Source: Hymenobacter aerophilus DSM 13606 (GTDB lineage Bacteria > Bacteroidota > Bacteroidia > Cytophagales > Hymenobacteraceae). From it: a stretch of 64,000 bases of DNA. The stretch lies in contig NZ_KB907806.1 of NCBI RefSeq assembly GCF_000382225.1, forward strand, positions 5,394 to 69,393. The letters are read 5' to 3'. This document shows, in pieces, positions 1-64,000 of the stretch (positions are counted from its first letter, which is position 1; each line of letters begins with the position of its first letter). The translations under genes were made by a program, and so were the position numbers. The notes below the pieces were generated by a model. That model was not told the DNA's origin. It worked only from the letters and a program-made list of their open reading frames with translations, and made no database searches.

Positions 1-80
1 ATGAATTATGAATTATGAATTATGAATTATGAATTATGAATTATGAATTATGAATTATGAATTATGAATTATGAATTATG
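1..80. repeat. 7-bp tandem repeat (ATGAATT)n
   Basis: About eleven uninterrupted copies of a 7-bp AT-rich unit begin at the window edge, so the array may extend further left. It lies upstream of rodA in otherwise GC-rich DNA. Each unit carries a stop in one frame, so it does not look coding. Copy number could vary by slipped-strand replication. Confidence 0.9.
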
Positions 81-144
81 CTCTTTACAAGTCTGTTCGT
101 TCTGCCCTTGAATTTTGAATAATGCCGTTGCGGTTCTGAACGGG

Positions 145-178
145 AAAATTCAAAATTCAAAATTCAAAATTCAAAATT
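145..178. repeat. 7-bp tandem repeat (AAAATTC)n overlapping the rodA start
   Basis: Four exact AAAATTC units and a partial fifth run directly into the TTG used as the rodA start codon at 177. Array length therefore sets the sequence immediately 5' of the start codon, where ribosome access is decided. No purine-rich Shine-Dalgarno sequence is visible. Confidence 0.85.
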
Positions 179-1472
179 GAACACTCCCGCCCGCTACAAC
201 CGCAGCATCGACTGGGTGACGGTCCTGCTCTACCTGCTGATGGTGGGCGTGGGCTGGCTGAACGTGTACGCGGCCAGCTACTCGCCCGACGCGCCCGATA
301 ATCCATTTGGCACGCTCAGCTTCAGCCAGCTGATGGACTACAACTGGTTCAAGCAGATTGTCTGGATTGGCACGGCGCTGGTGCTGATTGTGGTGCTGCT
401 CGTCATCGACCCCAAGGCCTACGACACATTTGCCTACGGCCTGTACGGGCTGATGATTGTGCTGCTGATTATCACGCCCTTCATTGCCCGGCCCATTGCC
501 GGCTCGCGCTCGTGGCTGGAGCTGGGGCCGGTGCGGGTGCAGCCCGCCGAGTTTGCCAAGTTCATCACGGCGCTGGCCGCCTCGCGCTACCTGGCCGGCA
601 TCAACCTGCGCCAGCAAAGCTTCCGCGACCAGCTGGTGCTGGCCGGCCTCACGCTGCTGCCGCCGGTGCTCATCATTGCGGCCAACGAAACGGGCCAGGC
701 GCTGGTGTTTGCCGCCTTCCTGCTGGCCTACTTCCGCGAGGGTATGTCGCCGCTCATCCTGCTGATTCTGGCTGCCGGGGCCGTTATCCTGATTCTGGCG
801 CTGCTCGTGCCCAAGCTGTGGCTGGTGGCGGGCTTCACGGTGCTGCTGGCCGTGGCGCTGGCGGCCAACTGGCGCACGCTGCGCCACCATCTGCCGCTGA
901 GCCTGGGCGCGTGGGCGGTGATTATCGGCATGGTGTTCGGGGTGGATTTCTTCTTCAACAATGTGCTGCAGGACCACCAGCGCAAGCGCATCGAAATCCT
1001 GATCAACCCCTCGGCCGACCCGCTGGGCGTGGGCTGGAACGTCACGCAGTCGAAAATTGCCATCGGCTCGGGCGGACTGGCCGGTAAAGGCTTTCTGCAG
1101 GGCACCCAAACCAAGTTCGATTTCGTGCCCGAGCAAAGCACCGACTTTATCTTCTGCACCGTGGGCGAGGAGTGGGGCTGGGTGGGCACCACGACCACCA
1201 TTGTGCTGTTTATGGCTCTGCTGGGGCGCATTGTGTACGTGGCCGAACGGCAGAAATCGGTGTTTGGGCGCACCTACGGCTACTGCGTGGCCAGCATCAT
1301 CTTCTTCCACTTCTGCATCAACATCGGCATGACCATCGGGCTGGCGCCGGTAGTAGGCATTCCGCTGCCGTTTTTCAGCTACGGCGGCTCCTCGCTGTGG
1401 TCGTTTACCACGCTGCTGTTCATTCTGCTGGCCATTGACGCCGCCCGCAAGCAGGATCTGGAGCGGTACTAA
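177..1472 (+). CDS. rodA: RodA, rod-shape SEDS glycosyltransferase
   Basis: FtsW/RodA/SpoVE (SEDS) family inner-membrane protein. RodA polymerises lipid II into glycan strands with a partner PBP2 in the elongasome. The 431-residue product is strongly hydrophobic, with about ten predicted membrane spans. It has the family blocks GSRSWLELGPVRVQPAEFAK near residue 110 and a C-terminal GIPLPFFSYGGSSL segment near residue 395. The length suits RodA. The start chosen is TTG at 177, because the homologous N-terminus (RYNRSIDWVTVLLYLLMVG) begins just after it and no ATG lies closer. The usual mreBCD-pbp2 neighbours would lie left of the window. A 3' spacer of 26 bp separates it from a convergent gene. 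Confidence 0.93.
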   Translation: MNTPARYNRSIDWVTVLLYLLMVGVGWLNVYAASYSPDAPDNPFGTLSFSQLMDYNWFKQIVWIGTALVLIVVLLVIDPKAYDTFAYGLYGLMIVLLIITPFIARPIAGSRSWLELGPVRVQPAEFAKFITALAASRYLAGINLRQQSFRDQLVLAGLTLLPPVLIIAANETGQALVFAAFLLAYFREGMSPLILLILAAGAVILILALLVPKLWLVAGFTVLLAVALAANWRTLRHHLPLSLGAWAVIIGMVFGVDFFFNNVLQDHQRKRIEILINPSADPLGVGWNVTQSKIAIGSGGLAGKGFLQGTQTKFDFVPEQSTDFIFCTVGEEWGWVGTTTTIVLFMALLGRIVYVAERQKSVFGRTYGYCVASIIFFHFCINIGMTIGLAPVVGIPLPFFSYGGSSLWSFTTLLFILLAIDAARKQDLERY

Positions 1473-1498
1473 GAAAATGCCAAACTGACTATTTGGCT

Positions 1499-2569
1499 TT
1501 ATATCCTGGTGCGTTCGGCCTGACTTGGTTTCAACCAGCTAAACAGTGAGTCCCGGCTGATAATCAGCGAGAAAGCCACCGCGAAAACCGGCGCCGCCAG
1601 GTAGCCCATGCGGCCTAAATCACCCGAAAGCAGCATGTGGGCCACCACAATTACCAGGAGCCAAGCGCCCGACCAGCCCACGGCGGGCAGCCAGCTTTGG
1701 CGGACCGTTCGGTTGCGCAAACCCGCCAGCAAAGCGAGACTGAAGAAGCCGAAGATGCTGAAGATTTCGCCCGTGCCCTTCACCGAAAACAGCCGCCGCA
1801 GCGAGTAGCTCAGGTTTTCGAGGTGGCCCAGCGCATTGCTGACGCTGGCGGCCGGTGGGATGCCGGCCTGCTGGTCAATCCAGAGGCGCAGGGCCAGCCA
1901 GGCGGCCGCGCCCAGCGCCAGCCACGCCAGCTGCCAGGGCCAGCGCAGGGCGTGGCGGCCGTACCACAGCAGCCAGGGCACCAGCATAAGGCCCGACTCC
2001 TTGGCCGGCAGCGCCAGCAACAACACGGCCACCGCGGCCCCTGCCGAGCCCGCGCGCACCGCATAAAAGGCCAGCGCAAATACCAGCAGGTACAGGCTGT
2101 CGACCAGCGGCAGGCCGGCCATGTACACCGTCCAGCGGCTTGTGAAAACGGCCGCCAGGGCCAGCGCGGCCGCCAGCGGCGAAGCCCCGCACAGCTGGCA
2201 GGTGCGAAACATCACCAGGCCCGCCCCGGCCATCAGCAGGCAGTTCACTACGTAAAAACCCAGCCGCAGGGGCCATTCGGAGCCGGGGCGCTCGGGCCAG
2301 ATGCGGGCGTACACCTGTTCCAGCGGCCAAGCCACGGCGGCTGCGGCGGCCGGCACCAGCGGCCGGTAGCGCCGCGTCAGGCTCACGCCTTCAAACTCGC
2401 CCCGGGCCACGCTTAGGTAGCTGCGCGTGTCGAGCGAGTGCGAGAAATCGTAGTGCCGGTACATGGGGTAGGCTGGCCCGGCCACCAGGCCCAGACCCAA
2501 CAGGTATACCAGCAGCCAATGAGGCCAGCGCAACGACGGAAGGGCAGAGGGCATAGGCGGCGGGCTCAC
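1499..2569 (-). CDS. Polytopic membrane protein, possible GT-C-like glycosyltransferase
   Basis: The 356-residue product has about nine to ten hydrophobic segments. A first loop after the N-terminal span contains an acidic patch (YDFSHSLDTRSYL, near residue 40). That arrangement resembles GT-C polyprenyl-phosphate-sugar glycosyltransferases, where an acidic residue in the first periplasmic loop is catalytic, but no diagnostic motif is certain. It lies 8 bp downstream of the 2578-3747 gene on the same strand and probably shares its transcript. The family is not recognised and the GT-C idea is inference from topology only. Confidence 0.6.
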   Translation of the reverse strand: MSPPPMPSALPSLRWPHWLLVYLLGLGLVAGPAYPMYRHYDFSHSLDTRSYLSVARGEFEGVSLTRRYRPLVPAAAAAVAWPLEQVYARIWPERPGSEWPLRLGFYVVNCLLMAGAGLVMFRTCQLCGASPLAAALALAAVFTSRWTVYMAGLPLVDSLYLLVFALAFYAVRAGSAGAAVAVLLLALPAKESGLMLVPWLLWYGRHALRWPWQLAWLALGAAAWLALRLWIDQQAGIPPAASVSNALGHLENLSYSLRRLFSVKGTGEIFSIFGFFSLALLAGLRNRTVRQSWLPAVGWSGAWLLVIVVAHMLLSGDLGRMGYLAAPVFAVAFSLIISRDSLFSWLKPSQAERTRI

Positions 2570-2577
2570 CTGGGAAA

Positions 2578-3747
2578 TCAGGCGCTGAACTTGCGGTCAA
2601 TCAGCCGTAACAGCTTGTTTACGTGCTCGTCCTTGCGCACCCACTGCTGCTCGGCAGCCAGGTTTTCGGTTACGTAGCGCTTAGCGGCAACAGCGTCGGG
2701 CAGCGTGTCGAGGTGCTGAATGGCGGCGTGGTAGCGCATGTTCTCGCCCCCAAACAGCTCATTAATAAAGCTGAAGCGCTGGTTGATGGAAATGGCCTCG
2801 CGCAACGACTCGACATGCGGCGGCTTTTCGGCCAGCGTGGTGCCGCGGTCGGCGGCGCGCAGCGTGTCGCTCAGCGAAGGCGCGCCCGACTGCTCGGCCT
2901 TCAGCTTGGCGTAGAGCGGCACGGCGGCCCCGGCAGTTTCCGGCCCGGCGGCGGTGGCCGGCGCTTTGGTAATTGGTTCGGCCGGAGCTACCGGAGCTAC
3001 CGGAGCCACCGGCGCAGCCGGGGCCGCGGCAACCGCCACGGGAGTTGGGGTAGGCGCAACAGGAGTTGCAGCGGGTGCTGGCTGAGCCGGCGTGGCGGCC
3101 GCAGCTGTCGGAGCTGGTTCGCGCAGGTCGGTTTCGGTGAGGGGCAGCAGCTCGTTGAACTGGGCGACCAGCGCCGTTACGGGCGCCACCTGCCCGGAGT
3201 GGTTTTCGAGGTGCTGGCGGAAGTGGCTGATGAGGTAGTCGCGGGGCTGTTCCTGGCCGGCCGGCAGCGCATCGATAAAGCCCTCAAACAGCGCCTTGTT
3301 GGTGTCGAGGTAGCGCAGGCCTTCGCGCAGCTGCTCGGGCGTGCGCAGACCGGCCTCGGCGGGCAGCAGCTTGGCAGCCAGCGTGTCGGTGGGGTCGAGG
3401 GCGCCGGCCAGCGTGTCGGCAATTGCCTGGGCCAGCAGGGGCTCGTAGGTAGGCCGGCTCAGGCGAATGCGCCGCGACAGCACGTTCATGAACTGGGTGA
3501 GGGCCTGGCGCACGTCGGCATCCTCGAAGTCGAAGTAAGCGCTGCGCAGCTGGGCCATTTCGGCGGTCCATTTGCCCAGCAGCGCCTGCACTACAAACAG
3601 GTTTACCTGCCGGATGGGGGTGAAGCGCAGCACCGCCGGGCCGTCGAGCGTGGCCGTGGGGCGGGCCCCGAAATGCTGGTCGCAGAGCCGCGCTGCCAGC
3701 AGCCGGCCGTATTGTTCACGCTGAGCGTGGCTATATTTGGTATTCAT
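2578..3747 (-). CDS. Conserved hypothetical with Ala/Pro-rich linker
   Basis: A soluble protein with no signal peptide or membrane span. Residues 1 to about 200 form a helical, charged N-terminal domain. Residues 200 to 265 are a low-complexity Ala/Pro/Thr/Val linker with repeated PVAP units. The C-terminal 75 residues form a compact domain (INQRFSFINELFGGENMRY) of a kind found in Bacteroidota proteins of unknown function. The start is taken at 3747 (MNTKYSHAQRE). An in-frame ATG eight codons upstream would place the start within 12 bp of the divergent ferredoxin gene. Function unknown. Confidence 0.7.
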   Translation of the reverse strand: MNTKYSHAQREQYGRLLAARLCDQHFGARPTATLDGPAVLRFTPIRQVNLFVVQALLGKWTAEMAQLRSAYFDFEDADVRQALTQFMNVLSRRIRLSRPTYEPLLAQAIADTLAGALDPTDTLAAKLLPAEAGLRTPEQLREGLRYLDTNKALFEGFIDALPAGQEQPRDYLISHFRQHLENHSGQVAPVTALVAQFNELLPLTETDLREPAPTAAAATPAQPAPAATPVAPTPTPVAVAAAPAAPVAPVAPVAPAEPITKAPATAAGPETAGAAVPLYAKLKAEQSGAPSLSDTLRAADRGTTLAEKPPHVESLREAISINQRFSFINELFGGENMRYHAAIQHLDTLPDAVAAKRYVTENLAAEQQWVRKDEHVNKLLRLIDRKFSA

Positions 3748-3782
3748 TCGAAAGCCTGGTTCAGCGAGCAATTTACAGAAAG

Positions 3783-4112
3783 ATGCCCACTCTGATTGTC
3801 GAAAACCTGGCCGGCGTGGCCATTCCGGTGCCCGCCGGGGCCACGCTGCTGGCCGCCATCCAGGCCGCGGGCCACGACTGGCAGCACGCCTGCGGCGCCC
3901 GCGGCCGCTGCGTAACGTGCCGGCTGCGCATCACCAGCGGGGCCGAGCTGCTGAGCGAGCCCACGGCCCCCGAGCTTCGCTACCGCGCCGCCGGCCGCCT
4001 CCGCCCCGACGAGCGCCTGAGCTGCCAGACCCGCCTGCCCACCGGCCAGGTAAGTGGCCGTGTGCCCCGCGCCACCCAGCTCCCGCACATGGTATATTCG
4101 GTGAAGGAGTAA
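3783..4112 (+). CDS. 2Fe-2S ferredoxin
   Basis: A 109-residue plant-type [2Fe-2S] ferredoxin, a one-electron carrier of the cytoplasm. The ligand pattern is complete: C37, C43, C46 (C-x5-C-x2-C) and C81. The residues around them (HACGARGRCVTCRL, LSCQTRL) are typical of the small stand-alone ferredoxins common in Bacteroidota. The N-terminal strand LIVENLAGVAIPV fits the beta-grasp fold. It is transcribed away from the gene at 2578-3747, leaving a 35-bp divergent spacer that must hold both promoters or overlap a coding start. The redox partner cannot be told from the neighbourhood. Confidence 0.9.
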   Translation: MPTLIVENLAGVAIPVPAGATLLAAIQAAGHDWQHACGARGRCVTCRLRITSGAELLSEPTAPELRYRAAGRLRPDERLSCQTRLPTGQVSGRVPRATQLPHMVYSVKE

Positions 4113-4138
4113 ATGAAGGGGTGAACGGGATAACTGCC

Positions 4139-4236
4139 CGTCATTCAGAGCGAAGCGAAGAATCTTGCGTGCTACTGTTGAACGACAACCGTTATAACGA
4201 CTCCGAGCGAGATTCTTCGCTTCGCTCTGAATGACG
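4139..4236. repeat. Long inverted repeat, family A copy 1
   Basis: The arms CGTCATTCAGAGCGAAGCG and its complement enclose a non-palindromic loop. The whole unit, loop included, recurs in reverse orientation at 16538-16647. It lies between the ferredoxin gene and tdk and could fold as a long hairpin in either transcript. Confidence 0.9.
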
Positions 4237-4270
4237 TTCTTTTGTATTCTCTTACCCACCTATTCACCCA

Positions 4271-4879
4271 TTGACTCCGCCCGTGTTTATTGAACCCCGC
4301 GTTGGTACGCGCCCCGGTAGCAACGCCCGCCGCGGCTGGATTGAAGTCGTGTGCGGCTCCATGTTTTCGGGCAAAACTGAGGAGCTTATCCGGCGGCTGA
4401 AACGGGCCGAAATTGCCCGTCAGCGCGTCGAAATCTTCAAGCCCGCCCTCGACACCCGCTACCACGCCGAAGATGTGGTGTCGCACAACCAGAACAGCAT
4501 CCGCAGCACGCCCGTGCCGGTGGCCCAGGAAATCCTGCTGCTGGCCGCCAACTGCGACGTGGTGGGCATCGACGAAGCCCAGTTCTTTGATGAGTCGCTG
4601 GTGGATGTGTGCGTGCAGCTGGCCAACGGTGGCACCCGCGTGATTGTGGCCGGCCTCGATATGGACTTCCAGGGCCAGCCCTTCGGCCCCATGCCCGCCC
4701 TGATGGCCGTGGCCGAGTTCGTCACCAAAGTACACGCCATCTGCGTGCGTTGCGGCGAGCTGGCCTCCTATTCGTTCCGCGTAACGGCCGCCGAAGACAA
4801 GATTCTGCTCGGCGAAACCGACGCCTACGAGGCCCGCTGCCGGGTCTGCTTTCAGGAGGGCATGAAGGGCAAGCGCTAA
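4271..4879 (+). CDS. tdk: Thymidine kinase
   Basis: Type II thymidine kinase of the salvage pathway, converting thymidine plus ATP to dTMP. The Walker A loop [11 protein letters not shown] lies near residue 30 and the catalytic/Walker B block DEAQFF near residue 102. A C-terminal zinc ribbon has CVRCG and CRVC cysteine pairs, followed by the lasso-type tail. At about 200 residues it has normal length. The first in-frame start is TTG 4271. GTG at 4283, giving [10 protein letters not shown], is an equally likely or better start because the alignable protein begins there. Confidence 0.93.
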
Positions 4880-4969
4880 GCGGTTTTTCGGCCCGGTCTG
4901 CCCGCACGAAAGCCGGGCCGGGCGCGTTATCTTGCCAGTCAATCCGTTGCGCTTTTAGCTTTTCTGCCC

Positions 4970-7366
4970 ATGATGCCAATACTACGCCCGCGCCCGGCGC
5001 GGCTGCTGGTTTTTCTGCTGCCGCTGCTGAGTTTGCTGCCGTTCGGCCCGGCCCGGGCGCAATCGGCGGCGGCCGGCTACGGCGAGTGGCAGCTGCACCT
5101 GCCCAGCAACCGCGCGCTGGCGCTGGCCGAGGCCGATAAGCGGGTGTACGTGGCCGCCCAGGATGCCTTCTTCTACCTCGATAAGGAGCTGGGGACCACC
5201 ACGCTGCTTTCGCGGCGCGACGGCCTGAGCGACGTGGGCGTGCGCACGCTGGCCTACGACTCGGTGGGCCAGCAGGTGCTGGTGGTGTACCAGAACGCCA
5301 ACCTCGATTTGCTGCGCCTTTCCGACGGGAAAATCAGCAACCTCAACGACATCTTCCGCAAGGACATCAACGGCGGCAAAACCGTGTACCAGGTGCAGGT
5401 TACGGGCCGGCGGGCCTACCTGGCGGCCAGTTTCGGCATTGTAGTGCTCGACCTCGACAAGCGCGAAATCCGGGATTCGTACACCAACATCGGCCCCGGG
5501 GGCACGGTGGTGCGGGTGTACGCCACGGCCGTGGCCGGCGGCACGCTGTTCGCCGCCACCTCCAACGGCCTGATGCGCACGGCCCTGGCCGGCAACCCCA
5601 TCGATTACCGCACCTGGACCACCGACCTGCCCGCCCTGCCCGGCGACCCTTACCGCACGCTGGCCGTGCAGCAGGGCCGCGTGGTGGCCGGCCGCAACGG
5701 CGACCGGCTGTATGCCTACACCGCGCCGGGCAGCTGGCAGCCGCTGGCCGGCTCGCCGGTGGGCGTCGAGTTCCGGCAGCTGACGCCCTCGCCGGCCGGG
5801 CTGCTGATAACCGAGTCTGCCCAGGTATCGGTGCTCGATGTGGCTACCGGTGCCCAGCGCCTAGCGCTGCGGCCGGCACTGCTGCGCAACCCGCAGGCCG
5901 CCGTGCGCAGTCGTGAAGGCCGCTTTTACGTGGCCGATTTCGAGAACGGGCTGCTGCGCATCGGGGCCGATGGCCAGCAGGCCGAGCAGTTTCTGCGCAA
6001 CGCGCCCGCCGGCGCCCAGGCATTCAGCGTGCTGGCCGATGCCCGCACCAACACCGTGGACGTGTTCACGGGCGGCTTCACCGACCGCTACTTGCAGCGC
6101 GGCTTTTTCCGGGGCTTCTACGAGTTTCAGCAGGGCCAGTGGACCAACATCACGCCCGCCACGCTACCCGACCCGGCGCAGTATCCCAACCCCCAGGACC
6201 TGACCCGCGGCGCCCGCACCGCCGACGGCACGCTGTACGTGGGCAGCTACGGCAACGGGCTGCTGGAGTGGAAGGGCCCCGGCGAGTTCCGGCTCTTCAA
6301 CCCTACCAGCAACCTGCCTAACCCGCTGCGCAGCGCCATTGCCGACCCCAACTACACCCGCGTAACCGACCTGGCCACCGACGCCGAAAACCACGTGTGG
6401 GTGGTCAACCGCCACCAGATTACCGGCCAGTCGGGCCTGTTCGTGTTCGACCCCGTGGCCAGCAGCTGGCGCATTATCGACTACTTCGTGGGCAGCGAGA
6501 ACCTCGACCGCATTGCCCTTGACGATGCCGGCGCGGCGTGGGTGTCGCGGGCGCGGGCGCCCAATTCGGGCCAGGGCATGGTAGTGCACAACCCCGAAAC
6601 CCGCGAAACCAGCTACTACACCCAGGCCGTGGGCCGCCCGGACGATAGTGGCAATGCCCCCCTGCGCGACATCAACGACATCTACGACGTGGTGAAGGAC
6701 CGCGTGGGTGACATCTGGATTGCCACCAACAAGGGCCCGGCCTACTTCCCGAATCCCGGCGGCGCCTTCGACCCGCAGCAAACCACCGGCTTTCAGCTGC
6801 CTTACGTTGACAGAGGCGCTAAGAACGAGGTCGGCTACGCCACGCTGGACAACCGGAAAATAAACGCCATTGCCGTTGATGGGGCCAACCGCAAGTGGTT
6901 CGCCACCGAAAACGGGCTGTGGCTGTTTACGGCCGATGCCAACGAGGTGCTGCTGCACTTCACCACCGACAACAGCCCGCTGCCCTCCAATACCATCGTG
7001 GATGTGGCCGTGAACGACAAAACGGGCGAGGTATTCGCCGTGACGGATGCCGGCGTGGTCAGCTACCGCGGCGACGCTACCGTGACCGAAGGCAAGCCCA
7101 GCTGCGCCAGCGTGTACCCCAACCCCGTCCGCCCCGAGTACGCCGGGCCGGTGACTATTTCGGGCCTGGCCAACAACGCCAGCGTGAAAATTACCGACGT
7201 GGCGGGCCGGCTCGTGTACCAGACCCGCGCCAACGGCGGCACCGTAAGCTGGAACCTGGCCGACTACAACGGCCAGCGCGTGCGCTCGGGCGTGTACCTG
7301 GTACTCTCGGCCGACGCCGACGGCAAGAACGGCTGCGTAAGCAAGGTGGCCGTGGTGAGTAAGTAG
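4970..7366 (+). CDS. porZ: PorZ-like type IX secretion beta-propeller protein
   Basis: A 798-residue exported protein with a signal peptide ending near AQS, about residue 32. Two beta-propeller domains (Reg_prop-like repeats) follow, and a C-terminal domain starting SCASVYPNPVRP resembles a type IX secretion sorting domain. The opening after the signal, GEWQLHLPSNRALALAEADKR, and the domain order match PorZ. PorZ is part of the cell-surface attachment complex that helps anchor T9SS cargo to A-LPS. The type A-like tail, ending GVYLVLSADA..VVSK, suggests it is itself a T9SS substrate. It stands alone here, with no other por/gld genes nearby. Two adjacent ATG codons, 4970 and 4973, can serve as start. 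Confidence 0.85.
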   Translation: MMPILRPRPARLLVFLLPLLSLLPFGPARAQSAAAGYGEWQLHLPSNRALALAEADKRVYVAAQDAFFYLDKELGTTTLLSRRDGLSDVGVRTLAYDSVGQQVLVVYQNANLDLLRLSDGKISNLNDIFRKDINGGKTVYQVQVTGRRAYLAASFGIVVLDLDKREIRDSYTNIGPGGTVVRVYATAVAGGTLFAATSNGLMRTALAGNPIDYRTWTTDLPALPGDPYRTLAVQQGRVVAGRNGDRLYAYTAPGSWQPLAGSPVGVEFRQLTPSPAGLLITESAQVSVLDVATGAQRLALRPALLRNPQAAVRSREGRFYVADFENGLLRIGADGQQAEQFLRNAPAGAQAFSVLADARTNTVDVFTGGFTDRYLQRGFFRGFYEFQQGQWTNITPATLPDPAQYPNPQDLTRGARTADGTLYVGSYGNGLLEWKGPGEFRLFNPTSNLPNPLRSAIADPNYTRVTDLATDAENHVWVVNRHQITGQSGLFVFDPVASSWRIIDYFVGSENLDRIALDDAGAAWVSRARAPNSGQGMVVHNPETRETSYYTQAVGRPDDSGNAPLRDINDIYDVVKDRVGDIWIATNKGPAYFPNPGGAFDPQQTTGFQLPYVDRGAKNEVGYATLDNRKINAIAVDGANRKWFATENGLWLFTADANEVLLHFTTDNSPLPSNTIVDVAVNDKTGEVFAVTDAGVVSYRGDATVTEGKPSCASVYPNPVRPEYAGPVTISGLANNASVKITDVAGRLVYQTRANGGTVSWNLADYNGQRVRSGVYLVLSADADGKNGCVSKVAVVSK

Positions 7367-7384
7367 GAGGTGAGAGGTGGAAAA

Positions 7385-7521
7385 CAGAACGTGTCATTCT
7401 GAGCGGAGGCGCAGCCGAAGTCGAAGAATCTCGCGTGCAACACTAATCCAGCCGTCAGAAATTACTTTGGCACGCGAGATTCTTCGACTACGCTCCGCTT
7501 CGCTCAGAATGACACGTTCTG
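7385..7521. repeat. Long inverted repeat, family A copy 2
   Basis: Arms CAGAACGTGTCATTCTGAGCG and complement, with inner GAAGAATCTCGCGTGC / GCACGCGAGATTCTTC arms. It fills the porZ-recO spacer. The rest of the spacer, up to 7582, holds simple CTTCTAACTTC-like sequence and nothing else recognisable. Confidence 0.88.
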
Positions 7522-7582
7522 TCTTCTACCTCTCACAGCCCACTTCCAGCTCCTAACTTCTATCTTCTAGCTTCTCAAAAAA

Positions 7583-8299
7583 ATGCTCATAAAAACCCGG
7601 GGCATCGTGCTGAGCCACATTCGCTACCGCGAAACCAGCATTATCGCCCGCATCTATACCGAACGGCTGGGGCTGCAGAGCTACCTCGTGAACGGGGTGC
7701 GCAAGGCCAAGCCGCCGGGCCGCATTGCCCTGTTTCAGCCCCTCACGCTGCTGGAGCTGGTGGCCTACACCTCGCGCAACGGCGGCCTTACACGGCTTTC
7801 GGAGTTCCGTTGCGCCGAGCCGTTCCGCACCTTGCCCTACGATGTGCGCAAGAGCAGTATCGCGCTGCTGCTGTCGGAAATTGTGAGCCGGGTGCTGCTG
7901 GAAGAAGAGGAAAACGAGCCGCTGTTCACGTTTCTGCACGACTCGGTGCTGGCTTTCGACCGGCAGGAAGCGGGCTTCGAGAACTTTGCGCTGGTGTTTC
8001 TGCTGCAACTCAGCCACTACCTGGGCTTCGGCCCCGAAACGGGCGAGGAAATCACCACCCAGGTAGCCTTTGCCACCGATGCCGCGGCGGGTACCCACCA
8101 CGGCCCCACGGCCCTGCGCCGCGAGTTCGACCAGTATTTCGACGCCCTGATTAAAACGCCGGCCGCGGCGGGCATTCCCAACGGCCGCGTGCGGCGCGAG
8201 CTGCTGGGCGTGCTCATCCGCTATTACCAGCTCCACGTCGAGCGCCTCGGCGACATCCGCTCCCTGGCCGTGCTCTCGGAAGTGCTGGCCGAGTTGTAG
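7583..8299 (+). CDS. recO: DNA repair protein RecO
   Basis: RecO, a cytoplasmic single-strand annealing and RecA-loading mediator that works with RecF and RecR in gap repair. The 238-residue protein starts with the family OB-fold signature MLIKTRGIVLSHIRYRETS and continues with the SYLVNGVRKAK strand. The helical C-terminal half follows; it lacks an obvious zinc-binding CxxC set, as is usual in Bacteroidota homologues. The start is ATG 7583, where the family signature begins. It is not in an operon with the flanking genes. Confidence 0.92.
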   Translation: MLIKTRGIVLSHIRYRETSIIARIYTERLGLQSYLVNGVRKAKPPGRIALFQPLTLLELVAYTSRNGGLTRLSEFRCAEPFRTLPYDVRKSSIALLLSEIVSRVLLEEEENEPLFTFLHDSVLAFDRQEAGFENFALVFLLQLSHYLGFGPETGEEITTQVAFATDAAAGTHHGPTALRREFDQYFDALIKTPAAAGIPNGRVRRELLGVLIRYYQLHVERLGDIRSLAVLSEVLAEL

Positions 8300-8340
8300 G
8301 GATTGAGGGAGAAGTGAGAAGTAAGAGGTGAGAAAAGGGA

Positions 8341-8498
8341 ACGTCATTGCGAGCGAAGCGAAGCAATCTGCGGGAGCAACGTGCCAAGCCCTGATAAGCA
8401 GAAAGCCCCTGACGTCTGTGCTGGCGTCAGGGGCTTTGCGCTTGGTAATACTTGTCATTTTGTACGAACGGATTGCTTCGCGCTGCTCGCAATGACGT
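8341..8498. repeat. Long inverted repeat, family A variant (GCGAGC) copy 3
   Basis: Outer arms ACGTCATTGCGAGC...GCTCGCAATGACGT, with an independent hairpin nested at its centre (8402-8437). It lies between recO and the convergent FKBP gene. The arms carry the GCAATC variant in place of GAATCT. Confidence 0.85.
8402..8437. terminator. Nested bidirectional hairpin
   Basis: AAAGCCCCTGACG and its exact complement CGTCAGGGGCTTT enclose a 10-nt loop. This GC-rich 13-bp stem sits between convergent recO and the FKBP cluster, so it can end both transcripts. The U-tract is short. Confidence 0.6.
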
Positions 8499-8527
8499 AC
8501 CGTTTCTCACTTCTCACTTCTCACTTC

Positions 8528-9499
8528 TCACTTCACATCCACCAGCTCCACCTCAAACAGCAGCACGCTGTTGGCGGGGATGGACTCGCCGGGGCTGCGG
8601 GGGCCGTAGGCCAGGGCCGAGGGGATGAGCAGCGTGGCTTTGGCGCCCTTGGACAGCTGCGCGAGGCCTTCGTCCCAGCCCTTAATCACGCGGCCGGCAC
8701 CCAGCGGAAACTCGATGGGTTTGTTGCCGTGGTTAGCCGAAGCGTCGAACTCCTGGCCGCTCAGCAACTGTCCCCGGTACAGCACCGAAACCGTCTGGCC
8801 GGGCTGGGCCACCGGGCCGCTGCCGGGGCGCGTAACCACGTAGTACACGCCGCCGGGCGTTTTCTGGGGCTGCAGGTTGTGCTCTTTGGCGTAGGCCTGA
8901 ATGAGGGCCTCGTCGCGGCGGGCCTGCTCGGCGGCTTTAGCGGTGGCCAGTTCCTGCTGACGGCCGGCATCCTGGCGCATCTCGGCTTCTACTTCGGCCG
9001 GCGTCTGAATTTTTACGGCTTTGGCAAAGACCAGCATCGTGGGGCCGGCGCGGCGGATAAAGCCGGGCACGGGCTGCCGGAACGACTTAGCAAATACCGT
9101 ATCGAGGTTGAGGCGAAACACGCCCGAGTCGCCGGGCTGCAGCAGCGCCAGCGCCTGCTCGACCGAGCCGCCCTGGCCGGGCCGGAGCGTGTCGAGCGGC
9201 ACGCGTACGGGCTGGTTCTCGTTCTGGCGGCGCGAGTGCATGAGCACCGAATCCTTGGCAGTGCGGAACTGCAGGTGCAAACTCAGGATGCGGCCCAGGC
9301 GGCTGGCGTAGGTTGGGTCGCCGGTAGGGGGCAGGGCCGGCCGCAGCACGTAGCGGCCCTTTTCGAGGCGGTAGATGCGGTATTCCAGCCCCGACTTCAA
9401 TTTATGAAACGGCGCGGGCTTGCCCTGAAAGGCCACCAGCCCCGCCGCCGTCAGCAGCCCGGCACTCACCAACCCCAACACCCGCACAGAATAACGCAT
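8528..9499 (-). CDS. FKBP-type peptidyl-prolyl isomerase, two-domain
   Basis: A 323-residue exported protein with an N-terminal hydrophobic segment (residues 5-25). A divergent FKBP-like N-terminal half, about residues 30-170, precedes a helical charged connector. A typical C-terminal FKBP domain follows (VSVLYRGQLLSGQEFDAS, GAGRVIKGWDEGL, LLIPSALAYGPR). FKBP domains catalyse cis-trans isomerisation of prolyl bonds, here probably in the periplasm. It is the last gene of six consecutive FKBP genes and is closest in layout to the first, at 11849-12904. The start at 9499 is chosen because a signal-like segment follows directly. The longer in-frame start at 9583 would cross a terminator hairpin. 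Confidence 0.85.
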   Translation of the reverse strand: MRYSVRVLGLVSAGLLTAAGLVAFQGKPAPFHKLKSGLEYRIYRLEKGRYVLRPALPPTGDPTYASRLGRILSLHLQFRTAKDSVLMHSRRQNENQPVRVPLDTLRPGQGGSVEQALALLQPGDSGVFRLNLDTVFAKSFRQPVPGFIRRAGPTMLVFAKAVKIQTPAEVEAEMRQDAGRQQELATAKAAEQARRDEALIQAYAKEHNLQPQKTPGGVYYVVTRPGSGPVAQPGQTVSVLYRGQLLSGQEFDASANHGNKPIEFPLGAGRVIKGWDEGLAQLSKGAKATLLIPSALAYGPRSPGESIPANSVLLFEVELVDVK

Positions 9500-9567
9500 A
9501 CTTGAAAGCAACTGGAAGAAAAACGATGCGCCGCTCAGGCACTGCTGCAAAGAAAGGAATAAAAAGA

Positions 9568-9597
9568 ACGGTCGTTCCGCCAACGCAGAACGACCGT
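9568..9597 (-). terminator. Minus-strand terminator between FKBP genes
   Basis: ACGGTCGTTC and its complement GAACGACCGT form a 10-bp stem. It is followed on the minus strand by TCTTTTTATT. It lies just after the stop of the 9609-10100 gene, so the 8528 gene may have its own promoter. Confidence 0.65.
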
Positions 9598-9608
9598 CGT
9601 ATCGTTTC

Positions 9609-10100
9609 TCACTTCACCTTCAGCACTTCCAACTCGAAGATGAGGTCGGCGTTGGGTGGAATGAGGTAGCGGCGGCCGGCATCGTCATCGGGGTCGAGGC
9701 GGCCTTTGGCGCCGTAGGCCAGCCGCGCTGGTATCCAGACGCGCGCCCGGCTGCCCTGGGGCAGCAGCAACAACGCCTCATCGAAGCCCTTGATGACTTC
9801 GTGGTGGCCCGCCCGCACTTTCAGCGGCCCACCCTGCTGCACCGAAGTATCGAACAGGCGTCCGTCGGCGGCCAGAAACCCGGTGTAGTGAACCGTAACG
9901 CGGCTGCCAACCCGGGCCGGTGGGCCGGCGCCCGGCTGCCGCAGGGCGTAGCGCAGGCCCGAAGCAGTAGTGATGGCGCGGGCCAGCAAGCTGTCGGGCT
10001 GGGATGCGGGCAGGGCCGTGGTGAGCGTACGCTGGGCATGACCGGCCAGGGGCCAGCTGCCCAGCAGTAGTAACGCCGTCCCAATCAGCACCTGCCGCAT
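9609..10100 (-). CDS. FKBP-type peptidyl-prolyl isomerase, exported
   Basis: A 163-residue protein with an N-terminal signal peptide ending at GHAQ (about residue 23) and no lipobox cysteine, so probably soluble in the periplasm. A single FKBP domain follows: VTVHYTGFLAADGRLFDTS, HHEVIKGFDEALLLLPQGS, IPARLAYG, and a final strand LIFELEVLKVK. An insertion, KGRLDPDDDAGRRY, between the AYG loop and the last strand is longer than in its neighbours. It starts 11 bp after the 10112-10663 stop, so the two are probably co-transcribed. Confidence 0.85.
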   Translation of the reverse strand: MRQVLIGTALLLLGSWPLAGHAQRTLTTALPASQPDSLLARAITTASGLRYALRQPGAGPPARVGSRVTVHYTGFLAADGRLFDTSVQQGGPLKVRAGHHEVIKGFDEALLLLPQGSRARVWIPARLAYGAKGRLDPDDDAGRRYLIPPNADLIFELEVLKVK

Positions 10101-10111
10101 CGCTCCGCTGT

Positions 10112-10663
10112 TTACTCTACCTCCAGAATTTCTATATCGAACAATACGGGCGTACTGGCTGGTACAGCCCCCGCACCGCTAAAACTATAGGCCAGGTACG
10201 AGGGGATAAGTACCTGCTTCCGGTCGCCCTGCCGCATTTCTGTAACTGCCATTTGAACGCCGGTAGGTGCCTGCTGGCTTACCTGCCCTACATAGAAGCT
10301 GTAGCAGCCGCAGTCGGTGCGGTTGGTGCTGGAGGCATCGAATACCTGCGACTCATTCTTCTTATTGATGAGCCTGCCCACGTAGTTCTCCGTTACTTTC
10401 TGGCCGGCCTTGATGAGCGGATTGGCTGCCGGGCCGTCGGTGAGGGGCACTAAGTAAATGCCCGATTCGAGCCGCCGGTAGTTGGTGATGCCGTGGCGCG
10501 TCAGGTAGGCCTGAATGGTGTCGTTATCGGCCTTTTTCTGGGCCTCGATAATTTTGGGGTCAATCTCGTAGGGGTTCACCTGCTTTTTGCAGCCCACTGA
10601 AAGCGTGCCCCCCACCAGCAACGCCAGCAGCAACAGGAGTAAGGTTGATTTCTTCATCGTCAT
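10112..10663 (-). CDS. FKBP-type peptidyl-prolyl isomerase lipoprotein
   Basis: A 183-residue lipoprotein with a lipobox ending at SVGC (C25). It has a helical segment, EAQKKADNDTIQAYLTRHGI, and an FKBP domain. This is the most divergent of the six. The central strand reads VTENYVGRLINKKNESQVFDAS in place of VxVxYxG, and it has two extra cysteines (TDCGCYSF) next to the active-site region. The IPSYLAYSFSGAG loop and FDIEILEVE strand are recognisable. Loss of some aromatic pocket residues suggests altered or weak isomerase activity (inference). Confidence 0.8.
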   Translation of the reverse strand: MTMKKSTLLLLLLALLVGGTLSVGCKKQVNPYEIDPKIIEAQKKADNDTIQAYLTRHGITNYRRLESGIYLVPLTDGPAANPLIKAGQKVTENYVGRLINKKNESQVFDASSTNRTDCGCYSFYVGQVSQQAPTGVQMAVTEMRQGDRKQVLIPSYLAYSFSGAGAVPASTPVLFDIEILEVE

Positions 10664-10696
10664 TTAGCAAAAGAGTAACGTTGCCGCAAGGCCGGC

Positions 10697-11197
10697 TCAC
10701 CGAATATCCACTACTTCCACATCAAAGCGCAGCACCGAATGGGGTGGAATAGTGCCCGATGCGGCGCCTTTGTAAGCCTTCTCCGACTCGATAATCAGAA
10801 TGGCCTTGGCGCCCTTGTTCAGCTGCGGGAAAGCATCCTCCCAACCTTCAATAACCTGGCCGGCACCCAGCACAAACGGGAAGCCGATGATGGCGGCCTG
10901 GGTCTGGTCGAACACTTTGCCGTCGAGCGTGGTGCCGGTGTACTTGGCCACAACGGTTTTGCCCAATGTGGGCAGCGGGCCCGTGCCCGGCTCCGTTATA
11001 GATACATATACGCCAGTCGAATCCTCTGTAAAACCCGTCAGGTTATTGGCCCGGATGTAGTCGGCAATCAAGGTTTTGTCACGGTCACGATAGAAGGCAC
11101 TGTCGGGCTCCTCACTATCCGAGCCTTTTTTACAGGCACCGAAGGCGAAAAGCAGCGTCAGCAGGAAAAGCGGGAGCAGGGAAAGGCGAAAATTCAT
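10697..11197 (-). CDS. FKBP-type peptidyl-prolyl isomerase lipoprotein
   Basis: A 166-residue lipoprotein with a signal peptide and a lipobox ending FGAC (C21). A short helix, DKTLIADYIRANNLTG, precedes a complete FKBP domain: VVAKYTGTTLDGKVFDQT, GAGQVIEGWEDAFPQLNKG, IESEKAYKG, and LRFDVEVVDIR. The helix-plus-FKBP layout matches GldI-type lipoproteins of gliding Bacteroidota. Neighbours on both sides share strand and spacing of about 30 bp, suggesting one transcript and origin by tandem duplication with the 11227 gene. Confidence 0.87.
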   Translation of the reverse strand: MNFRLSLLPLFLLTLLFAFGACKKGSDSEEPDSAFYRDRDKTLIADYIRANNLTGFTEDSTGVYVSITEPGTGPLPTLGKTVVAKYTGTTLDGKVFDQTQAAIIGFPFVLGAGQVIEGWEDAFPQLNKGAKAILIIESEKAYKGAASGTIPPHSVLRFDVEVVDIR

Positions 11198-11226
11198 ACG
11201 GGCAAAAGCGTTGGTGAAAAAAGGCG

Positions 11227-11742
11227 TTACTGGGCGCTCAGCAGCTCCACATCGAAGCGCAGCACCGAATGGGCTGCAATCGGACCGTTGCTGCGGGCGC
11301 CGTAGGCCAGGTCGGAGGGGATGAGCAGGATGGCCTTGCTACCGGGACGCAGGCCCACGAAGCCCTCGTCCCAGCCGGCAATTACCTGGCCCCGGCCCAC
11401 GGTAAATACGAAGGGCTGATTGCCGCGGCTGGCCGTCGAGTCGAACACCTTGCCGTCGAGCGTGTAACCGGTGTACAAGACGCTTAGCTGCTGGCCGGCC
11501 ACCGCCGGGTCGCCGGTGCCGGGCTCGGTAACGGCCACGAACAGGCCCGAGGGGCGCTCCTCGAAGCGGGGCAGGTTGTTGGCCTTGATATAATCGGTAA
11601 TCAGGGCCTTGTCGCGGGCAGGGTAATCGGTGTTGTCGGGGGCGGGCTCGTTGTTCTGGCAGGCCGCCAGCAGCAGCACGGGCAGCAGCAGCGCCAGCCG
11701 GCGGCCGGCACTGCGCAGAAGTGGTGGCAGGAAAGTTGTCAT
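11227..11742 (-). CDS. FKBP-type peptidyl-prolyl isomerase lipoprotein (GldI-like)
   Basis: A 171-residue lipoprotein with a lipobox LLAAC (C28) after an Arg-containing signal peptide. The helix DKALITDYIKANNL and an intact FKBP domain follow: LSVLYTGYTLDGKVFDSTA, GRGQVIAGWDEGFVGL, LIPSDLAYGARSNGPI, LRFDVELL. It has all the usual aromatic pocket positions visible by eye and is the most canonical single-domain member of the cluster. Its best relative in the window is the 10697 gene. The first five genes of the cluster face the same way, with short gaps. Confidence 0.88.
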   Translation of the reverse strand: MTTFLPPLLRSAGRRLALLLPVLLLAACQNNEPAPDNTDYPARDKALITDYIKANNLPRFEERPSGLFVAVTEPGTGDPAVAGQQLSVLYTGYTLDGKVFDSTASRGNQPFVFTVGRGQVIAGWDEGFVGLRPGSKAILLIPSDLAYGARSNGPIAAHSVLRFDVELLSAQ

Positions 11743-11788
11743 CAGTAAAACGTGGAAAGCGAAGGAAGCCCGAGGGCAGGATACAAAA

Positions 11789-11823
11789 ACCCCCGGCCGG
11801 GTTGCAACACAGGGCCGGGGGCT
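11789..11823 (-). terminator. Minus-strand terminator after the first FKBP gene
   Basis: On the minus strand, AGCCCCCGGCCC pairs with GGCCGGGGGT and is followed by TTTTTG. It lies just past the stop of 11849-12904, so that gene is at least partly a separate transcript from the downstream FKBP genes. Confidence 0.7.
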
Positions 11824-11848
11824 TCAGCTAAACGCGCACGCGGCCGTT

Positions 11849-12904
11849 TTATTTGCCCTGCTGCTGGCGCTGCATGGCTTCAATCTGGCGGCGGATTTCG
11901 GCTTCGTCCATCTGGCCACCGGCCGGCTGGGCCGGGGCGTTCTTGATGTCAACCAGTTCCACGTCGAAGCGCAGGATGGCGTCGGCCGGTACATCGGCGC
12001 CGGCGCCGCGCTGCCCGTAGGCCAGCGACGACGGAATCAGGAGCAGGCCCTTCGAGCCTTTCGGGAATTGGGCAATGCCCGCATCCCAGCCCGGAATCAC
12101 CTGGCCCTGACCGATGGCGAAATCAAACGGCTTGTTGCCCTGCTTCTCCGACGAATCGAACACCTTGCCGTTTTCGAGCAGCGAACCTTTGTAAAGCACC
12201 GACACAATCTGGCCCGCCTTGGGCTTGGGGCCGGGGCCGGCCGTGGTGATGGCGTAGTACACGCCCGAAGGGTCTTTCTTGACCGTCAGGTTGTTTTTCT
12301 TGGCGTACTCCTGCAGCGTTGCGTCGTCTTTCTTGAGCTGCTCCTCGGCGTGGGCGGCCATTTTGGCCTGCTGCTCCACCTGCATTTTCTGCACGTCGGC
12401 CATGGCCTCAGCCTGGGGCTGCACCTTGTCCACCTTCACGTACATGGTCATGGTTTTGCCGGCCTTGCTCATGAACGGGGGCACGGGCTGGCGGAACGAC
12501 TTGGCGAAAATGGTGTCGACGTTGAAGCGGAACACGGCCGAGTCGCCGGGTTCGAGCAGGCTGATGGCTTCCTCGAGGCCGCCGCGCTGCGCTTTGCGCA
12601 CGGTGTCAAGCGGCACGCGCACCGGGAAGCCCATCTGCTGCTTGCGCGAGTTGAACAGGATGGAGTCTTTGGCCGTGCGGTACTCCACGTGCAGGGCCAT
12701 AATTTTGCCGATGCGGTCCTTATAAGTCGCGTCGCCGTCTTTGCTCACGTCCTTGGCGTCGTACTTGCCCGGGCCGGTGCTCTTGTAAATCTTGTACTCA
12801 ATTCCCGAGGGCGTCTTGCTGAAATCCGCGTTTTTGTTGCAGGAAGCCAGGCTCACGACGCCAGCCGCCAGGGCCAGGCTCAGAAGGTTACGGGTTGAAA
12901 ACAT
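11849..12904 (-). CDS. FKBP-type peptidyl-prolyl isomerase lipoprotein, two-domain
   Basis: A 351-residue lipoprotein (lipobox LASC, C22). Residues 30-170 form a degenerate FKBP-like half (GIEYKIYKS, VPLDTVRKAQRGGLEEAISLLEPGDSAVF). A charged helical connector spans residues 170-220. Residues 225-325 form a canonical FKBP domain (VSVLYKGSLLENGKVFDSS, GQGQVIPGWDAGI, LIPSSLAYGQRGAG). A hydrophilic tail, RRQIEAMQRQQQGK, ends the protein. It is the most upstream FKBP gene, with 178 bp of non-coding DNA before it containing a TACCTTCG box. Paralogue of 8528-9499. Confidence 0.87.
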   Translation of the reverse strand: MFSTRNLLSLALAAGVVSLASCNKNADFSKTPSGIEYKIYKSTGPGKYDAKDVSKDGDATYKDRIGKIMALHVEYRTAKDSILFNSRKQQMGFPVRVPLDTVRKAQRGGLEEAISLLEPGDSAVFRFNVDTIFAKSFRQPVPPFMSKAGKTMTMYVKVDKVQPQAEAMADVQKMQVEQQAKMAAHAEEQLKKDDATLQEYAKKNNLTVKKDPSGVYYAITTAGPGPKPKAGQIVSVLYKGSLLENGKVFDSSEKQGNKPFDFAIGQGQVIPGWDAGIAQFPKGSKGLLLIPSSLAYGQRGAGADVPADAILRFDVELVDIKNAPAQPAGGQMDEAEIRRQIEAMQRQQQGK

Positions 12905-13067
12905 GAAGGAGCGTATGTGGTGTGGAAATGGGGAGGAATGTGGAAAACCGGCTGGCCGATGTGGATAAGGTGCGGAATGCGGAAAACAGCGCCGGTTTCA
13001 GCCGGTAAAAGCCCGGCTGCTGGGCGCATTTACCACGCCTGGCACCGCTCGCACACTATTCCGGCGA

Positions 13068-13075
13068 CGAAGGTA
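13068..13075 (-). promoter_or_regulatory. Candidate -7 promoter box TACCTTCG
   Basis: One mismatch from the Bacteroidota TAnnTTTG box, on the minus strand about 165 bp before the start of the 11849-12904 gene. No clear -33 element is seen. The remainder of the 12905-13082 spacer shows nothing recognisable. Confidence 0.35.
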
Positions 13076-13082
13076 CGCCGAA

Positions 13083-14126
13083 TTACGCCACCGGGGCCGG
13101 GGCACTCAGCGGGGCGCCCAGCAGCTCTACCTGGTAGTCGGGTAGCAGCTCCAGGAACCGGTCGAGGGTGGCGGGCAGGGCCTCGTGGCTGATGCCGCCG
13201 GCGGCGTTGTGGTGGCCGCCGCCGCTGAAGTGGCGGCGCGAAAACTCGCTGGCCGAGAAGTCGCCCACCGAGCGGAAGGAGATTTTAACGGCCTGGCTGC
13301 GGTCAATGAATATGGCAGCAAACACGATGCCCTCAATGCTGAGCGCAAAGTTGACCAGCCCCTCGGTGTCGCCGGTTTTGGAGTGGTACTGGCGCAGCTC
13401 GTCGGCCGTAATGGCAATGTAGGCCGTGTTGTACTCGCGCAGCACCGTCAGCTTATCCTTCAGCACGAAGCCCAGAAAGCGCAGCCGCTCCTCCGAGTGC
13501 GAGTCGTAGATGCGGCGGTGCACCTCGGAGGTGTTGATGCCAGCGCTGAGCAGTTCGGCAATAATGAGGTGCACGTTGCGCGAGGTGCTGGGGTGGCGGA
13601 ACGAGCCCGTATCGGTCATGATGCCCGCGTACAGGCACTCGCCGATGCCGTTGTCAATCAGGTCCTGGTCGCCCAGGTCGCGGATAATCTCAAAAATCAG
13701 CTCGGCCGTGGCCGCGGCTTTGGGGTTGGAAAACTCAATCTGGGCGAAGTGCTCGGGCTGCTGGTGGTGGTCGACGAGCACCTTGGTGCCCGGCGCGTTG
13801 CGCACGTACTCGCCCAGCTCGTTGATGCGGCTCAGGCAGGAGAAATCGAGGCAGAACAGCACCTCGGCCTCGTTTACCAGCTCGCGCACCCGGGCGTCGT
13901 TGCGGCGCGGGTCGTACACCACTACGTCGTCGTTGCCGGGCATCCAGGCCAGAAAATCGGGATAGTCGGAGGGCGTTACCACCGTTACCCGGTGGCCCTT
14001 CTTACGCAGGTAGCCCGCCAAACCCAGCGACGAGCCCAGCGCATCGGCATCGGGCTTGTGGTGGGTGGTGATGAAAACCTGCCGGGGTTGGGCCAGCAGC
14101 TCCTTTAACTCAGCAATTTGCGACAT
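13083..14126 (-). CDS. DHH/DHHA1 phosphoesterase, NrnA-like
   Basis: Bifunctional oligoribonuclease / pAp-phosphatase-type enzyme that degrades nanoRNAs and 3',5'-pAp in the cytoplasm. Residues 15-150 hold the DHH metal site: THHKPDADALGSS, CLDFSCL and LVDHHQQP. The C-terminal DHHA1 domain ends with the substrate-binding RRHFSGGGHHNAAGG near residue 305. The 347-residue length is usual. No membrane segment or PDE-type GGDEF is present, so it is not GdpP. The gene is monocistronic, with a strong TACCTTTG box upstream. Confidence 0.9.
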   Translation of the reverse strand: MSQIAELKELLAQPRQVFITTHHKPDADALGSSLGLAGYLRKKGHRVTVVTPSDYPDFLAWMPGNDDVVVYDPRRNDARVRELVNEAEVLFCLDFSCLSRINELGEYVRNAPGTKVLVDHHQQPEHFAQIEFSNPKAAATAELIFEIIRDLGDQDLIDNGIGECLYAGIMTDTGSFRHPSTSRNVHLIIAELLSAGINTSEVHRRIYDSHSEERLRFLGFVLKDKLTVLREYNTAYIAITADELRQYHSKTGDTEGLVNFALSIEGIVFAAIFIDRSQAVKISFRSVGDFSASEFSRRHFSGGGHHNAAGGISHEALPATLDRFLELLPDYQVELLGAPLSAPAPVA

Positions 14127-14231
14127 TTCCTACGGATAGGTAACTGAAAGTGGGCCGGTTAGGCCGAATGCAAAGGCGGCAAAATTCGGAAATATTCCGC
14201 TCTCCAACAAACCGCCTCCCGGAAAGGTGCG

Positions 14232-14239
14232 CAAAGGTA
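14232..14239 (-). promoter_or_regulatory. Promoter box TACCTTTG for the DHH phosphoesterase
   Basis: A perfect TAnnTTTG element on the minus strand, about 105 bp before the start codon at 14126. A clear -33 TTTG is not seen. The 366-bp divergent spacer 14127-14492 holds this box, a family A repeat and the ndk promoter box. Confidence 0.5.
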
Positions 14240-14285
14240 GTGGATAACAGTTGCCAGTAGTCAGTTGCCAGCGGTGAGCAACAGG

Positions 14286-14403
14286 AACGGTCATTCTGAG
14301 CAGCGCGAAGAATCTCGCGTGCCACAGTAATTCCTGACAACAGGGTTACTACTGCACGCGAGATTCTTCGGCTACGGCTCCGCCTTCGCTCAGAATGACC
14401 GTT
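14286..14403. repeat. Long inverted repeat, family A copy 4
   Basis: Arms AACGGTCATTCTGAG / CTCAGAATGACCGTT, with inner GAATCTCGCGTGC arms. It lies between two divergent genes, so it cannot serve as a simple terminator for either. The right arm carries an extra CGGCTACGGCTCCGCC segment, making the stem asymmetric. Confidence 0.87.
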
Positions 14404-14440
14404 TTATTCAGGCACTACCAGCCAACTCACTATTTCCTGT

Positions 14441-14448
14441 TACTTTTG
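14441..14448 (+). promoter_or_regulatory. Promoter box TACTTTTG for ndk
   Basis: Matches the TAnnTTTG consensus, 45 bp before the ndk ATG. It is immediately downstream of repeat copy 4. Confidence 0.5.
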
Positions 14449-14492
14449 TGCCCGCAAAAACGCCTTCTGTTTCAACTAACCCAACCCGCCTT

Positions 14493-14897
14493 ATGGCCAC
14501 CAACCGCACCTTCACCATGATTAAGCCTGACGCCGTGCAGGACAACCACATTGGTGGTATCCTCGGCATGATTGAGGCGGCCGGCTTCCGCATCGTGGAG
14601 CTTCAGAAAGTGCAGCTGACCCCCGAGCGGGCCGGCCAGTTCTACGAAGTACACAAGGAGCGTCCCTTCTACCAGGACCTCGTTAAATACATGTCGTCGG
14701 GCCCCATCGTGGCCGCCATCCTCGAAAAGGACAACGCCGTAGCCGACTTCCGCACCCTGATTGGCGCCACCAACCCCGCCAACGCCGAGGAGGGCACTAT
14801 CCGGAAGAAGTACGCCAAGAGCATCGAAGCCAACGCCGTGCACGGCTCCGACTCCGACGAAAACGCCCAGATTGAAGGCGAGTTCTACTTCGGTTAA
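14493..14897 (+). CDS. ndk: Nucleoside-diphosphate kinase
   Basis: A 134-residue NDK that transfers the gamma-phosphate from ATP to NDPs through a phosphohistidine. The active-site His is H117 in NAVHGSDS, and the N-terminal [11 protein letters not shown] strand is intact. Length and motifs are fully typical. The start is ATG 14493, where homologous sequence begins, although an in-frame ATG 45 bp upstream exists. A strong bidirectional terminator follows. Confidence 0.95.
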
Positions 14898-14965
14898 TCA
14901 CTGATTTGCGCTGATTTCTGCACTGATTACGCTGATTTTTTAGTTCTGTAATCAACTCGTAAATC

Positions 14966-15008
14966 ACAAAAGAGCCCGCCTGGCAATGCGCCAGGCGGGC
15001 TCTTTTGT
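14966..15008. terminator. Bidirectional terminator between ndk and the nucleoside permease
   Basis: GCCCGCCTGGC and its complement enclose a short loop, flanked by ACAAAAGA and TCTTTTGT. It serves convergent ndk (plus) and the permease (minus). Confidence 0.88.
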
Positions 15009-15081
15009 GTAAGCTTGTCGAGGTCGTTGGTTTTTAGAACGATGCTAATAGCCAGCAGCTATAAGCTAACAGCTCAAAATA

Positions 15082-16371
15082 TTATGCCTGCTCGACGCTG
15101 AGCAGCGGCTCTACGTCTTCTACCCGCTCATCAACCTGGCTGGGGTTGTGCTTGTGCTTGAAGAGGAAGATGAACAGCACGGCAATAACCAGCGCGTAGG
15201 CCGCAAACGTCAGCCAGATGTTGTGCCAGTCCTTCACGCCGTTGGCGTCGGTGAAGTAGCGCTCAATCACCACGCCGCTGACGGAGCTGCCCAATACGGC
15301 GCCGAAGCCGTTGGTCATCATCATAAATAAGCCCTGGGCGCTGGCCCGGATGGACGGAGTGGTCTGGGTTTCGACGAACAGCGAGCCGGAAATGTTGAAG
15401 AAGTCGAAGGCCATGCCGTACACGATGCACGAGAGGATAATCATCCACAGGCCCGCACCCGGGTCGCCGTAGGCAAAGAGGCCGAAGCGCAGTACCCAGG
15501 CAATCATGCTGAAAAACATGACCTGCTTGATGCCGAAACGCCGCAGGAAGAACGGAATGGCCAGAATAAAGAGCGTTTCCGAAATCTGGGAAATCGACAT
15601 GATGATGGCCGGATACTTCACGGCCAGCGTGTCCTTGAAAGCCGGATTCTGGTCGAAATCGTGCAGGAAGGTGTCGCCGTAGGCGTTGGTGAGCTGCAGG
15701 GCCGCCCCCAGCAGCAGCGCAAACAGGAAGAACACCAGCATCTTGGAGTCGCGCAGCAGGGCAAACGACTTGAGGCCCAGCGCATCGACCACCGAGCGGC
15801 CGGGCGTGTCGCGGGCCAGCGGCGGGCACTTGGGCAGCGTGAACGAGTAGAAACCCAGCAGGAAAGCCGCGCCGGCCGCCACGTAGAACTGGCTGGCCGA
15901 CTTCTCGAAGCCCAGCAAGCTCACCGTCCACATGGCCACGATGAAGCCGATAGTGCCCCACACCCGGATGGGCGGGTAGTCCTTCACCACATCCAAGCCC
16001 TCGCGCTTGAGCACCGAGTACGACACGGCAATCGACAGCGCCAGCGTGGGCATGTAGAACACCATGTTCAGCAGAATCACCCAGAAAAAGGTGCTGGGGT
16101 CCGTTACCAGCGGAATCGTGCACAGCACTACGCCGCCCAGCAGGTGCAGCACGCCGTAGAGTTTTTCGGCGTTGATGTACTTATCGGCCACGATGCCCAT
16201 AAGCGAGGGCATGAAGATGGAGGCAATGCCCATCGTGGAGAAAATGGCCCCGAACTCCGAGCCCGACCACTGCTTGGTCTGGAACCAGTAGGCCCCGATG
16301 GTAATCAGCCACGAGCCCCAGATGAAAAACTGAAGGAAACTCAGAATAATGAGACGCAACTTGGTACTCAT
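15082..16371 (-). CDS. Nucleoside permease, MFS (NupG/XapB-type)
   Basis: A 429-residue inner-membrane major-facilitator protein with about twelve hydrophobic segments. It starts MSTKLRLIILSFLQFFIWGSW and contains VADKYINAEK after the second helix, the family-specific version of motif A. The sequence fits the nucleoside:H+ symporter family that imports purine and pyrimidine nucleosides. Its position next to ndk, and in the same window as tdk, agrees with a nucleoside salvage role. The C-terminus is acidic and hydrophilic (VDERVEDVEPLL). Confidence 0.85.
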   Translation of the reverse strand: MSTKLRLIILSFLQFFIWGSWLITIGAYWFQTKQWSGSEFGAIFSTMGIASIFMPSLMGIVADKYINAEKLYGVLHLLGGVVLCTIPLVTDPSTFFWVILLNMVFYMPTLALSIAVSYSVLKREGLDVVKDYPPIRVWGTIGFIVAMWTVSLLGFEKSASQFYVAAGAAFLLGFYSFTLPKCPPLARDTPGRSVVDALGLKSFALLRDSKMLVFFLFALLLGAALQLTNAYGDTFLHDFDQNPAFKDTLAVKYPAIIMSISQISETLFILAIPFFLRRFGIKQVMFFSMIAWVLRFGLFAYGDPGAGLWMIILSCIVYGMAFDFFNISGSLFVETQTTPSIRASAQGLFMMMTNGFGAVLGSSVSGVVIERYFTDANGVKDWHNIWLTFAAYALVIAVLFIFLFKHKHNPSQVDERVEDVEPLLSVEQA

Positions 16372-16468
16372 GCGGTGGGGGCAGTTTGGAGCGTGGGAAA
16401 AGCCGCCGCCAACGCCTCCTAGAGTTGTTGGCCGGCTGTCCGGGCCGGGTGGGTCCGGCTCAGGGGTT

Positions 16469-16476
16469 CAAATATA
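16469..16476 (-). promoter_or_regulatory. Promoter box TATATTTG for the nucleoside permease
   Basis: A perfect TAnnTTTG match on the minus strand, 98 bp before the permease start. The -33 element is unclear. Confidence 0.45.
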
Positions 16477-16520
16477 AGTAAAGTTGGGAGCGGTTGGCCG
16501 GTAATATCCGCCGGAGCTGA

Positions 16521-16554
16521 AAAGAACGTCATTCAGAAAAGAACGTCATTCAGA
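16521..16554. repeat. 17-bp direct duplication at the edge of repeat copy 5
   Basis: AAAGAACGTCATTCAGA occurs twice in tandem (16521-16537, 16538-16554). The second copy continues into the long inverted repeat. This looks like a partial or aborted insertion, or a slippage footprint. Confidence 0.8.
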
Positions 16555-16647
16555 GCGAAGCGAAGAATCTCGCTCGGAGTCGTTATAACGGTTGTCGTTC
16601 AACAGTAGCACGCAAGATTCTTCGCTTCGCTCTGAATGACGTTCTTT
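16538..16647. repeat. Long inverted repeat, family A copy 5 (mirror of copy 1)
   Basis: Near-identical to the reverse complement of copy 1 (4139-4236), including the non-palindromic loop GGAGTCGTTATAACGG. It lies between the permease promoter region and the end of the response-regulator gene. Confidence 0.9.
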
Positions 16648-16670
16648 CCCTAATCCTAATCCCTGACCCG

Positions 16671-17753
16671 CTACCAGTTGGCGCGGCGCAGCTTTTCGGG
16701 GTGCAGTACCCGGATGTCGCGGTTGGTGAGCTCGATGCTGCCGTCCTGGCGCAGCTCGCTCAGGATGCGGCTCAGCGACTCGGGGGCGGTGCCGATGAGG
16801 GCGGCCATGTCTTCGCGCGAGAGTTGGATGAGGGGCTCGGCGGCGGGCTGGGCGGTGGTTTGCTGCTCGTGCAGGCGCAGCAGCGTGTCGGCCACGCGCT
16901 TGCGCAGCGAGTTGTAGGCCATATCGAGCAGCAGCTCCTCCTGCTCGCGCACCCGGCCGGCCAGCAGGCGCACAAACTGCCGGCCCACCTCGGGGTTGCG
17001 GGAAAGCAGCTGGCTGAAGTCGGCGGCCGGAATATAGCGCAGCACGGTGTCTTCGAGCGTCAGGGCTGAGTCGTGGTGGGCGGTGTGTTCGAGCAGGGGC
17101 TGGTAGCCGAAAAAGTCGCCGGGGCCATAGAGGCCAGTAATCAGCTCCTTGCCGGCGGCGGTGGTTTTGGTGGTTTTCACCCGGCCCGCCTCCACGAAAT
17201 ACAAGCGGCTGGCCTCGTCGCCCTCGGCGTAGATAATCTGCTTGCGGGGCAGCTCGTGCGTGCGGCGGTCGGCGGCCAGGCTCTCCAGCGTATCGAGCTG
17301 GCCCGTGGCCTGGGCGTCGTGCAGAAACGCATCGAGGCCGGCGGACGTGGGTTCGTACTCGGGGGCAGGTGGGGGTTGCAGCTGCTGGAAACGGGCCAGC
17401 CGACCGGCCACGGCATTTAGCAGCTCGTTGCTGTCGAAGGGCTTGGTGAGGTAGTCGTCGGCGCCCAGCTCCATGCCCTTGCGCAAGTCCTGGCGCTCGG
17501 TTTTGGCCGTCAGGAAAATAAACGGGATGCCGCGCAGCTCCTCGTTCTGGTTGAAGATGTGCAGCACGCCGTAGCCGTCGAGCACGGGCATCATAATGTC
17601 GCAGATAACCAGGTCGGGGCGGGTGGCCAGGGCCTGCTCGACGCCCAGCTTGCCGTTGGCGGCCGTGAGCACCTCGTAGCCGGCCAGCTCCAGCAGCTCG
17701 GCCGTGTTCTCGCGGATAAGGTCGTGGTCCTCAATCAGTAGAATGACTTTCAT
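16671..17753 (-). CDS. Receiver / cNMP-fold / FNR-type HTH hybrid response regulator
   Basis: A 360-residue fusion. The receiver domain, 1-120, has the phosphoacceptor D52 (CDIMMPVLDG) and conserved K104. A cyclic-nucleotide-binding fold spans about 150-265. The Crp-type winged helix follows, with recognition helix APESLSRILSELR. E325, S328 and R329 match the E-xx-S-R set that gives FNR its TTGA/TCAA specificity. The N-terminal Fe-S cysteines of FNR and the Arg-Ser cAMP pocket of CRP are not present. It is therefore probably switched by phosphorylation, not oxygen or cAMP (inference). It overlaps the kinase gene by 23 bp. FNR-like boxes upstream of ccoI and ccoNO are plausible targets. Confidence 0.88.
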   Translation of the reverse strand: MKVILLIEDHDLIRENTAELLELAGYEVLTAANGKLGVEQALATRPDLVICDIMMPVLDGYGVLHIFNQNEELRGIPFIFLTAKTERQDLRKGMELGADDYLTKPFDSNELLNAVAGRLARFQQLQPPPAPEYEPTSAGLDAFLHDAQATGQLDTLESLAADRRTHELPRKQIIYAEGDEASRLYFVEAGRVKTTKTTAAGKELITGLYGPGDFFGYQPLLEHTAHHDSALTLEDTVLRYIPAADFSQLLSRNPEVGRQFVRLLAGRVREQEELLLDMAYNSLRKRVADTLLRLHEQQTTAQPAAEPLIQLSREDMAALIGTAPESLSRILSELRQDGSIELTNRDIRVLHPEKLRRANW

Positions 17754-19344
17754 AGGGGATGGTTAGCGTGACGGTAGTGCCCTGGCCGAGCTGGCTTTGC
17801 AGGTCGACGGTGCCGCCCAGCAGCTCGGCGTAGCGGCCCACAATATACAGGCCTAGCCCGGTGCCGGGCAGGTTGCTGACGCTGCGGGCCCGGAAAAACC
17901 GCTCGAACAAATGCTGCTGGTCTTCTTCCGAAATGCCCAGTCCTTCGTCCTCGACCCGCAGCGTGAGCCAGCCGCCGGCGCAGGCCGCGTGCAGGCGCAC
18001 CACCGAGTCGTCGCCCGAGTATTTGAGGGCGTTGGAGAGCAGATTAACCAGGATTTTGCGCAGCAGCGAAGCGTCGAGCCAGATGGCGGAAGGGCAGGCC
18101 TGCAGGTCGGGCTCGATGCGCTGGCCGGGCTTGCACAGGCCCTGCACGTCGAGCATCGTGTCGCGCACCAGCTCGGCCAGCTCCAGGCGGGCGGCGCGGG
18201 CGGCCACCTTGCCCTCCTCAATCCGGCCCACCGACAGGAACTCTTCCAGAATATCATTCAGGTGATTAACCGACTGGCGGATGCGCTCGATGTGGCGCAG
18301 GCGCTTGCCCTGCTGCTCGCCGGCCGGGTACTGCTCGATGAGCGAGGCCGAGGTGAGCACGGCCGTAAGGGGGGTGCGGAACTCGTGCGAGGCCATGCTC
18401 ACGAAGCGCGACTTCAGCTCGCCCAGTTCCTGCTCGGCCTGCAGGGCCTTGGCCAGCTCGTCTTTGCGCTGCTCCAGCTGCTCCAACGTGCTCAGCAGGG
18501 CGTGGGTGCGGTCGGCTACTTTCTGCTCCGGGTCGGCGTTGAGGCGCTCCACGCGCAGGCGCTCGGCCACCAGCGCCTCCCGCGCCTGCCGCTTATCGGT
18601 AATGTCGATGACGTAGGACACCACGTACAGCTCGTTTTCCTGGTAGAAATAGCTCAGACTCACCTCCACCGGAAACACCGAGCCGTCGGCCCGCTGGCCT
18701 TGCAGGTCGCCGCGGTGCGAGTTGAGGGCGCGCACCTGGGGGTCGGCGTTGAACGATTCGCGCAGCTGCTGGTGGTTGCGGCCGGGCGCGGGCGGCACCA
18801 GCGCGTCGATGTTGGCGCGCAGCAGGCCCTCGGGCGGGTAGCCGAACTGCTGGTGGGCCATGTGGTTGGCCGACACGATGTCGCCCGCCCGGTTGCAGAC
18901 GATAATGCCAATAGTGGCGTGCGACACCACGGCCTCGAACCGGCCGTGGCTGTTGGCCAGGGCCTGCTCGGCGCGCTGCAGCCGCAACCCCTCGGCCACC
19001 GGGCAGCCGCCGCTGGGCAGAGGCTGCAGCCGCAGCAGCAGCGGCGCGGCGGGGTCGGCAGGGGCCAGGGGCAGCAGCGTGAGGCGGGCCCGCACACCGG
19101 ACGCCCCAAGCTGCACCACCGACTCGGCCGAGCCCGTGCTACGGGCTTCGGCCAGCAGCGCGGGCCACTCGGGCGGCAGCGGCGAAGGGGCATCGGCGGC
19201 CAGCAGTTCGGCTTCGGAGGTGTAGCCCAGCAACTCCACGCCCGCCTGGTTTATGCGCAGCAGCCGGCCGGTAACCGGGTCGGCCAGCCCCGCAAAGTCG
19301 GGAGTTTGGGAGAGCAGCAGGTCGGCCAGGGCGTGGGAAAACAT
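17731..19344 (-). CDS. PAS-domain sensor histidine kinase
   Basis: A 537-residue cytoplasmic kinase with no membrane span or signal peptide. A degenerate PAS-like segment (5-110) is followed by a clear PAS domain (130-250) with the GQRADGSVFPVEVSLSYF core also found in FixL-type PAS. A coiled coil (255-310) leads to HisKA with H320 (SMASHEFRTPL) and an ATPase domain (NLLSNALKYS, DEGLGISEE, GTGLGLYIV). By eye, the position of the FixL haem-ligating histidine is Gln (DPQVRAL), so haem binding is doubtful. The 3' end overlaps the response-regulator start, implying translational coupling. The start at 19344 is preferred because the longer frame is Arg/Pro-rich and unlike PAS proteins. Confidence 0.87.
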   Translation of the reverse strand: MFSHALADLLLSQTPDFAGLADPVTGRLLRINQAGVELLGYTSEAELLAADAPSPLPPEWPALLAEARSTGSAESVVQLGASGVRARLTLLPLAPADPAAPLLLRLQPLPSGGCPVAEGLRLQRAEQALANSHGRFEAVVSHATIGIIVCNRAGDIVSANHMAHQQFGYPPEGLLRANIDALVPPAPGRNHQQLRESFNADPQVRALNSHRGDLQGQRADGSVFPVEVSLSYFYQENELYVVSYVIDITDKRQAREALVAERLRVERLNADPEQKVADRTHALLSTLEQLEQRKDELAKALQAEQELGELKSRFVSMASHEFRTPLTAVLTSASLIEQYPAGEQQGKRLRHIERIRQSVNHLNDILEEFLSVGRIEEGKVAARAARLELAELVRDTMLDVQGLCKPGQRIEPDLQACPSAIWLDASLLRKILVNLLSNALKYSGDDSVVRLHAACAGGWLTLRVEDEGLGISEEDQQHLFERFFRARSVSNLPGTGLGLYIVGRYAELLGGTVDLQSQLGQGTTVTLTIPYESHSTD

Positions 19345-19423
19345 CGAAACGGGATAATTGAGGCGCACATTACGTTGCGGCAGCCCAGGCGGGGCGGGGG
19401 CGTTGCGGGGCGCAGCTAATGCA

Positions 19424-19431
19424 CAAAGTTC
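19424..19431 (-). promoter_or_regulatory. Candidate promoter box GAACTTTG for the kinase-regulator pair
   Basis: A GANCTTTG element on the minus strand, 80 bp upstream of the kinase start. It is the same box variant as in the ccoI and ccoNO promoters, but no FNR-like operator is visible near it. Confidence 0.35.
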
Positions 19432-19555
19432 GGCAAAAATAAGGCGGCGCGGGCGGGCTTTCTGAGGAAGGTCAAGCGGGGGACTGACAAACCTCATGGA
19501 ATGGGAGGGGGGCGGGCTGGTACTTTTACAGCTCTTACGTTACCCGTTTTGGCTT

Positions 19556-19867
19556 ATGTCAGTTGTTGCTACCCCTACTACGCTGGTGCCCGAGGCCGCC
19601 GTGCTGCTGGTGCTGCTGCCCCCGGCCGGGGCGGGCCAGGCGCCGGCCCTGAGCGCGGGCGCGCTCAGGGCCCTGCAGGCCCGCCTGGGGCCGGGCGTGC
19701 GCGTACTGAAAATCGACGAGGCCACCCACCCCACGGTGGTGCGCAGCTTCAGCGGCCAGCCGGCGGCGCTGCCCGCCTGCGTGCTGGTGCGCCAGGGCGT
19801 GGAACTGTGGCGCCAGCCCGGCCTGCCCCAGGCCGAGGCCATCGAAGCCCGCCTCCGCCTGGGGTAA
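19556..19867 (+). CDS. Thioredoxin-fold protein without CxxC
   Basis: A 103-residue soluble protein. The pattern VRVLKIDEATHPTVVRSF, then ALPACVLVRQGVELWRQPG, resembles the second half of a thioredoxin fold, including a cis-Pro-like strand before VLVRQG. The redox CxxC is absent; only one cysteine is present. Small proteins of this type often act as structural or single-cysteine thioredoxin relatives. The ATG at 19556 is preferred over 19496, which overlaps the promoter region of the divergent kinase. A TACTTTTA box lies at 19521-19528. The biological role is unknown. Confidence 0.6.
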   Translation: MSVVATPTTLVPEAAVLLVLLPPAGAGQAPALSAGALRALQARLGPGVRVLKIDEATHPTVVRSFSGQPAALPACVLVRQGVELWRQPGLPQAEAIEARLRLG

Positions 19868-19895
19868 GGCCCGCCGCTGCTACTGGATACCAAAT

Positions 19896-20003
19896 AGAAC
19901 GTCATTCAGAGCGAAGCGAAGAATCTCGCGTGCATTGGTAACTTCCTGATGGCAGGATTACTTTGGCACGCGAGATTCTTCGCTTCGCTCTGAATGACGT
20001 TCT
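19896..20003. repeat. Long inverted repeat, family A copy 6
   Basis: Arms AGAACGTCATTCAGAGCGAAGCG and complement, with inner GAATCTCGCGTGC and GCACGCGAGATTC arms. It lies between two convergent genes. Confidence 0.9.
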
Positions 20004-20024
20004 TTCTAACAACTAACCAACCGC

Positions 20025-20423
20025 TTACTGGGTGGAAAGAGGCGTGTTGATGATGCGCAGGCGGGTTTCGAAGACGTGCGCGATGCTGCCGGCGCGGAGC
20101 CGGGCCTCGTCGGCCACCGGGCCGGCAAACAGCGAATCGACGGTGCGGCAGAACAGGTGCAGCCACTGCTGGAAGTGGCCGCTGCCGATGGGCAGCGGGA
20201 TGTGCTTCATGAAGGGCTGGCCCTGGTAGCGGCCGGTGTGCAGCAGCAGGCTGCTCCAGAAGTCGTACATGCGCGGCAGGTGGGCCGCCCAGTCCACGTG
20301 GGCCACGTCGTTGAAGATGGGGCCCAGCAGCGGGTCGGCATTCACGCGGTCGTAGAAGGTGTCGACCAGCACCTTGATGTCGGCTTCGGACTGGATATCG
20401 GGCAGCGTGTTGTTGGAAGGCAT
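20025..20423 (-). CDS. Group III truncated haemoglobin
   Basis: A 132-residue 2-on-2 globin. It has the B-helix region LVDTFYDRVNADPLLGPIF, the DFWSSLLLHTGRYQGQPFMKHIPLPIG segment typical of group III (trHbP), and a proximal His in the HFQQWLHLFCRTVD helix, near residue 85-90. Such globins bind O2 or NO and often accompany micro-oxic respiration genes in Bacteroidota. Placement beside the cbb3 region supports a role in O2/NO handling, but the ligand chemistry is inferred. Confidence 0.88.
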   Translation of the reverse strand: MPSNNTLPDIQSEADIKVLVDTFYDRVNADPLLGPIFNDVAHVDWAAHLPRMYDFWSSLLLHTGRYQGQPFMKHIPLPIGSGHFQQWLHLFCRTVDSLFAGPVADEARLRAGSIAHVFETRLRIINTPLSTQ

Positions 20424-20470
20424 GAGCGGGGAGGGTTGTAAGAAGGGTTGAAAATCTTAGTCTGACGTTC

Positions 20471-20612
20471 ACCCCACCCCCGGCCCACCTTGCTCAAAGC
20501 GCAACATCCTCCGGGAGAGGGGTGCCAGCCGCGAGTTCAAGAACTATACTTCGTTGAACGCACCCCTCTCCCGGAGGATGTTGCGCTTTGAGCAAGGTGG
20601 GTCGGGGGGGGG
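20471..20612. repeat. Long inverted repeat, family B, 41-bp perfect stem
   Basis: The arm CCACCTTGCTCAAAGCGCAA continuing to GAGAGGGGTGC pairs exactly over 41 bp with the right arm. Ragged C/G-rich tails CCCCACCCCCGG and CGGGGGGGG flank it. The CTCCGGGAGAGGGGTG core relates it to the copies at 30203, 30849 and 55156. It fills the spacer between the globin and the upstream membrane protein. Confidence 0.92.
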
Positions 20613-20618
20613 CACTGT

Positions 20619-21095
20619 TCAAGCTGCCTGCCGGAGGCGCCAGGCTTCGGCGGGGCGGCTGAGCAGGGCGAAGGCGCGGTTGGCGGTGCCCAGCAGCAGG
20701 AGCAGCTTGAACACTTCGGCGCCAATATAGATATGGTGCAGGTCGCTGGCGGGCGGGGTGCGGCCGGCCAGCAGCGCCAGGGCCCGCACATCGAGGGCCG
20801 GCAGCAGCCATGCGGTTTGCACTACCAGCACGGCGGCCAGTAAGCCCAGCGGCAGCGCCAGGTTGGCGGGCACCTTCAGGCGGAAGGCGGCCACGATGGC
20901 CAGCACGGCCAGCCCGATTTCTACCTTATTGAGGGCCTGAAACACCAGCCGGCCGATGCCCAGCCCCAGCGGCACCGTGATGCCCGGCGCGGTGAACTTG
21001 AGCGGCGCTTCGAGAAACGAAATGCCCGCCACCAGCCCCGCCCAGAACAACAGCGCGGCCACCAGCAGAAACGACCAGGAATGACGAGAGAACAT
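20619..21095 (-). CDS. Four-span membrane protein of the cbb3 neighbourhood
   Basis: A 158-residue protein with four predicted membrane helices, at about 8-28, 45-70, 78-98 and 125-145. A motif, ISFLEAPLKFTAPGITVPLGLGIGR, follows helix 1, and HHIYIGAEVFK precedes helix 4. The pattern looks like a DUF4149-type or similar membrane protein, but the family is not certain. It faces away from ccoI across a 340-bp spacer that holds an FNR-like box, so it may be co-regulated. The start at 21095 begins directly at the first hydrophobic helix. Confidence 0.6.
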   Translation of the reverse strand: MFSRHSWSFLLVAALLFWAGLVAGISFLEAPLKFTAPGITVPLGLGIGRLVFQALNKVEIGLAVLAIVAAFRLKVPANLALPLGLLAAVLVVQTAWLLPALDVRALALLAGRTPPASDLHHIYIGAEVFKLLLLLGTANRAFALLSRPAEAWRLRQAA

Positions 21096-21134
21096 GGAGC
21101 AGGAATAAAGGTGACGGTCGAATGGCGTAGCGGC

Positions 21135-21218
21135 GCGACCCATCGCGTCTCAGCGGTGAACGGCGACGTCTGACGGGCAACATCAGCAACGATGAGACGC
21201 GACCCATGGCGTCTCATC
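21135..21218. repeat. Family C repeat (CGCGACCCATnGCGTCTC)
   Basis: CGCGACCCATCGCGTCTCA at the left is repeated as CGCGACCCATGGCGTCTCA on the right. The right copy forms the hairpin GATGAGACGCG...GCGTCTCATC. It is related to the element at 32734-32840. Upstream of it, 21096-21134 shows nothing recognisable. Confidence 0.7.
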
Positions 21219-21261
21219 GTTACCAACCAAACAAAGGTGCCAGCCAAACGGTGCGGGCGCG

Positions 21262-21275
21262 CTGACGCAAATCAA
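21262..21275. promoter_or_regulatory. FNR-like operator upstream of ccoI
   Basis: CTGACGCAAATCAA is an imperfect TTGAT-N4-ATCAA dyad. It matches the box before ccoNO at 12 of 14 positions. The last base lies 44 nt before a GAGCTTTG promoter box, the same spacing as at ccoNO. It also lies 167 bp from the divergent gene ending at 21095. Confidence 0.6.
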
Positions 21276-21319
21276 GCCCCGGCATGAGGTTGGTCATCGG
21301 ACGGGGGCGCGGGCGGGCG

Positions 21320-21327
21320 GAGCTTTG
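21320..21327 (+). promoter_or_regulatory. ccoI promoter box GAGCTTTG
   Basis: Similar to the Bacteroidota -7 TAnnTTTG box with G for T at the first base. That is the same deviation as in the ccoNO promoter. The ATG is about 108 bp downstream. Confidence 0.45.
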
Positions 21328-21435
21328 TAGAAAGCACGGGCGGGCAACCTGTCAGTTGTACCGCTGCCCGCTTGTTCGCCTCAGCCGATAGAAAACAAGC
21401 TACCCGCTAAAAGCTATCAGCTAACCGCTCCATAT

Positions 21436-23952
21436 ATGCCCACCGTTCTCGAAGAAGCTACCGTTACCGACGTTGCCTGCGCCCACTGCGGCGACGCCTG
21501 CCCGCCCGAGCCGCTGGAGCTGGCCGGCCAGCCCTTCTGCTGCGCCGGCTGCCGCACGGTGTACGAGCTGCTGGCGGCCAACAACCTGTGCACCTACTAC
21601 AACCTCGACGAGCGCCCCGGCCTCAAAGTAAAGGAAGTGGAACTGCCCGGCCGCTTCGACTACCTCGACTCGGAAAGCGTGCAGGCCCAGCTGCTGAGCT
21701 TCCGCTCGGAGGAGCGGGCGCGCCTGACCGTGAGCGTGCCCCAGATGCACTGCACGTCCTGCATCTGGCTGCTGGAGCACTTGCCCAAGCTGAACGCGGG
21801 CATCGTGGAGGCGCGGGTGCAGTTCCTGCGCAAGGAAATCACCATCACCTACCTCACCGCCCGCACCTCGCTCAAGGATGTGGTGGCCCTGCTGGCTTCC
21901 GTGGGCTACGAGCCCCAGATTACGCTGGCCGAGCTGGGCGCCCAGCCCCACCGCGCCAGCCGCACGCTCTACTACCAGCTGGGGCTGGCGGCCTTCGCCT
22001 TCGGCAACGTAATGCTGCTGGCCCTGCCCGACTACTTCTCGTTTGTCGAGGAGTTGCAGGCCGGGTTCGGGGGCTTCTTTGGGCTCCTGAGTCTGGCGCT
22101 GGCGCTGCCGGTGCTGCTGTACAGCGCCCGCGACTTCTTCCGCTCGGCCTGGCAGGGGCTGCGGCAGCGGTATATCAACCTCGACTTTCCGATTAGCCTG
22201 GGGCTGCTGGCCTTGTTTGGGGTGAGCAGCTGGGAGGCGCTGAGCGGCCAGGGGCCGGGCTACTTCGACTCGTTTACCGGGCTGGTGTTCTTTATGCTGA
22301 TTGGCCGCTGGGTGCAGCAGCGCACGTACGACGCGCTGCGCTTCGACCGCGACTTTACGTCCTACTTCCCGGTGGCCGTCACCCAGCTCACCCCCGAGGG
22401 CGACAAGTCCATCTCGGTGCGGGAGCTGCAGGTGGGCCACCGGATTCGGGTGCGCCACCAGGAGGTGGTGCCGGCCGATGCGGTGCTGCTGCGCGGCGAC
22501 GGGCAGATTGACTACTCCTTTGTATCGGGCGAGAGTACGCCGGTGGCGCGGGCCTCGGGCGAGCTGGTGTACGCCGGCGGCCGGCAGCTGGGCGAGGCCG
22601 TGGAGCTGGAAGTGGTGCGCGAAGTCAGCCAGGGCTACCTGACCCAGCTGTGGAACAACCCGGCCTTCGCCAAGGAAAGCCGCCACCAGGGCCTGGAAAC
22701 CTACGCCAACCGGGTGGGCCGCTACTTCGTGGGCATCACGCTGGCGCTGGCGCTGGGCACGCTGCTCTACTGGGGCCCGCGCGACCAGGCCATGATGTGG
22801 CGGGCTTTCACCTCGGTGCTGATTATTGCCTGCCCCTGCGCCCTCTCGCTGGCCACCCCGTTTGCCCTGGGCGCGGCCGTGCGAGTGCTGGGCCGCCACA
22901 AGTTCTACCTGAAAAACTCGGCCGTCATCGAAACGCTGGCCCGCGCCGATACGCTGGTGTTCGACAAGACCGGCACGCTCACCGACCCGCACCAGGCCGC
23001 CGTGCAGTACCACGGCCGCCCCCTCACGGCCGCCGAGCTGAGCCTGCTCACGACGGCCGCCGCCCAGTCAACCCACCCGCTAAGCCAGCGGCTGGCCCGC
23101 GAGGCCAATGGCCCGGCCCGGCCCCTGCGCCACTGCCACGAAACCTCCGGCCAGGGCCTCGAAGCCACCGCCGACACGGGCGAAACGGTGCGCCTGGGGG
23201 CGGCCGGGTTCACCGGCAGTACCGCCAAGCTCCCGCTTCGCGACGCGCCGAACGATAGTAGCGCGAAGCTTCCGCTTCGCGACTTGTTGAGCGACACGGC
23301 GCCTGATGGGCGCGAAGCAGAAGCTTCGCGCTACTTCGACGCGCCCGAAACGCGGGTGTACGTGGCGTTTGAGGGCGAGCCGGCGGGTTACTACACCTTC
23401 CCCAACGTGTACCGCCCGGCCCTGCCCGAGGTGCTGGCCGGCCTGGGCGGGCACTACCGGCTGGCCGTGCTCTCGGGCGATACGGCCGCCGAGGAAGCGC
23501 GCCTGCGCGCCATGCTCGGCCCCGACGCCGCGCTGCACTTCCGCCAGTCGCCGGCCGATAAGCTGGCCTACATTGCCGCCGAACGGGCCAACGGGCATAC
23601 CGTGGTGATGGTGGGCGACGGCCTCAACGACGCCGGGGCCCTGCGCGCCGCCGATGCCGGCCTGGCCCTCACCGACACGCTCACCAACTTCTCGCCCGCC
23701 TGCGACGCCATCCTCGACGCGGCCGAGTTCGGCCGGCTGGCCACGTTCCTGCGCTTCTCGCGGGCCTGCCTGCGGGTGGTGCTGGCCACCTTCGTGCTCT
23801 CGTTCTGCTACAACGCTTTCGGCCTCACGCTGGCCGTGCAGGGTTTGTTCACGCCCATCGTCTCGGCCATCCTCATGCCCATCAGCTCGCTGAGCGTGAT
23901 GCTGGTGGCCACCGTGCTGGTGCGCCGGGCGGCGGCCAAACTTTGTCTTTGA
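21436..23952 (+). CDS. ccoI: CcoI-type copper-exporting P1B ATPase
   Basis: An 838-residue P1B-type ATPase that supplies copper for cbb3 oxidase assembly. An N-terminal Cys-rich domain (C15, C18, C22, C35, C36, C39) is followed by an HMA domain with CTSC at 106-109 and eight expected membrane helices. The ion-selective CPC is at 466-468, phosphorylated D510 is in DKTGTLT, and GDGLNDAG spans 727-734. The domain order matches CcoI/FixI. The nucleotide-binding domain contains an unusual insert of about 40 residues (about 594-634) with two SAKLPLRD-like units. The insert is encoded by a palindromic repeat. ccoS follows 90 bp downstream. Confidence 0.93.
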   Translation: MPTVLEEATVTDVACAHCGDACPPEPLELAGQPFCCAGCRTVYELLAANNLCTYYNLDERPGLKVKEVELPGRFDYLDSESVQAQLLSFRSEERARLTVSVPQMHCTSCIWLLEHLPKLNAGIVEARVQFLRKEITITYLTARTSLKDVVALLASVGYEPQITLAELGAQPHRASRTLYYQLGLAAFAFGNVMLLALPDYFSFVEELQAGFGGFFGLLSLALALPVLLYSARDFFRSAWQGLRQRYINLDFPISLGLLALFGVSSWEALSGQGPGYFDSFTGLVFFMLIGRWVQQRTYDALRFDRDFTSYFPVAVTQLTPEGDKSISVRELQVGHRIRVRHQEVVPADAVLLRGDGQIDYSFVSGESTPVARASGELVYAGGRQLGEAVELEVVREVSQGYLTQLWNNPAFAKESRHQGLETYANRVGRYFVGITLALALGTLLYWGPRDQAMMWRAFTSVLIIACPCALSLATPFALGAAVRVLGRHKFYLKNSAVIETLARADTLVFDKTGTLTDPHQAAVQYHGRPLTAAELSLLTTAAAQSTHPLSQRLAREANGPARPLRHCHETSGQGLEATADTGETVRLGAAGFTGSTAKLPLRDAPNDSSAKLPLRDLLSDTAPDGREAEASRYFDAPETRVYVAFEGEPAGYYTFPNVYRPALPEVLAGLGGHYRLAVLSGDTAAEEARLRAMLGPDAALHFRQSPADKLAYIAAERANGHTVVMVGDGLNDAGALRAADAGLALTDTLTNFSPACDAILDAAEFGRLATFLRFSRACLRVVLATFVLSFCYNAFGLTLAVQGLFTPIVSAILMPISSLSVMLVATVLVRRAAAKLCL
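23215..23335. repeat. Palindromic element translated within ccoI
   Basis: The arms 23257-23281 and 23311-23335 are 25-nt reverse complements with one mismatch. Each arm is itself a near palindrome (CGCGAAGC...GCTTCGCG). A partial direct copy of the arm lies at 23224-23243. The arm layout, GTAGCGCGAA...TTCGCG, is the same as the intergenic repeat at 50490-50583. The reading frame stays open throughout. Confidence 0.8.
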
Positions 23953-24026
23953 GCTGCAAGCCTCAAGCTACAAGCTGCAAGCTTCTTGCCCATAGCTTAC
24001 AGCTTGTAGCTTGAGGCTTGCAGCTC
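23951..24026. repeat. Inverted repeat, family D, ccoI-ccoS spacer
   Basis: GAGCTGCAAGCCTCAAGCTA continuing to 23976 pairs exactly over 26 bp with 24001-24026. It starts right at the ccoI stop and ends 16 bp before ccoS. A hairpin here could separate the levels of the two genes. Confidence 0.9.
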
Positions 24027-24042
24027 ACTAACCCTTTCTGCC

Positions 24043-24198
24043 ATGACCATCATCTATTTGCTTATCGGTATCAGCCTGTTGGTGGCGCTGCTCTTTTTGG
24101 GGGCCTTCCTGTGGTCGGTGCGCTCGGGCCAGTACGACGATACCTACACGCCCTCCGTGCGCATGCTGTTCGAGGACGAGGAGCCGCCGCTGCGCTAG
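24043..24198 (+). CDS. ccoS: CcoS, cbb3 oxidase assembly protein
   Basis: A 51-residue protein with one N-terminal membrane helix (IIYLLIGISLLVALLFLGAFLW). The conserved tail RSGQYDDTYTPSVRMLFEDE follows, the CcoS/FixS signature WxxxxGQFDD. CcoS is needed for cofactor insertion into the cbb3 catalytic subunit. Order after ccoI is the classic ccoI-ccoS arrangement. Confidence 0.93.
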   Translation: MTIIYLLIGISLLVALLFLGAFLWSVRSGQYDDTYTPSVRMLFEDEEPPLR

Positions 24199-24282
24199 GG
24201 GAGAGGCAAACCCCGGCCCGATAAGGCGTTTGTGCGTTTCCAGGCCGTGAAGGCCATTTCCGATTTACCGGACAGCGTTTTG

Positions 24283-24492
24283 GATGCGTCGGATGGCGTT
24301 TTCGATGCGTCGAAAGCTCCGTCCGATGCACCGAAGACGCCTTTCGGTGCATCGAAAACGATAACCAACGCACCGAAGACAGCAACCAACGCACCGAAAG
24401 GCGTCTTCGATGCGACGAAGACACCAACCAACGCACCGAAGACGCCTTCCGGTAAAGCGAAAGCGCTGTTCGGTGCGTCGAAAATGATAGCC
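24283..24492. repeat. Ten 21-bp repeats between ccoS and ccoNO
   Basis: Ten degenerate 21-bp units cover 210 bp. Many unit junctions contain the dyad TTCGRTGCRYCGAA. In one plus-strand frame (GTG 24232 to 24504) they read as heptads such as DAPKTPF, NAPKTAT and GASKMIA. The minus strand is also open and reads as similar heptads. Neither ORF has a convincing start. A period of 21 bp equals two helical turns, so the dyads lie on one DNA face. The rest of the 24199-24642 spacer holds the ccoNO operator and promoter box. Confidence 0.85.
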
Positions 24493-24547
24493 TGGGCAAC
24501 GTAGGCTCGGGAAGAGCAAGCCGGCGGCGGCACCGTTGCCTCGCTTC

Positions 24548-24561
24548 CTGATACAAATCAA
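24548..24561. promoter_or_regulatory. FNR-like operator upstream of ccoNO
   Basis: CTGATACAAATCAA is one base from the TTGAT-N4-ATCAA FNR consensus. It ends 44 nt before GACCTTTG, the presumed -7 box, exactly as at ccoI. A likely target of the FNR-type response regulator in this window. Confidence 0.68.
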
Positions 24562-24605
24562 GCGGGCGGCTAACCGGCGTCATGCGATGCGCGGGGGGCG
24601 TGGGG

Positions 24606-24613
24606 GACCTTTG
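24606..24613 (+). promoter_or_regulatory. ccoNO promoter box GACCTTTG
   Basis: A TAnnTTTG-like box with G at the first position, about 30 bp before the ccoNO ATG. The same GANCTTTG variant occurs before ccoI. Confidence 0.5.
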
Positions 24614-24642
24614 GGACATTCTTTACTTAGTCAGTCCCCTCC

Positions 24643-26850
24643 ATGCAAGCCGCAACACCGCTACCGCCGGCCGCGTCCGACTCCGTCCTGGTTCATCCCG
24701 ACCAGGAGCGGGCCGTGGACACCTTCTTTTATGACAACCGGATTGTCCGCGACTTTGGCCTGGCCACGGTGTTCTGGGGCATTGCCGGGATGTTGGTGGG
24801 CATCATGGCCGCCTTCCAGCTGGCCCAGCCCGATGTCAACCTGCACACCTCCTTTACCACCTTCGGGCGCATCCGGCCGCTGCACACCAACGCCGTGATT
24901 TTCGCCTTCGTGGGCAACGGTATTTTCATGGGCGTTTACTACTCGCTGCAACGCCTGTGCAAGACGCCCATGTACTCCAAGGCCCTGAGCAAGCTCCACT
25001 TCTGGGGCTGGCAGCTCGTTATCCTGAGCGCGCTCATCTCCCTGCCCATGGGCTTCACCACCAGCAAGGAATACGCCGAGCTGGAGTGGCCCATCGACAT
25101 CCTCATCACTATTATCTGGGTGGTGTTCGGCTGGAACATGTTCGGCACGATTGCCAAGCGGCGCGAGCGGCACCTGTACGTGGGCATCTGGTTCTACATC
25201 GCCACCTTCCTGACGGTGGCCGTGCTGCACATCGTCAACTCGATGGCCATTCCGGTGAGCTTCATGAAGAGCTACTCGGCCTACGCCGGCGTGCAGGATG
25301 CGCTGGTGCAGTGGTGGTACGGCCACAACGCCGTGGCCTTCTTCCTGACCACCCCTTACCTGGGTTTGATGTACTACTTCCTGCCCAAGGCCGCCGGCCG
25401 GCCGGTGTACTCGTACCGCCTGAGCATTATCCACTTCTGGTCCTTGATTTTCATCTACATCTGGGCCGGTCCGCACCACCTGCTCTACACCTCGCTGCCC
25501 GACTGGGCGCAAAGCCTGGGCGTGGCCTTTAGCGTGATGCTGCTCGCGCCCAGCTGGGGCGGCATGATCAACGGCCTGCTGACCCTGCGCGGGGCCTGGG
25601 ACAAAGTGCGGGAGGAGCCGGTGCTCAAGTTCCTGGTGGTGGCCATCACGGCCTACGGCATGGCCACCTTCGAGGGCCCCATGCTGAGCCTGAAGAACGT
25701 GAACGCCATTGCCCACTTTACCGACTGGATTGTAGCGCACGTGCACGTAGGGGCTTTGGGCTGGAACGGCTTCCTCACGTTTGCCATGCTCTACTGGCTG
25801 TGGCCGCGCCTCTACCGCACGCCGCTGCACTCGAAGAAGCTGGCCAACCTGCACTTCCTGATTGGTACGCTGGGCATCCTGTTCTACGCCATCCCGATGT
25901 ACTGGGCCGGCTTCACGCAGGGCCTGATGTGGAAGCAGTTCAACGCCGAGGGGATGCTGCAGTACCCCAACTTCCTCGAAACCGTGCTGCAGATTGTGCC
26001 CATGTACTACCTGCGCGGTATCGGCGGCATCCTGTACCTGAGCGGCGTGTTCCTGATGGTGTACAACCTGGTGAAGACCGCCAAAGCCGGCTCGCTGCTG
26101 GCCGAGGAGAAGGCTCAGGCCGCCCCGCTGCTGCCCGCCGACCAGGACCCCCACGCCAACGAGGGCCACTGGCACCGCTGGATTGAGCGTCGTCCCTTCC
26201 AGATGGCCATCTGGGCCACCGTGGCCATTGCCATCGGCGGGGCCGTGGAGATGGTGCCCACCTTCCTCATCAAGAGCAACGTGCCCACCATTGCGGCCGT
26301 GAAACCCTACTCGGCGCTCGAATTGCAGGGCCGCGACCTCTACATCAAGGAAGGCTGCTCGAACTGCCACACCCAGATGGTGCGCCCGTTCCGCTCCGAA
26401 ACCGAGCGCTACGGCGAGTACAGCAAAGCCGGCGAGTTTGTGTACGACCGCCCCTTCCTGTGGGGCAGCAAGCGCACCGGGCCCGACCTGCACCGCCTCG
26501 GCGGCAAGTATCCGCACTCCTGGCACTACAACCACATGCTCGACCCCACCAGCATGTCGCCCGGCTCCATCATGCCGCCCTACCCGTGGCTGTATGAGAA
26601 CGAGACGGACTACGCCGAACTGCCGGCCAAAATCAGGGCGCTGCAGAAGCTGGGCACGCCTTACCGCGCCGGCTACGATAAGCAGGCCGAAGCCGACGCC
26701 CGCCGCCAGGCCGACCAGATTGCGGCCGACCTGAAGAAAGAGGACATCGACGTGAAATCGGACAAGGAGATTGTGGCCCTCATTGCCTACCTGCAGCGCC
26801 TCGGCACCGACATCAAGGTGAAGCCCGTCGCCGAAACGGCCGGCCAGTAA
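24643..26850 (+). CDS. ccoNO: cbb3 cytochrome oxidase, fused CcoN-CcoO subunit
   Basis: A 735-residue fusion of the catalytic haem-copper subunit CcoN (about 25-485) and the monohaem cytochrome c subunit CcoO (about 520-735). CcoN has twelve or so helices and the expected histidine-rich blocks (IRPLHTNAVIFAF, WWYGHNAVAFFLTTP, AGPHHLLYTSLP, DWIVAHVHVGALGW). CcoO has one membrane anchor and C572-SNCH, with a later Met-bearing SMSPGSIMPPYPW. The enzyme reduces O2 to water with high affinity and pumps protons. N-O fusion is usual in Bacteroidota. Its promoter carries an FNR-like box. Confidence 0.96.
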   Translation: MQAATPLPPAASDSVLVHPDQERAVDTFFYDNRIVRDFGLATVFWGIAGMLVGIMAAFQLAQPDVNLHTSFTTFGRIRPLHTNAVIFAFVGNGIFMGVYYSLQRLCKTPMYSKALSKLHFWGWQLVILSALISLPMGFTTSKEYAELEWPIDILITIIWVVFGWNMFGTIAKRRERHLYVGIWFYIATFLTVAVLHIVNSMAIPVSFMKSYSAYAGVQDALVQWWYGHNAVAFFLTTPYLGLMYYFLPKAAGRPVYSYRLSIIHFWSLIFIYIWAGPHHLLYTSLPDWAQSLGVAFSVMLLAPSWGGMINGLLTLRGAWDKVREEPVLKFLVVAITAYGMATFEGPMLSLKNVNAIAHFTDWIVAHVHVGALGWNGFLTFAMLYWLWPRLYRTPLHSKKLANLHFLIGTLGILFYAIPMYWAGFTQGLMWKQFNAEGMLQYPNFLETVLQIVPMYYLRGIGGILYLSGVFLMVYNLVKTAKAGSLLAEEKAQAAPLLPADQDPHANEGHWHRWIERRPFQMAIWATVAIAIGGAVEMVPTFLIKSNVPTIAAVKPYSALELQGRDLYIKEGCSNCHTQMVRPFRSETERYGEYSKAGEFVYDRPFLWGSKRTGPDLHRLGGKYPHSWHYNHMLDPTSMSPGSIMPPYPWLYENETDYAELPAKIRALQKLGTPYRAGYDKQAEADARRQADQIAADLKKEDIDVKSDKEIVALIAYLQRLGTDIKVKPVAETAGQ

Positions 26851-26892
26851 GCCGGAACGGCCCCCCGGCCAAGGCACAAGAGCTTAGAAGAA

Positions 26893-26990
26893 CGTCATTC
26901 AGAGCGCAGCGAAGAATCTCGCTTGATGCTATTGAACAATCAGCAGTGCAACGAGTCCGAGCGAGATTCTTCGCTGCGCTCTGAATGACG
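26893..26990. repeat. Long inverted repeat, family A copy 7
   Basis: CGTCATTCAGAGCGCAGCG arms with a GAATCTCGCT inner arm and an unpaired loop. It sits inside the cco gene string, between ccoNO and ccoQ. It is therefore likely transcribed and could process or stabilise the mRNA. Confidence 0.88.
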
Positions 26991-27036
26991 CCCCTTCAGC
27001 CCCCAAGTCCCTCAGTTCCCTAACACCCCCTTCGTC

Positions 27037-27258
27037 ATGCATAAAGAAGTGTTGCGTTCGATTGCCGGCATCGAGATATACCCGCTTATCTCGTTCGTCA
27101 TATTCTTCCTGTTCTTCCTCGGCCTGCTCGTGTACGTGCTCATCGCCAACCGCCAGCACCTGCACGATATGAGCCAGATGCCCCTGCGCCCCGACGCGGC
27201 CGACGCCGCCACCGACGAGGCCGAAGCCGCTGCCTTTTACAACGCCAAGCCATGGTAA
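27037..27258 (+). CDS. ccoQ: CcoQ-like cbb3 oxidase subunit
   Basis: A 73-residue protein with one membrane helix, residues about 14-37 (IYPLISFVIFFLFFLGLLVYVL), and a charged tail. CcoQ/FixQ stabilises the cbb3 complex. It is placed between ccoNO and ccoP as expected. Its stop overlaps the start of the next gene by 7 bp (ATGGTAA), implying translational coupling. Confidence 0.85.
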   Translation: MHKEVLRSIAGIEIYPLISFVIFFLFFLGLLVYVLIANRQHLHDMSQMPLRPDAADAATDEAEAAAFYNAKPW

Positions 27259-27632
27259 CCTGCCCGCTCCTGACCGCCGCCGGCCCCCGCCGCGTGCTGC
27301 TGCTCGCCGCCGGCCTGCTGGCCACCCTGCCCGCCGCCGCCCAAACGGCCCCCGCCGCCCCCGCCGCTGCCGCCGCTGGCCCCAACGTGCTGCTGTGGCT
27401 GCTGCTGGCCGGCCTCGGCGTGGTGGGCGTGATGCTCATCATGACCGTCGGCTCGGCCGCCTCAGCCATGCGCTGGCAAGCCGAACAGGCCGAAACCGAA
27501 GCCGCCGCCGCGGCTCCGGCCAGCGCCCTGGCCGTAGGGCTGGCCCCCCCAGCTGCTCCGGTAGTGGCCGCGTCGGCTCCGGCCGCCGTGCCCGTTCATT
27601 CATTCGAAGTCGAGGAACCTGTTTTATGCTAA
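27252..27632 (+). CDS. Unrecognised Ala-rich membrane protein between ccoQ and ccoP
   Basis: A 126-residue protein with a signal peptide (LLAAGLLATLPAAAQ), then one membrane helix at about 48-68 (VLLWLLLAGLGVVGVMLIM). An Ala/Pro-rich C-terminal half follows, ending VHSFEVEEPVLC. Both ends overlap neighbours: ATGGTAA with ccoQ and ATGCTAA with ccoP. It is therefore translated as part of the oxidase operon. Its layout (signal, spacer, helix) repeats the first 80 residues of CcoP, suggesting it arose from a duplicated CcoP N-terminus or serves as an extra small subunit. No family was recognised. Confidence 0.7.
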   Translation: MVTCPLLTAAGPRRVLLLAAGLLATLPAAAQTAPAAPAAAAAGPNVLLWLLLAGLGVVGVMLIMTVGSAASAMRWQAEQAETEAAAAAPASALAVGLAPPAAPVVAASAPAAVPVHSFEVEEPVLC

Positions 27633-28534
27633 CGCTCTTTTCTCTGCGCCGGGCGCTGCTGCCGGCCGCCCTGCTAGCCCCCGCCCTGGCCGCCGTTGCC
27701 CAGGATGCCGCGCCGGCCGCCGATGCGGCTGCGGCAGCCGCCCCCACCGCCGCGGCTTCGGGCGGCCAATTGATGCTGTTCTGGTTTCTGCTGGCTACGC
27801 TGGCGCTGGTGCTGCTCGTGTTCGGTTTGCTCTTCGTCTTGATTGTGGTCAAGATGAAGCCCCAGCTGCGCGCCCTCTATAACCTGCCCACGGTGCACGA
27901 CACCTGGAGCGGCAAAGTGTTGGGCCTGCTCGTGGGCGACGCCGCCCTGCTAACCGGCAAAGACAAGGACGAGCTGATGGGCCACGCCTACGACGGCATC
28001 ACCGAGTACGACAACGACCTGCCGCCGTGGTGGAAGTACGGCTTCTACTTCACCATCGTGTTTGCCATCGGCTACATGGTGTTCTACCACGTCACCTACA
28101 CCGGCGATTTGCAGCTGGCCGAGTACGAAACCGAGATGCAGCAGGCCGCCCTGCTCGTTTCGGCCGACGACAACGACCCCAACAAGCTCACCACCTACAC
28201 CGCCCTCACCGCGGGCCCCGATATAGAAGCCGGCAAGGCCCTGTTCGTGACCAACTGCGCGGCCTGCCACGGCACCGAGGGCGAGGGCAAAGTAGGCCCC
28301 AACCTCACCGACGACTACTGGCTGCACGGCGGCGAAATCAACCACGTGTACAAAACCATCAAGTTCGGCGTCACCAGCAAAGGCATGGTGGCCTGGAAGG
28401 GCAAGCTTTCGGGCAAGCAGATGCTCCAGGTAGCCTCCTACATCGAATCCATCCGCGGCACCAACCCGCCCAACGCCAAAGAGCCCCAGGGCGAGAAGGA
28501 AGCCCCCGCCGGCGCCCCCGTAGCCGCCCGCTAG
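27626..28534 (+). CDS. ccoP: CcoP-like monohaem cytochrome c subunit
   Basis: A 302-residue membrane cytochrome c that feeds electrons to CcoNO. It has a signal-like N-terminus, an Ala-rich spacer, a helix at about 50-72, and the CcoP N-terminal block HAYDGITEYDNDLPPWWKYGFY. A second helix and one class I cytochrome c domain follow, with C211-AACH and a distal Met in SKGMVAWKG. Proteobacterial CcoP has two CxxCH motifs; only one is present here. The ATG at 27626 is chosen because it overlaps the previous stop and begins the hydrophobic leader. Confidence 0.92.
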   Translation: MLTLFSLRRALLPAALLAPALAAVAQDAAPAADAAAAAAPTAAASGGQLMLFWFLLATLALVLLVFGLLFVLIVVKMKPQLRALYNLPTVHDTWSGKVLGLLVGDAALLTGKDKDELMGHAYDGITEYDNDLPPWWKYGFYFTIVFAIGYMVFYHVTYTGDLQLAEYETEMQQAALLVSADDNDPNKLTTYTALTAGPDIEAGKALFVTNCAACHGTEGEGKVGPNLTDDYWLHGGEINHVYKTIKFGVTSKGMVAWKGKLSGKQMLQVASYIESIRGTNPPNAKEPQGEKEAPAGAPVAAR

Positions 28535-28555
28535 GCAGAACCATACGCAAGAACC

Positions 28556-28684
28556 GTCATGCTGAGCGAAGCCGGAGGCGAAGTCGAAGCATCTCGCGTG
28601 CTGACGTTGCCACGCTAACTCTTGCGTCAGGATTAGCACTGCACGCGAGATGCTTCGGCTACGCTTTGCTTCGCTCAGCATGAC
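28556..28684. repeat. Long inverted repeat, family A (GTCATGCTGAGC) copy 8
   Basis: Arms GTCATGCTGAGCGAA / TTCGCTCAGCATGAC, with inner GCATCTCGCGTGC / GCACGCGAGATGC arms. It lies between ccoP and ccoG. Confidence 0.9.
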
Positions 28685-28711
28685 AGTTTAAGCCCCTTAA
28701 ACATACCCCTC

Positions 28712-30127
28712 ATGTCCACCGCTCCTTATCAACCCGACGACTCGTTCCGCGACTCCATCTCGACGGTGGATGCCGAGGGCAAGCGCGTGTGGCTGTACCC
28801 CAAGAAACCCAGCGGCCGCCTCTACGAGGCCCGCAAGTGGATCAGCTACGGCCTGCTGGCCCTGCTGTTTGGCGGCCCCTGGCTGCGCATTAAGGGCCTG
28901 CCGGTGCTGATGCTCAACTTCCCCGAGCGGAAGTTCATCATCTTCGGCCAGATCTTCTGGCCCCAGGATTTCTTTATCCTGCTGATTGCGGCCATGGCCT
29001 TCGTGCTGTTTATCTACCTGTTCACCATCGTGTACGGGCGGGTGTTCTGCGGCTGGGTGTGCCCCCAGACCATCTTCATGGAGATGGTGTTCCGGCGCAT
29101 CGAGTACTGGATTGAGGGCGACGCGCCCCAGCAAAAGGCCCTCGACCGTCGGCCGCTCGACTGGGACAAGCTCTGGCGCAAAACGGCCAAGCACGTCATC
29201 TTCCTGGCCCTGTCGTTCCTGATTGCCAACACGTTCCTGGCCTACATCATCGGCACCGAAGCGCTCATCCAGATTATCACCGACCCGATAACGGCCCACC
29301 TGGGCGGCCTCTCGTCGATGGTGCTGTTCACGGGCGTGTTCTACTGGGTGTTTGCCCGCTTCCGCGAGCAGGTGTGCACCATTGCCTGCCCCTACGGCCG
29401 CCTGCAGGGCGTGTTGCTCGACAAGGACAGCCTCGTAGTAGCCTATGACTACCAGCGTGGCGAACCCCGCGCCAAGCTGCGCAAAAACGAGGAGCGCCTC
29501 GCCGGCGACTGCATCGACTGCCACCAGTGCGTGCAGGTGTGCCCCACCGGCATCGACATCCGCAACGGCGCCCAGCAGCTCGAATGCACCAATTGCACGG
29601 CTTGCATCGACGCCTGCAACAACATCATGGAGCTGGTGAACCTGCCGCCCAACCTCATCCGCCACGCCTCGGAAAACGACATTGCCCGCGGCACCAAATT
29701 CCGCCTCACCGGCCGCATGAAGGCCCTTTCGGGCGTGCTAGGCGTGCTGACTATTGCGCTGGGCTTCCTGCTGCTTTCGCGCTCCAACGTGGCGGCCACC
29801 GTGCTGCGCACGCCGGGCCAGCTCTACCAGAAAACCGAGCAGGGCACTATCCGCAACCTCTACAACATCTCCGTCATCAACAAAACCAACCAGCCCTACC
29901 CGATTTCGCTGCGGGTGCTGGAGCCGGCTGGCGGCACGCTCACGGTGGTGGGCGCCCCCGAAGGCGGCCTGCGTCTGCCCGCCCAGGGCCTCACCGAAAG
30001 CGTGTTTTTCGTGGAGCTGCCCCGCGCCGCCCTGCACGAAACCAACCAGCCCCTGCGCATCGGCATCTACAGCGGCGACGAGCTCATCGCCGAAACCAGC
30101 ACCAAGTTCCTGGGCCCGGTACAGTGA
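28712..30127 (+). CDS. ccoG: CcoG, cytochrome c oxidase accessory ferredoxin
   Basis: A 471-residue membrane protein, the CcoG/FixG family of cupric reductases that help deliver copper to cbb3 oxidase. It has helices near 45, 90, 160 and 200, and the FCGWVCPQTIFMEMVFRRIE motif near residue 112. A CIACPYGRLQ block is followed by two 4Fe-4S sets (CIDCHQCVQVCP, CTNCTACIDAC). A further helix near 345 leads to an Ig-like C-terminal domain. The length matches the family. The position after ccoP is conserved. Confidence 0.94.
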   Translation: MSTAPYQPDDSFRDSISTVDAEGKRVWLYPKKPSGRLYEARKWISYGLLALLFGGPWLRIKGLPVLMLNFPERKFIIFGQIFWPQDFFILLIAAMAFVLFIYLFTIVYGRVFCGWVCPQTIFMEMVFRRIEYWIEGDAPQQKALDRRPLDWDKLWRKTAKHVIFLALSFLIANTFLAYIIGTEALIQIITDPITAHLGGLSSMVLFTGVFYWVFARFREQVCTIACPYGRLQGVLLDKDSLVVAYDYQRGEPRAKLRKNEERLAGDCIDCHQCVQVCPTGIDIRNGAQQLECTNCTACIDACNNIMELVNLPPNLIRHASENDIARGTKFRLTGRMKALSGVLGVLTIALGFLLLSRSNVAATVLRTPGQLYQKTEQGTIRNLYNISVINKTNQPYPISLRVLEPAGGTLTVVGAPEGGLRLPAQGLTESVFFVELPRAALHETNQPLRIGIYSGDELIAETSTKFLGPVQ

Positions 30128-30152
30128 GTTGGTGATTTGGTGAAAAGAACGG

Positions 30153-30299
30153 GTCATGCTGAGCGAAGCGGAGCATCTCTACCGCTTCGTTGCAGGCGCC
30201 GCGCCTCACCCCCCGGCCCCCTCTCCGAAAAAGGAGAGGGGGAGCCAGCCGACAGAGTTAGCATTGCCCGCGAGATGCTTCGGCTTCGCTCAGCATGAC
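30153..30299. repeat. Long inverted repeat, family A copy 9 with a family B insert
   Basis: Outer arms GTCATGCTGAGCGAAGC / GCTTCGCTCAGCATGAC enclose a family B unit at 30203-30254 (CCCCCGGCCCCCTCTCC...GGAGAGGGGG). A nearly identical B unit sits alone at 30849-30905. One repeat family seems to have landed in another. Confidence 0.85.
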
Positions 30300-30343
30300 A
30301 CCGTTCTTTTTCAAATACCTACTACCCTATACTCCTTAGCCCT

Positions 30344-30841
30344 ATGTCTCAGCATCTCACTTCCCCCAGCCTCATGGCGCAGCAAAAGACTTCTTACTGG
30401 CCCTATTACATCATTGCCACGTTCGTGCTGTTTGCCGGCTACATCGGCTATATGGTGCAGCAGGCCATGCGCACGAGCGTTGATTTGGTGAGTGCCGATT
30501 ACTACCAGCAGGAGCTGCGCCACGGCCAGCGCATGGAGGCCGTGGCCCGCGCCAACGCCCTGCCCGCCCCGGTGCAGGTGGCGCTGGATGCCGCTGCGCA
30601 CCGCCTCACGCTGGAGCTGCCCGCTTCGCTGCGCGGCCAGGCCGTGGAGGGCACGCTGCAGTTCTTCCGCCCCTCCAACCAAAAGCTCGATTTCACACTG
30701 CCCTTCCAGCCCACCGGCGAGCCCGCCCGCCAGCAGCTCAACACCAGCCGCCTGGCGCCCGGCCTCTGGCGCCTGCGCGTGCAGTTCACTGCCAACAACC
30801 AGCCTTATTTTTTGGAAGAAGTGCTGTCGATTGAAGAGTAG
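30344..30841 (+). CDS. fixH: FixH/CcoH-family assembly protein
   Basis: A 165-residue protein with one N-terminal membrane helix (YIIATFVLFAGYIGYMV) and a periplasmic domain with DYYQQELRHGQRM, as in FixH. The C-terminus ends in beta strands (WRLRVQFTANNQPYFLEEV). FixH/CcoH is needed for cbb3 oxidase assembly or stability. ATG at 30344 or 30374 can start it. The latter gives MAQQKTSYWPYY, close to the helix, and may be the real start. Confidence 0.86.
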   Translation: MSQHLTSPSLMAQQKTSYWPYYIIATFVLFAGYIGYMVQQAMRTSVDLVSADYYQQELRHGQRMEAVARANALPAPVQVALDAAAHRLTLELPASLRGQAVEGTLQFFRPSNQKLDFTLPFQPTGEPARQQLNTSRLAPGLWRLRVQFTANNQPYFLEEVLSIEE

Positions 30842-30848
30842 AGCAACG

Positions 30849-30905
30849 TTGCGCCTCACCCCCCGGCCCCCTCTCCGAAAAAGGAGAGGGGGAACCAGCC
30901 GACAA
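30849..30905. repeat. Family B repeat, solitary unit
   Basis: CCCCCGGCCCCCTCTCC, a five-base A run and GGAGAGGGGG form a GC-rich hairpin followed by AACCAGCCGACA. It matches the unit nested at 30203-30254 almost base for base. It may act as a terminator after fixH, though no U-tract follows. Confidence 0.8.
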
Positions 30906-30981
30906 GGGCTACTGCTTTGGCTGCGCATAACCGGGCCCTGAAACATCAACTCACCACCTCACCATTTCACCACCTCACCGC

Positions 30982-31710
30982 ATGCTCTGGGCCGGGTTTT
31001 TATTCGGGTTGATTGGCAGCTTCCACTGCGTGGGCATGTGCGGGGCCATTGCGCTGGCGTTGCCGGGCGCGGGGCAGTCGCGCGGGCGCTACGTGCTGGG
31101 GCGGGTGCTCTACAACCTGGGCCGGGTGACGACTTACGCCACGCTGGGGGCGGTGGCCGGGGGGCTGGGGCAGGGCCTGCAGCTGGCCGGCTGGCAGCAG
31201 AGCCTGTCGCTACTCTCGGGCCTGCTGATTCTGGTGCTGGTGTTTACGCCCGAGCGGTATCTGAGCCGGGCGGCCGGGGCGCTGGGCCTCGCGCCGGTGC
31301 TGGCGAAAGTGAAAAATCGGCTGGCCTACTTCTACCAGCAACCTACGCTAGGCGCACTGTATACTACTGGCCTGCTCAACGGCCTGCTGCCCTGCGGGCT
31401 GGTGTACCTGGCCCTGGCCGGGGCCCTGAGCGCGCCGGGCTTGGCGGGCGGCGCGGCCTACATGGCTTTGTTTGGGCTGGGCACGCTGCCGCTGATGCTG
31501 GCCCTCTCGCTCACCGGGCACCTCGTGCCGCTGGTGTGGCGCGGGCGGCTGCGGCGGGCCGTGCCGGTGCTGGCCCTGGGCTTGGCCGCCCTGTTCATTT
31601 TGCGCGGTTTGGGGCTGGGCATCCCGTACCTGAGCCCGCAGTTGCCCGCCGCCACGGCCGCGGCCGCCCCCGCCGAGCGGCCCGCTACCACCGTCACCAT
31701 CTGCCACTGA
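30982..31710 (+). CDS. TauE/SafE-like (DsbD_2) six-span membrane protein
   Basis: A 242-residue membrane protein with six helices. It has the family pattern GLIGSFHCVGMCGAIALALP at residues 5-25 and a symmetrical second half, TGLLNGLLPCGLVYLAL, near residue 130. These paired Cys/Pro motifs are characteristic of the cytochrome c biogenesis (DsbD/CcdA)-related branch. That branch is commonly placed after ccoG-fixH and annotated as sulfite exporter TauE/SafE. A role in copper or reductant transfer during oxidase assembly is inferred from position. The His/Cys-bearing tail ends TVTICH. Confidence 0.85.
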   Translation: MLWAGFLFGLIGSFHCVGMCGAIALALPGAGQSRGRYVLGRVLYNLGRVTTYATLGAVAGGLGQGLQLAGWQQSLSLLSGLLILVLVFTPERYLSRAAGALGLAPVLAKVKNRLAYFYQQPTLGALYTTGLLNGLLPCGLVYLALAGALSAPGLAGGAAYMALFGLGTLPLMLALSLTGHLVPLVWRGRLRRAVPVLALGLAALFILRGLGLGIPYLSPQLPAATAAAAPAERPATTVTICH

Positions 31711-31811
31711 GTTCATTCCCCGATTCATTCCTGATGCTGCGCTGGCCGCTGGTGGCCGTGCTTTCTCATCAGCCATTCTCCTCTCTCCCACGCATCCTTT
31801 CCCGCCAGCCC

Positions 31812-32738
31812 ATGAAAACCCTGCTCGTTTCCCTCGACCACACTGCCGCCGCCGAGCACACCCTCGCCTACGCCAACAAGCTGGCCGTGCGCTGGCCCGC
31901 CGAAATCGTGCTGCTCTACTGCCACCCCGCGCCCGCCGAGGCCCAGTCGGCCACCACTACGGCCAGCGTGCTGGCCGCCGAGGAGCAGCGCCTGCGGAGC
32001 CTGGTTGAGCGCCTGCGCTACCAGCAGCTCACCCGCCAGGACGGCCGCCGCATTCGCTACCGTTACCGCCTGCACAGCGGCTGCCTCCACGATTACGTGC
32101 GCGCCGAGGCGGCCCGCTGCGCGGCCGATATGCTGGTGATGGGCCTCGAACACGTGGACTGCGGCCGCGCCGAAGCCCCCGGCAACCACGCCGCCGCCAT
32201 CCGCGAGCTGGTCGATTGCCCGGTGCTGATTGTGCCGCCGGGCCGCCGTTCGTTGCCCAACCGCCTGGTTTTCGCCGCCGATTTCAGCGCCCTGCCGCTG
32301 GCCGTGCTGCCCCGCGCTTCGGCTTTGGCCGAGGCCTTCCCGGCCCCGCTGGAGTTGGTGCAGTTCTATGCGCCCCAGGAGCGAAGCCGCCGCCGCGCCC
32401 TGCAGCTGGCCCTAGGCCGCGCCGCCGCCCAGCTCACCTGGCCGGCCATCAACCGCCACCTGCTCGAAGACGACGCCCCGCTGGAAGGCACCGGCGACTT
32501 CTGCGCCCGCACCCAGGCCCAGCTGCTGCTGATTGCGCCCGCCAGCCAGGCCGAGCTGCTGCGCTACTTCGATGCCTGCTACACGGCCACCCGCGCCTAC
32601 CACACCTGCATTCCGGTGCTGGTGCTGCCCGCCACCGCGCCGGCCGCCGCCGTTACCTGCTGCGACAAATGCGCCGAGCGCCTCGCCCAAACGGAGTCTC
32701 AAACGCCCCGCACGCTGGCCAAGATAGCCGGGCTGTAG
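31812..32738 (+). CDS. Universal stress protein, tandem domain
   Basis: A 308-residue soluble protein with two Usp-like halves, residues 1-140 (MKTLLVSLDHTAAAEHTL, ADMLVMGLEH, CPVLIVPPG) and 145-285. The canonical ATP loop G-x2-G-x9-G is not clear, so it may be a non-ATP-binding type. The C-terminal tail has an unusual cysteine cluster (VTCCDKCAERL). In Bacteroidota, Usp genes often accompany cbb3 clusters. The stop codon TAG lies inside the left arm of the repeat at 32734-32840, so the last residues may have been changed by insertion of that element. Confidence 0.82.
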   Translation: MKTLLVSLDHTAAAEHTLAYANKLAVRWPAEIVLLYCHPAPAEAQSATTTASVLAAEEQRLRSLVERLRYQQLTRQDGRRIRYRYRLHSGCLHDYVRAEAARCAADMLVMGLEHVDCGRAEAPGNHAAAIRELVDCPVLIVPPGRRSLPNRLVFAADFSALPLAVLPRASALAEAFPAPLELVQFYAPQERSRRRALQLALGRAAAQLTWPAINRHLLEDDAPLEGTGDFCARTQAQLLLIAPASQAELLRYFDACYTATRAYHTCIPVLVLPATAPAAAVTCCDKCAERLAQTESQTPRTLAKIAGL

Positions 32739-32840
32739 AGACGCGTATTCGCGTCTCGTCGTTGCTGACGCTGGGCGTCCAACACCTATCTGTTCTGCTG
32801 CCGGTCGTTCAACGACGAGACGCAAATACGCGTCTCTACA
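32734..32840. repeat. Family C inverted repeat at the usp 3' end
   Basis: The arm TGTAGAGACGCGTATTCGCG pairs with CGCGTCTCTACA and the adjacent AACGACGAGACGC. The element begins inside the last codons of the usp gene and supplies its stop. It ends 43 bp before hemF. Confidence 0.87.
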
Positions 32841-32882
32841 CCGGCCTGAATACTCTATCATCACCCCAAAGCTTACCCCGCT

Positions 32883-33809
32883 ATGTCAACCCTCACCACT
32901 TCCGCCCACGACCTTATTCCGGCCCGCACTGCGGTGGAAAGCTGGATGCGCGAATTTCAGAACTGGCTATGCCGGCAGCTCGAAATGGCCGATGGCGGCG
33001 CCACTTTCCGGCAGGATGCCTGGGAGCACGAGGGCGGCGGCGGGGGCCTGACCCGCGTTATCAGCAATGGCGACGTGCTGGAAAAGGGCGGCGTGAACTT
33101 CTCGGCCGTGTCGGGCCGCATGAGCGACGCGGCGGCCCGGCAGCTGCTCATGCCCGACCCCGGCTACTTCGCCACCGGCGTGAGCGTGGTGCAGCACCCG
33201 CGCAGCCCGCTGGTGCCCATTTCGCACATGAACGTGCGCTACTTCGAGGCCGGCAACGGCGAGGCCTGGTTTGGCGGCGGGCTCGATTTGACGCCCATTT
33301 ACGTGGAGGAGGCCCAGGCTCGCTGGTTTCACGAACAAATCAAAATCAGCTGCGACCGGCACGACGCCAGCTACTACCCGCGCTTCAAACAGTGGGCCGA
33401 CGAGTACTTCTTCCTGCCCCACCGCCAGGAAACCCGCGGCGTGGGCGGCATCTTCTTCGACCGCCTTACGGTGGGCCGCGACGGCTCGTTCGAGGAGCTG
33501 TTTGCCTTCGTGCAGGACGTGGGCGAGGTGTACGGCCGCACCTACGCCGAGCTGATGCGCCGCAACCGCGACCAGCCCCACACCGAAACCCAGAAGCAGT
33601 GGCAGCTGGTGCGCCGCGGCCGCTACGCCGAGTTCAACCTGGCCATCGACCGGGGCACCAAGTTCGGCCTCGAAACCGGCGGCCGCACCGAAAGCATCCT
33701 CATGAGCCTGCCGCCCCAGTGCGAGTGGCACTACGATTTCCAAATAGCCCCCGACTCGCCCGAAGCCGCCACCCAAGCCTGGCTCCGCAAGGATGTAGCG
33801 TGGGTGTAG
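32883..33809 (+). CDS. hemF: Oxygen-dependent coproporphyrinogen III oxidase
   Basis: A 308-residue HemF that oxidatively decarboxylates coproporphyrinogen III to protoporphyrinogen IX, using O2. Family blocks are clear: GGGGLTRVISNGDVLEKGGVN, HMNVRYFE, WFGGGLDLTP, ETRGVGGIFFD, EFNLAIDRGTKFGL, and ILMSLPPQCEWHYDF. Length is normal. Location at the end of the cbb3 region fits supply of haem to the oxidase. The start is ATG 32883, 43 bp after the repeat. Confidence 0.95.
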   Translation: MSTLTTSAHDLIPARTAVESWMREFQNWLCRQLEMADGGATFRQDAWEHEGGGGGLTRVISNGDVLEKGGVNFSAVSGRMSDAAARQLLMPDPGYFATGVSVVQHPRSPLVPISHMNVRYFEAGNGEAWFGGGLDLTPIYVEEAQARWFHEQIKISCDRHDASYYPRFKQWADEYFFLPHRQETRGVGGIFFDRLTVGRDGSFEELFAFVQDVGEVYGRTYAELMRRNRDQPHTETQKQWQLVRRGRYAEFNLAIDRGTKFGLETGGRTESILMSLPPQCEWHYDFQIAPDSPEAATQAWLRKDVAWV

Positions 33810-33867
33810 GGGCGGGGTAAGCCCCACCGCATACCGTTCTTTCTCCTCGACTTCTAAACCTCCACTT

Positions 33868-34563
33868 ATGCGCTTTCCTCTGCTACTCCCGGCTCTGGCC
33901 GCTTTCCTGCTGACTGCCTGCGGCGACACGAAAAACCCCAACGGCATGCCCGACGAGCCCCGCGCCACGGGCCAGGAGGCCCAGGTGCTGACCTCGGCCG
34001 ACGTGCCCGACCCCGACCCGGCCACCGTCGGCACCGAAAAAGCCGTGCTGCCCGCCGATACCAGCGTGGCCGGCGCCTGGGTGATTCTGGAAGGCAGCCT
34101 GCGCGGCCACGATGCCGAAACCTTCAACCAGCTCATCGACCCCGAGTACGGCCTCTGGCTGTTGGAGCAGTCCGGCGGTAAACCCCAGATTACCCGCGTG
34201 GCCGACGTGAAAAACCTGCTCACCCAAACCGATAAGCCGCTGTTCAGCCTCGACAAAAAGCTGATGGACTGCCCGACGCCTCAGGTAGTGGAACGCCTGC
34301 CCGAACCCAACTGCCCGGCCGGCACTTTCGCCCAAAAAGGCTGCTTCAACGGCCCCTCTACCCAGTTCCGGGCCCAGGATTTCTGGCAGACGGCCACGCT
34401 AAACCAGGCCACCCGCAACCAGGCCCAAGCCGCCGTGGGCCGTTGCGTGCGCGGCGTACTGCAAACCACCACCGGCTACCAGTTCCACTTCTCTAAATCG
34501 GCCGGGGCCGGGGGCCGCTGGCGCATCGTGTTCATCGACCTGCGCGGCGCCTGCGCTAAGTAG
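33868..34563 (+). CDS. Hypothetical lipoprotein
   Basis: A 231-residue protein with a signal peptide and lipobox FLLTAC (C17). A disordered Pro/Asp-rich region (20-65) is followed by a compact domain containing four to six cysteines ([31 protein letters not shown]). These may form periplasmic disulphides. The fold (LEGSLRGHDAETFNQLIDPEYGLWLL) suggests a small exported domain of unknown function. It follows hemF by 58 bp on the same strand. The family is not recognised. Confidence 0.7.
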   Translation: MRFPLLLPALAAFLLTACGDTKNPNGMPDEPRATGQEAQVLTSADVPDPDPATVGTEKAVLPADTSVAGAWVILEGSLRGHDAETFNQLIDPEYGLWLLEQSGGKPQITRVADVKNLLTQTDKPLFSLDKKLMDCPTPQVVERLPEPNCPAGTFAQKGCFNGPSTQFRAQDFWQTATLNQATRNQAQAAVGRCVRGVLQTTTGYQFHFSKSAGAGGRWRIVFIDLRGACAK

Positions 34564-34612
34564 AGCTAGCTACAAGCTGCGAGCTGCGAGCTGCAAGCCA
34601 CAAGCCGCCAGC
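34563..34612. repeat. AGCTGCRAGC simple repeat tract
   Basis: Degenerate short units (AAGCTGCGAGCTGCGAGCTG) like the arms of the family D elements, here without a matching opposite arm. A similar AGCTAACAGCTAAC tract lies at 34732-34755, just before the ene-reductase stop. Confidence 0.6.
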
Positions 34613-34624
34613 TGACCGGCCGCT

Positions 34625-34723
34625 GTCATCCTGAGCAAAGCGAAGGACCTTATCCCGTTAAAACGAGTCGTTGTTACGATGTCGTTCTAACCTGATAAGG
34701 TCCTTCGCTTTGCTCAGGATGAC
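34625..34723. repeat. Long inverted repeat, family A (GTCATCCTGAGC) copy 10
   Basis: GTCATCCTGAGCAAAGCGAA continues to AGGACCTTAT and pairs with ATAAGGTCCTTCGCTTTG and CTCAGGATGAC. It lies between convergent genes. Confidence 0.9.
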
Positions 34724-34754
34724 GGTTTTTAGCTAACAGCTAACAGCTAACAGC

Positions 34755-35861
34755 TCAGGACACCTGTGCCTCGGCCAGGGCCGGGTAGTCGGTGTAGCCC
34801 TGGTGCAGACCCTCGGGGCCGGGGGCGTAGAAGGTGGCCTGGTCGCCCTGGGTCAGCTCGGCGCCGGCTTTCATGCGCTCCACCAAATCGGGGTTGCTGA
34901 TGAAGGGACGTCCGAAGCCGATAAGGTCGGCGCGGCCGCTCTGCAGCTCGGCTTCGGCGCGGGTGGCGTTGTAGTCGCCGCTCAGGATAAGCGTGTTGGT
35001 GAAGGCACGGCGGAGGCGCGGCACAGTTTCGGCCACGGCGGCCGGCGCGTCGGGCGTTTCGGGGTTGATGAGGTGCAGGTACACCAGGTTGCGGCGCTGC
35101 AGCTCGGTGGCCAGGTACTCGTAGAACTCGTTCACGCCCTCGTAGGTGCCCATATCGTTGAACGTGCCCCAGGGCGAGAGGCGCAGGCCGGTGCGCCCGG
35201 CTCCGATGGCGGCCACCACGGCATCGGCCACTTCCAGCACGAAGCGGGCGCGGTTTTCGGCCGAGCCACCGTACTCGTCGGTGCGCTGGTTGCTGTGGGG
35301 GTTGAGGAACTGTTCGAGCAGGTAGCCGTTGGCCGCGTGCAGCTCCACACCGTCAAGCCCAGCCTCCACGGCCAGCTTAGCGGCCTTGGCAAACTCCTGC
35401 ACCAAGTCCTTCACCTCGGCGGTGGTCAGGGCGCGGGGCGTGGGGTGGGGCTGCATCTGCTGCTGGTCGGTCCACATCTGGCCGGCGGCGGCCACGGCCG
35501 AGGGCGCCACCACTTCGGCGCCTGCGGGCAGGTTCAGGTCGTGGCCGATGCGGCCGGTGTGCATGAACTGCACGAAAATACGGCCGTCGCGTGCGTGCAC
35601 GGCGTCGGCCACCAGCTTCCAGCCGGCCGCCTGCTCTTCATTGAAAAGGCCCGGAATGCGGGCGTAGCCCAAGCCGTTGGCGGCCGGCGCCGTGCCCTCG
35701 GCAATGATGAGGCCGGCCGAAGCGCGCTGGCCGTAGTACTCGGCCACCAGCGGGCCGGGCACGTTGCCCAGCGAGCGGCTGCGCGTCATGGGAGCCATTA
35801 TGATGCGGTTGCGAAGGGTAAGCGGCCCGAGCTGGGCGGGCGAAAAGAGCTTGTCAGACAT
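34755..35861 (-). CDS. Old Yellow Enzyme-type ene-reductase
   Basis: A 368-residue FMN TIM-barrel oxidoreductase (NADH:flavin oxidoreductase/NemA-type alkene reductase). It has LTLRNRIIMAPMTRSRS at the N-terminus, HTGRIGHDLNLP, and the active-site region DGVELHAANGYLLEQFLNPHSNQRTDEYGGS near residue 180. The phosphate-binding DLIGFGRPFISNPDLVERM is near residue 310. It reduces activated C=C bonds or nitro compounds with NAD(P)H; the natural substrate is unknown. The start is MSDKL at 35861, three codons inside the longest frame. Monocistronic. Confidence 0.91.
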   Translation of the reverse strand: MSDKLFSPAQLGPLTLRNRIIMAPMTRSRSLGNVPGPLVAEYYGQRASAGLIIAEGTAPAANGLGYARIPGLFNEEQAAGWKLVADAVHARDGRIFVQFMHTGRIGHDLNLPAGAEVVAPSAVAAAGQMWTDQQQMQPHPTPRALTTAEVKDLVQEFAKAAKLAVEAGLDGVELHAANGYLLEQFLNPHSNQRTDEYGGSAENRARFVLEVADAVVAAIGAGRTGLRLSPWGTFNDMGTYEGVNEFYEYLATELQRRNLVYLHLINPETPDAPAAVAETVPRLRRAFTNTLILSGDYNATRAEAELQSGRADLIGFGRPFISNPDLVERMKAGAELTQGDQATFYAPGPEGLHQGYTDYPALAEAQVS

Positions 35862-35943
35862 GGAAAACAAAATGATGTAGATACATTGATTGCCCTTAAA
35901 GTCAGTTTCGCCCCAAAAGGTTTGCGGCCCGCGTAAAAATCAG

Positions 35944-35990
35944 CCACAAAAAAGCCTCCGCCCCAAAAAGGAGCGGAGGCTTTTTTGTGG
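35944..35990. terminator. Bidirectional terminator-like hairpin upstream of the ene-reductase
   Basis: CCACAAAAAAGCCTCCGC and its exact complement enclose about ten bases. It ends transcripts of the sodA gene (minus strand) before they reach the ene-reductase promoter. Confidence 0.88.
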
Positions 35991-36067
35991 TCGTTGCTGG
36001 CTATGCGGTGCTATCGGCGCCGGTAGGCTTGAGCCGAAAAACGAAAAACAAGCAACGAAAAACGAAA

Positions 36068-36673
36068 TTAAGCGGCCTGAAAGCGCTGGTTCACCTCATC
36101 CCAATTGATGAGGTTGTAGAACGCCTGGATGTAGTCGGGGCGCTTGTTCTGGTACTTAAGGTAGTAGGCGTGCTCCCACACGTCGAGGCCCAGCAGCGGG
36201 GTGCCTTTGCAGCCGGTGTCGGGCATGAGCGGGTTGTCCTGGTTGGGCGTCGAGCAGATGCTCAGCGAGCCATCCGACTCCTTGCAGAGCCAGGCCCAGC
36301 CCGAGCCGAAGCGCGTGCCGGCCGCCTTGGTGAATTCTTCCTTGAACTTCTCGTAGGAACCAAACGACTTGGTGATGGCCTCGGCTACGGCGCCGGTAGG
36401 CTCGCCGCCGCCGTTGGGGCTCAGCACCTGCCAGAACATAGAGTGGTTCCAGTGGCCGCCGCCGTTGTTACGCACGGCCATAGGGGCCGCCGCAATGTTG
36501 CGCATCAGCTCATCCAGGCTCTTGCCTTCCATATCGGTGCCGGCAATGGCGTTGTTGAGGTTGGTGACGTAGGCCTGGTGGTGCTTGTCGTGGTGAATCT
36601 GCATGGTTTGCGCATCAATGTGCGGCTCCAAAGCATCAAAAGCATACGGAAGGGCGGGCAGTTCGAAAGCCAT
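36068..36673 (-). CDS. sodA: Superoxide dismutase, Mn/Fe family
   Basis: A 201-residue SOD converting superoxide to H2O2 and O2. Metal ligand blocks are present: [13 protein letters not shown] near residue 27, [12 protein letters not shown] near 75, and [18 protein letters not shown] near 165. GSGWAWLC and the Gly-rich active-site loop suggest the Mn or cambialistic type, but the metal cannot be set from sequence alone. Cytosolic, since no signal peptide. The start ATG at 36673 begins the conserved [16 protein letters not shown]. Confidence 0.95.
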
Positions 36674-36701
36674 AGTAGAAAGGGTTAAGGGTTGAGATTT
36701 A

Positions 36702-36802
36702 GTAGTGAGTAGCTGGTATGAAGTAGTGAGATGATGTTTGTTTTGTCCTGATGGGTTATCTGAACATCATCTCACTACTCCATACCAGCTACTCGATACT
36801 AC
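36702..36802. repeat. Inverted repeat sodA-tadA spacer (GTAGTGAG type)
   Basis: Arms GTAGTGAGTAGCTGGTATG and AGTAGTGAGATGATGTT pair with AACATCATCTCACTACT and CATACCAGCTACT. It lies upstream of sodA, downstream of tadA. Confidence 0.88.
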
Positions 36803-36856
36803 CTATATACAACCCCGGCGCGGGGGCCAGGGTTACGGCAGCGGGCTAAAAGTAGC

Positions 36857-37303
36857 CTATTTCCGCTTCTGAGCGAAAAACTCCCGCATCAGCTCCTCGC
36901 TTTCGGCGGCCAGTACGCCGCTCACCACCTCGGCCTTGGGGTGCAGCAGCCGGCCGTGGCGGCGGTAGCCAAACTTGGGCTCGGGGGCCCCGAACACCAC
37001 CCGCCGCACCTGGGCCCAGGCGCTGGCCCCGGCGCACATCACGCAGGGCTCCACCGTTACGTAGAGCGTGCACTCCTGCAGGTATTTGTTGCCGAGGTGG
37101 TTGGCCGCGGCCGTCAGGGCCAGCATTTCGGCGTGGGCCGTTACGTCCTGCAGGCGCTCGGTCTGGTTGTAGGCGCGGGCGATGATGCGCTTATCGAGCA
37201 CGACCACGGCCCCAATCGGAATTTCGTCCTCGGCCAGCGCGTAGCGCGCTTGCTTGAGCGCCTCCCGCATATACTGCTCGTCGGAATACAGGGAAAGGGT
37301 CAT
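36857..37303 (-). CDS. tadA: tRNA-specific adenosine deaminase
   Basis: A 148-residue CDA-fold deaminase converting A34 to inosine in tRNA-Arg(ACG). The zinc site is H57-A-E59 (VTAHAEM) plus P86-CVMC. The RNA-binding C-terminal FFAQKRK region and FGAPEPKFGYRRHGRLL are consistent with TadA. It differs from guanine deaminases in the AHAEM/ECTLYVTVEPC spacing. Cytoplasmic. Confidence 0.9.
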   Translation of the reverse strand: MTLSLYSDEQYMREALKQARYALAEDEIPIGAVVVLDKRIIARAYNQTERLQDVTAHAEMLALTAAANHLGNKYLQECTLYVTVEPCVMCAGASAWAQVRRVVFGAPEPKFGYRRHGRLLHPKAEVVSGVLAAESEELMREFFAQKRK

Positions 37304-37307
37304 CTTT

Positions 37308-37414
37308 AGGGCTTAGGGACTTAGGTGTTAGGGCTTAGGTGATATTCAGGCTTGTGGTTTAAAAGTGTAAAATGAAACGACATCTAAGCCCTAACACCTA
37401 AGTTCCTAAGCCCT
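37308..37414. repeat. Inverted repeat (AGGGCTTAGG type)
   Basis: AGGGCTTAGGGACTTAGGTG continuing to TTAG (37308-37338) pairs exactly or nearly so with 37384-37414. It lies between tadA and the exported protein at 37418, starting four bases upstream of the latter's stop. Confidence 0.9.
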
Positions 37415-37417
37415 GAA

Positions 37418-37984
37418 TTATTTCATCACCACGCTTTCCATGGCCGCCCGGGCGATGGGCTGCCACTTGGCCTGCTCCTGGGCGGGGGCATCGAAGGTGA
37501 ACACGAAGAGCTGCTCGCCCTCGATGGCGTACTGCACCAGCTGGTACTTGCGGATGGCAGCCAGGTTGCCACCGCGCCGGTTGTCGGTCACGGTCGAGAC
37601 GAACTCCAGCACCACGAAGTCGCGCTTGTTGATGGTGTGGATGTCTTCACGCAGAAACTGCACCTTGCCGTACATGTTCTGGATGCTGGCCTTGTAAATT
37701 TTGAGCAGCAGGGCGTAGTCGCGGTTGCTGAAGTTGGTGGGCTTCTGCGTCACGCTCAGGCCCACCTGCCCATTGGGGCTTGTGAACACGGCCAGCGGAC
37801 GGCGCTGGGCCGGGTACTTGGCGGCAATGCCATCGTCGGGCAGGGGCGCAAAGCCGTCGGGTACGCCCATCGTCAGGTTCTTGGCGATGGTAGTTTTCTT
37901 GAGGCCGGGACCGGCAAAAGCCAGCAGGCCCAGCAGCAGGCCCAGCAGCGGTACGAAGCGGAAAAAACGCGAAACAGAGTTCAT
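37418..37984 (-). CDS. Exported hypothetical protein
   Basis: A 188-residue protein with an N-terminal signal segment (FVPLLGLLLGLLAFAGPG), probably cleaved. The mature part is beta-rich (LAVFTSPNGQVGLSVTQKP, FVVLEFVSTV, EGEQLFVFTFDAP). It resembles small periplasmic proteins of the PsbP/DUF1795-like fold, with the typical FxVPxGF-like opening (MGVPDGFAPLPDD). The assignment is tentative. Its neighbours give no functional hint. Confidence 0.65.
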   Translation of the reverse strand: MNSVSRFFRFVPLLGLLLGLLAFAGPGLKKTTIAKNLTMGVPDGFAPLPDDGIAAKYPAQRRPLAVFTSPNGQVGLSVTQKPTNFSNRDYALLLKIYKASIQNMYGKVQFLREDIHTINKRDFVVLEFVSTVTDNRRGGNLAAIRKYQLVQYAIEGEQLFVFTFDAPAQEQAKWQPIARAAMESVVMK

Positions 37985-38034
37985 AGCAGAAGTAAGAAGG
38001 CGGCCGGCCCAACCGGGCCCGCCAGAAACGCAAA

Positions 38035-38061
38035 GCTCCGAAGCCCAAACGACTTCGGAGC
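38035..38061 (-). terminator. Weak minus-strand hairpin
   Basis: GCTCCGAAG pairs with CTTCGGAGC around a nine-base loop, just after the 38109 gene. The following minus-strand T run is short (CTTTGCG), so termination is uncertain. Confidence 0.4.
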
Positions 38062-38108
38062 CTCAACCAGTTGCACGCCCCGCCGAAAGGGCCGGGCCAC
38101 GCAGGCCG

Positions 38109-38573
38109 CTAGCGCCGCTTTTTGCGGGCCACGGGCGCGGCAGGGTACTTTACCATCACCTTTTTCCAGTACACGTAGTTGCCGGTTTTGGCCTCCACCA
38201 GGTAGCTGCCGGCCGGAATCCGCCCCAAATCAACCGGCGCGCCGGTGCTGGTTTGCGGGTCGAGCGGCGTCGAGTAGATGGCCTGCTTCTTATAGTTGGT
38301 GACGGTGAGCATGCCGGGCTGGGTGAACTGCTGGGTGAAGCTCAGCATGATGCTCTTGCCCGTTGAGGCCGGAAAAATATCGATGCCCGACAGCGTTTCC
38401 ACCCGCCGAATCGGCCCGTCGAGCACCAGCGGCTCCACGTCGGTTTTGGTTTTCACCTCGGTGCCGTTGGCGGCCTTGGTTTTCATTTTGATTTTGGTCG
38501 GCGCCGTCTGGGCCTGCACGGTGGAGAAGGCAAGCAGCGAAGCGGCGAAAGCGAGGAGGAGAGGGCGTTGCAT
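38109..38573 (-). CDS. Exported protein with T9SS tail-like domain
   Basis: A 154-residue protein with a signal peptide (LLLAFAASLLAFSTVQAQ). A Lys-rich mature N-terminus (KIKMKTKAANGTEVKTKTDV) precedes a C-terminal domain that looks like the Por-secretion sorting fold (SGIDIFPASTGKSIMLSF, DLGRIPAGSYLVEAKTG, YVYWKKVMVKY). The canonical YPNP is replaced by FPAS. The very basic C-terminus, ARKKRR, is unusual for a sorting tail. It could be a small T9SS cargo or a periplasmic homologue. Function unknown. Confidence 0.6.
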   Translation of the reverse strand: MQRPLLLAFAASLLAFSTVQAQTAPTKIKMKTKAANGTEVKTKTDVEPLVLDGPIRRVETLSGIDIFPASTGKSIMLSFTQQFTQPGMLTVTNYKKQAIYSTPLDPQTSTGAPVDLGRIPAGSYLVEAKTGNYVYWKKVMVKYPAAPVARKKRR

Positions 38574-38635
38574 GGCAGGGAAAATCGGAGTCAGAAACAG
38601 GACTGCCGGGCCTAATACAGAAGTCAGGCCAAATT

Positions 38636-38727
38636 TTTAGCTGCAAGCCGCAAGCTACAGGCGGCGAGCTGACGTTCAACATCAGCTTGCCGCCTGTAGC
38701 TTGCGGCTTGTCGCTTGCAGCTAAAAA
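38636..38727. repeat. Inverted repeat, family D copy
   Basis: TAGCTGCAAGCCGCAAGCTA and CAGGCGGC arms pair with GCCGCCTG and TAGCTTGCGGCTTG...GCAGCTA. It runs up to five bases before the stop of the ABC/M1 gene. The sequence resembles the ccoI-ccoS element at 23951-24026. Confidence 0.88.
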
Positions 38728-38731
38728 AACC

Positions 38732-41700
38732 TCACTTCTTCACCACCACCGTCTTCACGTTATCGTCCGGGGTGCGGTCGATGAGCAGGTTGTAGGGGTC
38801 GATGCCGGCTTTGGCGGGCTTGGATGGTACGACGACGCTCAGGCGGGTGGTGCCGGTGCGGAAACGGCGCTTCTGGCGGTACAAGGGTATATCCTGCCAC
38901 TGGCCGTTGATTTTCTGCTGACCGAGTACGGCCACGTCAATCAGGTCGTTCATACGCTTAGCGGGCGTTTCGTTGCCGGCGCTGTCGGCGTATACCTTCT
39001 TCGCGCTCAGCACCATATCCACCCGGTAGCGGCCGTCGGGTAGCTTGGTGGCGCTTACCGAATCGGCCTTGTTCTCATAGAGCGTAATGCGCTCGAACAT
39101 ATCGGTAAGCAGGTACTGCAGCGAGTCGGGCGTGGCCTGGCGCAGGTCGCGCAGCAAATCGAGCGAAGTGGTGTAGGGCGGCTGCTGGAACTTCACTTCC
39201 TTCAGATACTGGCTCAGGGCTTGGTTCACCTTGTCTTCGCCGATATAGTTGGCCAGCGCGTACATCACCACCGAACCCTTGCGGTAGTGGATGTACTGCT
39301 GGTTTTCGACGCGGTAGAGCGGCTGCTCGGCAATGCGCTCGGTGGCGCGGCCCGTCAGGTAGGAGTCCAGCTCGTACTTGAGGAACTTGCGCATCCGCTC
39401 GGGGCCGTATTTCTGCTTCATCACCATCAGGGCCGAGTACTGCGAGAGGGTTTCCGAAAGCAGCGTGCCGCCCTGGGCCGCCGCCCCGATTACCTGATGG
39501 GCCCACCACTGGTGTGCCACTTCGTGGGCCGTCACGTAGTAGGGGTAGTCCACGTCTTTGGGGTCGGTGGTATCGACTTTAGCAATGAAACCGATGTTTT
39601 CGGAGAACGGAATGGTATTCGGAAACGCCTGGGCGAAGGCCGCGTAGCCCGGAAACTCCACGATGCGCAGCTGCCGGTGCTGGTAGGGTCCGAAGTTTTT
39701 GGTGTAGTAGCTCAGCGCATCCTGCACGCCGCGCACCATGCGGCCCAGGTTGTACTCGTGGCCCGGCTGGTAGTAAATCGTGATATCGACGCCCTGCCAT
39801 TTGGCGTGGCGCTCGGCGTAGCGCGCCGACTGGAACGAGTAGAAATCCAGAATCGGGGCGTCCATGGCGTAGCGGAAGTAGCGGCGGCCGTTTTCGGTCC
39901 ACTCCTTCTGCAGGTAGCCGGGGGCCAGGGCAAGCTGGTCGGGCACGGTGCTTACGGTGGCGGCAAAGCGCACCCAGTCGGCGTCGGAGGCAATGTAGGT
40001 ATTGGCGCGGGCGGTGGTGTCTTCGAGGCGGGCCATGCGCAGCTTGGGCTTGAGGCCGAACTTTTTGCGGGCGCTGGGCTCGCTCAGCTCGGCGTTTTCG
40101 CTGTAGCCGATGTGGGGCAGGTTGCCGTTATTCACGAACGTGCCGTTGGCCACGAGGCTGGTGCGGCCGGTGCGCTGCTCGAAGCCGGGCGCATCATAAT
40201 ACAGGTCGAAGTCCAGGGCCAGCGAGTCGCCGGGGGCCAGCGGGCGGGGCAGGCGCTGCACGTAGAAACCCATGAGCGAGTCGGCCAGCACGGTGGCCGC
40301 GCCGCCTGCGCCGAGCTGCATTTTCCGAATCTTCACTTCCTCATTGGAAGGCATATTGAGCACCACCGTATCGAGGGGCTGAGCCGTTTTGTTGCGCAGC
40401 CAGTACTGGCCCCGCACGTGCGCCTCCTGCTTGGTGGGGTACAAATCCACGTTCACATCCACGGCCACGATGCGCGGTTGGGGCGTGCGGCGAAAGCGGC
40501 CATATTTCTGCTCGTAATCGACGGTAAGCTGCTGGCGGGCCTTGCTGCTGCGGAAGGTGTTGAGCACGTTGGTGTTGTAGAAAATCCAGCCGCCGACGGC
40601 CACGAAGCCCAGCAGGGCCACTACCAGCGCCGCCCGGGCCGGGCCCGAAAAGCGGCGGCCGGCCAGATGCCGGCGGGTGCGCCAGTCGGTTTCGGTGCCG
40701 CGCACCCACAGCAGGTTGGCCCCCACGGCCAGGGCCACGGCCAGCAGCGCCCAATACAGCTTAAACCACAGGAAAGGCCCCACGAAATGGCCGAAGCCGT
40801 TCATGTCGGAGTAGCTGATGCCCGGGTCGCCGCCGTAAATCAGCAGGTTGTGCTCCAGCCCCAGCTGGCTGGCAAACAAACTGAACACGTAGTAGAGCAC
40901 CATCACGAAGTGGCCCAGGTATTTGTTGTTGACGACGACCTGCACCACCACGGCCAACACCACCAGCAGCCAGTAGTCGATGAGCTTCAGCCCGAACAGC
41001 CAGCGCAGGTACAGCCCGATTTCGAGGTGGGTGTAGCCGCTGGCAAGTTGGGTGATGATGCCGAACACCATCACCACGAGCAGCAGCACTACCGGCACCA
41101 GCAACAGGGCCGTGAGCTTGCTGGCAAACGGCACCCAGTTCGGTATCGGCAGCGCGTCGTGCAGCTGGTTGAGGCGGGCGTCGCGCTCCTTCCACACCAG
41201 CTCGCCGGCATAAAACGTAACAATAGCCAGCACGAACAGCGAGAACGAGCCCGACAGAATCTCAATCACCTGGGCCGTAATCGGGAAGGTCGTGGTGTCG
41301 TAAATCTTGCCAATCTGCAGCGCCGCCGCCAGCAGAAAGGCCAGTCCGGCCACCACAATGGCAATAAAGTAGGGGCTGCGCAGCACGTCGCGCAGGCTAA
41401 GCCAGGTCAGGCGCAGGTACTGGCTGAAATACTGGGCGAAGCCGAAGTGCTGGTCCACGACCGGCAATGCAACGGCCACTGGGGCCGGCGCCACCACGCC
41501 CAGCGCCCCCGCCGAAGCCGGCCGAATCCGGCGCGGGGCCGCGCTGCCCGTAGCGCCCTGCTCGAAGCGGAAGCGCAGGTAGCAGAAGCCCACCAGCAGC
41601 AGGCCCACGCCCATCCACAGCAGCCGGTTGAGCCCTATTAGCCCGGTAGGCCAGATGAGGCGCACGTTTTTCTCCACGGGCGTCCAGTATTTGGTCAGCA

Positions 41701-42370
41701 GCGAGTTGGCGCCGCTACCCAGCGGGTCGAGCAGGGAAGCCACGGTCTGGTTGTCGAGGTCGGAAAGCTGGCTTTGGGCGACGATGTAGAGCACCAGAAA
41801 CACGATGCTGCCCACGTAGGTGCTCAGCGCCTGCCGCGTAAGGGTGGCCAGGGCAAAGAAAATGGCGCCCGTCAGCAGCACGTTGGGCAGCACATAGGTC
41901 AGGTAGGGAACCAGGTAGTAGCTCAGGTGAAACTCGCCCAGCCGGTCGGCCGGAATGCCCGGAAACAGCGCCCCAATGATTTGGCCCAGCGCAATGCCGC
42001 TCATCATGAGCACCGTCACGACCAGGGTTCCAAAAAACCGGCCGCCCAAATAGCCCCACTTGCTGATGGGCGAGGTGTAAAGCAGCGGGTGCATCTGCGA
42101 GTCGAAATCGCGCAATACCGCCGGCCCAAACATGGCCGACACCAGCAGAATGCCCGGCAGCAGCACCAGGGCATTGGTGAGGCTGTTGATGGTATACGGC
42201 GAATTCAGGTGCACCTTGCCCGTGCCCACCACCGCCGTCAGGCTCTCGAAGAAGCCGCCCGTCATGAGCGTAATCAGCAGCGACAACGCCAGCAGGATGC
42301 CGAAATAAATGTAGGTAGCCGGCCGCCGCAGCCGGTACCAGATTTCAAACTTGAATATCTGTAGAAACAT
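38732..42370 (-). CDS. ABC-2-type permease fused to M1 aminopeptidase
   Basis: A 1212-residue protein. Residues 1-280 and 310-590 each form an ABC-2 permease-like membrane half with about six helices. A ruler-like beta domain (620-830) precedes a gluzincin peptidase domain (about 840-1200). Its zinc motif is H949-EVAH-H953 with downstream E973 (LSETLSQYSAL) and conserved FPGYAAF upstream. This fusion of transporter and M1 metallopeptidase is a recognised Bacteroidota family, whose substrate is unclear. The peptidase probably faces outward. The ATPase at 42524-43417 precedes it on the same strand and is its likely motor. Confidence 0.9.
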   Translation of the reverse strand: MFLQIFKFEIWYRLRRPATYIYFGILLALSLLITLMTGGFFESLTAVVGTGKVHLNSPYTINSLTNALVLLPGILLVSAMFGPAVLRDFDSQMHPLLYTSPISKWGYLGGRFFGTLVVTVLMMSGIALGQIIGALFPGIPADRLGEFHLSYYLVPYLTYVLPNVLLTGAIFFALATLTRQALSTYVGSIVFLVLYIVAQSQLSDLDNQTVASLLDPLGSGANSLLTKYWTPVEKNVRLIWPTGLIGLNRLLWMGVGLLLVGFCYLRFRFEQGATGSAAPRRIRPASAGALGVVAPAPVAVALPVVDQHFGFAQYFSQYLRLTWLSLRDVLRSPYFIAIVVAGLAFLLAAALQIGKIYDTTTFPITAQVIEILSGSFSLFVLAIVTFYAGELVWKERDARLNQLHDALPIPNWVPFASKLTALLLVPVVLLLVVMVFGIITQLASGYTHLEIGLYLRWLFGLKLIDYWLLVVLAVVVQVVVNNKYLGHFVMVLYYVFSLFASQLGLEHNLLIYGGDPGISYSDMNGFGHFVGPFLWFKLYWALLAVALAVGANLLWVRGTETDWRTRRHLAGRRFSGPARAALVVALLGFVAVGGWIFYNTNVLNTFRSSKARQQLTVDYEQKYGRFRRTPQPRIVAVDVNVDLYPTKQEAHVRGQYWLRNKTAQPLDTVVLNMPSNEEVKIRKMQLGAGGAATVLADSLMGFYVQRLPRPLAPGDSLALDFDLYYDAPGFEQRTGRTSLVANGTFVNNGNLPHIGYSENAELSEPSARKKFGLKPKLRMARLEDTTARANTYIASDADWVRFAATVSTVPDQLALAPGYLQKEWTENGRRYFRYAMDAPILDFYSFQSARYAERHAKWQGVDITIYYQPGHEYNLGRMVRGVQDALSYYTKNFGPYQHRQLRIVEFPGYAAFAQAFPNTIPFSENIGFIAKVDTTDPKDVDYPYYVTAHEVAHQWWAHQVIGAAAQGGTLLSETLSQYSALMVMKQKYGPERMRKFLKYELDSYLTGRATERIAEQPLYRVENQQYIHYRKGSVVMYALANYIGEDKVNQALSQYLKEVKFQQPPYTTSLDLLRDLRQATPDSLQYLLTDMFERITLYENKADSVSATKLPDGRYRVDMVLSAKKVYADSAGNETPAKRMNDLIDVAVLGQQKINGQWQDIPLYRQKRRFRTGTTRLSVVVPSKPAKAGIDPYNLLIDRTPDDNVKTVVVKK

Positions 42371-42430
42371 TTTTTGAGAAGCTAGGAGCTGAGGAAGCTA
42401 GGAGTTAGAAGGGGGGGAGGGAAACCGCTT

Positions 42431-42517
42431 GTCATCCTGAGCGGAGCGAAGGACCTGTACAGAGGGTAATGTCAAATGCTAGCTTCTGTATAGGTCCTTC
42501 GCTCCGCTCAGGATGAC
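42431..42517. repeat. Long inverted repeat, family A (GGACCT) copy 11
   Basis: GTCATCCTGAGCGGAGCGAA with AGGACCTGTACAGA pairs with TCTGTATAGGTCC and TTCGCTCCGCTCAGGATGAC. It closely resembles copy 12 at 54585-54671. It lies between the ATPase and permease genes of one transporter. Confidence 0.92.
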
Positions 42518-42523
42518 AAATAA

Positions 42524-43417
42524 TCACACCTCAACCTCCACCGTCTGCTCCGCCTGGGCGATGCGGGCGAAGTACACGTCTTCCAGCGTCGGTTCCACGG
42601 CGTCGTAGTCGGAGCCGGGCTGCTGGGGGGCCACCACGTGCACGATGGTGCGGCCCGCGAACAGACGGGTCGAAATTACCTGCTGCTCCTGCAGGAGGGC
42701 GGGCAGCTGCTCCTTGTCGACTTCGCGGCGCCACACCTGGCCGCGCAGCTCCTGCATCACCAGCAGCGGGTCGCCGGTCAGCAGTACCTGGCCTTTGTTG
42801 ATGATGGCCATGTTGCGGCACAGGTCACTCACGTCGCCCACAATGTGGGTGCTCAGAATCACGATGATGTTCTCCCCGATTTCGGCCAGCAGGTTGTGGA
42901 AACGGTTGCGCTCGGCCGGGTCGAGGCCGGCGGTGGGCTCATCCACGATAATCAGGCGGGGGTTGCCCAGCAGGGCCTGCGCAATACCGAACCGCTGCTT
43001 CATGCCGCCCGAGTAGCCACCCAGGTTTTTCTTGCGCACTTCGTAGAGATTGGTGCGCTGGAGCAGGCCCGCCACCACTTCGCGCCGCTGCTTGCTGTCG
43101 GAGATGCCCTTGAGCACGGCGAAATGGTCGAGCAGCTGCTCGGCCGAAATCTTGGGGTACACGCCGAACTCCTGGGGCAGGTAGCCTAGTACCCGCCGCA
43201 CGGCGTCCTTGTCTCTTAAAACATCTAAATCGCCCAGCATAATGCTGCCGCTGTCGGCTTCCTGCAAAGTGGCAATCGTGCGCATCAAACTAGATTTGCC
43301 GGCGCCGTTGGGGCCCAGTAACCCGAACATGCCGGTCGGGATGGTGAGGTTGACGTCGCGCAGGGCCTGGGTGCCGTTGGCGTAGGTTTTGGAGAGGTGC
43401 TCGATGCGTAATTCCAT
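42524..43417 (-). CDS. ABC transporter ATP-binding protein
   Basis: A 297-residue ABC ATPase. Walker A GPNGAGKSSLMRTI is near residue 35, with Q-loop GYLPQEFGVY near 82. The signature YSGGMKQRFGIAQALLGNP is near 133, Walker B LIIVDEPTAGLD near 155, and the switch His ILSTHIVGD near 187. The extra C-terminal region is typical of ABC-2 exporters. It drives the fused permease/M1 peptidase encoded next. Start MELRIEHLSKTYANG at 43417. Confidence 0.93.
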   Translation of the reverse strand: MELRIEHLSKTYANGTQALRDVNLTIPTGMFGLLGPNGAGKSSLMRTIATLQEADSGSIMLGDLDVLRDKDAVRRVLGYLPQEFGVYPKISAEQLLDHFAVLKGISDSKQRREVVAGLLQRTNLYEVRKKNLGGYSGGMKQRFGIAQALLGNPRLIIVDEPTAGLDPAERNRFHNLLAEIGENIIVILSTHIVGDVSDLCRNMAIINKGQVLLTGDPLLVMQELRGQVWRREVDKEQLPALLQEQQVISTRLFAGRTIVHVVAPQQPGSDYDAVEPTLEDVYFARIAQAEQTVEVEV

Positions 43418-43516
43418 AGGGATAGGGGTTTTAACAAACATAGAAGTTTATGGATAAGCTGGCCTGGCTTTTCAACCAACCGGGCCATAGCGGCGGTTAA
43501 CGGGCCGGGTAACTGG

Positions 43517-43614
43517 CGTTTCCCGCAGCGGTGCGCAGCGGGTTTCGCAGCGGTGCGCCGAGAACGACCTCCGCGCACCGCTGCGAAACCCTCGGCGCGC
43601 CTCTGCGGGAAACG
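43517..43614. repeat. GC-rich inverted repeat upstream of aspS
   Basis: Arms GCGTTTCCCGCAGCGGTGCG... and GTTTCGCAGCGGTGCGC pair with GCGCACCGCTGCGAAAC and CTCTGCGGGAAAC. It lies in the divergent spacer 43418-43653, 17 bp before the aspS promoter box. The remainder, 43418-43516, shows nothing recognisable. Confidence 0.85.
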
Positions 43615-43630
43615 ACGTCTGCGAATCCAG

Positions 43631-43638
43631 TATCTTCG
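43631..43638 (+). promoter_or_regulatory. Candidate aspS promoter box TATCTTCG
   Basis: A TAnnTTTG-like box with one mismatch, 15 bp before the aspS ATG. The same TATCTTCG sequence occurs upstream of the MaoC gene at 57450. Confidence 0.4.
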
Positions 43639-43653
43639 CCAAAAATTAGATTT

Positions 43654-45420
43654 ATGCTCCGAACCCACACCTGCGGCGAACTACGCCCCGAACACATCGG
43701 CCAAACTGTTACGCTCTGCGGCTGGGTACAGCGCACCCGCGACAAAGGCGGCATTCTGTGGGTGGATCTGCGCGACCGGTACGGCATCACCCAGCTGGCT
43801 CTCGAAGAAGGCGTGGAAACGGCCGAGGTGCGCGAGCAGGCTCGCCAGTTGGGCCGCGAGTTCGTACTCTGCGTCACCGGCACCGTGGCCGAGCGCCATT
43901 CCAAAAACGACAAAATGCCCACCGGCGGCATTGAAATCCGGGTCGAGAGCCTCCAGGTGCTCAACCCCGCCAAGCTGCCGCCCTTCCTGATTGAGGACGA
44001 CACCGACGGCGGCGACGACCTGCGCATGAAGTACCGTTACCTCGATTTGCGCCGCAACCCCGTCCGCCAGAACCTGATGCTGCGCCACCGCGTGGCTCAG
44101 GCCACCCGCCGCTTCCTCGACGGCCAGGACTTCATCGAAGTCGAAACGCCGGTGCTCATCAAGAGCACGCCCGAAGGCGCCCGCGACTTCGTGGTGCCCT
44201 CGCGCATGAACCCCGGCGAGTTCTACGCCCTGCCCCAGAGCCCCCAGACCTTCAAGCAGCTGCTCATGGTGTCGGGGTTTGATAGGTATTTCCAAATCGT
44301 GAAGTGCTTCCGCGATGAAGACCTGCGCGCCGACCGCCAGCCCGAATTCACCCAGATCGACTGCGAAATGTCGTTCGTGGAGCAGGAAGACATCCTGAGC
44401 ACCTTCGAGGGGCTGGTCCGGTACCTGTTCCGGGAGGTGAAAGGGCTGGAAATCGGGACGCTGCCCCGCATGACCTACGCCGACGCCATGCGCTACTACG
44501 GCAACGACAAGCCCGACACGCGCTTCGAAATGAAGTTCGTGGAGCTAAACGACGTCGCCAAGGGCCACAACTTCCCGGTGTTCGAGGCCGCCGAGCTGGT
44601 GGTGGGCATCTGCGCCACCGGCGCCGCCAGCTACACCCGCAAGCAACTCGACGAGCTGACCGAATACGTAAAACGCCCCCAGATTGGCGCCACCGGCCTC
44701 GTGTACGCCCGAGTGGAGGCCGACGGCAACGTGAAGTCGTCGGTGGATAAGTTCTACGACCAGGAGGCGCTGCAGCAATGGAAAGCTGCCTTTGCTGCCC
44801 AGCCCGGCGACCTGCTGCTGCTGCTGGCCGGCCCGGCCGACAAAACCCGCAAGGCCCTCTCGGAGCTGCGCCTCGAAATGGGCCAGCGCCTCGGCCTGCG
44901 CGACAAGGACACGTTCTCGGCGCTGTGGGTGGTCGATTTCCCGTTGCTCGAGTACATCGAGGAAGAAGGCCGCTACTTCGCCATGCACCACCCCTTCACC
45001 TCGCCCAAGCCCGAGGATATGGCCCTGCTCGATAACCCCGACACCATCGGCCAGGTGCGGGCCAATGCCTACGACATGGTGATTAACGGCGTGGAAGTGG
45101 GCGGCGGCTCCATCCGCATCCACGACCGCGCCGTGCAGGCCCGCATGTTCAGCCTGCTCGGTTTTAGTGATGAAGAAGCCAAAGCCCAGTTCGGCTTCCT
45201 GCTCGACGCCTTCGAGTACGGCGCGCCCCCCCACGGTGGCATTGCCTTCGGTTTCGACCGCCTCTGCAGCCTCTTCGGCGGCGCCGACTCCATCCGCGAC
45301 TTCATCGCCTTCCCCAAAAACAACTCCGGCCGCGACGTGATGATTGACTCGCCTTCGGAAATTTCAGAGGCGCAACTCAAGGAGTTGAGTATTAAAACGG
45401 ACGTGGCGGCCGGGAAGTAA
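43654..45420 (+). CDS. aspS: Aspartyl-tRNA synthetase
   Basis: A 588-residue class IIb synthetase of the bacterial type, charging tRNA-Asp. The N-terminal OB anticodon-binding domain spans about 1-105 ([25 protein letters not shown]). Motif 1 is near residue 150. Motif 2 is [18 protein letters not shown] near 225. The GAD insertion domain spans about 290-420, and motif 3 [15 protein letters not shown] is near 530. Length is normal. The start is ATG 43654; the longer frame is Arg-rich junk from the upstream repeat. Its last 64 codons and terminator have a diverged second copy at 46192-46443. Confidence 0.96.
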
Positions 45421-45443
45421 GCGGCGCTTCTTTTCTTGAATAC

Positions 45444-45479
45444 CAACGGCGGCCTCTGAGGAATCAGGAGCCGCCGTTG
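45444..45479 (+). terminator. aspS terminator hairpin
   Basis: CAACGGCGGC and GCCGCCGTTG form a GC-rich stem with an inner CTGA-GGAA-TCAG loop, a GNRA-type tetraloop. A nearly identical hairpin follows the aspS remnant at 46408-46443. The T-run is missing, so its strength is uncertain. Confidence 0.65.
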
Positions 45480-45509
45480 TGTAGGGGCCTTCTCTCGTAT
45501 ATTCACGAT

Positions 45510-45713
45510 ATGTCTTTCCGCCTCGACCGCACCGCCTTCCACGCCGGCACTCACGAAGAAAACGCCCGCTACCACGCCCGGCAGCAGCCCGCTACAATGG
45601 CGGAGCGGCTGCGGGCGGCGGCTTACCTCAACAGCGTGGCTTATGGCTACGACCTCAACAACCCGCCCCGAATGGACCGTACGGCCTTTGCCACGCGCAA
45701 ACACACTAATTGA
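45510..45713 (+). CDS. Small protein paired with the nucleotidyltransferase
   Basis: A 67-residue charged soluble protein with a mirrored start and end, FRLDRTAFHAGTHEEN ... PPRMDRTAFATRKH. A helical middle, ATMAERLRAAAYLNSVAYGYD, separates them. From memory, small proteins with this RTAF/ERLRAA layout precede DUF6036-type nucleotidyltransferases in Bacteroidota genomes; that should be checked. The stop lies one base before the ATG of the next gene, so the two are translated as a unit. A partner, antitoxin-like or substrate role is a guess. The whole gene lies between two aspS 3' copies. Confidence 0.68.
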   Translation: MSFRLDRTAFHAGTHEENARYHARQQPATMAERLRAAAYLNSVAYGYDLNNPPRMDRTAFATRKHTN

Positions 45714-45714
45714 A

Positions 45715-46179
45715 ATGGGAAACCTATTCAACGTTGACTTTCAGGATTTCCTGCGGGCGTTGTGGGCCACTGAGGTGAAGTATGTATTGGTCGGAGGCTA
45801 TTCGGTTATCCTGCACGGCTACAGCCGCACCACCGGCGACCTGGATATTTGGGTGGAGCGGTCAGCCGATAACTACGAGCGGTTGGTGCGGGCTTTCCAG
45901 CAGTTTGGAATGCCGACTTTCGACATGACGCGCCCTAACTTTCTGGACAACCCAGCAATGGATGTTTTCACGTTTGGCCGGCCGCCGGTGGCCATTGACA
46001 TTATTACGGAGTTGAAAGGGCTAGCCTTCGAGGACGCCTACGCCGTCGCCTCCATTCGGGAAGTGGAGGATGTCACGGTGCGCCTGATTCAGTACCAGCA
46101 GTTGCTCGAAGCTAAAAAGGCCGCTGGCCGCCCGCGGGACTACAACGATATTGAAAACCTGCTGCGGCAAAAGGAATAA
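45715..46179 (+). CDS. Nucleotidyltransferase of the MNT/DUF6036-like type
   Basis: A 154-residue Pol-beta-fold protein with the minimal nucleotidyltransferase signature. It has GGYSVILHGYSRTTGDLDIWV near residues 24-44, in which D-L-D are the metal ligands, and a third acidic position in VAIDIITELKG near residue 90. The C-terminal AGRPRDYNDIENLL helix is conserved in this family. Similar proteins belong to abortive-infection or toxin-antitoxin pairs such as AbiEii and MNT-HEPN, but no HEPN partner is here. The partner is the small upstream protein. Activity in AMP or other NMP transfer is inferred. Base composition is slightly less GC-rich than neighbours. Confidence 0.82.
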   Translation: MGNLFNVDFQDFLRALWATEVKYVLVGGYSVILHGYSRTTGDLDIWVERSADNYERLVRAFQQFGMPTFDMTRPNFLDNPAMDVFTFGRPPVAIDIITELKGLAFEDAYAVASIREVEDVTVRLIQYQQLLEAKKAAGRPRDYNDIENLLRQKE

Positions 46180-46191
46180 CTGCATCTCCAG

Positions 46192-46383
46192 GCCCACTGC
46201 GGCACCGCCTTCGGCTTCGACCGCCTCTGCAGCCTCTTCGGTGGCGCCGACTTCATCCTTGACTTCATCGCCTTCCCCAAGAACAATTCGGGTAGAGATG
46301 TGATGATTGATTCGCCTTCGGAAATTTCGGACGCGCAGTTGAAAGAGCGGAGCATCAAAACGGACGTGGTGCCTGGGAAGTAA
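46192..46383 (+). pseudogene. aspS 3'-end remnant (second copy)
   Basis: Sixty-three codons plus stop align without gaps to the last 64 codons of aspS (45229-45420). I count nine amino-acid differences by eye, for example S to F and R to L in the GGAD-SIRD segment, plus silent changes. Homology continues through the terminator. There is no start codon, and the segment is out of context from any synthetase body. It is therefore a tail duplicate, perhaps a displaced older or foreign allele. Confidence 0.9.
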
Positions 46384-46407
46384 GCGGTGCTTCTTCGTCG
46401 GAATTAT

Positions 46408-46443
46408 GACGGCGGCCTCTGAGGAATCAGGAGCCGCCGTTGG
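46408..46443 (+). terminator. Duplicate aspS-type terminator hairpin
   Basis: GACGGCGGC and GCCGCCGTT around CTCTGAGGAATCAGGA; the same core as 45444-45479. It follows the aspS remnant and would end the two-gene module transcript. The 46444-46509 stretch shows nothing else. Confidence 0.65.
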
Positions 46444-46509
46444 TATTTTATTCCAGATGAGTGCAGTACAGATTTTTTTAGTGGGGCTAGTTGCTTCCTG
46501 GAAAAGTAA

Positions 46510-46525
46510 TTAGATATTTGCCTAA
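46510..46525 (+). promoter_or_regulatory. Candidate SdpR-type operator
   Basis: TTAG-N8-CTAA dyad, extending to TAATTAG...CTAACTA with 6 of 7 matches per arm. It lies 18 bp before the TTG start of the ArsR-type gene. Such AT-rich TTAG/CTAA dyads suit autoregulation by ArsR/SdpR repressors. Confidence 0.45.
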
Positions 46526-46543
46526 CTACAGAATAGCCTATTC

Positions 46544-46798
46544 TTGAACGCCCTCTTCAAAGCCCTGAACGACCCCACCCGCCGCGCCATGCTGGAGCTG
46601 CTGCGGGAGCAGCCGCGCACGGCCGGCGAAATAGCCGAGCACTTTGCCTTCTCCAAGCCCACCATCAGCCACCACCTCGATTTGCTTCGCCAGGCCGACC
46701 TCGTGACCAGCGACAAGCAAGGCCAGTTCATCACCTACACGCTTAATATGACCGTGCTGGACGAGGTGCTGGGCTGGCTGCTCCAATTCAAATCCTGA
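46544..46798 (+). CDS. ArsR/SdpR-family autorepressor
   Basis: An 84-residue winged-helix repressor. It has LFKALNDPTRRAMLELLRE at the N-terminus and the recognition region FSKPTISHHLDLLRQADLV. The metal-binding ELCVCDL motif of ArsR is absent, which places it with SdpR-type autorepressors. The partner gene 33 bp downstream is SdpI-like. In Bacillus, SdpI senses a toxin and sequesters SdpR, but here no toxin gene is seen. The start is TTG 46544; no ATG is available in frame upstream. Confidence 0.83.
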   Translation: MNALFKALNDPTRRAMLELLREQPRTAGEIAEHFAFSKPTISHHLDLLRQADLVTSDKQGQFITYTLNMTVLDEVLGWLLQFKS

Positions 46799-46830
46799 TT
46801 TTTCTATCTCATCCGCTATAATTCTCTGCC

Positions 46831-47496
46831 ATGACGGTTATGCTGAAGCCGCTACTGACTACTCGCCAGAAAATCCTGCTGCTGCTATGGCTGCTGGTGC
46901 CCGCGTTTTATCTGGCCTACTGGGCCATCGTGCTGCCCGCCGGGCCTACCGGGCGTGGGCGCCTGCCCGTATGGATGCTGATGTACGTACCACTTGCTGC
47001 CTGGCAGGTACTGAACGATTTCAAACGCATGCGACGAAATAAGCCTGGCTTTGTGCGCCTCATTCATAACCGTAACTATCATAAGCTGGCACTGATAGGA
47101 ACTGGTTTTATGAACGCTGTATACTGTTATTTTATCTACTCCAGCACGCATCCTGACACGACTGATACAAGCCGTTGGATGCCGGCTTACGGAGGGCTGT
47201 TCATCCTGCTGATGGGCAACTACCTGCTTCCCCTGAGCCGCCGGGAGTACATGGAGTCGGAACTGACGTTCAACACGCCCTTTATGCGCCGCTACGGCGA
47301 CCTGTTGGTGCGGGCCTATCGGCTGGTAGCCCGGCTGCTGGTAGTTGGCGGAGCCGTGGCAATGGTTGGCGCTGCGTGGCTGCCGATAAATACGGCACTG
47401 AGCGTAGCTGCCGGAACCCCCGTCGCGGCTGGAATAGTGGCTTTCAGCGTATTCTGGGTTTGGGTAGCCCGGCGGCGTTGGCTGGCTGTCGGCTGA
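46831..47496 (+). CDS. SdpI-like multispan membrane protein
   Basis: A 221-residue protein with about six hydrophobic segments. The middle contains LLMGNYLLPLSRRE, similar to the GNYL-P motif of SdpI proteins, followed by ELTFNTPF. Because it follows an SdpR-type repressor, it is probably the membrane partner that relieves repression, or an immunity-like protein. Residues around 60-75 form a basic loop (KRMRRNKPGF). The resemblance is short and the call remains tentative. Confidence 0.55.
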   Translation: MTVMLKPLLTTRQKILLLLWLLVPAFYLAYWAIVLPAGPTGRGRLPVWMLMYVPLAAWQVLNDFKRMRRNKPGFVRLIHNRNYHKLALIGTGFMNAVYCYFIYSSTHPDTTDTSRWMPAYGGLFILLMGNYLLPLSRREYMESELTFNTPFMRRYGDLLVRAYRLVARLLVVGGAVAMVGAAWLPINTALSVAAGTPVAAGIVAFSVFWVWVARRRWLAVG

Positions 47497-47535
47497 GACA
47501 TCAGGATTCCGCATCTGCTAAATCGTAACCAGCCC

Positions 47536-47697
47536 TTAATTCAGCCCAATCAGCAGGAGCTTAGCGGAGCTTTCTATCACCGCCGCAACGGAGTCGAGCA
47601 CCAGCGGATTCAGCGCCGGGCAGCCCTCGCTCTGGATAGGGCGCTGTCCGGTAGGCCAGGCGTCGACACCGGCCCACGAGTGCAGCACGACGGCGCA
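47536..47697 (-). pseudogene. L,D-transpeptidase C-terminal remnant
   Basis: Fifty-three codons plus stop on the minus strand encode VVLHSWAGVDAW ... GQRPIQSEGCPALNPLVLDS. That resembles the catalytic HxxxY-like and S-x-GCPAL Cys motif of murein L,D-transpeptidase catalytic-domain proteins. A stop interrupts the frame immediately upstream and the rest of the gene is missing. The remainder of the 47497-47756 spacer shows nothing clear. Confidence 0.55.
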
Positions 47698-47756
47698 TCA
47701 TTTGCCCTGTAAGCTGAGCCCTTACTTAAAAGGAAGGGGAACCTACACCGTAGCAA

Positions 47757-48863
47757 TCAGTGGCTGATTTTCTGCCGCGCCACTTCCAGCGCTTTTTTAA
47801 GCACCGGGTCGTGGCCCTGGCTCAGATCGGCAGCGGTGTTCTCCATCCTTATATCCGGCTGCACGCCCACATCTTCCAGCTGCTGGCCGGTGGGCGTAGT
47901 GTAGCGCTGGTTTGAAAGCGTGATGTCGAGACCGTTGGGCAGGTGTACGCTGTGCATATCGGAAAGCATGCCCTTGGTGGCGGTGCCTACCAGCGTCACT
48001 TCAGGGCGTTGGGCCAGGGAAATCGTCAGGTCTTCGGCCGCGCTGGCAGTCTGGTCGGAGGTGAGCACTACCAGCGGGCCGAGGAAGCGCGGGCCGCGCA
48101 AGGGAGTTACGTAGTAAGGCTGGAGCTCAGAGAATTGGTCGTAGCCGCCGGGCTGGCGCAGGGCTTTGTAGTTGGCCAGGTAGCGCTCTGCGGCAAAGTG
48201 GCCCGCCAGCTCGTAGCCGCTGTGGCCGCCGCCGTTGTCGCGTAGGTCCAGCATTAGTACCTGGCAGCCGGCCAGCGGCTTCAGGGCCTGCGCAAATAGC
48301 TTCTCCAGCTTCCGCTGGTCGGCCTGCTCCTGCGCCTCGGTACCGATGGCGCCGGTAATATCGGCGAAGTTACGGCTGAGGTGGAGGTAGCCAACGGCGC
48401 CGTTGCGGCTGGAGTAAATTACCTGCTTGCCCTTGAAAGTTGGCCCCGTGCCCTTTATCGGCCCGAAGCCCGCCTGCCGCAGGTCAGCATAGGCCACCCG
48501 CCAGAAATCGGGCTGGATAGTTTTGAAAGCCTGTTTAAATGCGTTGCGCCGGCTTTCACCCTTGTAGATAACGGCTTCGCCCCGCGAAATGGTGATGTGC
48601 CCGTCGTGTAAGGGCTGCACCATTTGCTCAAACAACAACACCAACGAGTCTGGATGCGTTTGGGCGGTTACCTGGGGGCGTGATACGCGGTAGGTAGAAT
48701 CCCAATCCACCTTTTTCAGCGGGAAGAAAGCGTAGTTGTCGCGGAAGGCTTGCCAGAATTGCTCAAAGCTTTCCTCGGGCAAGCTAAGCGGCGCCGACGT
48801 TTGGGCTGCCCCCGCCAGCGAGAAGCTTAGCAGGGCAGCAGTCAGCGTAACGATGAGTTTCAT
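47757..48863 (-). CDS. S41-family peptidase, exported
   Basis: A 368-residue protein with a signal peptide (LIVTLTAALLSFSLAGAAQ). An N-terminal helical segment (FWQAFRDNYAFFPLKKVDWD), typical of Bacteroidota S41 proteins, is followed by a tail-specific-protease fold. The nucleophile serine is probably within TSDQTASAAEDL, near residue 275. The structural DLRDNGGG block is near residue 210, and GTATKGMLSD follows. A PDZ domain is not evident. Periplasmic proteolysis or a C-terminal processing function is inferred. ATG 48863 is preferred over the next upstream ATG. Confidence 0.83.
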   Translation of the reverse strand: MKLIVTLTAALLSFSLAGAAQTSAPLSLPEESFEQFWQAFRDNYAFFPLKKVDWDSTYRVSRPQVTAQTHPDSLVLLFEQMVQPLHDGHITISRGEAVIYKGESRRNAFKQAFKTIQPDFWRVAYADLRQAGFGPIKGTGPTFKGKQVIYSSRNGAVGYLHLSRNFADITGAIGTEAQEQADQRKLEKLFAQALKPLAGCQVLMLDLRDNGGGHSGYELAGHFAAERYLANYKALRQPGGYDQFSELQPYYVTPLRGPRFLGPLVVLTSDQTASAAEDLTISLAQRPEVTLVGTATKGMLSDMHSVHLPNGLDITLSNQRYTTPTGQQLEDVGVQPDIRMENTAADLSQGHDPVLKKALEVARQKISH

Positions 48864-48907
48864 TGGCAACTAATGTAAGGATTGCAAGCAGGCACGAGGG
48901 CCGGGGA

Positions 48908-48989
48908 TTGTACCTTATTTTTTATTTTCTGCCCGATAAGGTACGCGCTTGTACCCTATTTCTGATTTTCTCGCGGATAAGGTACACTA
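48908..48989. repeat. Two 41-bp tandem repeats with GTACC/GGTAC dyads
   Basis: The units 48908-48948 and 48949-48989 are similar along their length. Each has a GTACC(T/C)TAT left half and ATAAGGTAC right half around an AT-rich middle. They lie between the S41 start (minus strand) and the nuoN terminator. They are far less GC-rich than the surrounding coding DNA. Confidence 0.8.
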
Positions 48990-49001
48990 ACCCGCAAACA
49001 A

Positions 49002-49029
49002 AACACCCCTGCCAGGCGGCAGGGGTGTT
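49002..49029 (-). terminator. Terminator at the end of the nuo cluster
   Basis: On the minus strand, AACACCCCTGCC pairs with GGCAGGGGTGTT and is followed by TTGTTTG. It lies 36 bp after the nuoN stop. Confidence 0.8.
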
Positions 49030-49065
49030 AGGAATTCAGGTAGAAATGCGCAGCAACGAATTCGC

Positions 49066-50478
49066 TTACAGCACGCCGGCAATCAGGCCCGGTAGCACAC
49101 CCAGCAGCACCGTTAGCAAGGCCAGCACCAGCAGCGCGCCCGACTGGAAGGTGGTTACCGGCACGGGCACGGCCGAATCCGCGTCGTCGGCGTCGCGCAT
49201 GTACATCGCGATGATGGGGCGCAGATAGTAGTAGATGCTCACCATCGACATCACCACGGCGAAAACCACGAGGCCGATGTAGCCGTTTTCGACGGCCGAC
49301 ATAAAGACGAAGAACTTGCCGAAGAAGCCGCCGGTGAGCGGAATGCCGGCCAAACTCAGCATGGAAAGCGTGAGGCAGAAGGCCAGCAGCGGGTTGGTTT
49401 TGGCCAGGCCGTTGAAGCCGGCGTAATCTTCGCGGTGGCGGGCATCGGCTACCAGCTTCAGCACGGCAAAAGCAGTTACGGTAGCTACCGAGTAGGCGAG
49501 CATGTAAAACATGATGCCGTTGGCCGTGGCCCCTTCGAGCGCGCCGTTGAACGCTACCAGCGCGATGAGCAGGTAGCCGGCGTGCGAGATGCTGGAGTAG
49601 GCCAGCATGCGCTTCACGCTGGTCTGGGCTACGGCGCCCACGTTGCCCACCAGCAGCGTAAGCACGCACATGGCCGTGAGCGTGGGCAGCCACACACCCT
49701 GGGCCGACGCGGCCGGGAAAGCCTGCACCAGCAGCTTCAGCCAGGCCGCGAAACCGGCCACCTTTACCACGGTGCTCATGAAAGCGGTGAAGAAGGTGGG
49801 CGTACCCTCGTACACGTCGGGCGTCCAGAAGTGGAACGGCGCGGCGCCGACCTTGAAGGCCATGCCCAGCAGCATCAGCAGCATGCCGATGTAGAGCATG
49901 GGCCGCAGGGAGGCATTGACGGGGTTCTGGGCCGCGAAGCTGATGCTGCTCAGCTCGAACGTGCCGGTGGCGCCGTACACCAGGGCCATGCCGAACAGCA
50001 GGATGCCGGTGAAGAAGGCGCCCATCAGGAAATACTTCAGCGCCGCCTCGTTCGAGCGCATGTTGCGCTTATCGGAGCCCGCCAGCACGTACATGGCCAC
50101 GCTCAGGATTTCAATGCCCAGAAACAGCATCAGCAGGTGGTTGTAGCTCACCAGCATGATGGCGCCCACCATCGAAAACAGCAGCAGCGAGTAGTATTCG
50201 GCCAGGTTGGCCTCGCCGTCGAGCACGTACTTCTGCGAGAAGGGCACGAGTACCAGCGCCGTGAGCAGCACGATGCCGGTAAAGGCCACCGAGAAGTTGT
50301 CGATGGTGAGCATGCCGCTGAAGAACGACTGCGGGCCCTGGTTCCAGTCGAGGAAGTTCACCGTCAGCACCAGGCCCAGGATGAGCATCATCACGGGCAG
50401 CAGCAGCCGGTTGGAGCGGCGGAAACCCAGAAACAGGTTGCCCAGGCCCAGCGCAGAAAGCAGAATAATTGAATTCAT
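49066..50478 (-). CDS. nuoN: NADH-quinone oxidoreductase subunit N
   Basis: A 470-residue antiporter-like membrane subunit of respiratory complex I, with about fourteen helices. It includes conserved LVSYNHLLMLFLGIEILSVAMYVLAGSD near residue 110 and a Lys-bearing AFKVGAAPFHFWTPDVYEGTP near 215. A second proton-channel Lys region, VKRMLAYSSISHAGYLLIAL, lies near 290. It couples quinone reduction to proton pumping. It is the last gene of the minus-strand run. Confidence 0.95.
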   Translation of the reverse strand: MNSIILLSALGLGNLFLGFRRSNRLLLPVMMLILGLVLTVNFLDWNQGPQSFFSGMLTIDNFSVAFTGIVLLTALVLVPFSQKYVLDGEANLAEYYSLLLFSMVGAIMLVSYNHLLMLFLGIEILSVAMYVLAGSDKRNMRSNEAALKYFLMGAFFTGILLFGMALVYGATGTFELSSISFAAQNPVNASLRPMLYIGMLLMLLGMAFKVGAAPFHFWTPDVYEGTPTFFTAFMSTVVKVAGFAAWLKLLVQAFPAASAQGVWLPTLTAMCVLTLLVGNVGAVAQTSVKRMLAYSSISHAGYLLIALVAFNGALEGATANGIMFYMLAYSVATVTAFAVLKLVADARHREDYAGFNGLAKTNPLLAFCLTLSMLSLAGIPLTGGFFGKFFVFMSAVENGYIGLVVFAVVMSMVSIYYYLRPIIAMYMRDADDADSAVPVPVTTFQSGALLVLALLTVLLGVLPGLIAGVL

Positions 50479-50489
50479 GTCGTCTCAAT

Positions 50490-50583
50490 GTAGCGCGAAC
50501 TTTGTAGTTCGCGCGGCTGCCGGTTCGGTCGTGCGGCTAATATGCTAAAGGCGCGGGGACGCGAACTACAAAGTTCGCGCTAC
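50490..50583. repeat. Cruciform-type inverted repeat (GTAGCGCGAACTTTG type)
   Basis: The arms 50490-50513 and 50560-50583 are perfect 24-nt complements. Each arm is itself palindromic (CGCGAACT-TTGT-AGTTCGCG), so the unit can form a three-stem shape. Same layout as the element inside ccoI at 23215-23335. It fills the nuoM-nuoN spacer. Confidence 0.9.
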
Positions 50584-52071
50584 TTACCGTTTTGCTACCT
50601 CGCCCAAAATCCCCAGCACGCTGCCTTCCGACAGGTGCAGGAACATGTTGGGGAACAGGCCCAGCAGGAATACGAGCAGAATAAGCGGCACCAGCACGGC
50701 CAGCTCAGCGCCGGTCAGGTCGGTGAAGGTGGCCGAGTGGGTGGAATCGGGGCCGAGCATCACGCGCTGGAACATGCGCAGCAGATAGACCGAGCTGAGG
50801 ATGATGGTGAGGCCCGCTACCGCGCCCAGCCAGGCGTTGTACTGGTACACGCCGGCCAGCAGCAGGAATTCACCCACGAAGCCGTTGGTGAGCGGCAGCG
50901 CCACCGTGCCCAGCAGCAGCACCAGGAAGCACACCGTGAGGACCGGCGCCTGGCGGGTGAGGCCGCCCAAGTCGGCGATGTTGCGGGTGCCGGTGCGGCG
51001 CTCAATGGCGTCGGCAATGAAGAACAGGCCCACTACGTTGATGCCGTGGGCGAGCATCTGGATGCTGGCGCCCTGCATGCCGAGCTGGGTGAGCGAGAAG
51101 ACGCCGGCAATCATCAGGCCCACGTGCGAGAGCGAGGAGTAGGCGATGAGCCGCTTCATGTCGGGCTGGCGGATGGCGATGATGGCGCCGTAGAGGATGC
51201 CGATGATGGCCAGAATGAGAACCAGGTTCTGCCAGTAGTCAACGCCCAGGGGCACGACGGGCAGCAGCCAGCGCATGCAGCCGTAGATGCCCATTTTCAG
51301 CATGATGCCGGCCAGCAGCATGGTAGCCGGGGCGGGGGCGTCGGTGTAGGTGTCGGGCTGCCAGGTGTGGAAGGGGAAGATGGGCATCTTCACGGCGAAG
51401 GCCGCGAAAATCAGCCAGAACACCCACAGCTGGGTTTCGGCGGGCAGGTTGAGGTTGTAGAAGGCGCTGAGCGAGGCGTTGTGGGCCGAGAGGCCGTCGA
51501 CCGTGGGGCCGGTCTGGAAGTACAGGTACACGAAGCCGGCCAGCATGAACAGCGAGCCGATGATGGTGTAGAGGAAGAACTTGAAGGTGATGCGTGCCCG
51601 CTCGGCCCCGCCCCACACGCCGGCCAGGAAGTAAATCGGAATCAGGGCCACCTCCCACATGAAGTAGAACAAAAAGGCATCCTGGGCCGTGAACACGCCA
51701 ATCAGGCCGGTTTGCATGAACAGCACCAGCGCATAAAACACCGACTCGTTGGCGAAGTTGCGGCGGAAAGCGGCCAGCAGAATGATGGGCACGAGCAGCG
51801 TAGTGAGCAGCACCAGCAGCAGGCTGAGCCCATCCATACCCACATGGAAGTTGATGCCGGCCGAGGCAATCCAACTAAAATTGAACTCGAACTTGGGGCT
51901 GATATCACCACCGCGGGCAAGGTTGGCCCCGGAGAAACCGGCGGCGTACAGCGCCAGCGCAAATTCGAGAAGAGCCGCGCCCAGCGCCGCCACCCGCGCC
52001 GCCTTCCCCTTGAAGAAGTGCAGCAGCAGGGCGGCCGTCACGGGCCAGAGTAGAAGAAGGACAGTCAGCAT
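50584..52071 (-). CDS. nuoM: NADH-quinone oxidoreductase subunit M
   Basis: A 495-residue antiporter-like subunit of complex I with about fourteen helices. Features include FHVGMDGLSLLLVLLTTLL near residue 78, the FYFMWEVALIPIYFLAGVWGG block near 135 (conserved Glu), and FAVKMPIFPFHTWQPDTY near 230. The Lys/His segment MKRLIAYSSLSHVGLMIAG is near 310. Length is normal. The nuoN start follows 105 bp downstream, across the cruciform repeat. Confidence 0.95.
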   Translation of the reverse strand: MLTVLLLLWPVTAALLLHFFKGKAARVAALGAALLEFALALYAAGFSGANLARGGDISPKFEFNFSWIASAGINFHVGMDGLSLLLVLLTTLLVPIILLAAFRRNFANESVFYALVLFMQTGLIGVFTAQDAFLFYFMWEVALIPIYFLAGVWGGAERARITFKFFLYTIIGSLFMLAGFVYLYFQTGPTVDGLSAHNASLSAFYNLNLPAETQLWVFWLIFAAFAVKMPIFPFHTWQPDTYTDAPAPATMLLAGIMLKMGIYGCMRWLLPVVPLGVDYWQNLVLILAIIGILYGAIIAIRQPDMKRLIAYSSLSHVGLMIAGVFSLTQLGMQGASIQMLAHGINVVGLFFIADAIERRTGTRNIADLGGLTRQAPVLTVCFLVLLLGTVALPLTNGFVGEFLLLAGVYQYNAWLGAVAGLTIILSSVYLLRMFQRVMLGPDSTHSATFTDLTGAELAVLVPLILLVFLLGLFPNMFLHLSEGSVLGILGEVAKR

Positions 52072-52121
52072 GCTTTACTGTGAGAGTGCGGTTTTAGGCG
52101 TTATGGCTTTTTAATATAAAT

Positions 52122-52586
52122 TCAACTAGATAAATGCTTTGCATTTTTGTATGCTCTCAATACAGCCCCTTGAGCTGCAGTTTTTAAAAAATCTAATTTA
52201 TACTCACTTACTAACACCCATGATTGACCAGATGCATAAGATTTTTTATGCATGAAATTTCCTATTAAAACCTCCTTAATCAACTCTTGAAGATTAGATT
52301 CTTGGTTGTTTGAGATGTTGTCGAAATGTTCTACTAAATAATTTCTCACAGAACTCTTTCTATGTGGTAATAATAGATAGTAACGTTTAAGATAATCTTC
52401 TAAGGTCATAAAGAAGACATCTTTGAATGATATTTCACTTTTAGAATTTACTTCATTGGATGAAAAGAGTATATAAAATTTTAAAGCTCTTTTATCAAAA
52501 CCATCATTGATTATAGTAAGCTGCTTAAATATAAAAACAAAAGATATTACGGCTAATATGGATGCAGTTACTTCTAAATCACTCAT
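52122..52586 (-). CDS. AT-rich orphan ORF between nuoL and nuoM
   Basis: A 154-residue protein with one N-terminal membrane helix (TASILAVISFVFIFKQLTII) and a charged cytoplasmic part, SSNEVNSKSEISFKDVFFMTLEDYLKRYYLLLP. No family is recognised. The DNA is strikingly AT-rich with A/T-ending codons, unlike the GC-rich nuo genes on both sides. It occupies the same strand, 18 bp after nuoL and 50 bp before nuoM. It looks horizontally acquired; such small membrane-anchored ORFs are sometimes phage-defence genes, but nothing here proves that. Confidence 0.75.
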   Translation of the reverse strand: MSDLEVTASILAVISFVFIFKQLTIINDGFDKRALKFYILFSSNEVNSKSEISFKDVFFMTLEDYLKRYYLLLPHRKSSVRNYLVEHFDNISNNQESNLQELIKEVLIGNFMHKKSYASGQSWVLVSEYKLDFLKTAAQGAVLRAYKNAKHLSS

Positions 52587-52604
52587 AACAATCTAAATTT
52601 AGCT

Positions 52605-54560
<1,956 letters not shown>

Positions 54561-54584
54561 GATTAGGGATGCAGAAGCAGAGCT

Positions 54585-54671
54585 GTCATCCTGAGCGGAG
54601 CGAAGGACCTATACAGAAGATAACGTTAAGTGACACCTTCTGTATAGGTCCTTCGCTCCGCTCAGGATGAC
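54585..54671. repeat. Long inverted repeat, family A copy 12
   Basis: GTCATCCTGAGCGGAGCGAA and AGGACCTATACAGAA pair with TTCTGTATAGGTCC and TTCGCTCCGCTCAGGATGAC. It is nearly the same as copy 11 at 42431-42517, except for the loop. It lies in the nuoK-nuoL spacer. Confidence 0.93.
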
Positions 54672-54679
54672 AGGGCGAA

Positions 54680-55012
54680 TCAGAATTTCAAACGACTCAA
54701 AAGATTAACGTCGGTGCTCTGGATGTTGCGGTAAATCATCACGATGATGGCCAGGCCCACGGCCACTTCGGCGGCGGCCACGGCCATGATGAAGAACACG
54801 AATACCTGCCCGTTGGGGTCGGCGCGGAAAGCCGAAAAGGCCACTAGCAGCACGTTCACGGCATTGAGCATCAGCTCGACGCTCATGAAGATGATGATGG
54901 CGTTGCGCCGGGTAAGCACGCCCAGCACCCCGATGCTGAAGAGCGCCGTGGCAAAAAAGACGTAGTACTGAAGGGGAACCGTCTGGATAACCTGCGGTAT
55001 GTTCTGGTCCAT
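54680..55012 (-). CDS. nuoK: NADH-quinone oxidoreductase subunit K
   Basis: A 110-residue three-helix subunit of complex I. The membrane Glu residues are in the conserved segments NAIIIFMSVELMLNAVNVLLVAFS and MAVAAAEVAVGLAIIVMIYRN. Sequence and size are typical. It heads the isolated nuoK-L-(orphan)-M-N group. A 345-bp spacer (55013-55357) with a family B repeat separates it from the divergent SWIM gene, so it must carry its own promoter there, although none is obvious. Confidence 0.95.
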   Translation of the reverse strand: MDQNIPQVIQTVPLQYYVFFATALFSIGVLGVLTRRNAIIIFMSVELMLNAVNVLLVAFSAFRADPNGQVFVFFIMAVAAAEVAVGLAIIVMIYRNIQSTDVNLLSRLKF

Positions 55013-55155
55013 GCGGGGGGGCTAACGGCAAGCAAAGGCCCCGACGGCGGGATGGGGCCGGGGCAATGGAGGGCAAAGGTATCCTGAAAATCGGAAAAGG
55101 CCACTGTTTGGGCAGTTTGTTTGGGGGGGCTGGCGTCGTTTCGTTCTGGCGTGGT

Positions 55156-55280
55156 GCCTCACCCCCGGCCCCCTCTCCAGGGGGAGAGGGGGTGCCACAC
55201 GACAGTATGTATAGGCGGTAGTAACGGCAGCCGTTGAACGCACCCCCTCTCCCCTTGGAGAGGGGGCCGGGGGGTGAGGC
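55156..55280. repeat. Family B inverted repeat in the nuoK-SWIM spacer
   Basis: GCCTCACCCCCGGCCCCCTCTCC and GGGGAGAGGGGGTGCC-type arms pair with GGAGAGGGGGCCGGGGGGTGAGGC. The arms are long, so the spacer of 345 bp is mostly this element. The loop holds GTATGTATAGGCGG and GGCAGCCGTTGAACGCA, the latter also found in copy 20471-20612 (CGTTGAACGCA). Confidence 0.9.
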
Positions 55281-55322
55281 GCACGTGGAGGGCGACGACG
55301 CCCAGACCAAACCGCAAAACCG

Positions 55323-55330
55323 TATTTTCG
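55323..55330 (+). promoter_or_regulatory. Candidate promoter box TATTTTCG for the SWIM gene
   Basis: One mismatch from TAnnTTTG, 28 bp before the ATG of the SWIM protein. No -33 element is clear. Confidence 0.35.
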
Positions 55331-55357
55331 CCCTACCACCCCAACCCCGCCTCCGCC

Positions 55358-57445
55358 ATGCTTATCCTTGCCCATATCCGCGCCGAAGCCAATGCCGCCA
55401 GCTTCAGCAAGGGGCGGGCGTATTTCGAAGAAGGGGCGGTGCACCGGCTGCGCTACCGGCCCGACGACCAGGAGTACACGGCCATCGTCAGCGGCTCCGA
55501 CGAGTACGACGTGCAAATCGGGCTGGACACGGACGACGGCCCCAGTTTCTGGTGCAACTGCCCTTACAACTATGAGGGTATCTGCAAGCACTGCGTGGCC
55601 GTGGGACTGGCGGTGCTGGAAAGGCAGGAACAGCAGCCGGCTAACGGCCAGGGCCCGCTGAGCGCAATGGCGGGCCGCAAACCCGAACCGGCGTTGGCGG
55701 CCGGCGAGCCAACGGCCCCGCCCGAAACCGCACCCGAACCCGTTTCGGCCTCGGAGCTGGAAACAGCCCTGCGCGACGTGCCGAAGCCCGAGCAGCTGAA
55801 GTTTCTGGCCCTGCAGCTGCGCCAGAACCCGGCGCTGGCCCGCGCCTTTCTCACCCAGTTTGTGGGGCCGCCGCTGCCGTCCGATTGCCTTGCTGCCGAC
55901 GCCACGCTGCCCCAGCTGGCCGAGCTGCGCGACGCGCTACGCCGACCCCTTAACTGCCTGCGCTTCGACCACCTCACGCTGGCCGACGAGCAGGGCCGCC
56001 TGCCCCGCATCGTGTTCAGCTTCGGACCAACAGGACGGTTTCTGGCGGAGCTGGCGGACCGCATCGGGCAGGTGCTGGCGCCGGTGCTGGGGCCCGCCGC
56101 GGCGGCTCTGCGCGAGGCGCTGGCCGCGGGGCGGCTGGCCGAGGGGCTGCGCCGCTGGCAGGGGGCCTGGCTGGCCATCATCGACCTGAAAAAACCTGCC
56201 GCCGATACCTACAACCTGTTCTTTGGCAACTACTACGCCCGGCAGGTGGCCGATACGTGGCTGGCGCTGCTGGCGGAAACGGGCACAACGGCGCTGCTGG
56301 AAACCCAGCCCTTCGACCCCGCCGAGGTGCAGCGCTGCCTGCCGGTATTCGTGCGGGCGGTGCTGGAGCCGCTGGCCGCCACCCCGCCCCTCGTACCCGC
56401 CCCGCGGAGCCGCCGCCCCGACCCCTACAGTGCAGCTCCGCAAAGCACGAGCCCACCGCTCCCCGACGCCGAGCTGGCCCTGTTGCTGGCCGTAGCCGCC
56501 AACCCTGCCATGGCACCAGTGCTGCGGCCGGTGCTGCAGCCCCACACGCACCGCCTGCCGCTGTCGCTGCAAGCGGCGCTGGCCGCCGGCTGCCACGACT
56601 GGACCGCGTGGGAGCCGCTGGCCCGCCGGCAGCTCACGCAGCACTACACCGCGCCGCTGCTTACCCGGCTGTTGCACTTCTACCACGAGCAGGCCCGCAC
56701 CGCCGAGCTGGTGGAGTTGGCCACCCAGCATTTCGGACCCGCCGAAAGCAAGGCGCTGGTGGCCGGTTTCGTGCTGGCCTATCTGTCGCCGGCCGCCAGC
56801 CGGCCGCTCTACCTCAAGGCTCTCATGCACCGGCTGGAGCAGGAGCACGATTTCGCCGACTACGAAACCCTGGCCGACATCTGGACCGATACGGAACGGG
56901 CGCAGTTTGTGAAGCGGGCGCTGGCGCCGTCCTCGTTCCGGTTAATGAATAACTTCCCGCTGCAATTCCGGGCGCGGCTGCTGGCCCACGAGCAGCGGGT
57001 GGCCGAAGTGCTGCCGCTGCTGCTGCAAGCCGTCTGGCATACGCCCAAAAAGCGCCCTGCCTGGGGCACGCCGCCGCCGGTGTTCGACCTGCAGGCGCTG
57101 CCCGAGCTGCTGGCGCTGGCCGCCCGGCACCAGCCCGAAATCACGCTCGACGCCGTGATGGAGCGGGTAGAAAACTATCTGGACCAGACCTCCCTGCGCT
57201 CGGTTGAACTGTACGACCATATTGCAGAGTGGCTGAAAGCTTTGCGCGAAGTGCCGGTGCTGGAAGAGCAGGTAGCCCTTTTTGCCGAAGGGCTATTCAG
57301 TAAGTACAGCAAGCTGGCCTTCCTGCGCAAGGCGCTGCGTGAGGCTGGCCTGCTGCCGGAGCCAGAAGCGCGGCACCCCAAACTGCCGCGGGCCGGGGCC
57401 ACCCCGCGGGCTGCCCGCCAGGTTAAAAATCCCTTCCAACGCTAA
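55358..57445 (+). CDS. SWIM zinc-finger protein
   Basis: A 695-residue soluble protein. The N-terminal SWIM zinc-binding motif is WCNCPYNYEGICKHCVAVGLAVL at residues 68-90, pattern C-x-C-x-n-C-x-H. A Pro/Glu-rich linker (100-150) and a large helical repeat-rich region to the end follow. SWIM proteins bind DNA or protein partners; in bacteria they often accompany Snf2/SWI2-type ATPases, none of which is seen here. It sits with MaoC between two parts of the nuo cluster and is transcribed in the opposite direction to nuo. The start at 55358 is chosen at MLILAHIRAEANAAS. Confidence 0.82.
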   Translation: MLILAHIRAEANAASFSKGRAYFEEGAVHRLRYRPDDQEYTAIVSGSDEYDVQIGLDTDDGPSFWCNCPYNYEGICKHCVAVGLAVLERQEQQPANGQGPLSAMAGRKPEPALAAGEPTAPPETAPEPVSASELETALRDVPKPEQLKFLALQLRQNPALARAFLTQFVGPPLPSDCLAADATLPQLAELRDALRRPLNCLRFDHLTLADEQGRLPRIVFSFGPTGRFLAELADRIGQVLAPVLGPAAAALREALAAGRLAEGLRRWQGAWLAIIDLKKPAADTYNLFFGNYYARQVADTWLALLAETGTTALLETQPFDPAEVQRCLPVFVRAVLEPLAATPPLVPAPRSRRPDPYSAAPQSTSPPLPDAELALLLAVAANPAMAPVLRPVLQPHTHRLPLSLQAALAAGCHDWTAWEPLARRQLTQHYTAPLLTRLLHFYHEQARTAELVELATQHFGPAESKALVAGFVLAYLSPAASRPLYLKALMHRLEQEHDFADYETLADIWTDTERAQFVKRALAPSSFRLMNNFPLQFRARLLAHEQRVAEVLPLLLQAVWHTPKKRPAWGTPPPVFDLQALPELLALAARHQPEITLDAVMERVENYLDQTSLRSVELYDHIAEWLKALREVPVLEEQVALFAEGLFSKYSKLAFLRKALREAGLLPEPEARHPKLPRAGATPRAARQVKNPFQR

Positions 57446-57449
57446 ACCG

Positions 57450-57457
57450 TATCTTCG
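57450..57457 (+). promoter_or_regulatory. Candidate promoter box TATCTTCG for the MaoC gene
   Basis: The same TATCTTCG sequence as upstream of aspS, 28 bp before ATG. It falls just after the SWIM stop. Confidence 0.35.
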
Positions 57458-57485
57458 GGCCTCTCTTCTCCGTTTACCTTTTCTT

Positions 57486-57947
57486 ATGAGCATTACCATT
57501 GGCAGCCTGGCCGAGCTGCAGCAGCACGAGGGCCAGCAGCTGGGCATCACGCCCTGGCACACCATCACCCAGGAGCAAATCAACCAGTTCGCCGCCGCCA
57601 CCCTCGATTTCCAGTGGATTCACACCGACCCCGTGCGGGCTGCGGCCGAGTCGCCCTTCGGCGGCACTATTGCCCACGGCTACCTCACGCTGTCGCTCTT
57701 GCCCTACTTCTGGAACCAGCTGGTGCAGGTCGAAAACCTGAAGATGCAGGTGAACTACGAAATCAGTGAATTCCGCTTCAACCAGGCCGTGCTCGTGAAC
57801 ACGCCCGTACGTCTGCACGCCACGCTACTGGCCGTAAAGGACCTTCGTGGCATTGCCAAGGCCAACATCGGCGTGAAAATGGAAATCGAAGGCAACAAGA
57901 AACCCGCCTACACCGGCGTCATCACATTCCTCTACCACTTCGAGTAG
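57486..57947 (+). CDS. MaoC-like dehydratase (R-specific enoyl-CoA hydratase type)
   Basis: A 153-residue hotdog-fold protein with the hydratase-2 motif. Residues 25-60 read ITQEQINQFAAATLDFQWIHTDPVRAAAESPFGGTIAHGYLTLSL, containing the catalytic D (DFQWIH) and H. R-specific enoyl-CoA hydratases hydrate trans-2-enoyl-CoA; the physiological substrate is unknown here. The length is normal for MaoC proteins. The start at 57486 is preferred because the longer frame belongs to the preceding SWIM gene. It is cotranscribed or has the box at 57450. Confidence 0.88.
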   Translation: MSITIGSLAELQQHEGQQLGITPWHTITQEQINQFAAATLDFQWIHTDPVRAAAESPFGGTIAHGYLTLSLLPYFWNQLVQVENLKMQVNYEISEFRFNQAVLVNTPVRLHATLLAVKDLRGIAKANIGVKMEIEGNKKPAYTGVITFLYHFE

Positions 57948-57975
57948 GGCCGACGGATTATTAGCTGAACAGTAT

Positions 57976-58022
57976 AAAGCCAGCAGCGGCACCTGAGGAA
58001 TCAGGTGCCGCTGCTGGCTTTA
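57976..58022. terminator. Bidirectional terminator after the MaoC gene
   Basis: AAAGCCAGCAGCGGCACCTGA and its complement enclose a GGAA tetraloop. Flanking AAA and TTTA allow ending in both directions, for MaoC (plus) and the orphan ORF (minus). Confidence 0.82.
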
Positions 58023-58023
58023 G

Positions 58024-58449
58024 TCAGGGATGGCGCCTTGCTGCCACTCCTCTACTGTAACATGATTGTTCCAGCCAATAAACGCCTTCTACCCCTTCAT
58101 ACATTCCACTCAGTGATAAGAATTGACCAGATGTATGAGTGCTGAACTCATCGTGACCTATCAGGCTGAAGGCTGTTTCAACATCTATGGGTACATGCAC
58201 TTGTGGTGGGCCTACAACTTGGCCCGGACCAAGCATATCTTGGTGTTTCAGGAATACCTCGGATGTTACTCCAGACAGAAGTAAGTAGGACTCGCCAACA
58301 ACTATGTCTTTAGGGTGATAACCTTTCTCGTAGTCCTGAATCTTAGCCCAGTCGAAATACAATGTCAATTCATTAGAATTACGACTTGTTTTCTCGATCG
58401 ATGAGTCGTGAAAACTGATTCGGCTCAAATCGTTAGTTATAAAATGCAT
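58024..58449 (-). CDS. Hypothetical protein, low GC, between MaoC and nuoJ
   Basis: A 141-residue soluble protein, starting MHFITNDLSRISFHDSSIE and containing DWAKIQDYEKGYHPKDIVVGESYLL. Composition is clearly less GC-rich than the nuo genes. The beta-strand-rich pattern is reminiscent of small immunity-like domains, but no family is recognised. It is separated from nuoJ by a strong terminator and has a 22-bp gap to it, so it needs its own promoter. The C-terminus ends GVAARRHP. Confidence 0.62.
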   Translation of the reverse strand: MHFITNDLSRISFHDSSIEKTSRNSNELTLYFDWAKIQDYEKGYHPKDIVVGESYLLLSGVTSEVFLKHQDMLGPGQVVGPPQVHVPIDVETAFSLIGHDEFSTHTSGQFLSLSGMYEGVEGVYWLEQSCYSRGVAARRHP

Positions 58450-58471
58450 CGTACTTTCTTATTGGTCGGGC

Positions 58472-58515
58472 ATAAAAAACGCGGCGGCTAAGAAATCAGC
58501 CGCCGCGTTTTTTAT
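58472..58515. terminator. Terminator after nuoJ
   Basis: ATAAAAAACGCGGCGGCT and AGCCGCCGCGTTTTTTAT form a 16- to 18-bp stem with A/T tails in both directions. It lies 22 bp after the nuoJ stop and splits the nuo string into nuoE-J and nuoK-N units. Confidence 0.88.
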
Positions 58516-58536
58516 TTGCTGAAATCAGCCGAAATC

Positions 58537-59049
58537 CTAGAAATTCCGCTCGCCGGTTTCGCGCTTGCCGAGCATTACGGCGCCCACCATGGCAATCAGG
58601 AACAGCACCGAGGCCAACTCGAAGGGTAGCAGGAAGTCGGTGTAGAGCTTGAGGCCGAGCTGGTCGACCATGCCGATTTGTGAGTTAAACGCGGTGCCGG
58701 TAGCTACGCCGGTGGGCAGTACGTCTTTGAGGGCGGCCACCAGAATGAGCAGCAATGAGCCACCAGCCACGGCGGCGGCAATCTTGGCCAGCGCCGGCTT
58801 ATGCGGCTCGGTGTCCACGTTCAGGTTCAGGAACATTATCACGAACAGGAACAGCACCATGATGGCGCCGGCGTACACGATGATGTTCACGGCCGCCAAG
58901 AACTGGGCGTTCAGCAGCAGGTAGTGGCCCGAGAGCGAGAAGAACGTCAGAATCAGGAACAGCACGCTGTGCACCGGGTTCTTGGCGAAAACCACGCCCA
59001 GCGCACTCAGCAGCGCCACGAACGAGAGGAAGAGAAATAATGGATGCAT
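58537..59049 (-). CDS. nuoJ: NADH-quinone oxidoreductase subunit J
   Basis: A 170-residue five-helix subunit of complex I. Conserved LSALGVVFAKNPVHSVLFLILTFFSLSGHYLLL and NIIVYAGAIMVLFLFVIMFLN are present (the pi-bulge region). A short C-terminal helix, FELASVLFLIAMVGAVMLGKRE, ends the protein. Typical in length. It ends the nuoE-J run before the strong terminator. Confidence 0.95.
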   Translation of the reverse strand: MHPLFLFLSFVALLSALGVVFAKNPVHSVLFLILTFFSLSGHYLLLNAQFLAAVNIIVYAGAIMVLFLFVIMFLNLNVDTEPHKPALAKIAAAVAGGSLLLILVAALKDVLPTGVATGTAFNSQIGMVDQLGLKLYTDFLLPFELASVLFLIAMVGAVMLGKRETGERNF

Positions 59050-59054
59050 CGGCA

Positions 59055-59146
59055 GTTGTCAGGTTTTAGTTGTCAGTTGTTAGCGGTGGTTTAGCAGTCA
59101 ATGACAGCCTATTTGGACTGACAACTGACAGCTAAAAACCAACAAC
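59055..59146. repeat. Inverted repeat (GTTGTCAGTTGT type) nuoI-nuoJ
   Basis: 59055-59080 (GTTGTCAGGTTTTAGTTGTC...) pairs with 59121-59146 (ACAACTGACAGC...CAACAAC) with a few mismatches. It fills the nuoI-nuoJ spacer and touches the nuoI stop. Confidence 0.78.
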
Positions 59147-59709
59147 TACATTATCCGGGCGCGGAGCTTGTCGGCCTGTTCGGGCGTGAGCTGGATGCCG
59201 CGCACGCTCCGCTCGTCGGGCGACACGGGCTCCACGAGGCGGTCCTTGCCGTAGGTGAACTCGTCGCGCTCGAAGCGGGGCGGGGCCATTTTGTCGGGCT
59301 GCAGGTAGATGGCCGCTTTGGGGCAGGCTTCCTCGCAGAGGCCGCAGAATATGCAGCGCAGCATGTTGATTTCGTAGCTGACGGCGTACTTCTCCTCGCG
59401 GTAGAGGCCCTCTTCGCCCTTCTTCCGCTCGCCGGCTACCATCGTAATGGCTTCGGCGGGGCAGGCCACGGCGCACAGGCCGCAGGCGGTGCACCGCTCC
59501 CGGCCCTGCTCGTCGCGCTTGAGCACGTGCAGGCCCCGGAAAAAGCCCGAGAACGGCCGCACCTCCTCGGGGTAGCGCACGGTGGCCTTCTTCATGAAGA
59601 AGTGGCGCATCGTGATGCTGAGGCCCTGGAAGATGGCCGGCAGGTAGGCCCGCTCGGCCAGCGTCATGGGCTTCTTTTCTAATACCTTGGCTCGGTTGGT
59701 GAGTTGCAT
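59146..59709 (-). CDS. nuoI: NADH-quinone oxidoreductase subunit I
   Basis: A 187-residue ferredoxin-like subunit holding clusters N6a and N6b. Two 4Fe-4S motifs are CTACGLCAVACP near residue 76 and CIFCGLCEEACP near 117. An N-terminal amphipathic helix anchors it to the membrane arm. Slightly extended at the C-terminus (VSPDERSVRGIQLTPEQADKL). Sits in the usual H-I-J order, but a coiled-coil gene precedes it. Confidence 0.95.
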   Translation of the reverse strand: MQLTNRAKVLEKKPMTLAERAYLPAIFQGLSITMRHFFMKKATVRYPEEVRPFSGFFRGLHVLKRDEQGRERCTACGLCAVACPAEAITMVAGERKKGEEGLYREEKYAVSYEINMLRCIFCGLCEEACPKAAIYLQPDKMAPPRFERDEFTYGKDRLVEPVSPDERSVRGIQLTPEQADKLRARIM

Positions 59710-59739
59710 GAGGTCGTTATTCTATTCTGTTTCAAAAGC

Positions 59740-59985
59740 CTAAGAGGCCTTCGGCAGGACAATATTTTCGAGCGTCCGCACCCGCTGGTCGAGGTTGACG
59801 ATTTCTTCGATACGCTCGGCCAGCTTCATGTTGGATAGGCGCATTTCGCCGAGGGCAACATTGGTTTTACCCTGTTGCACTTTGAGTTCGGTTATGTCAC
59901 TAGCCATGCCCTCCGTGACTTTTTTTAAACCACGCAGCTCATCCAGCATATCGGCCATAATCTCCACTAAACGGTCGTCAGCCAT
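59740..59985 (-). CDS. Small coiled-coil protein in the nuo cluster
   Basis: An 81-residue acidic protein predicted to be almost wholly helical, with heptad hydrophobic spacing (MADMLDELRGLKKVTEGMAS, LNMKLAERIEEIVNLDQRV-like). No membrane helix or signal. It lies between nuoH and nuoI on the same strand, with gaps of 34 and 30 bp, and so is probably co-expressed with complex I. Small coiled-coil ORFs like this are common and often of unknown function in Cytophagales. An accessory or assembly role for complex I is only a guess. Confidence 0.62.
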   Translation of the reverse strand: MADDRLVEIMADMLDELRGLKKVTEGMASDITELKVQQGKTNVALGEMRLSNMKLAERIEEIVNLDQRVRTLENIVLPKAS

Positions 59986-60019
59986 AACGCAACAGATTAA
60001 GGTTGAAACCTTAAGTTAC

Positions 60020-61099
60020 TTAGATTACGCCAAACAGAATCAGGCCACCGGTAAGCACGATGTTGAACACGGCTAGGGGGATGAGGATGGTCCAGCCGAG
60101 GCGCATGAGTTGGTCATAGCGGAAGCGCGGCAGGGTCCAGCGCACCCACATGAAAAAGAAGATGAAGGCGAAAATCTTCAGGAACAGGCCCACCGTGCCC
60201 AGAATGGTAATCAGATTCTGAGCCGAGTCCAGCTCCCAGCCCTGGCTGTTCACGAACCAGTCGCGCAACTCGTACTGGAAGGGGAAGTTGAAGCCGCCGA
60301 AGTACAGCACGCTCATCACGGCCGACACCACGAAGATGTTCACGTACTCCGAAAACAGGTACAAACCCAGCTTCATCGACGAATACTCGGTGTGGTAGCC
60401 GCCCACCAGTTCGGTTTCGCACTCGGGCAGGTCGAAAGGCGTGCGGTTGGTTTCGGCGAAGGCGCAGACCAGGAAAATGATGAAGCCGATGGGCTGCTTC
60501 ACGATGTTCCACATCTGCCACTCGCCGGCCACCGACTGCTGCAGCGTGATTTCGCGCAGGCTCAGCGTCCCCGAAATCATGAGCACCGCAATCAGCGACA
60601 TGCCCATGGCCAGCTCGTAGCTGATGTTTTGGGAAGCGGCCCGCACGGCGCCGAGCAGCGAGAACTTGTTGTTGGAAGCCCAACCGCCAATCATCACCCC
60701 GTACACGCCCAGCGACACGACGCCGAAAATCCAGAGCATGCCGATGTTCACCTCAATGCCTTGCAGAAAGAAGGCGTTGTTGCCGAAGCTCATCGTGTTG
60801 CCAAACGGAATAACCGCCGACGACATCAGGGCCGTAATCATGGCCAGACAGGGGCCCACCACGAACAGCGCCTTGTTGGCGCCGCCGGGGAAGAATTCCT
60901 CCTTGGTAAACATCTTCACGGCATCAGCCAGCGGCTGCAGCAGCCCGAAAGGGCCGGCGCGGTCGGGGCCCACGCGGTCCTGCAAAAAGGCCGCAATTAC
61001 GCGCTCGGCGTAGGTGCAGTAGGTCGCAATCAGCAGTGAAAGCGCGAAAACGACGAAGATGACGATGGATTGCCAGCCGAGAGCGGGTAGTTCGAGCAT
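60020..61099 (-). CDS. nuoH: NADH-quinone oxidoreductase subunit H
   Basis: A 359-residue membrane subunit at the quinone site of complex I. It has the conserved CAFAETNRTPFDLPECETELVGGYHTEY block near residue 220 and EERVIAAFLQDRVGP-like sequence near 33. A KMFTKEEFFPGG segment is near 65, and the C-terminal RWTLPRFRYDQLMRLGW is present. About eight helices. Length typical. Confidence 0.95.
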   Translation of the reverse strand: MLELPALGWQSIVIFVVFALSLLIATYCTYAERVIAAFLQDRVGPDRAGPFGLLQPLADAVKMFTKEEFFPGGANKALFVVGPCLAMITALMSSAVIPFGNTMSFGNNAFFLQGIEVNIGMLWIFGVVSLGVYGVMIGGWASNNKFSLLGAVRAASQNISYELAMGMSLIAVLMISGTLSLREITLQQSVAGEWQMWNIVKQPIGFIIFLVCAFAETNRTPFDLPECETELVGGYHTEYSSMKLGLYLFSEYVNIFVVSAVMSVLYFGGFNFPFQYELRDWFVNSQGWELDSAQNLITILGTVGLFLKIFAFIFFFMWVRWTLPRFRYDQLMRLGWTILIPLAVFNIVLTGGLILFGVI

Positions 61100-61109
61100 T
61101 CCTATTTTA

Positions 61110-61204
61110 AGCTGTTAGCTGACAGGTATTAGCTGTTAGCTTATGTTCAACAATGGAGCATAAAGCACGGAGAGCTAACAGCTAATAGCTGTCAGCTAAC
61201 AGCT
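61110..61204. repeat. Inverted repeat (AGCTGTTAGCTG type) nuoG-nuoH
   Basis: AGCTGTTAGCTGACAGGTAT continuing to TTAGCT (61110-61141) pairs exactly with 61173-61204. The same type of sequence occurs at 63660-63768, 15050-15075 and 34732-34755. Confidence 0.88.
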
Positions 61205-61207
61205 CAT

Positions 61208-62212
61208 TTACGATCCTAATTTGAGTGGCGGGTTCTTCTCCAATTCGCGCTGGGTGCTGGCGGGCAGGTCGTCGATGACGGACTGGTTGAGCACGGGCAA
61301 CTCGTAGTGGTTGGCCGAAATTACGGAAGAACGGTCGATGTGGGCCGGTCCTTCAATGGTCCAGTCGGAGGTTTCCTTCTTTTCGAAGCGGCACTCGTTG
61401 CAAATCCACTCCTTCACCTCGCCGTACTGGTCCTTGCGGGCAGTGGTGCGCAGCACCTCGTTGCCCTTGTACCAGAGCACCACGTTGCCCGCGCATTTTG
61501 GGCAGTCGCGGTGGGCGTTGACGGGCTTCGTGAACCACACGCGCTGCTTGAAGCGGAACGTTTTGTCGGTCAGGGCGCCCACGGGGCACACGTCAATCAC
61601 GTTGCCCGAGAAGTCGTTGTCGATGATGTTCTCGATGTAGGTGCCGATTTCGGCGGCGTCGCCCCGGCCCAGCACGCCGTGCACCCGGTCGCCCTTGGCA
61701 ATCTGGTCGGCGGTGTACACGCAGCGGTAGCACAGGATGCAGCGCGTCATGTGCAGCTGAATGAGCGGGCCGATGTCGATTTTCTCGAATGTACGGCGCT
61801 CCTCTTCGTAGCGGGTCGTGCTCAGGCCGTGCTCGAAGGTGAAGTTCTGCAAATCGCACTCGCCGGCCTGGTCGCAGACGGGGCAATCGAGCGGGTGGTT
61901 GATGAGCAGCATCTCCACGATGCCCTTGCGCACGTCGAGCACGCTGTCGTTGGTCGTGTTTTCCACCACCATGCCGTCCTGCACGGCCGTGATGCACGAG
62001 GCCACCAGCTTGGGCATGGGGCGCGGGTCCTTGGCCGAGCCGGCCGCCACCTTTACCAGGCAGGCGCGGCACTTGCCGCCCGAGCCTTTCAGGGGCGTGT
62101 AGTAGCACATGGCCGGGGGCACGATGCTGCCGCCAATCTGGCGGGCCGCATTCATAATAGTCGTCCCGTCCGGAACTTCTATCTCGATGCCGTCGAAGGT
62201 TATTTTAGCCAT
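61208..62212 (-). CDS. nuoG: NADH-quinone oxidoreductase subunit G, minimal form
   Basis: A 334-residue protein carrying only the N-terminal iron-sulphur part of NuoG. A 2Fe-2S domain, with CYYTPLKGSGGKCRACLVKV-type ligands near residues 38-53, is followed by CPVCDQAGECDLQ near 113. HMTRCILCYRCVYTAD is near 155 and NVIDVCPVGALTD near 205. Extra cysteines (CPKCAGNV, ICNECRF) lie near 240-275. The large molybdopterin-like domain of proteobacterial NuoG is absent. The gene ends with its own stop and no remnant follows, so this is the short form found in Bacteroidota, not a deletion. Confidence 0.92.
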   Translation of the reverse strand: MAKITFDGIEIEVPDGTTIMNAARQIGGSIVPPAMCYYTPLKGSGGKCRACLVKVAAGSAKDPRPMPKLVASCITAVQDGMVVENTTNDSVLDVRKGIVEMLLINHPLDCPVCDQAGECDLQNFTFEHGLSTTRYEEERRTFEKIDIGPLIQLHMTRCILCYRCVYTADQIAKGDRVHGVLGRGDAAEIGTYIENIIDNDFSGNVIDVCPVGALTDKTFRFKQRVWFTKPVNAHRDCPKCAGNVVLWYKGNEVLRTTARKDQYGEVKEWICNECRFEKKETSDWTIEGPAHIDRSSVISANHYELPVLNQSVIDDLPASTQRELEKNPPLKLGS

Positions 62213-62221
62213 TGGGTCTGT

Positions 62222-62322
62222 ATTGAGAGCTTAGATTTGAGAACTTAGCGCTTAGATTCGGGCAGAATCGTTGGCTCCTATCTTCTTCTCTAAGCTCTAA
62301 GTTCTCAAATCTACGCTCTAAC
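62222..62322. repeat. Inverted repeat nuoF-nuoG spacer
   Basis: 62222-62255 (TTGAGAGCTTAGATTTGAGA...) pairs nearly exactly with 62289-62322 (TCTAAGCTCTAAGTTCTCAAATC...). Its inner loop carries GGGCAGAATCGTTGGCTCC. It overlaps the last codons of nuoF. Confidence 0.85.
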
Positions 62323-63651
62323 TAATTGGCCGGGGTACACCGCGCCGGGCTTGGTGGCCTCCTGCGGGTGCGTTACGTACCACTCGAACTCGTCGCGGAA
62401 GTGGCGCACGGCGGCGGCCACGGGCCAGGCGGCGGCTTCGCCGAGCGGGCAGATGGTGTTGCCCTCAATCTGCTTGGCCACGCTCACCAGCAGGTCGATG
62501 TCGTGCCTCTGGCCGTGGCCGTGCACGAGGCGGTGCAACACCTTTTCGAGCCAACCGGTGCCCTCGCGGCAGGGCGAGCATTGCCCGCAGCTTTCGTGGT
62601 GGTAGAAACGGGCGAAGCTCCAGGTATTGCGTACGATGCTGGTCGTCTCATCCATGGCAATGAAGCCGCCCGAGCCGAGCATGGTACCCGTTACAAATCC
62701 GCCGTCGCTCAGCGACTCGTAGGTCATGAGGCGGTCTTCGCCGGCGGCCGTTTTGAGGATGAGTTCCTTGGGCAGAATCGGCACCGAGGAGCCACCTGCC
62801 ACTACCGCTTTCAGGTCGCGGCCCTTCCAGATGCCGCCGCAGTACTCGTCGGAGTAGATGAACTCCTCGACGGGCAGGCCCAGCTCGATTTCGTAGATGC
62901 CCGGCTTGTTGAGGTGGCCGCAGGCCGAGAACAGCTTGGTGCCGGTGCTCTTGCCCACGCCGATTTTCGCGTACTCGTCGCCGCCCTCGTTTACAATCAC
63001 CGGCACGGCCGCAATTGATTCGACGTTGTTGACCACCGTGGGGCGGGCGTACAGGCCCTGCACAGCCGGGAATGGCGGCTTATTGCGCGGGTTGCCGCGC
63101 TTACCCTCCAGGCTTTCGAGCAGCGCGGTTTCTTCGCCGCAGATATAGGCGCCGCCGCCCGGATGCACGAACAAATCTAGGTCGTAGCCCGAACCCAGGA
63201 TGTTCTTGCCCAGGAAACCGGCCGCGTAGGCTTCGGCAATGGCTTTTTCGAGGATGCGCAGCACGTACAGCAGCTCGCCCCGGATGTAGATGTACGAGGT
63301 GTTCGCGCCCAGCGCGTATGAGCTCGTAATCATGCCCTCAATCAGCAGGTGGGGCAGTTTCGACATCAGCTGCCGGTCCTTGAAGGTGCCCGGCTCCGAT
63401 TCGTCGGCGTTGCAGACGAGGTAGCGCGGCACGCCCTCGGGCTTGGCCAGGAAGCTCCACTTGAGGCCCGTGGGAAAGCCCGCGCCGCCGCGCCCACGCA
63501 GGCCCGACTTCTTGACTTCCTCCACCACCTCATCGGGGGTCATGGTTTTGAGGGCCTTCTCCACCGAGCGGTAGCCGCCGTGCTTGCGGTACACGTCGAG
63601 CGTCTCGATGCCTTCAACGTTGATATGTTCGGTCAGCAGTTTGCGTCCCAT
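62311..63651 (-). CDS. nuoF: NADH-quinone oxidoreductase subunit F
   Basis: A 446-residue peripheral subunit that binds NADH, FMN and the N3 cluster. The FMN loop is GLRGRGGAGFPTGLKWSFL near residue 50. NADH-binding HPGGGAYICGEETALLESLEGKRG is near 165. The 4Fe-4S ligands are in ESCGQCSPCREGTGW near 355, with a fourth Cys in GNTICPLGEAAAWPV near 396. Length typical. It is followed by nuoG, 98 bp on. Confidence 0.96.
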   Translation of the reverse strand: MGRKLLTEHINVEGIETLDVYRKHGGYRSVEKALKTMTPDEVVEEVKKSGLRGRGGAGFPTGLKWSFLAKPEGVPRYLVCNADESEPGTFKDRQLMSKLPHLLIEGMITSSYALGANTSYIYIRGELLYVLRILEKAIAEAYAAGFLGKNILGSGYDLDLFVHPGGGAYICGEETALLESLEGKRGNPRNKPPFPAVQGLYARPTVVNNVESIAAVPVIVNEGGDEYAKIGVGKSTGTKLFSACGHLNKPGIYEIELGLPVEEFIYSDEYCGGIWKGRDLKAVVAGGSSVPILPKELILKTAAGEDRLMTYESLSDGGFVTGTMLGSGGFIAMDETTSIVRNTWSFARFYHHESCGQCSPCREGTGWLEKVLHRLVHGHGQRHDIDLLVSVAKQIEGNTICPLGEAAAWPVAAAVRHFRDEFEWYVTHPQEATKPGAVYPGQLVRA

Positions 63652-63659
63652 TTCTTTGG

Positions 63660-63768
63660 AGCTGTTAGCTGTTAGCGGGTGGCTGTTAGCTAGGTAAATA
63701 AGCTGTCAGAACAAATCTGACGAACAAAATTACTGGGCAGAAAAGCTAGCAGCTAACAGCTACTAGCC
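63660..63768. repeat. Inverted repeat nuoE-nuoF spacer
   Basis: AGCTGTTAGCTGTTAGCGGG and GGCTGTTAGCTAG pair loosely with GCTAGCAGCTAACAGCTACTAGCC at 63745-63768. It belongs to the AGCTGTTAGC-type family and is less regular than its neighbours. It begins right after the nuoF start and ends seven bases before the nuoE stop. Confidence 0.7.
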
Positions 63769-63774
63769 AACGGC

Positions 63775-64000
63775 CTAATTGTTGGCCAGCGCGTTGGGCA
63801 GGCCGTTTTCCTCCCAGGGCAGGGCGGGGCGGTGCACCTGGTTGCGCAGCTCCGTGAGCATAGCATCCACGGCCTCGGGCGTATCGAGCTGCTCGTAGTA
63901 TTTCTCGCGTACCTGCACGATGGGCGCGAAACCGCAGGCGGCCAGGCACTCCACTTCCTTCAAGGTAAACAAACCATCTTCGGACGCTGGACCACCCACT
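63775..64000 (-). CDS. nuoE: NADH-quinone oxidoreductase subunit E, partial
   Basis: Only the C-terminal 75 residues are in the window, and the gene continues past the right edge. The visible LFTLKEVECLAACGFAPIVQVREKYYEQL segment contains the second cysteine pair of the thioredoxin-like 2Fe-2S (N1a) domain. It resembles the ECLAACG pattern of NuoE. The gene lies directly upstream of nuoF in the usual order. nuoA-D are expected further right. Confidence 0.9.
   Translation of the reverse strand, partial: VGGPASEDGLFTLKEVECLAACGFAPIVQVREKYYEQLDTPEAVDAMLTELRNQVHRPALPWEENGLPNALANN

Follow-up and report, generated by a model that had tools for sequence, protein, structure and literature searches.

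REPINs consist of two inverted REPs separated by a spacer; they form hairpins, lie dispersed in genomes that encode a RAYT, and have been analysed in extragenic space (Bertels and Rainey 2011, PMC3116915). REPs within genes have also been described: Di Nocera et al. 2013 (PMC3733652) reported GTAG/CGTC REPs, as singles and dimers, within open reading frames, with most dimers coding for 20-30 residues, and showed that recB of two Xanthomonas species carries different REPs at roughly one position. Replication and repair genes receive emphasis in section 15 of that paper, whose main text mentions Bacteroidetes once and Hymenobacter nowhere. Because it places RPE-4 and RPE-6 among the CGTC REPs, Rickettsia palindromic elements (RPEs) and REPs are not fully separate kinds. 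As to the transposases, PMC6006769 describes RAYT/TnpA-REP subclass 2.4 as an abundant one in Cyanobacteria and Bacteroidetes, with the motifs NH[IFV]H, WQ and YIxNNP, and stresses REPs inserted within the transposase gene.

Here we describe a palindromic insert within a ccoI gene of Hymenobacter aerophilus DSM 13606 (genome G000), in a 64,000-nucleotide stretch of DNA hereafter called the window. Like the REPINs described in PMC3116915, it is an inverted REP pair with a spacer, hairpin-forming and with dispersed copies, in a genome with RAYT genes; it differs from them in being intragenic and in frame and in having a third arm, which stems from a 39-nt direct repeat. The in-gene REP is an already published phenomenon; what is unusual is the ccoI site, which is repeatedly used: compared with the intragenic GTAG/CGTC REPs presented in PMC3733652, the ccoI case comprises one loop, four element types and several species. 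The initial annotation likened the insert to RPEs and knew of no such case in this lineage. The likeness, an in-frame palindrome in a protein gene (as PMC3733652 portrays RPEs), is one of behaviour; the ccoI element comes from another lineage, is a GTAG REP doublet in a genus with RAYTs, and is better filed as a REPIN of the RAYT/REP system. As to precedent, the literature that we searched yielded no report of in-gene REPs in this lineage, but they are known in other phyla (PMC3733652).

An inverted REP doublet lies in frame within ccoI

The host gene has the features of a CcoI/FixI P1B ATPase, namely an N-terminal metal-binding region, characteristic motifs and a cbb3-like neighbourhood. Its product matches the Pfam families ATPase-cat_bd (over the cut-off), E1-E2_ATPase and HAD hydrolase; an HMA match falls slightly under the Pfam cut-off (23.4 versus 24.8 bits), and matches to the NCBIfam heavy-metal and copper P-type ATPase models lie below their cut-offs. 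The ATPases of the solved CopA structures are its relatives. CPC, DKTGT and GDGLND are present in the frame, and we take CPC, DKTGT and GDGxND to be P1B ATPase motifs; the next large frame downstream (24643-26850) presumably encodes cytochrome cbb3 subunits.

The insert is framed, as the initial annotation had observed, by two near-complementary arms, each palindromic in itself (Table 1). These paired arms (23257-23281 and 23311-23335) are 25 nt long, 29 nt apart and 96% complementary, and the inner left and right REP arms each consist of GTAG and a short hairpin with an 8-bp stem and a 4-nt loop. The frame stays open throughout, the predicted peptide across the insert (TAKLPLRD...SAKLPLRD...REAEASRY) contains the repeated SAKLPLRD-like units noted earlier, and the measured span agrees with the insert of some 40 residues then proposed. 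The outer left arm, which has GTAC in place of the GTAG tag, was overlooked in that first reading; it forms part of a direct repeat, whose compared segments (23218-23255 and 23257-23294) are 79% identical. Folding of the insert as a single strand gave z-scores of -4.9 as DNA and -6.4 as RNA against shuffled sequences (0/200 shuffles each), and for the G000 loop no shuffle out of 200 reached the observed arm score.

Table 1. Features of the ccoI locus and related elements (window positions unless a contig is named).
Feature	Position	Strand	Basis and remarks
ccoI/fixI-like P1B-type ATPase gene	21436..23952	+	Open frame of 838 codons; Pfam; carries the insert
Palindromic insert, three arms	about 23218-23337	+	About 40 codons; arm and repeat analysis, alignment
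Outer left REP arm, degenerate (GTACCGCCAAGCTCCCGCTTCGCG)	about 23218/23219-23242	+	Repeat family; weak profile matches there, E 0.056 and (reverse) 0.04
39-nt direct repeat, unit one	23218..23256	+	79% identity to unit two
39-nt direct repeat, unit two	23257..23295	+	Absent from G058 and G034
Inner left REP arm, GTAG + CGCGAAGC TTCC GCTTCGCG	23258..23281	+	Exact genome pattern match G000:C7:28651-28674; profile match
Right REP arm in inverted orientation, its GTAG on the - strand	23311..23334	-	Exact genome pattern match G000:C7:28704-28727 (-)
REPIN (inverted REP doublet), GCTTCCGC subfamily	23258..23334 (77 nt)	+	Profile match
REPIN, CTTTGTAG sister subfamily	50490..50583	+	24-nt arms, 100% complementary; no spanning frame of at least 120 codons
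RAYT gene	G000:C9:71116-71712		NCBIfam NF047646 (REP-associated tyrosine transposase) 89.9 bits (cut-off 80); PF01797 27.2 bits (cut-off 23)

The insert is in frame within the region of the ATP-binding (N) domain, where it had been placed before. Structure modelling, also proposed at that stage, gave a segment with pLDDT below 50 at residues 598-636, coinciding with the insert, a low confidence that would be expected for any segment absent from the other 35 alignment rows. On this model, the insert occupies an N-domain loop that is probably disordered.

The element belongs to a dispersed REP family

The REP pattern has 70 exact matches in G000 (34 forward and 36 reverse, against none for the reversed-pattern control), and of 120 genomes of the same genus 104 contain it. 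Simple inverted pairs make up 21 of 37 REP clusters in G000, and 18 of these pairs measure 85-91 nt. A profile built from 18 G000 copies outside ccoI recovered the ccoI insert in the 64-kb window with an E-value of 7.6e-14. In keeping with REPs, the ccoI element has GTAG 5' of an imperfect palindrome, dispersed multiple copies and an inverted doublet with a spacer; it departs from them in being intragenic, and since intragenic REPs have been published, we regard extragenic location as typical and not essential. The second REPIN of the window, whose design the ccoI arms had been said to share, is real but belongs to a sister subfamily, with the core CTTTGTAG and not GCTTCCGC.

The G000 RAYT on contig C9 carries NHVH, WQ and YVVNNP (read by eye) and is comparable in these motifs to subclass 2.4, as characterised in PMC6006769; REPs lie directly upstream of it (a REPIN at 75-187 nt) and at its stop codon (a REP-like palindrome). 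The subfamily flanking this RAYT is CTTTGTAG and not that of ccoI, and a second G000 RAYT homologue (C23, 34% identity) lacks any REP in the 500 nt on either side, which counts against naming either as the transposase of the ccoI element. In two genomes of other species, G012 (L107) and G105 (L109), RAYTs are bordered by ccoI-like REPs of the GCTCC type that have CGTTG spacers. More broadly, 22 of 30 RAYT loci (L064-L093) have a GTAG-type inverted palindrome pair within 500 nt on one side, and no flanking palindrome was found at eight; in control segments 700-1220 nt from the RAYTs, any GTAG-type palindrome was present in 8/30.

Different palindromic elements occupy the same CcoI loop in several species of the genus

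We identified a ccoI orthologue in 69 genomes (two partial) and could read the loop in 68, the exception being G065. Within the genus the loop measures anything between about 11 and 68 residues; of 80 named relatives from outside the genus, 77 have a loop of 8-19 residues. Palindromic inserts or their remnants are present in 10 of the 68 loops and represent four element types: REPINs of the GCTTCCGC, GGACTTTG and GAGACGCG types and a long-arm GGCCGACC palindrome. The element of G000 is shared by G087, G001, G058 and, in eroded form, G034, and elements of other types, which match other dispersed families, lie at the same loop in G117, G096, G011, G101 and G010. For the G011 element a short pattern gave few matches, with a similar number for its reversed control, and a longer family pattern gave matches. 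A fifth element type occupies a different N-domain loop in two further species.

In an alignment of the five carriers of the G000-type element, the insert shows an in-frame indel of 30 nt, and G000, G087 and G001 hold the left arm in two diverged tandem copies of 39 nt. The G058 palindrome stayed intact because its two arms carry matching changes (CTTGGCG/CGCCAAG). That of G034 is largely eroded, its score being equalled by 47 of 200 shuffles, and this insert is counted among the ten solely via alignment with G058 and G000. A half-REP in G041 (GTAGCGCGAACT) is not supported by its arm score, which 147 of 200 shuffles reach, and stands outside the ten. Because long loops without palindromes exist (57 aa in G053, 38 aa in G060 and G061) and G080 has a compact, uncounted 14-residue loop with a short inverted repeat (14/16 matched), neither loop length nor palindromy alone is decisive. 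Shuffle scoring covered 21 loops of at least 70 nt found by regular expression; the 22 rows missed by the expression include 20 that are compact by peptide and also G042, and when 19 of the missed rows were searched for arms, with no shuffles, the best arms scored 7-12; four carriers reached 14-23 in this search, and G080 reached 14.

Were the segment an ordinary loop, all close homologues would be expected to align over it at equal length. They do not: species whose CcoI is about 80% identical mostly have other loops. The alignment called for in the initial annotation resolved presence and absence among relatives but did not yield clean ends. G079, the one close species without the element, has an unrelated 60-nt linker at the site; a ccoI DNA tree nests it within the element-bearing clade (98/96), so that it may have lost the element secondarily. 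Since the loop is hypervariable and the G079 linker unrelated, the exact ends of the insert are not definable, and no target-site signature, exact empty site or target duplication was found at the ccoI loop among the compared relatives.

The ccoI copy is the sole clear in-gene case in a survey of five genomes

The ccoI loops were examined on purpose; a search for palindromes within open reading frames, also suggested earlier, took in 121 elements from five genomes, and the ccoI copy was the only one clearly in a gene. The survey sets were 37 of 41 clusters in G000, 19 of 21 in G001 (excluding its ccoI and RAYT copies), and part of the listed matches in G003, G011 and G008. We counted spanning frames of at least 150 codons with at least 40 codons on either side of the element, so that insertions at gene ends or breaking the frame fall outside the count. 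Nineteen frames qualified, including that of ccoI and its antisense. The other 17 were rejected as in-gene cases: 11 had no Pfam match, and in six every match lay downstream of the element (L004, L168, L233 and L215, with weak matches in L196 and L216). A filter on GC by codon position was passed by two of the 17, L133 and L196. Frames of 416 and 491 aa over elements in G079 and G087, respectively, failed as coding-like spans.

Origin and retention of the insert

REPINs are non-autonomous mobile elements thought to be copied by RAYT, a REP-associated Y1 transposase, via single-stranded DNA. We consider it very likely that the insert is a REPIN of a RAYT system that landed in frame in the flexible N-domain loop of ccoI in the common ancestor of G000, G087, G001, G058 and G034, and that was retained as tolerated. 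It would have been kept because it brings no stop into the frame used, fits the frame in length, and lies in a loop that may tolerate extra disordered residues. The presence of other palindromic elements at the same loop in other species suggests that the loop is a tolerated landing site; for the broader proposition that the CcoI N-domain is a recurrent landing site at the protein level, with at least four element types having come to lie in frame in one loop of different species and a fifth in a second loop, we see an even chance.

The breadth of loop lengths in the genus and the long palindrome-free loops might be taken to indicate an ordinary hypervariable linker, palindromic by chance or because it was locally duplicated and inverted, and owing nothing to a mobile element. 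This account is hardly credible, and in effect refuted, because both arms exactly match a pattern with dispersed copies in the same genome; the 70 genomic matches, the profile match and the shuffles together rule out a chance palindrome, and the elements of other loops have dispersed families of their own. We find it highly improbable, too, that the element is of the Rickettsia type and independent of RAYT: a palindrome in frame in an apparently functional protein gene recalls R. conorii, as presented in PMC3733652, but the GTAG tag, the inverted doublet and the linked RAYTs point to the REP/RAYT system.

That the insert is useful, as a linker tuning CcoI (N-domain movement, copper delivery to the cbb3 oxidase) or as an mRNA hairpin tuning translation, with recurrence reflecting positive selection, would accord with the several element types at two N-domain loops, the strong RNA hairpin and the preserved palindrome of G058. 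We nevertheless judge it improbable: between G000 and G001 the 39 insert codons differ by 2 nonsynonymous and 2 synonymous changes, versus 19 and 80 in the 594 codons upstream, and these very few changes give little sign of constraint on the protein; the G034 palindrome is largely eroded, and 58 of 68 loops have no counted insert. A single old insertion in the ancestor of a larger clade, followed by subfamily conversion and many losses in place of several insertions, is unlikely. The junction GGC AGT AGC GCG is common or nearly common to the G000 group, G117 and G041, and the REP arms use identical reading frames, which is due in part to stops in the arms and a common 86-nt length; against this reading, element types or boundaries differ in G096, G011, G101 and G010, the G011 relatives G062, G081, G035, G069 and G068 have no palindromic insert, and several losses would be needed.

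The in-frame REPIN of ccoI adds a metal-transport protein and, within the literature searched, a new lineage to the mobile palindromes inside genes. With several element types at one loop, ccoI provides natural material that ranges from loops without an insert to fresh, duplicated and eroded inserts, and on which it can be tested directly whether protein segments derived from mobile DNA are tolerated or selected. If the CcoI N-domain is such a recurrent landing site, REPIN traffic, tolerated or favoured, would keep supplying these bacteria with new protein linkers.

A REPIN-like insert in the reading frame of ccoI

The initial annotation had described two complementary arms, each self-palindromic, within the ccoI frame, and both the pairing and a hairpin in each arm were recovered together with a degenerate third arm (see table). 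The left arm consists of GTAG followed by CGCGAAGC-TTCC-GCTTCGCG, and direct repeats at 23218-23255 and 23257-23294 share 79% identity at a spacing of 39 nt. Folded as a single strand, the insert gave z scores against dinucleotide shuffles of -4.9 as DNA and -6.4 as RNA, matched by none of 200 shuffles in each case. As had also been noted, the frame (21436-23952) stays open, running 838 codons with no stop across the insert.

Arms of the ccoI insert (window coordinates) and genomes of the genus carrying palindromic elements at the same loop (G000, the window's own genome)
Feature	Position	Genomes	Description	Basis
Left arm	23257-23281	G000	25 nt	Window sequence and repeat search
Right arm	23311-23335	G000	25 nt, 29 nt from left arm, complementarity 96%	Repeat search
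Third arm	23218-23242	G000	Degenerate copy of left arm	Repeat search
ccoI-type element		G000, G087, G001, G058, G034		
GTAGCGCGGACTTTG-type REPIN		G117, G096	Boundaries differ	
GTAGAGACGCG-like doublet		G011	Diverged	Likeness by eye
Long-arm AGCCGGCCGACC palindrome		G101, G010		

The host protein exceeded the Pfam cut-offs for ATPase-cat_bd, E1-E2_ATPase and a HAD hydrolase domain, with HMA narrowly below (23.4 vs 24.8 bits), and contains CPC, DKTGT and GDGLND, which we take to be P1B ATPase motifs. In NCBIfam it matched P-type ATPase models, both general ones and, below cut-off, those specific for heavy metals or copper, and its closest solved structures are copper ATPases (3j09). Because the next large frame (24643-26850) reads as what are presumably cytochrome cbb3 subunits, the gene is likely CcoI/FixI, a name that draws on gene context. 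In an AlphaFold2 model built with the window protein and 35 relatives (mean pLDDT 77), the longest stretch of pLDDT below 50 spans residues 598-636 and is flanked by strands at 584-588 and 638-645. The insert, residues 595-634 by our own count, coincides with this segment when placed on the host protein, which fits a disordered, exposed loop, low pLDDT being expected anyway where other rows lack the segment.

Other palindromes lie nearby. One with 34-nt arms (TGAGCTGCAAGCCTC...) at 23950-24027 runs from the ccoI stop codon across the gap up to the next small frame and has look-alikes at 38639-38715 and 61110-61204. A large imperfect inverted repeat (24255-24486; 96-nt arms, 72%) in the gap upstream of the cbb3-like gene is composed of similar short units, with frames open on either strand.

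The element family and its placement outside genes

The pattern GTAGCGCGAAN8TTCGCG matched 70 times in G000 (34 forward, 36 reverse; control 0) and occurs in 104 of 120 genomes of the genus. The 37 G000 clusters examined comprise 21 simple inverted pairs, two larger arrays and 14 with one exact arm, some of which have a degenerate partner by profile search. Eighteen of the 21 pairs measure 85-91 nt; the ccoI pair measures 77. A profile of 18 G000 copies from outside ccoI, searched on the 64-kb window, matched 23258-23334 (E 7.6e-14) and, at E 0.023, the element at 50490-50583, of the sister CTTTGTAG subfamily. The ccoI insert has the architecture described in PMC3116915 and PMC3733652 for REPs and REPINs, a GTAG tag and an inverted doublet.

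Other arrangements include a tandem REPIN array (G000:C25:1812-2110) of four direct REP arms spaced 71 nt plus one inverted, a GTAGAGACGCG-family doublet at 32734-32840, whose family the G011 ccoI insert resembles, and CGTCATTCAGAGCG-type doublets at 4139-4236, 16531-16654, 19896-20003 and 26893-26990, with a CGTC tag like that of the CGTC-tagged REP superfamily of PMC3733652.

We fetched 121 elements from five genomes (37 of 41 clusters in G000; 19 in G001, 22 in G003, 21 in G011 and 22 in G008). By GC at codon positions, the spanning frames of ccoI and of two other loci (L133 and L196) were coding-like. In this sample, the search for palindromes within other ORFs proposed in the initial annotation gave no further clear case: none of the 17 non-ccoI spanning frames has Pfam matches on both sides of the element, 11 having no match and six matching solely downstream. 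Selection or targeting keeps these elements out of genes, because at most one genic copy among 37 would have a probability of ~7e-29 under random placement on a genome assumed to be 85% coding. Searching the insert peptide against 120 genomes returned as its five best matches the ccoI genes of G087, G000 and G001 (E ~3e-12) and of G034 and G058 (~1e-4); the sixth had E 0.01.

Presence and absence among relatives

An ordinary loop would be alignable at equal length in all close homologues. The CcoI alignment did not show this: G079, whose flanks are 90-91% identical, has an unrelated 60-nt linker at the site, and of the 80 named relatives outside the genus, 77 have a loop of 8-19 residues (30, 34 and 52 in the other three), with a median of 10 over the 80 vs 45 in G000. 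The insert has three arms in G000, G087 and G001, and two, being 30 nt shorter, in G058 and G034. A ccoI DNA tree places these five and G079 together (100/100), with G058, G034 and G079 in one clade (98/96) that G001 joins next (90/90); the protein tree leaves the six mostly unresolved. Because the DNA tree nests G079 with G058 and G034, its state may be a secondary loss, and the arm arrangement is compatible with duplication then loss or with exchange between species. About 200 nt before the loop, G079 ccoI also lacks one base when aligned with G000, which means either a broken frame or a sequencing error in this assembly. In G058, matching changes in both arms (CTTGGCG / CGCCAAG) keep the palindrome whole and could reflect template-switch correction or an original variant.

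Between G000 and G001, the insert (39 codons) differs by two synonymous and two nonsynonymous changes. The corresponding counts are 80 and 19 for the 594 codons upstream, and 28 and 16 for the 206 codons downstream. On so few changes, the sequences give no sign of strong protein constraint on the insert.

Several element types at one loop

Reading the ccoI loop in 68 genomes of the genus identified a palindromic insert or recognisable remnant in 10. Nine scored above all 200 shuffles for their arms; the G034 score was reached by 47 of 200. A short inverted repeat (14/16 matched) in the compact loop of G080, not counted here, argues against a clean dichotomy of insert and no insert.

Each family also has copies elsewhere in its host genomes. 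Exact GTAGCGCGGACTTTG occurs five times in G096 (two within ccoI) and twice in G117 (one within ccoI), so the family is thin in G117. The GTAGAGACGCG type has 44 matches in G011 and 30 in G000. With at most 40 first-look candidates scored per genome, and arms and strands counted separately, the G101 palindrome has at least 65 matches in G101, at least 33 in G010 and at least 76 in G080, which has no loop insert. In the protein tree, G011 groups with five genomes (G062, G081, G035, G069 and G068; 93/89, the tree's bootstrap not having converged) whose loops have no palindromic insert, outside a 21-row clade (100/100) containing all other carriers. The region holding the G000 group, G117 and G096 is a polytomy, and these represent either three insertions or one converted site; the junction is similar in the G000 group, G117 and G041 (GGC AGT AGC GCG; GGC AGT ACC in G000).

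At a second N-domain loop, ccoI of G016 and G055 carries in frame a 101-nt CCCCACCCCC palindrome (arms matching at 36/39 and 37/40 positions, respectively), which reads PTPSPSPPGEG...PLPEGRGRGWG. Window look-alikes of this palindrome lie at 20473-20612 and 55162-55273.

RAYT linkage and a proposed origin

G000 encodes a Y1 transposase (C9:71116-71712) that passes the NCBIfam model for REP-associated tyrosine transposases, NF047646 (89.9 bits, cut-off 80). The gene is preceded, at a distance of 75-187 nt, by a CTTTGTAG-type REPIN, and a related palindrome sits at its own stop codon. The transposase motifs NHVH, WQ and YVVNNP resemble, by motif alone, those of subclass 2.4 in PMC6006769, which describes that subclass as abundant in Cyanobacteria and Bacteroidetes. 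Among the 30 RAYT loci fetched (L064-L093), an inverted palindrome pair lies within 500 nt on one side in 22 and in none of the other eight (L069, L078, L080, L082, L089, L090, L091 and L093); the same detector placed 700-1220 nt away gave at least one detection in 8 of 30. Paired REPs were found at three of five closer further loci (L106-L109, L111) and at one of 15 loci (L113) of distant homologues (~30-35% identity).

REPs like the ccoI subfamily (GTAGCGCGAAGCTCC..., CGTTG spacers) adjoin RAYTs in G012 and G105. Since neither of the only two RAYT homologues in G000 that passed E 1e-10 is linked to this subfamily, the ccoI element would be either the orphan of a lost RAYT or mobilised in trans.

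Di Nocera et al. 2013 (PMC3733652) report GTAG and CGTC REPs wholly inside ORFs of several species, with 20-30 residues encoded by dimeric or grouped inserts. They also describe recB of two Xanthomonas species, where different REPs occupy nearly the same position. The ccoI case is therefore of a known kind. We found no Hymenobacter report on repetitive extragenic palindromic elements and, judging by titles and abstract openings, nothing pertinent on Hymenobacter and RAYT; REPIN, RAYT and Bacteroidetes together returned only papers already cited here. Beyond recB, the literature searches turned up no recurrent use of one loop by several element types, which may be new.

We infer RAYT-driven insertion, translation of the segment and neutrality. 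REPIN arm frames are open in two of three forward and all three reverse, and the common 86-nt length means that the first arm's frame fixes that of the second. A REPIN copied by a RAYT most probably inserted into a loop tolerant of added residues; insertions breaking ccoI would have been lost, and the in-frame one would have been kept as a spacer without known function.
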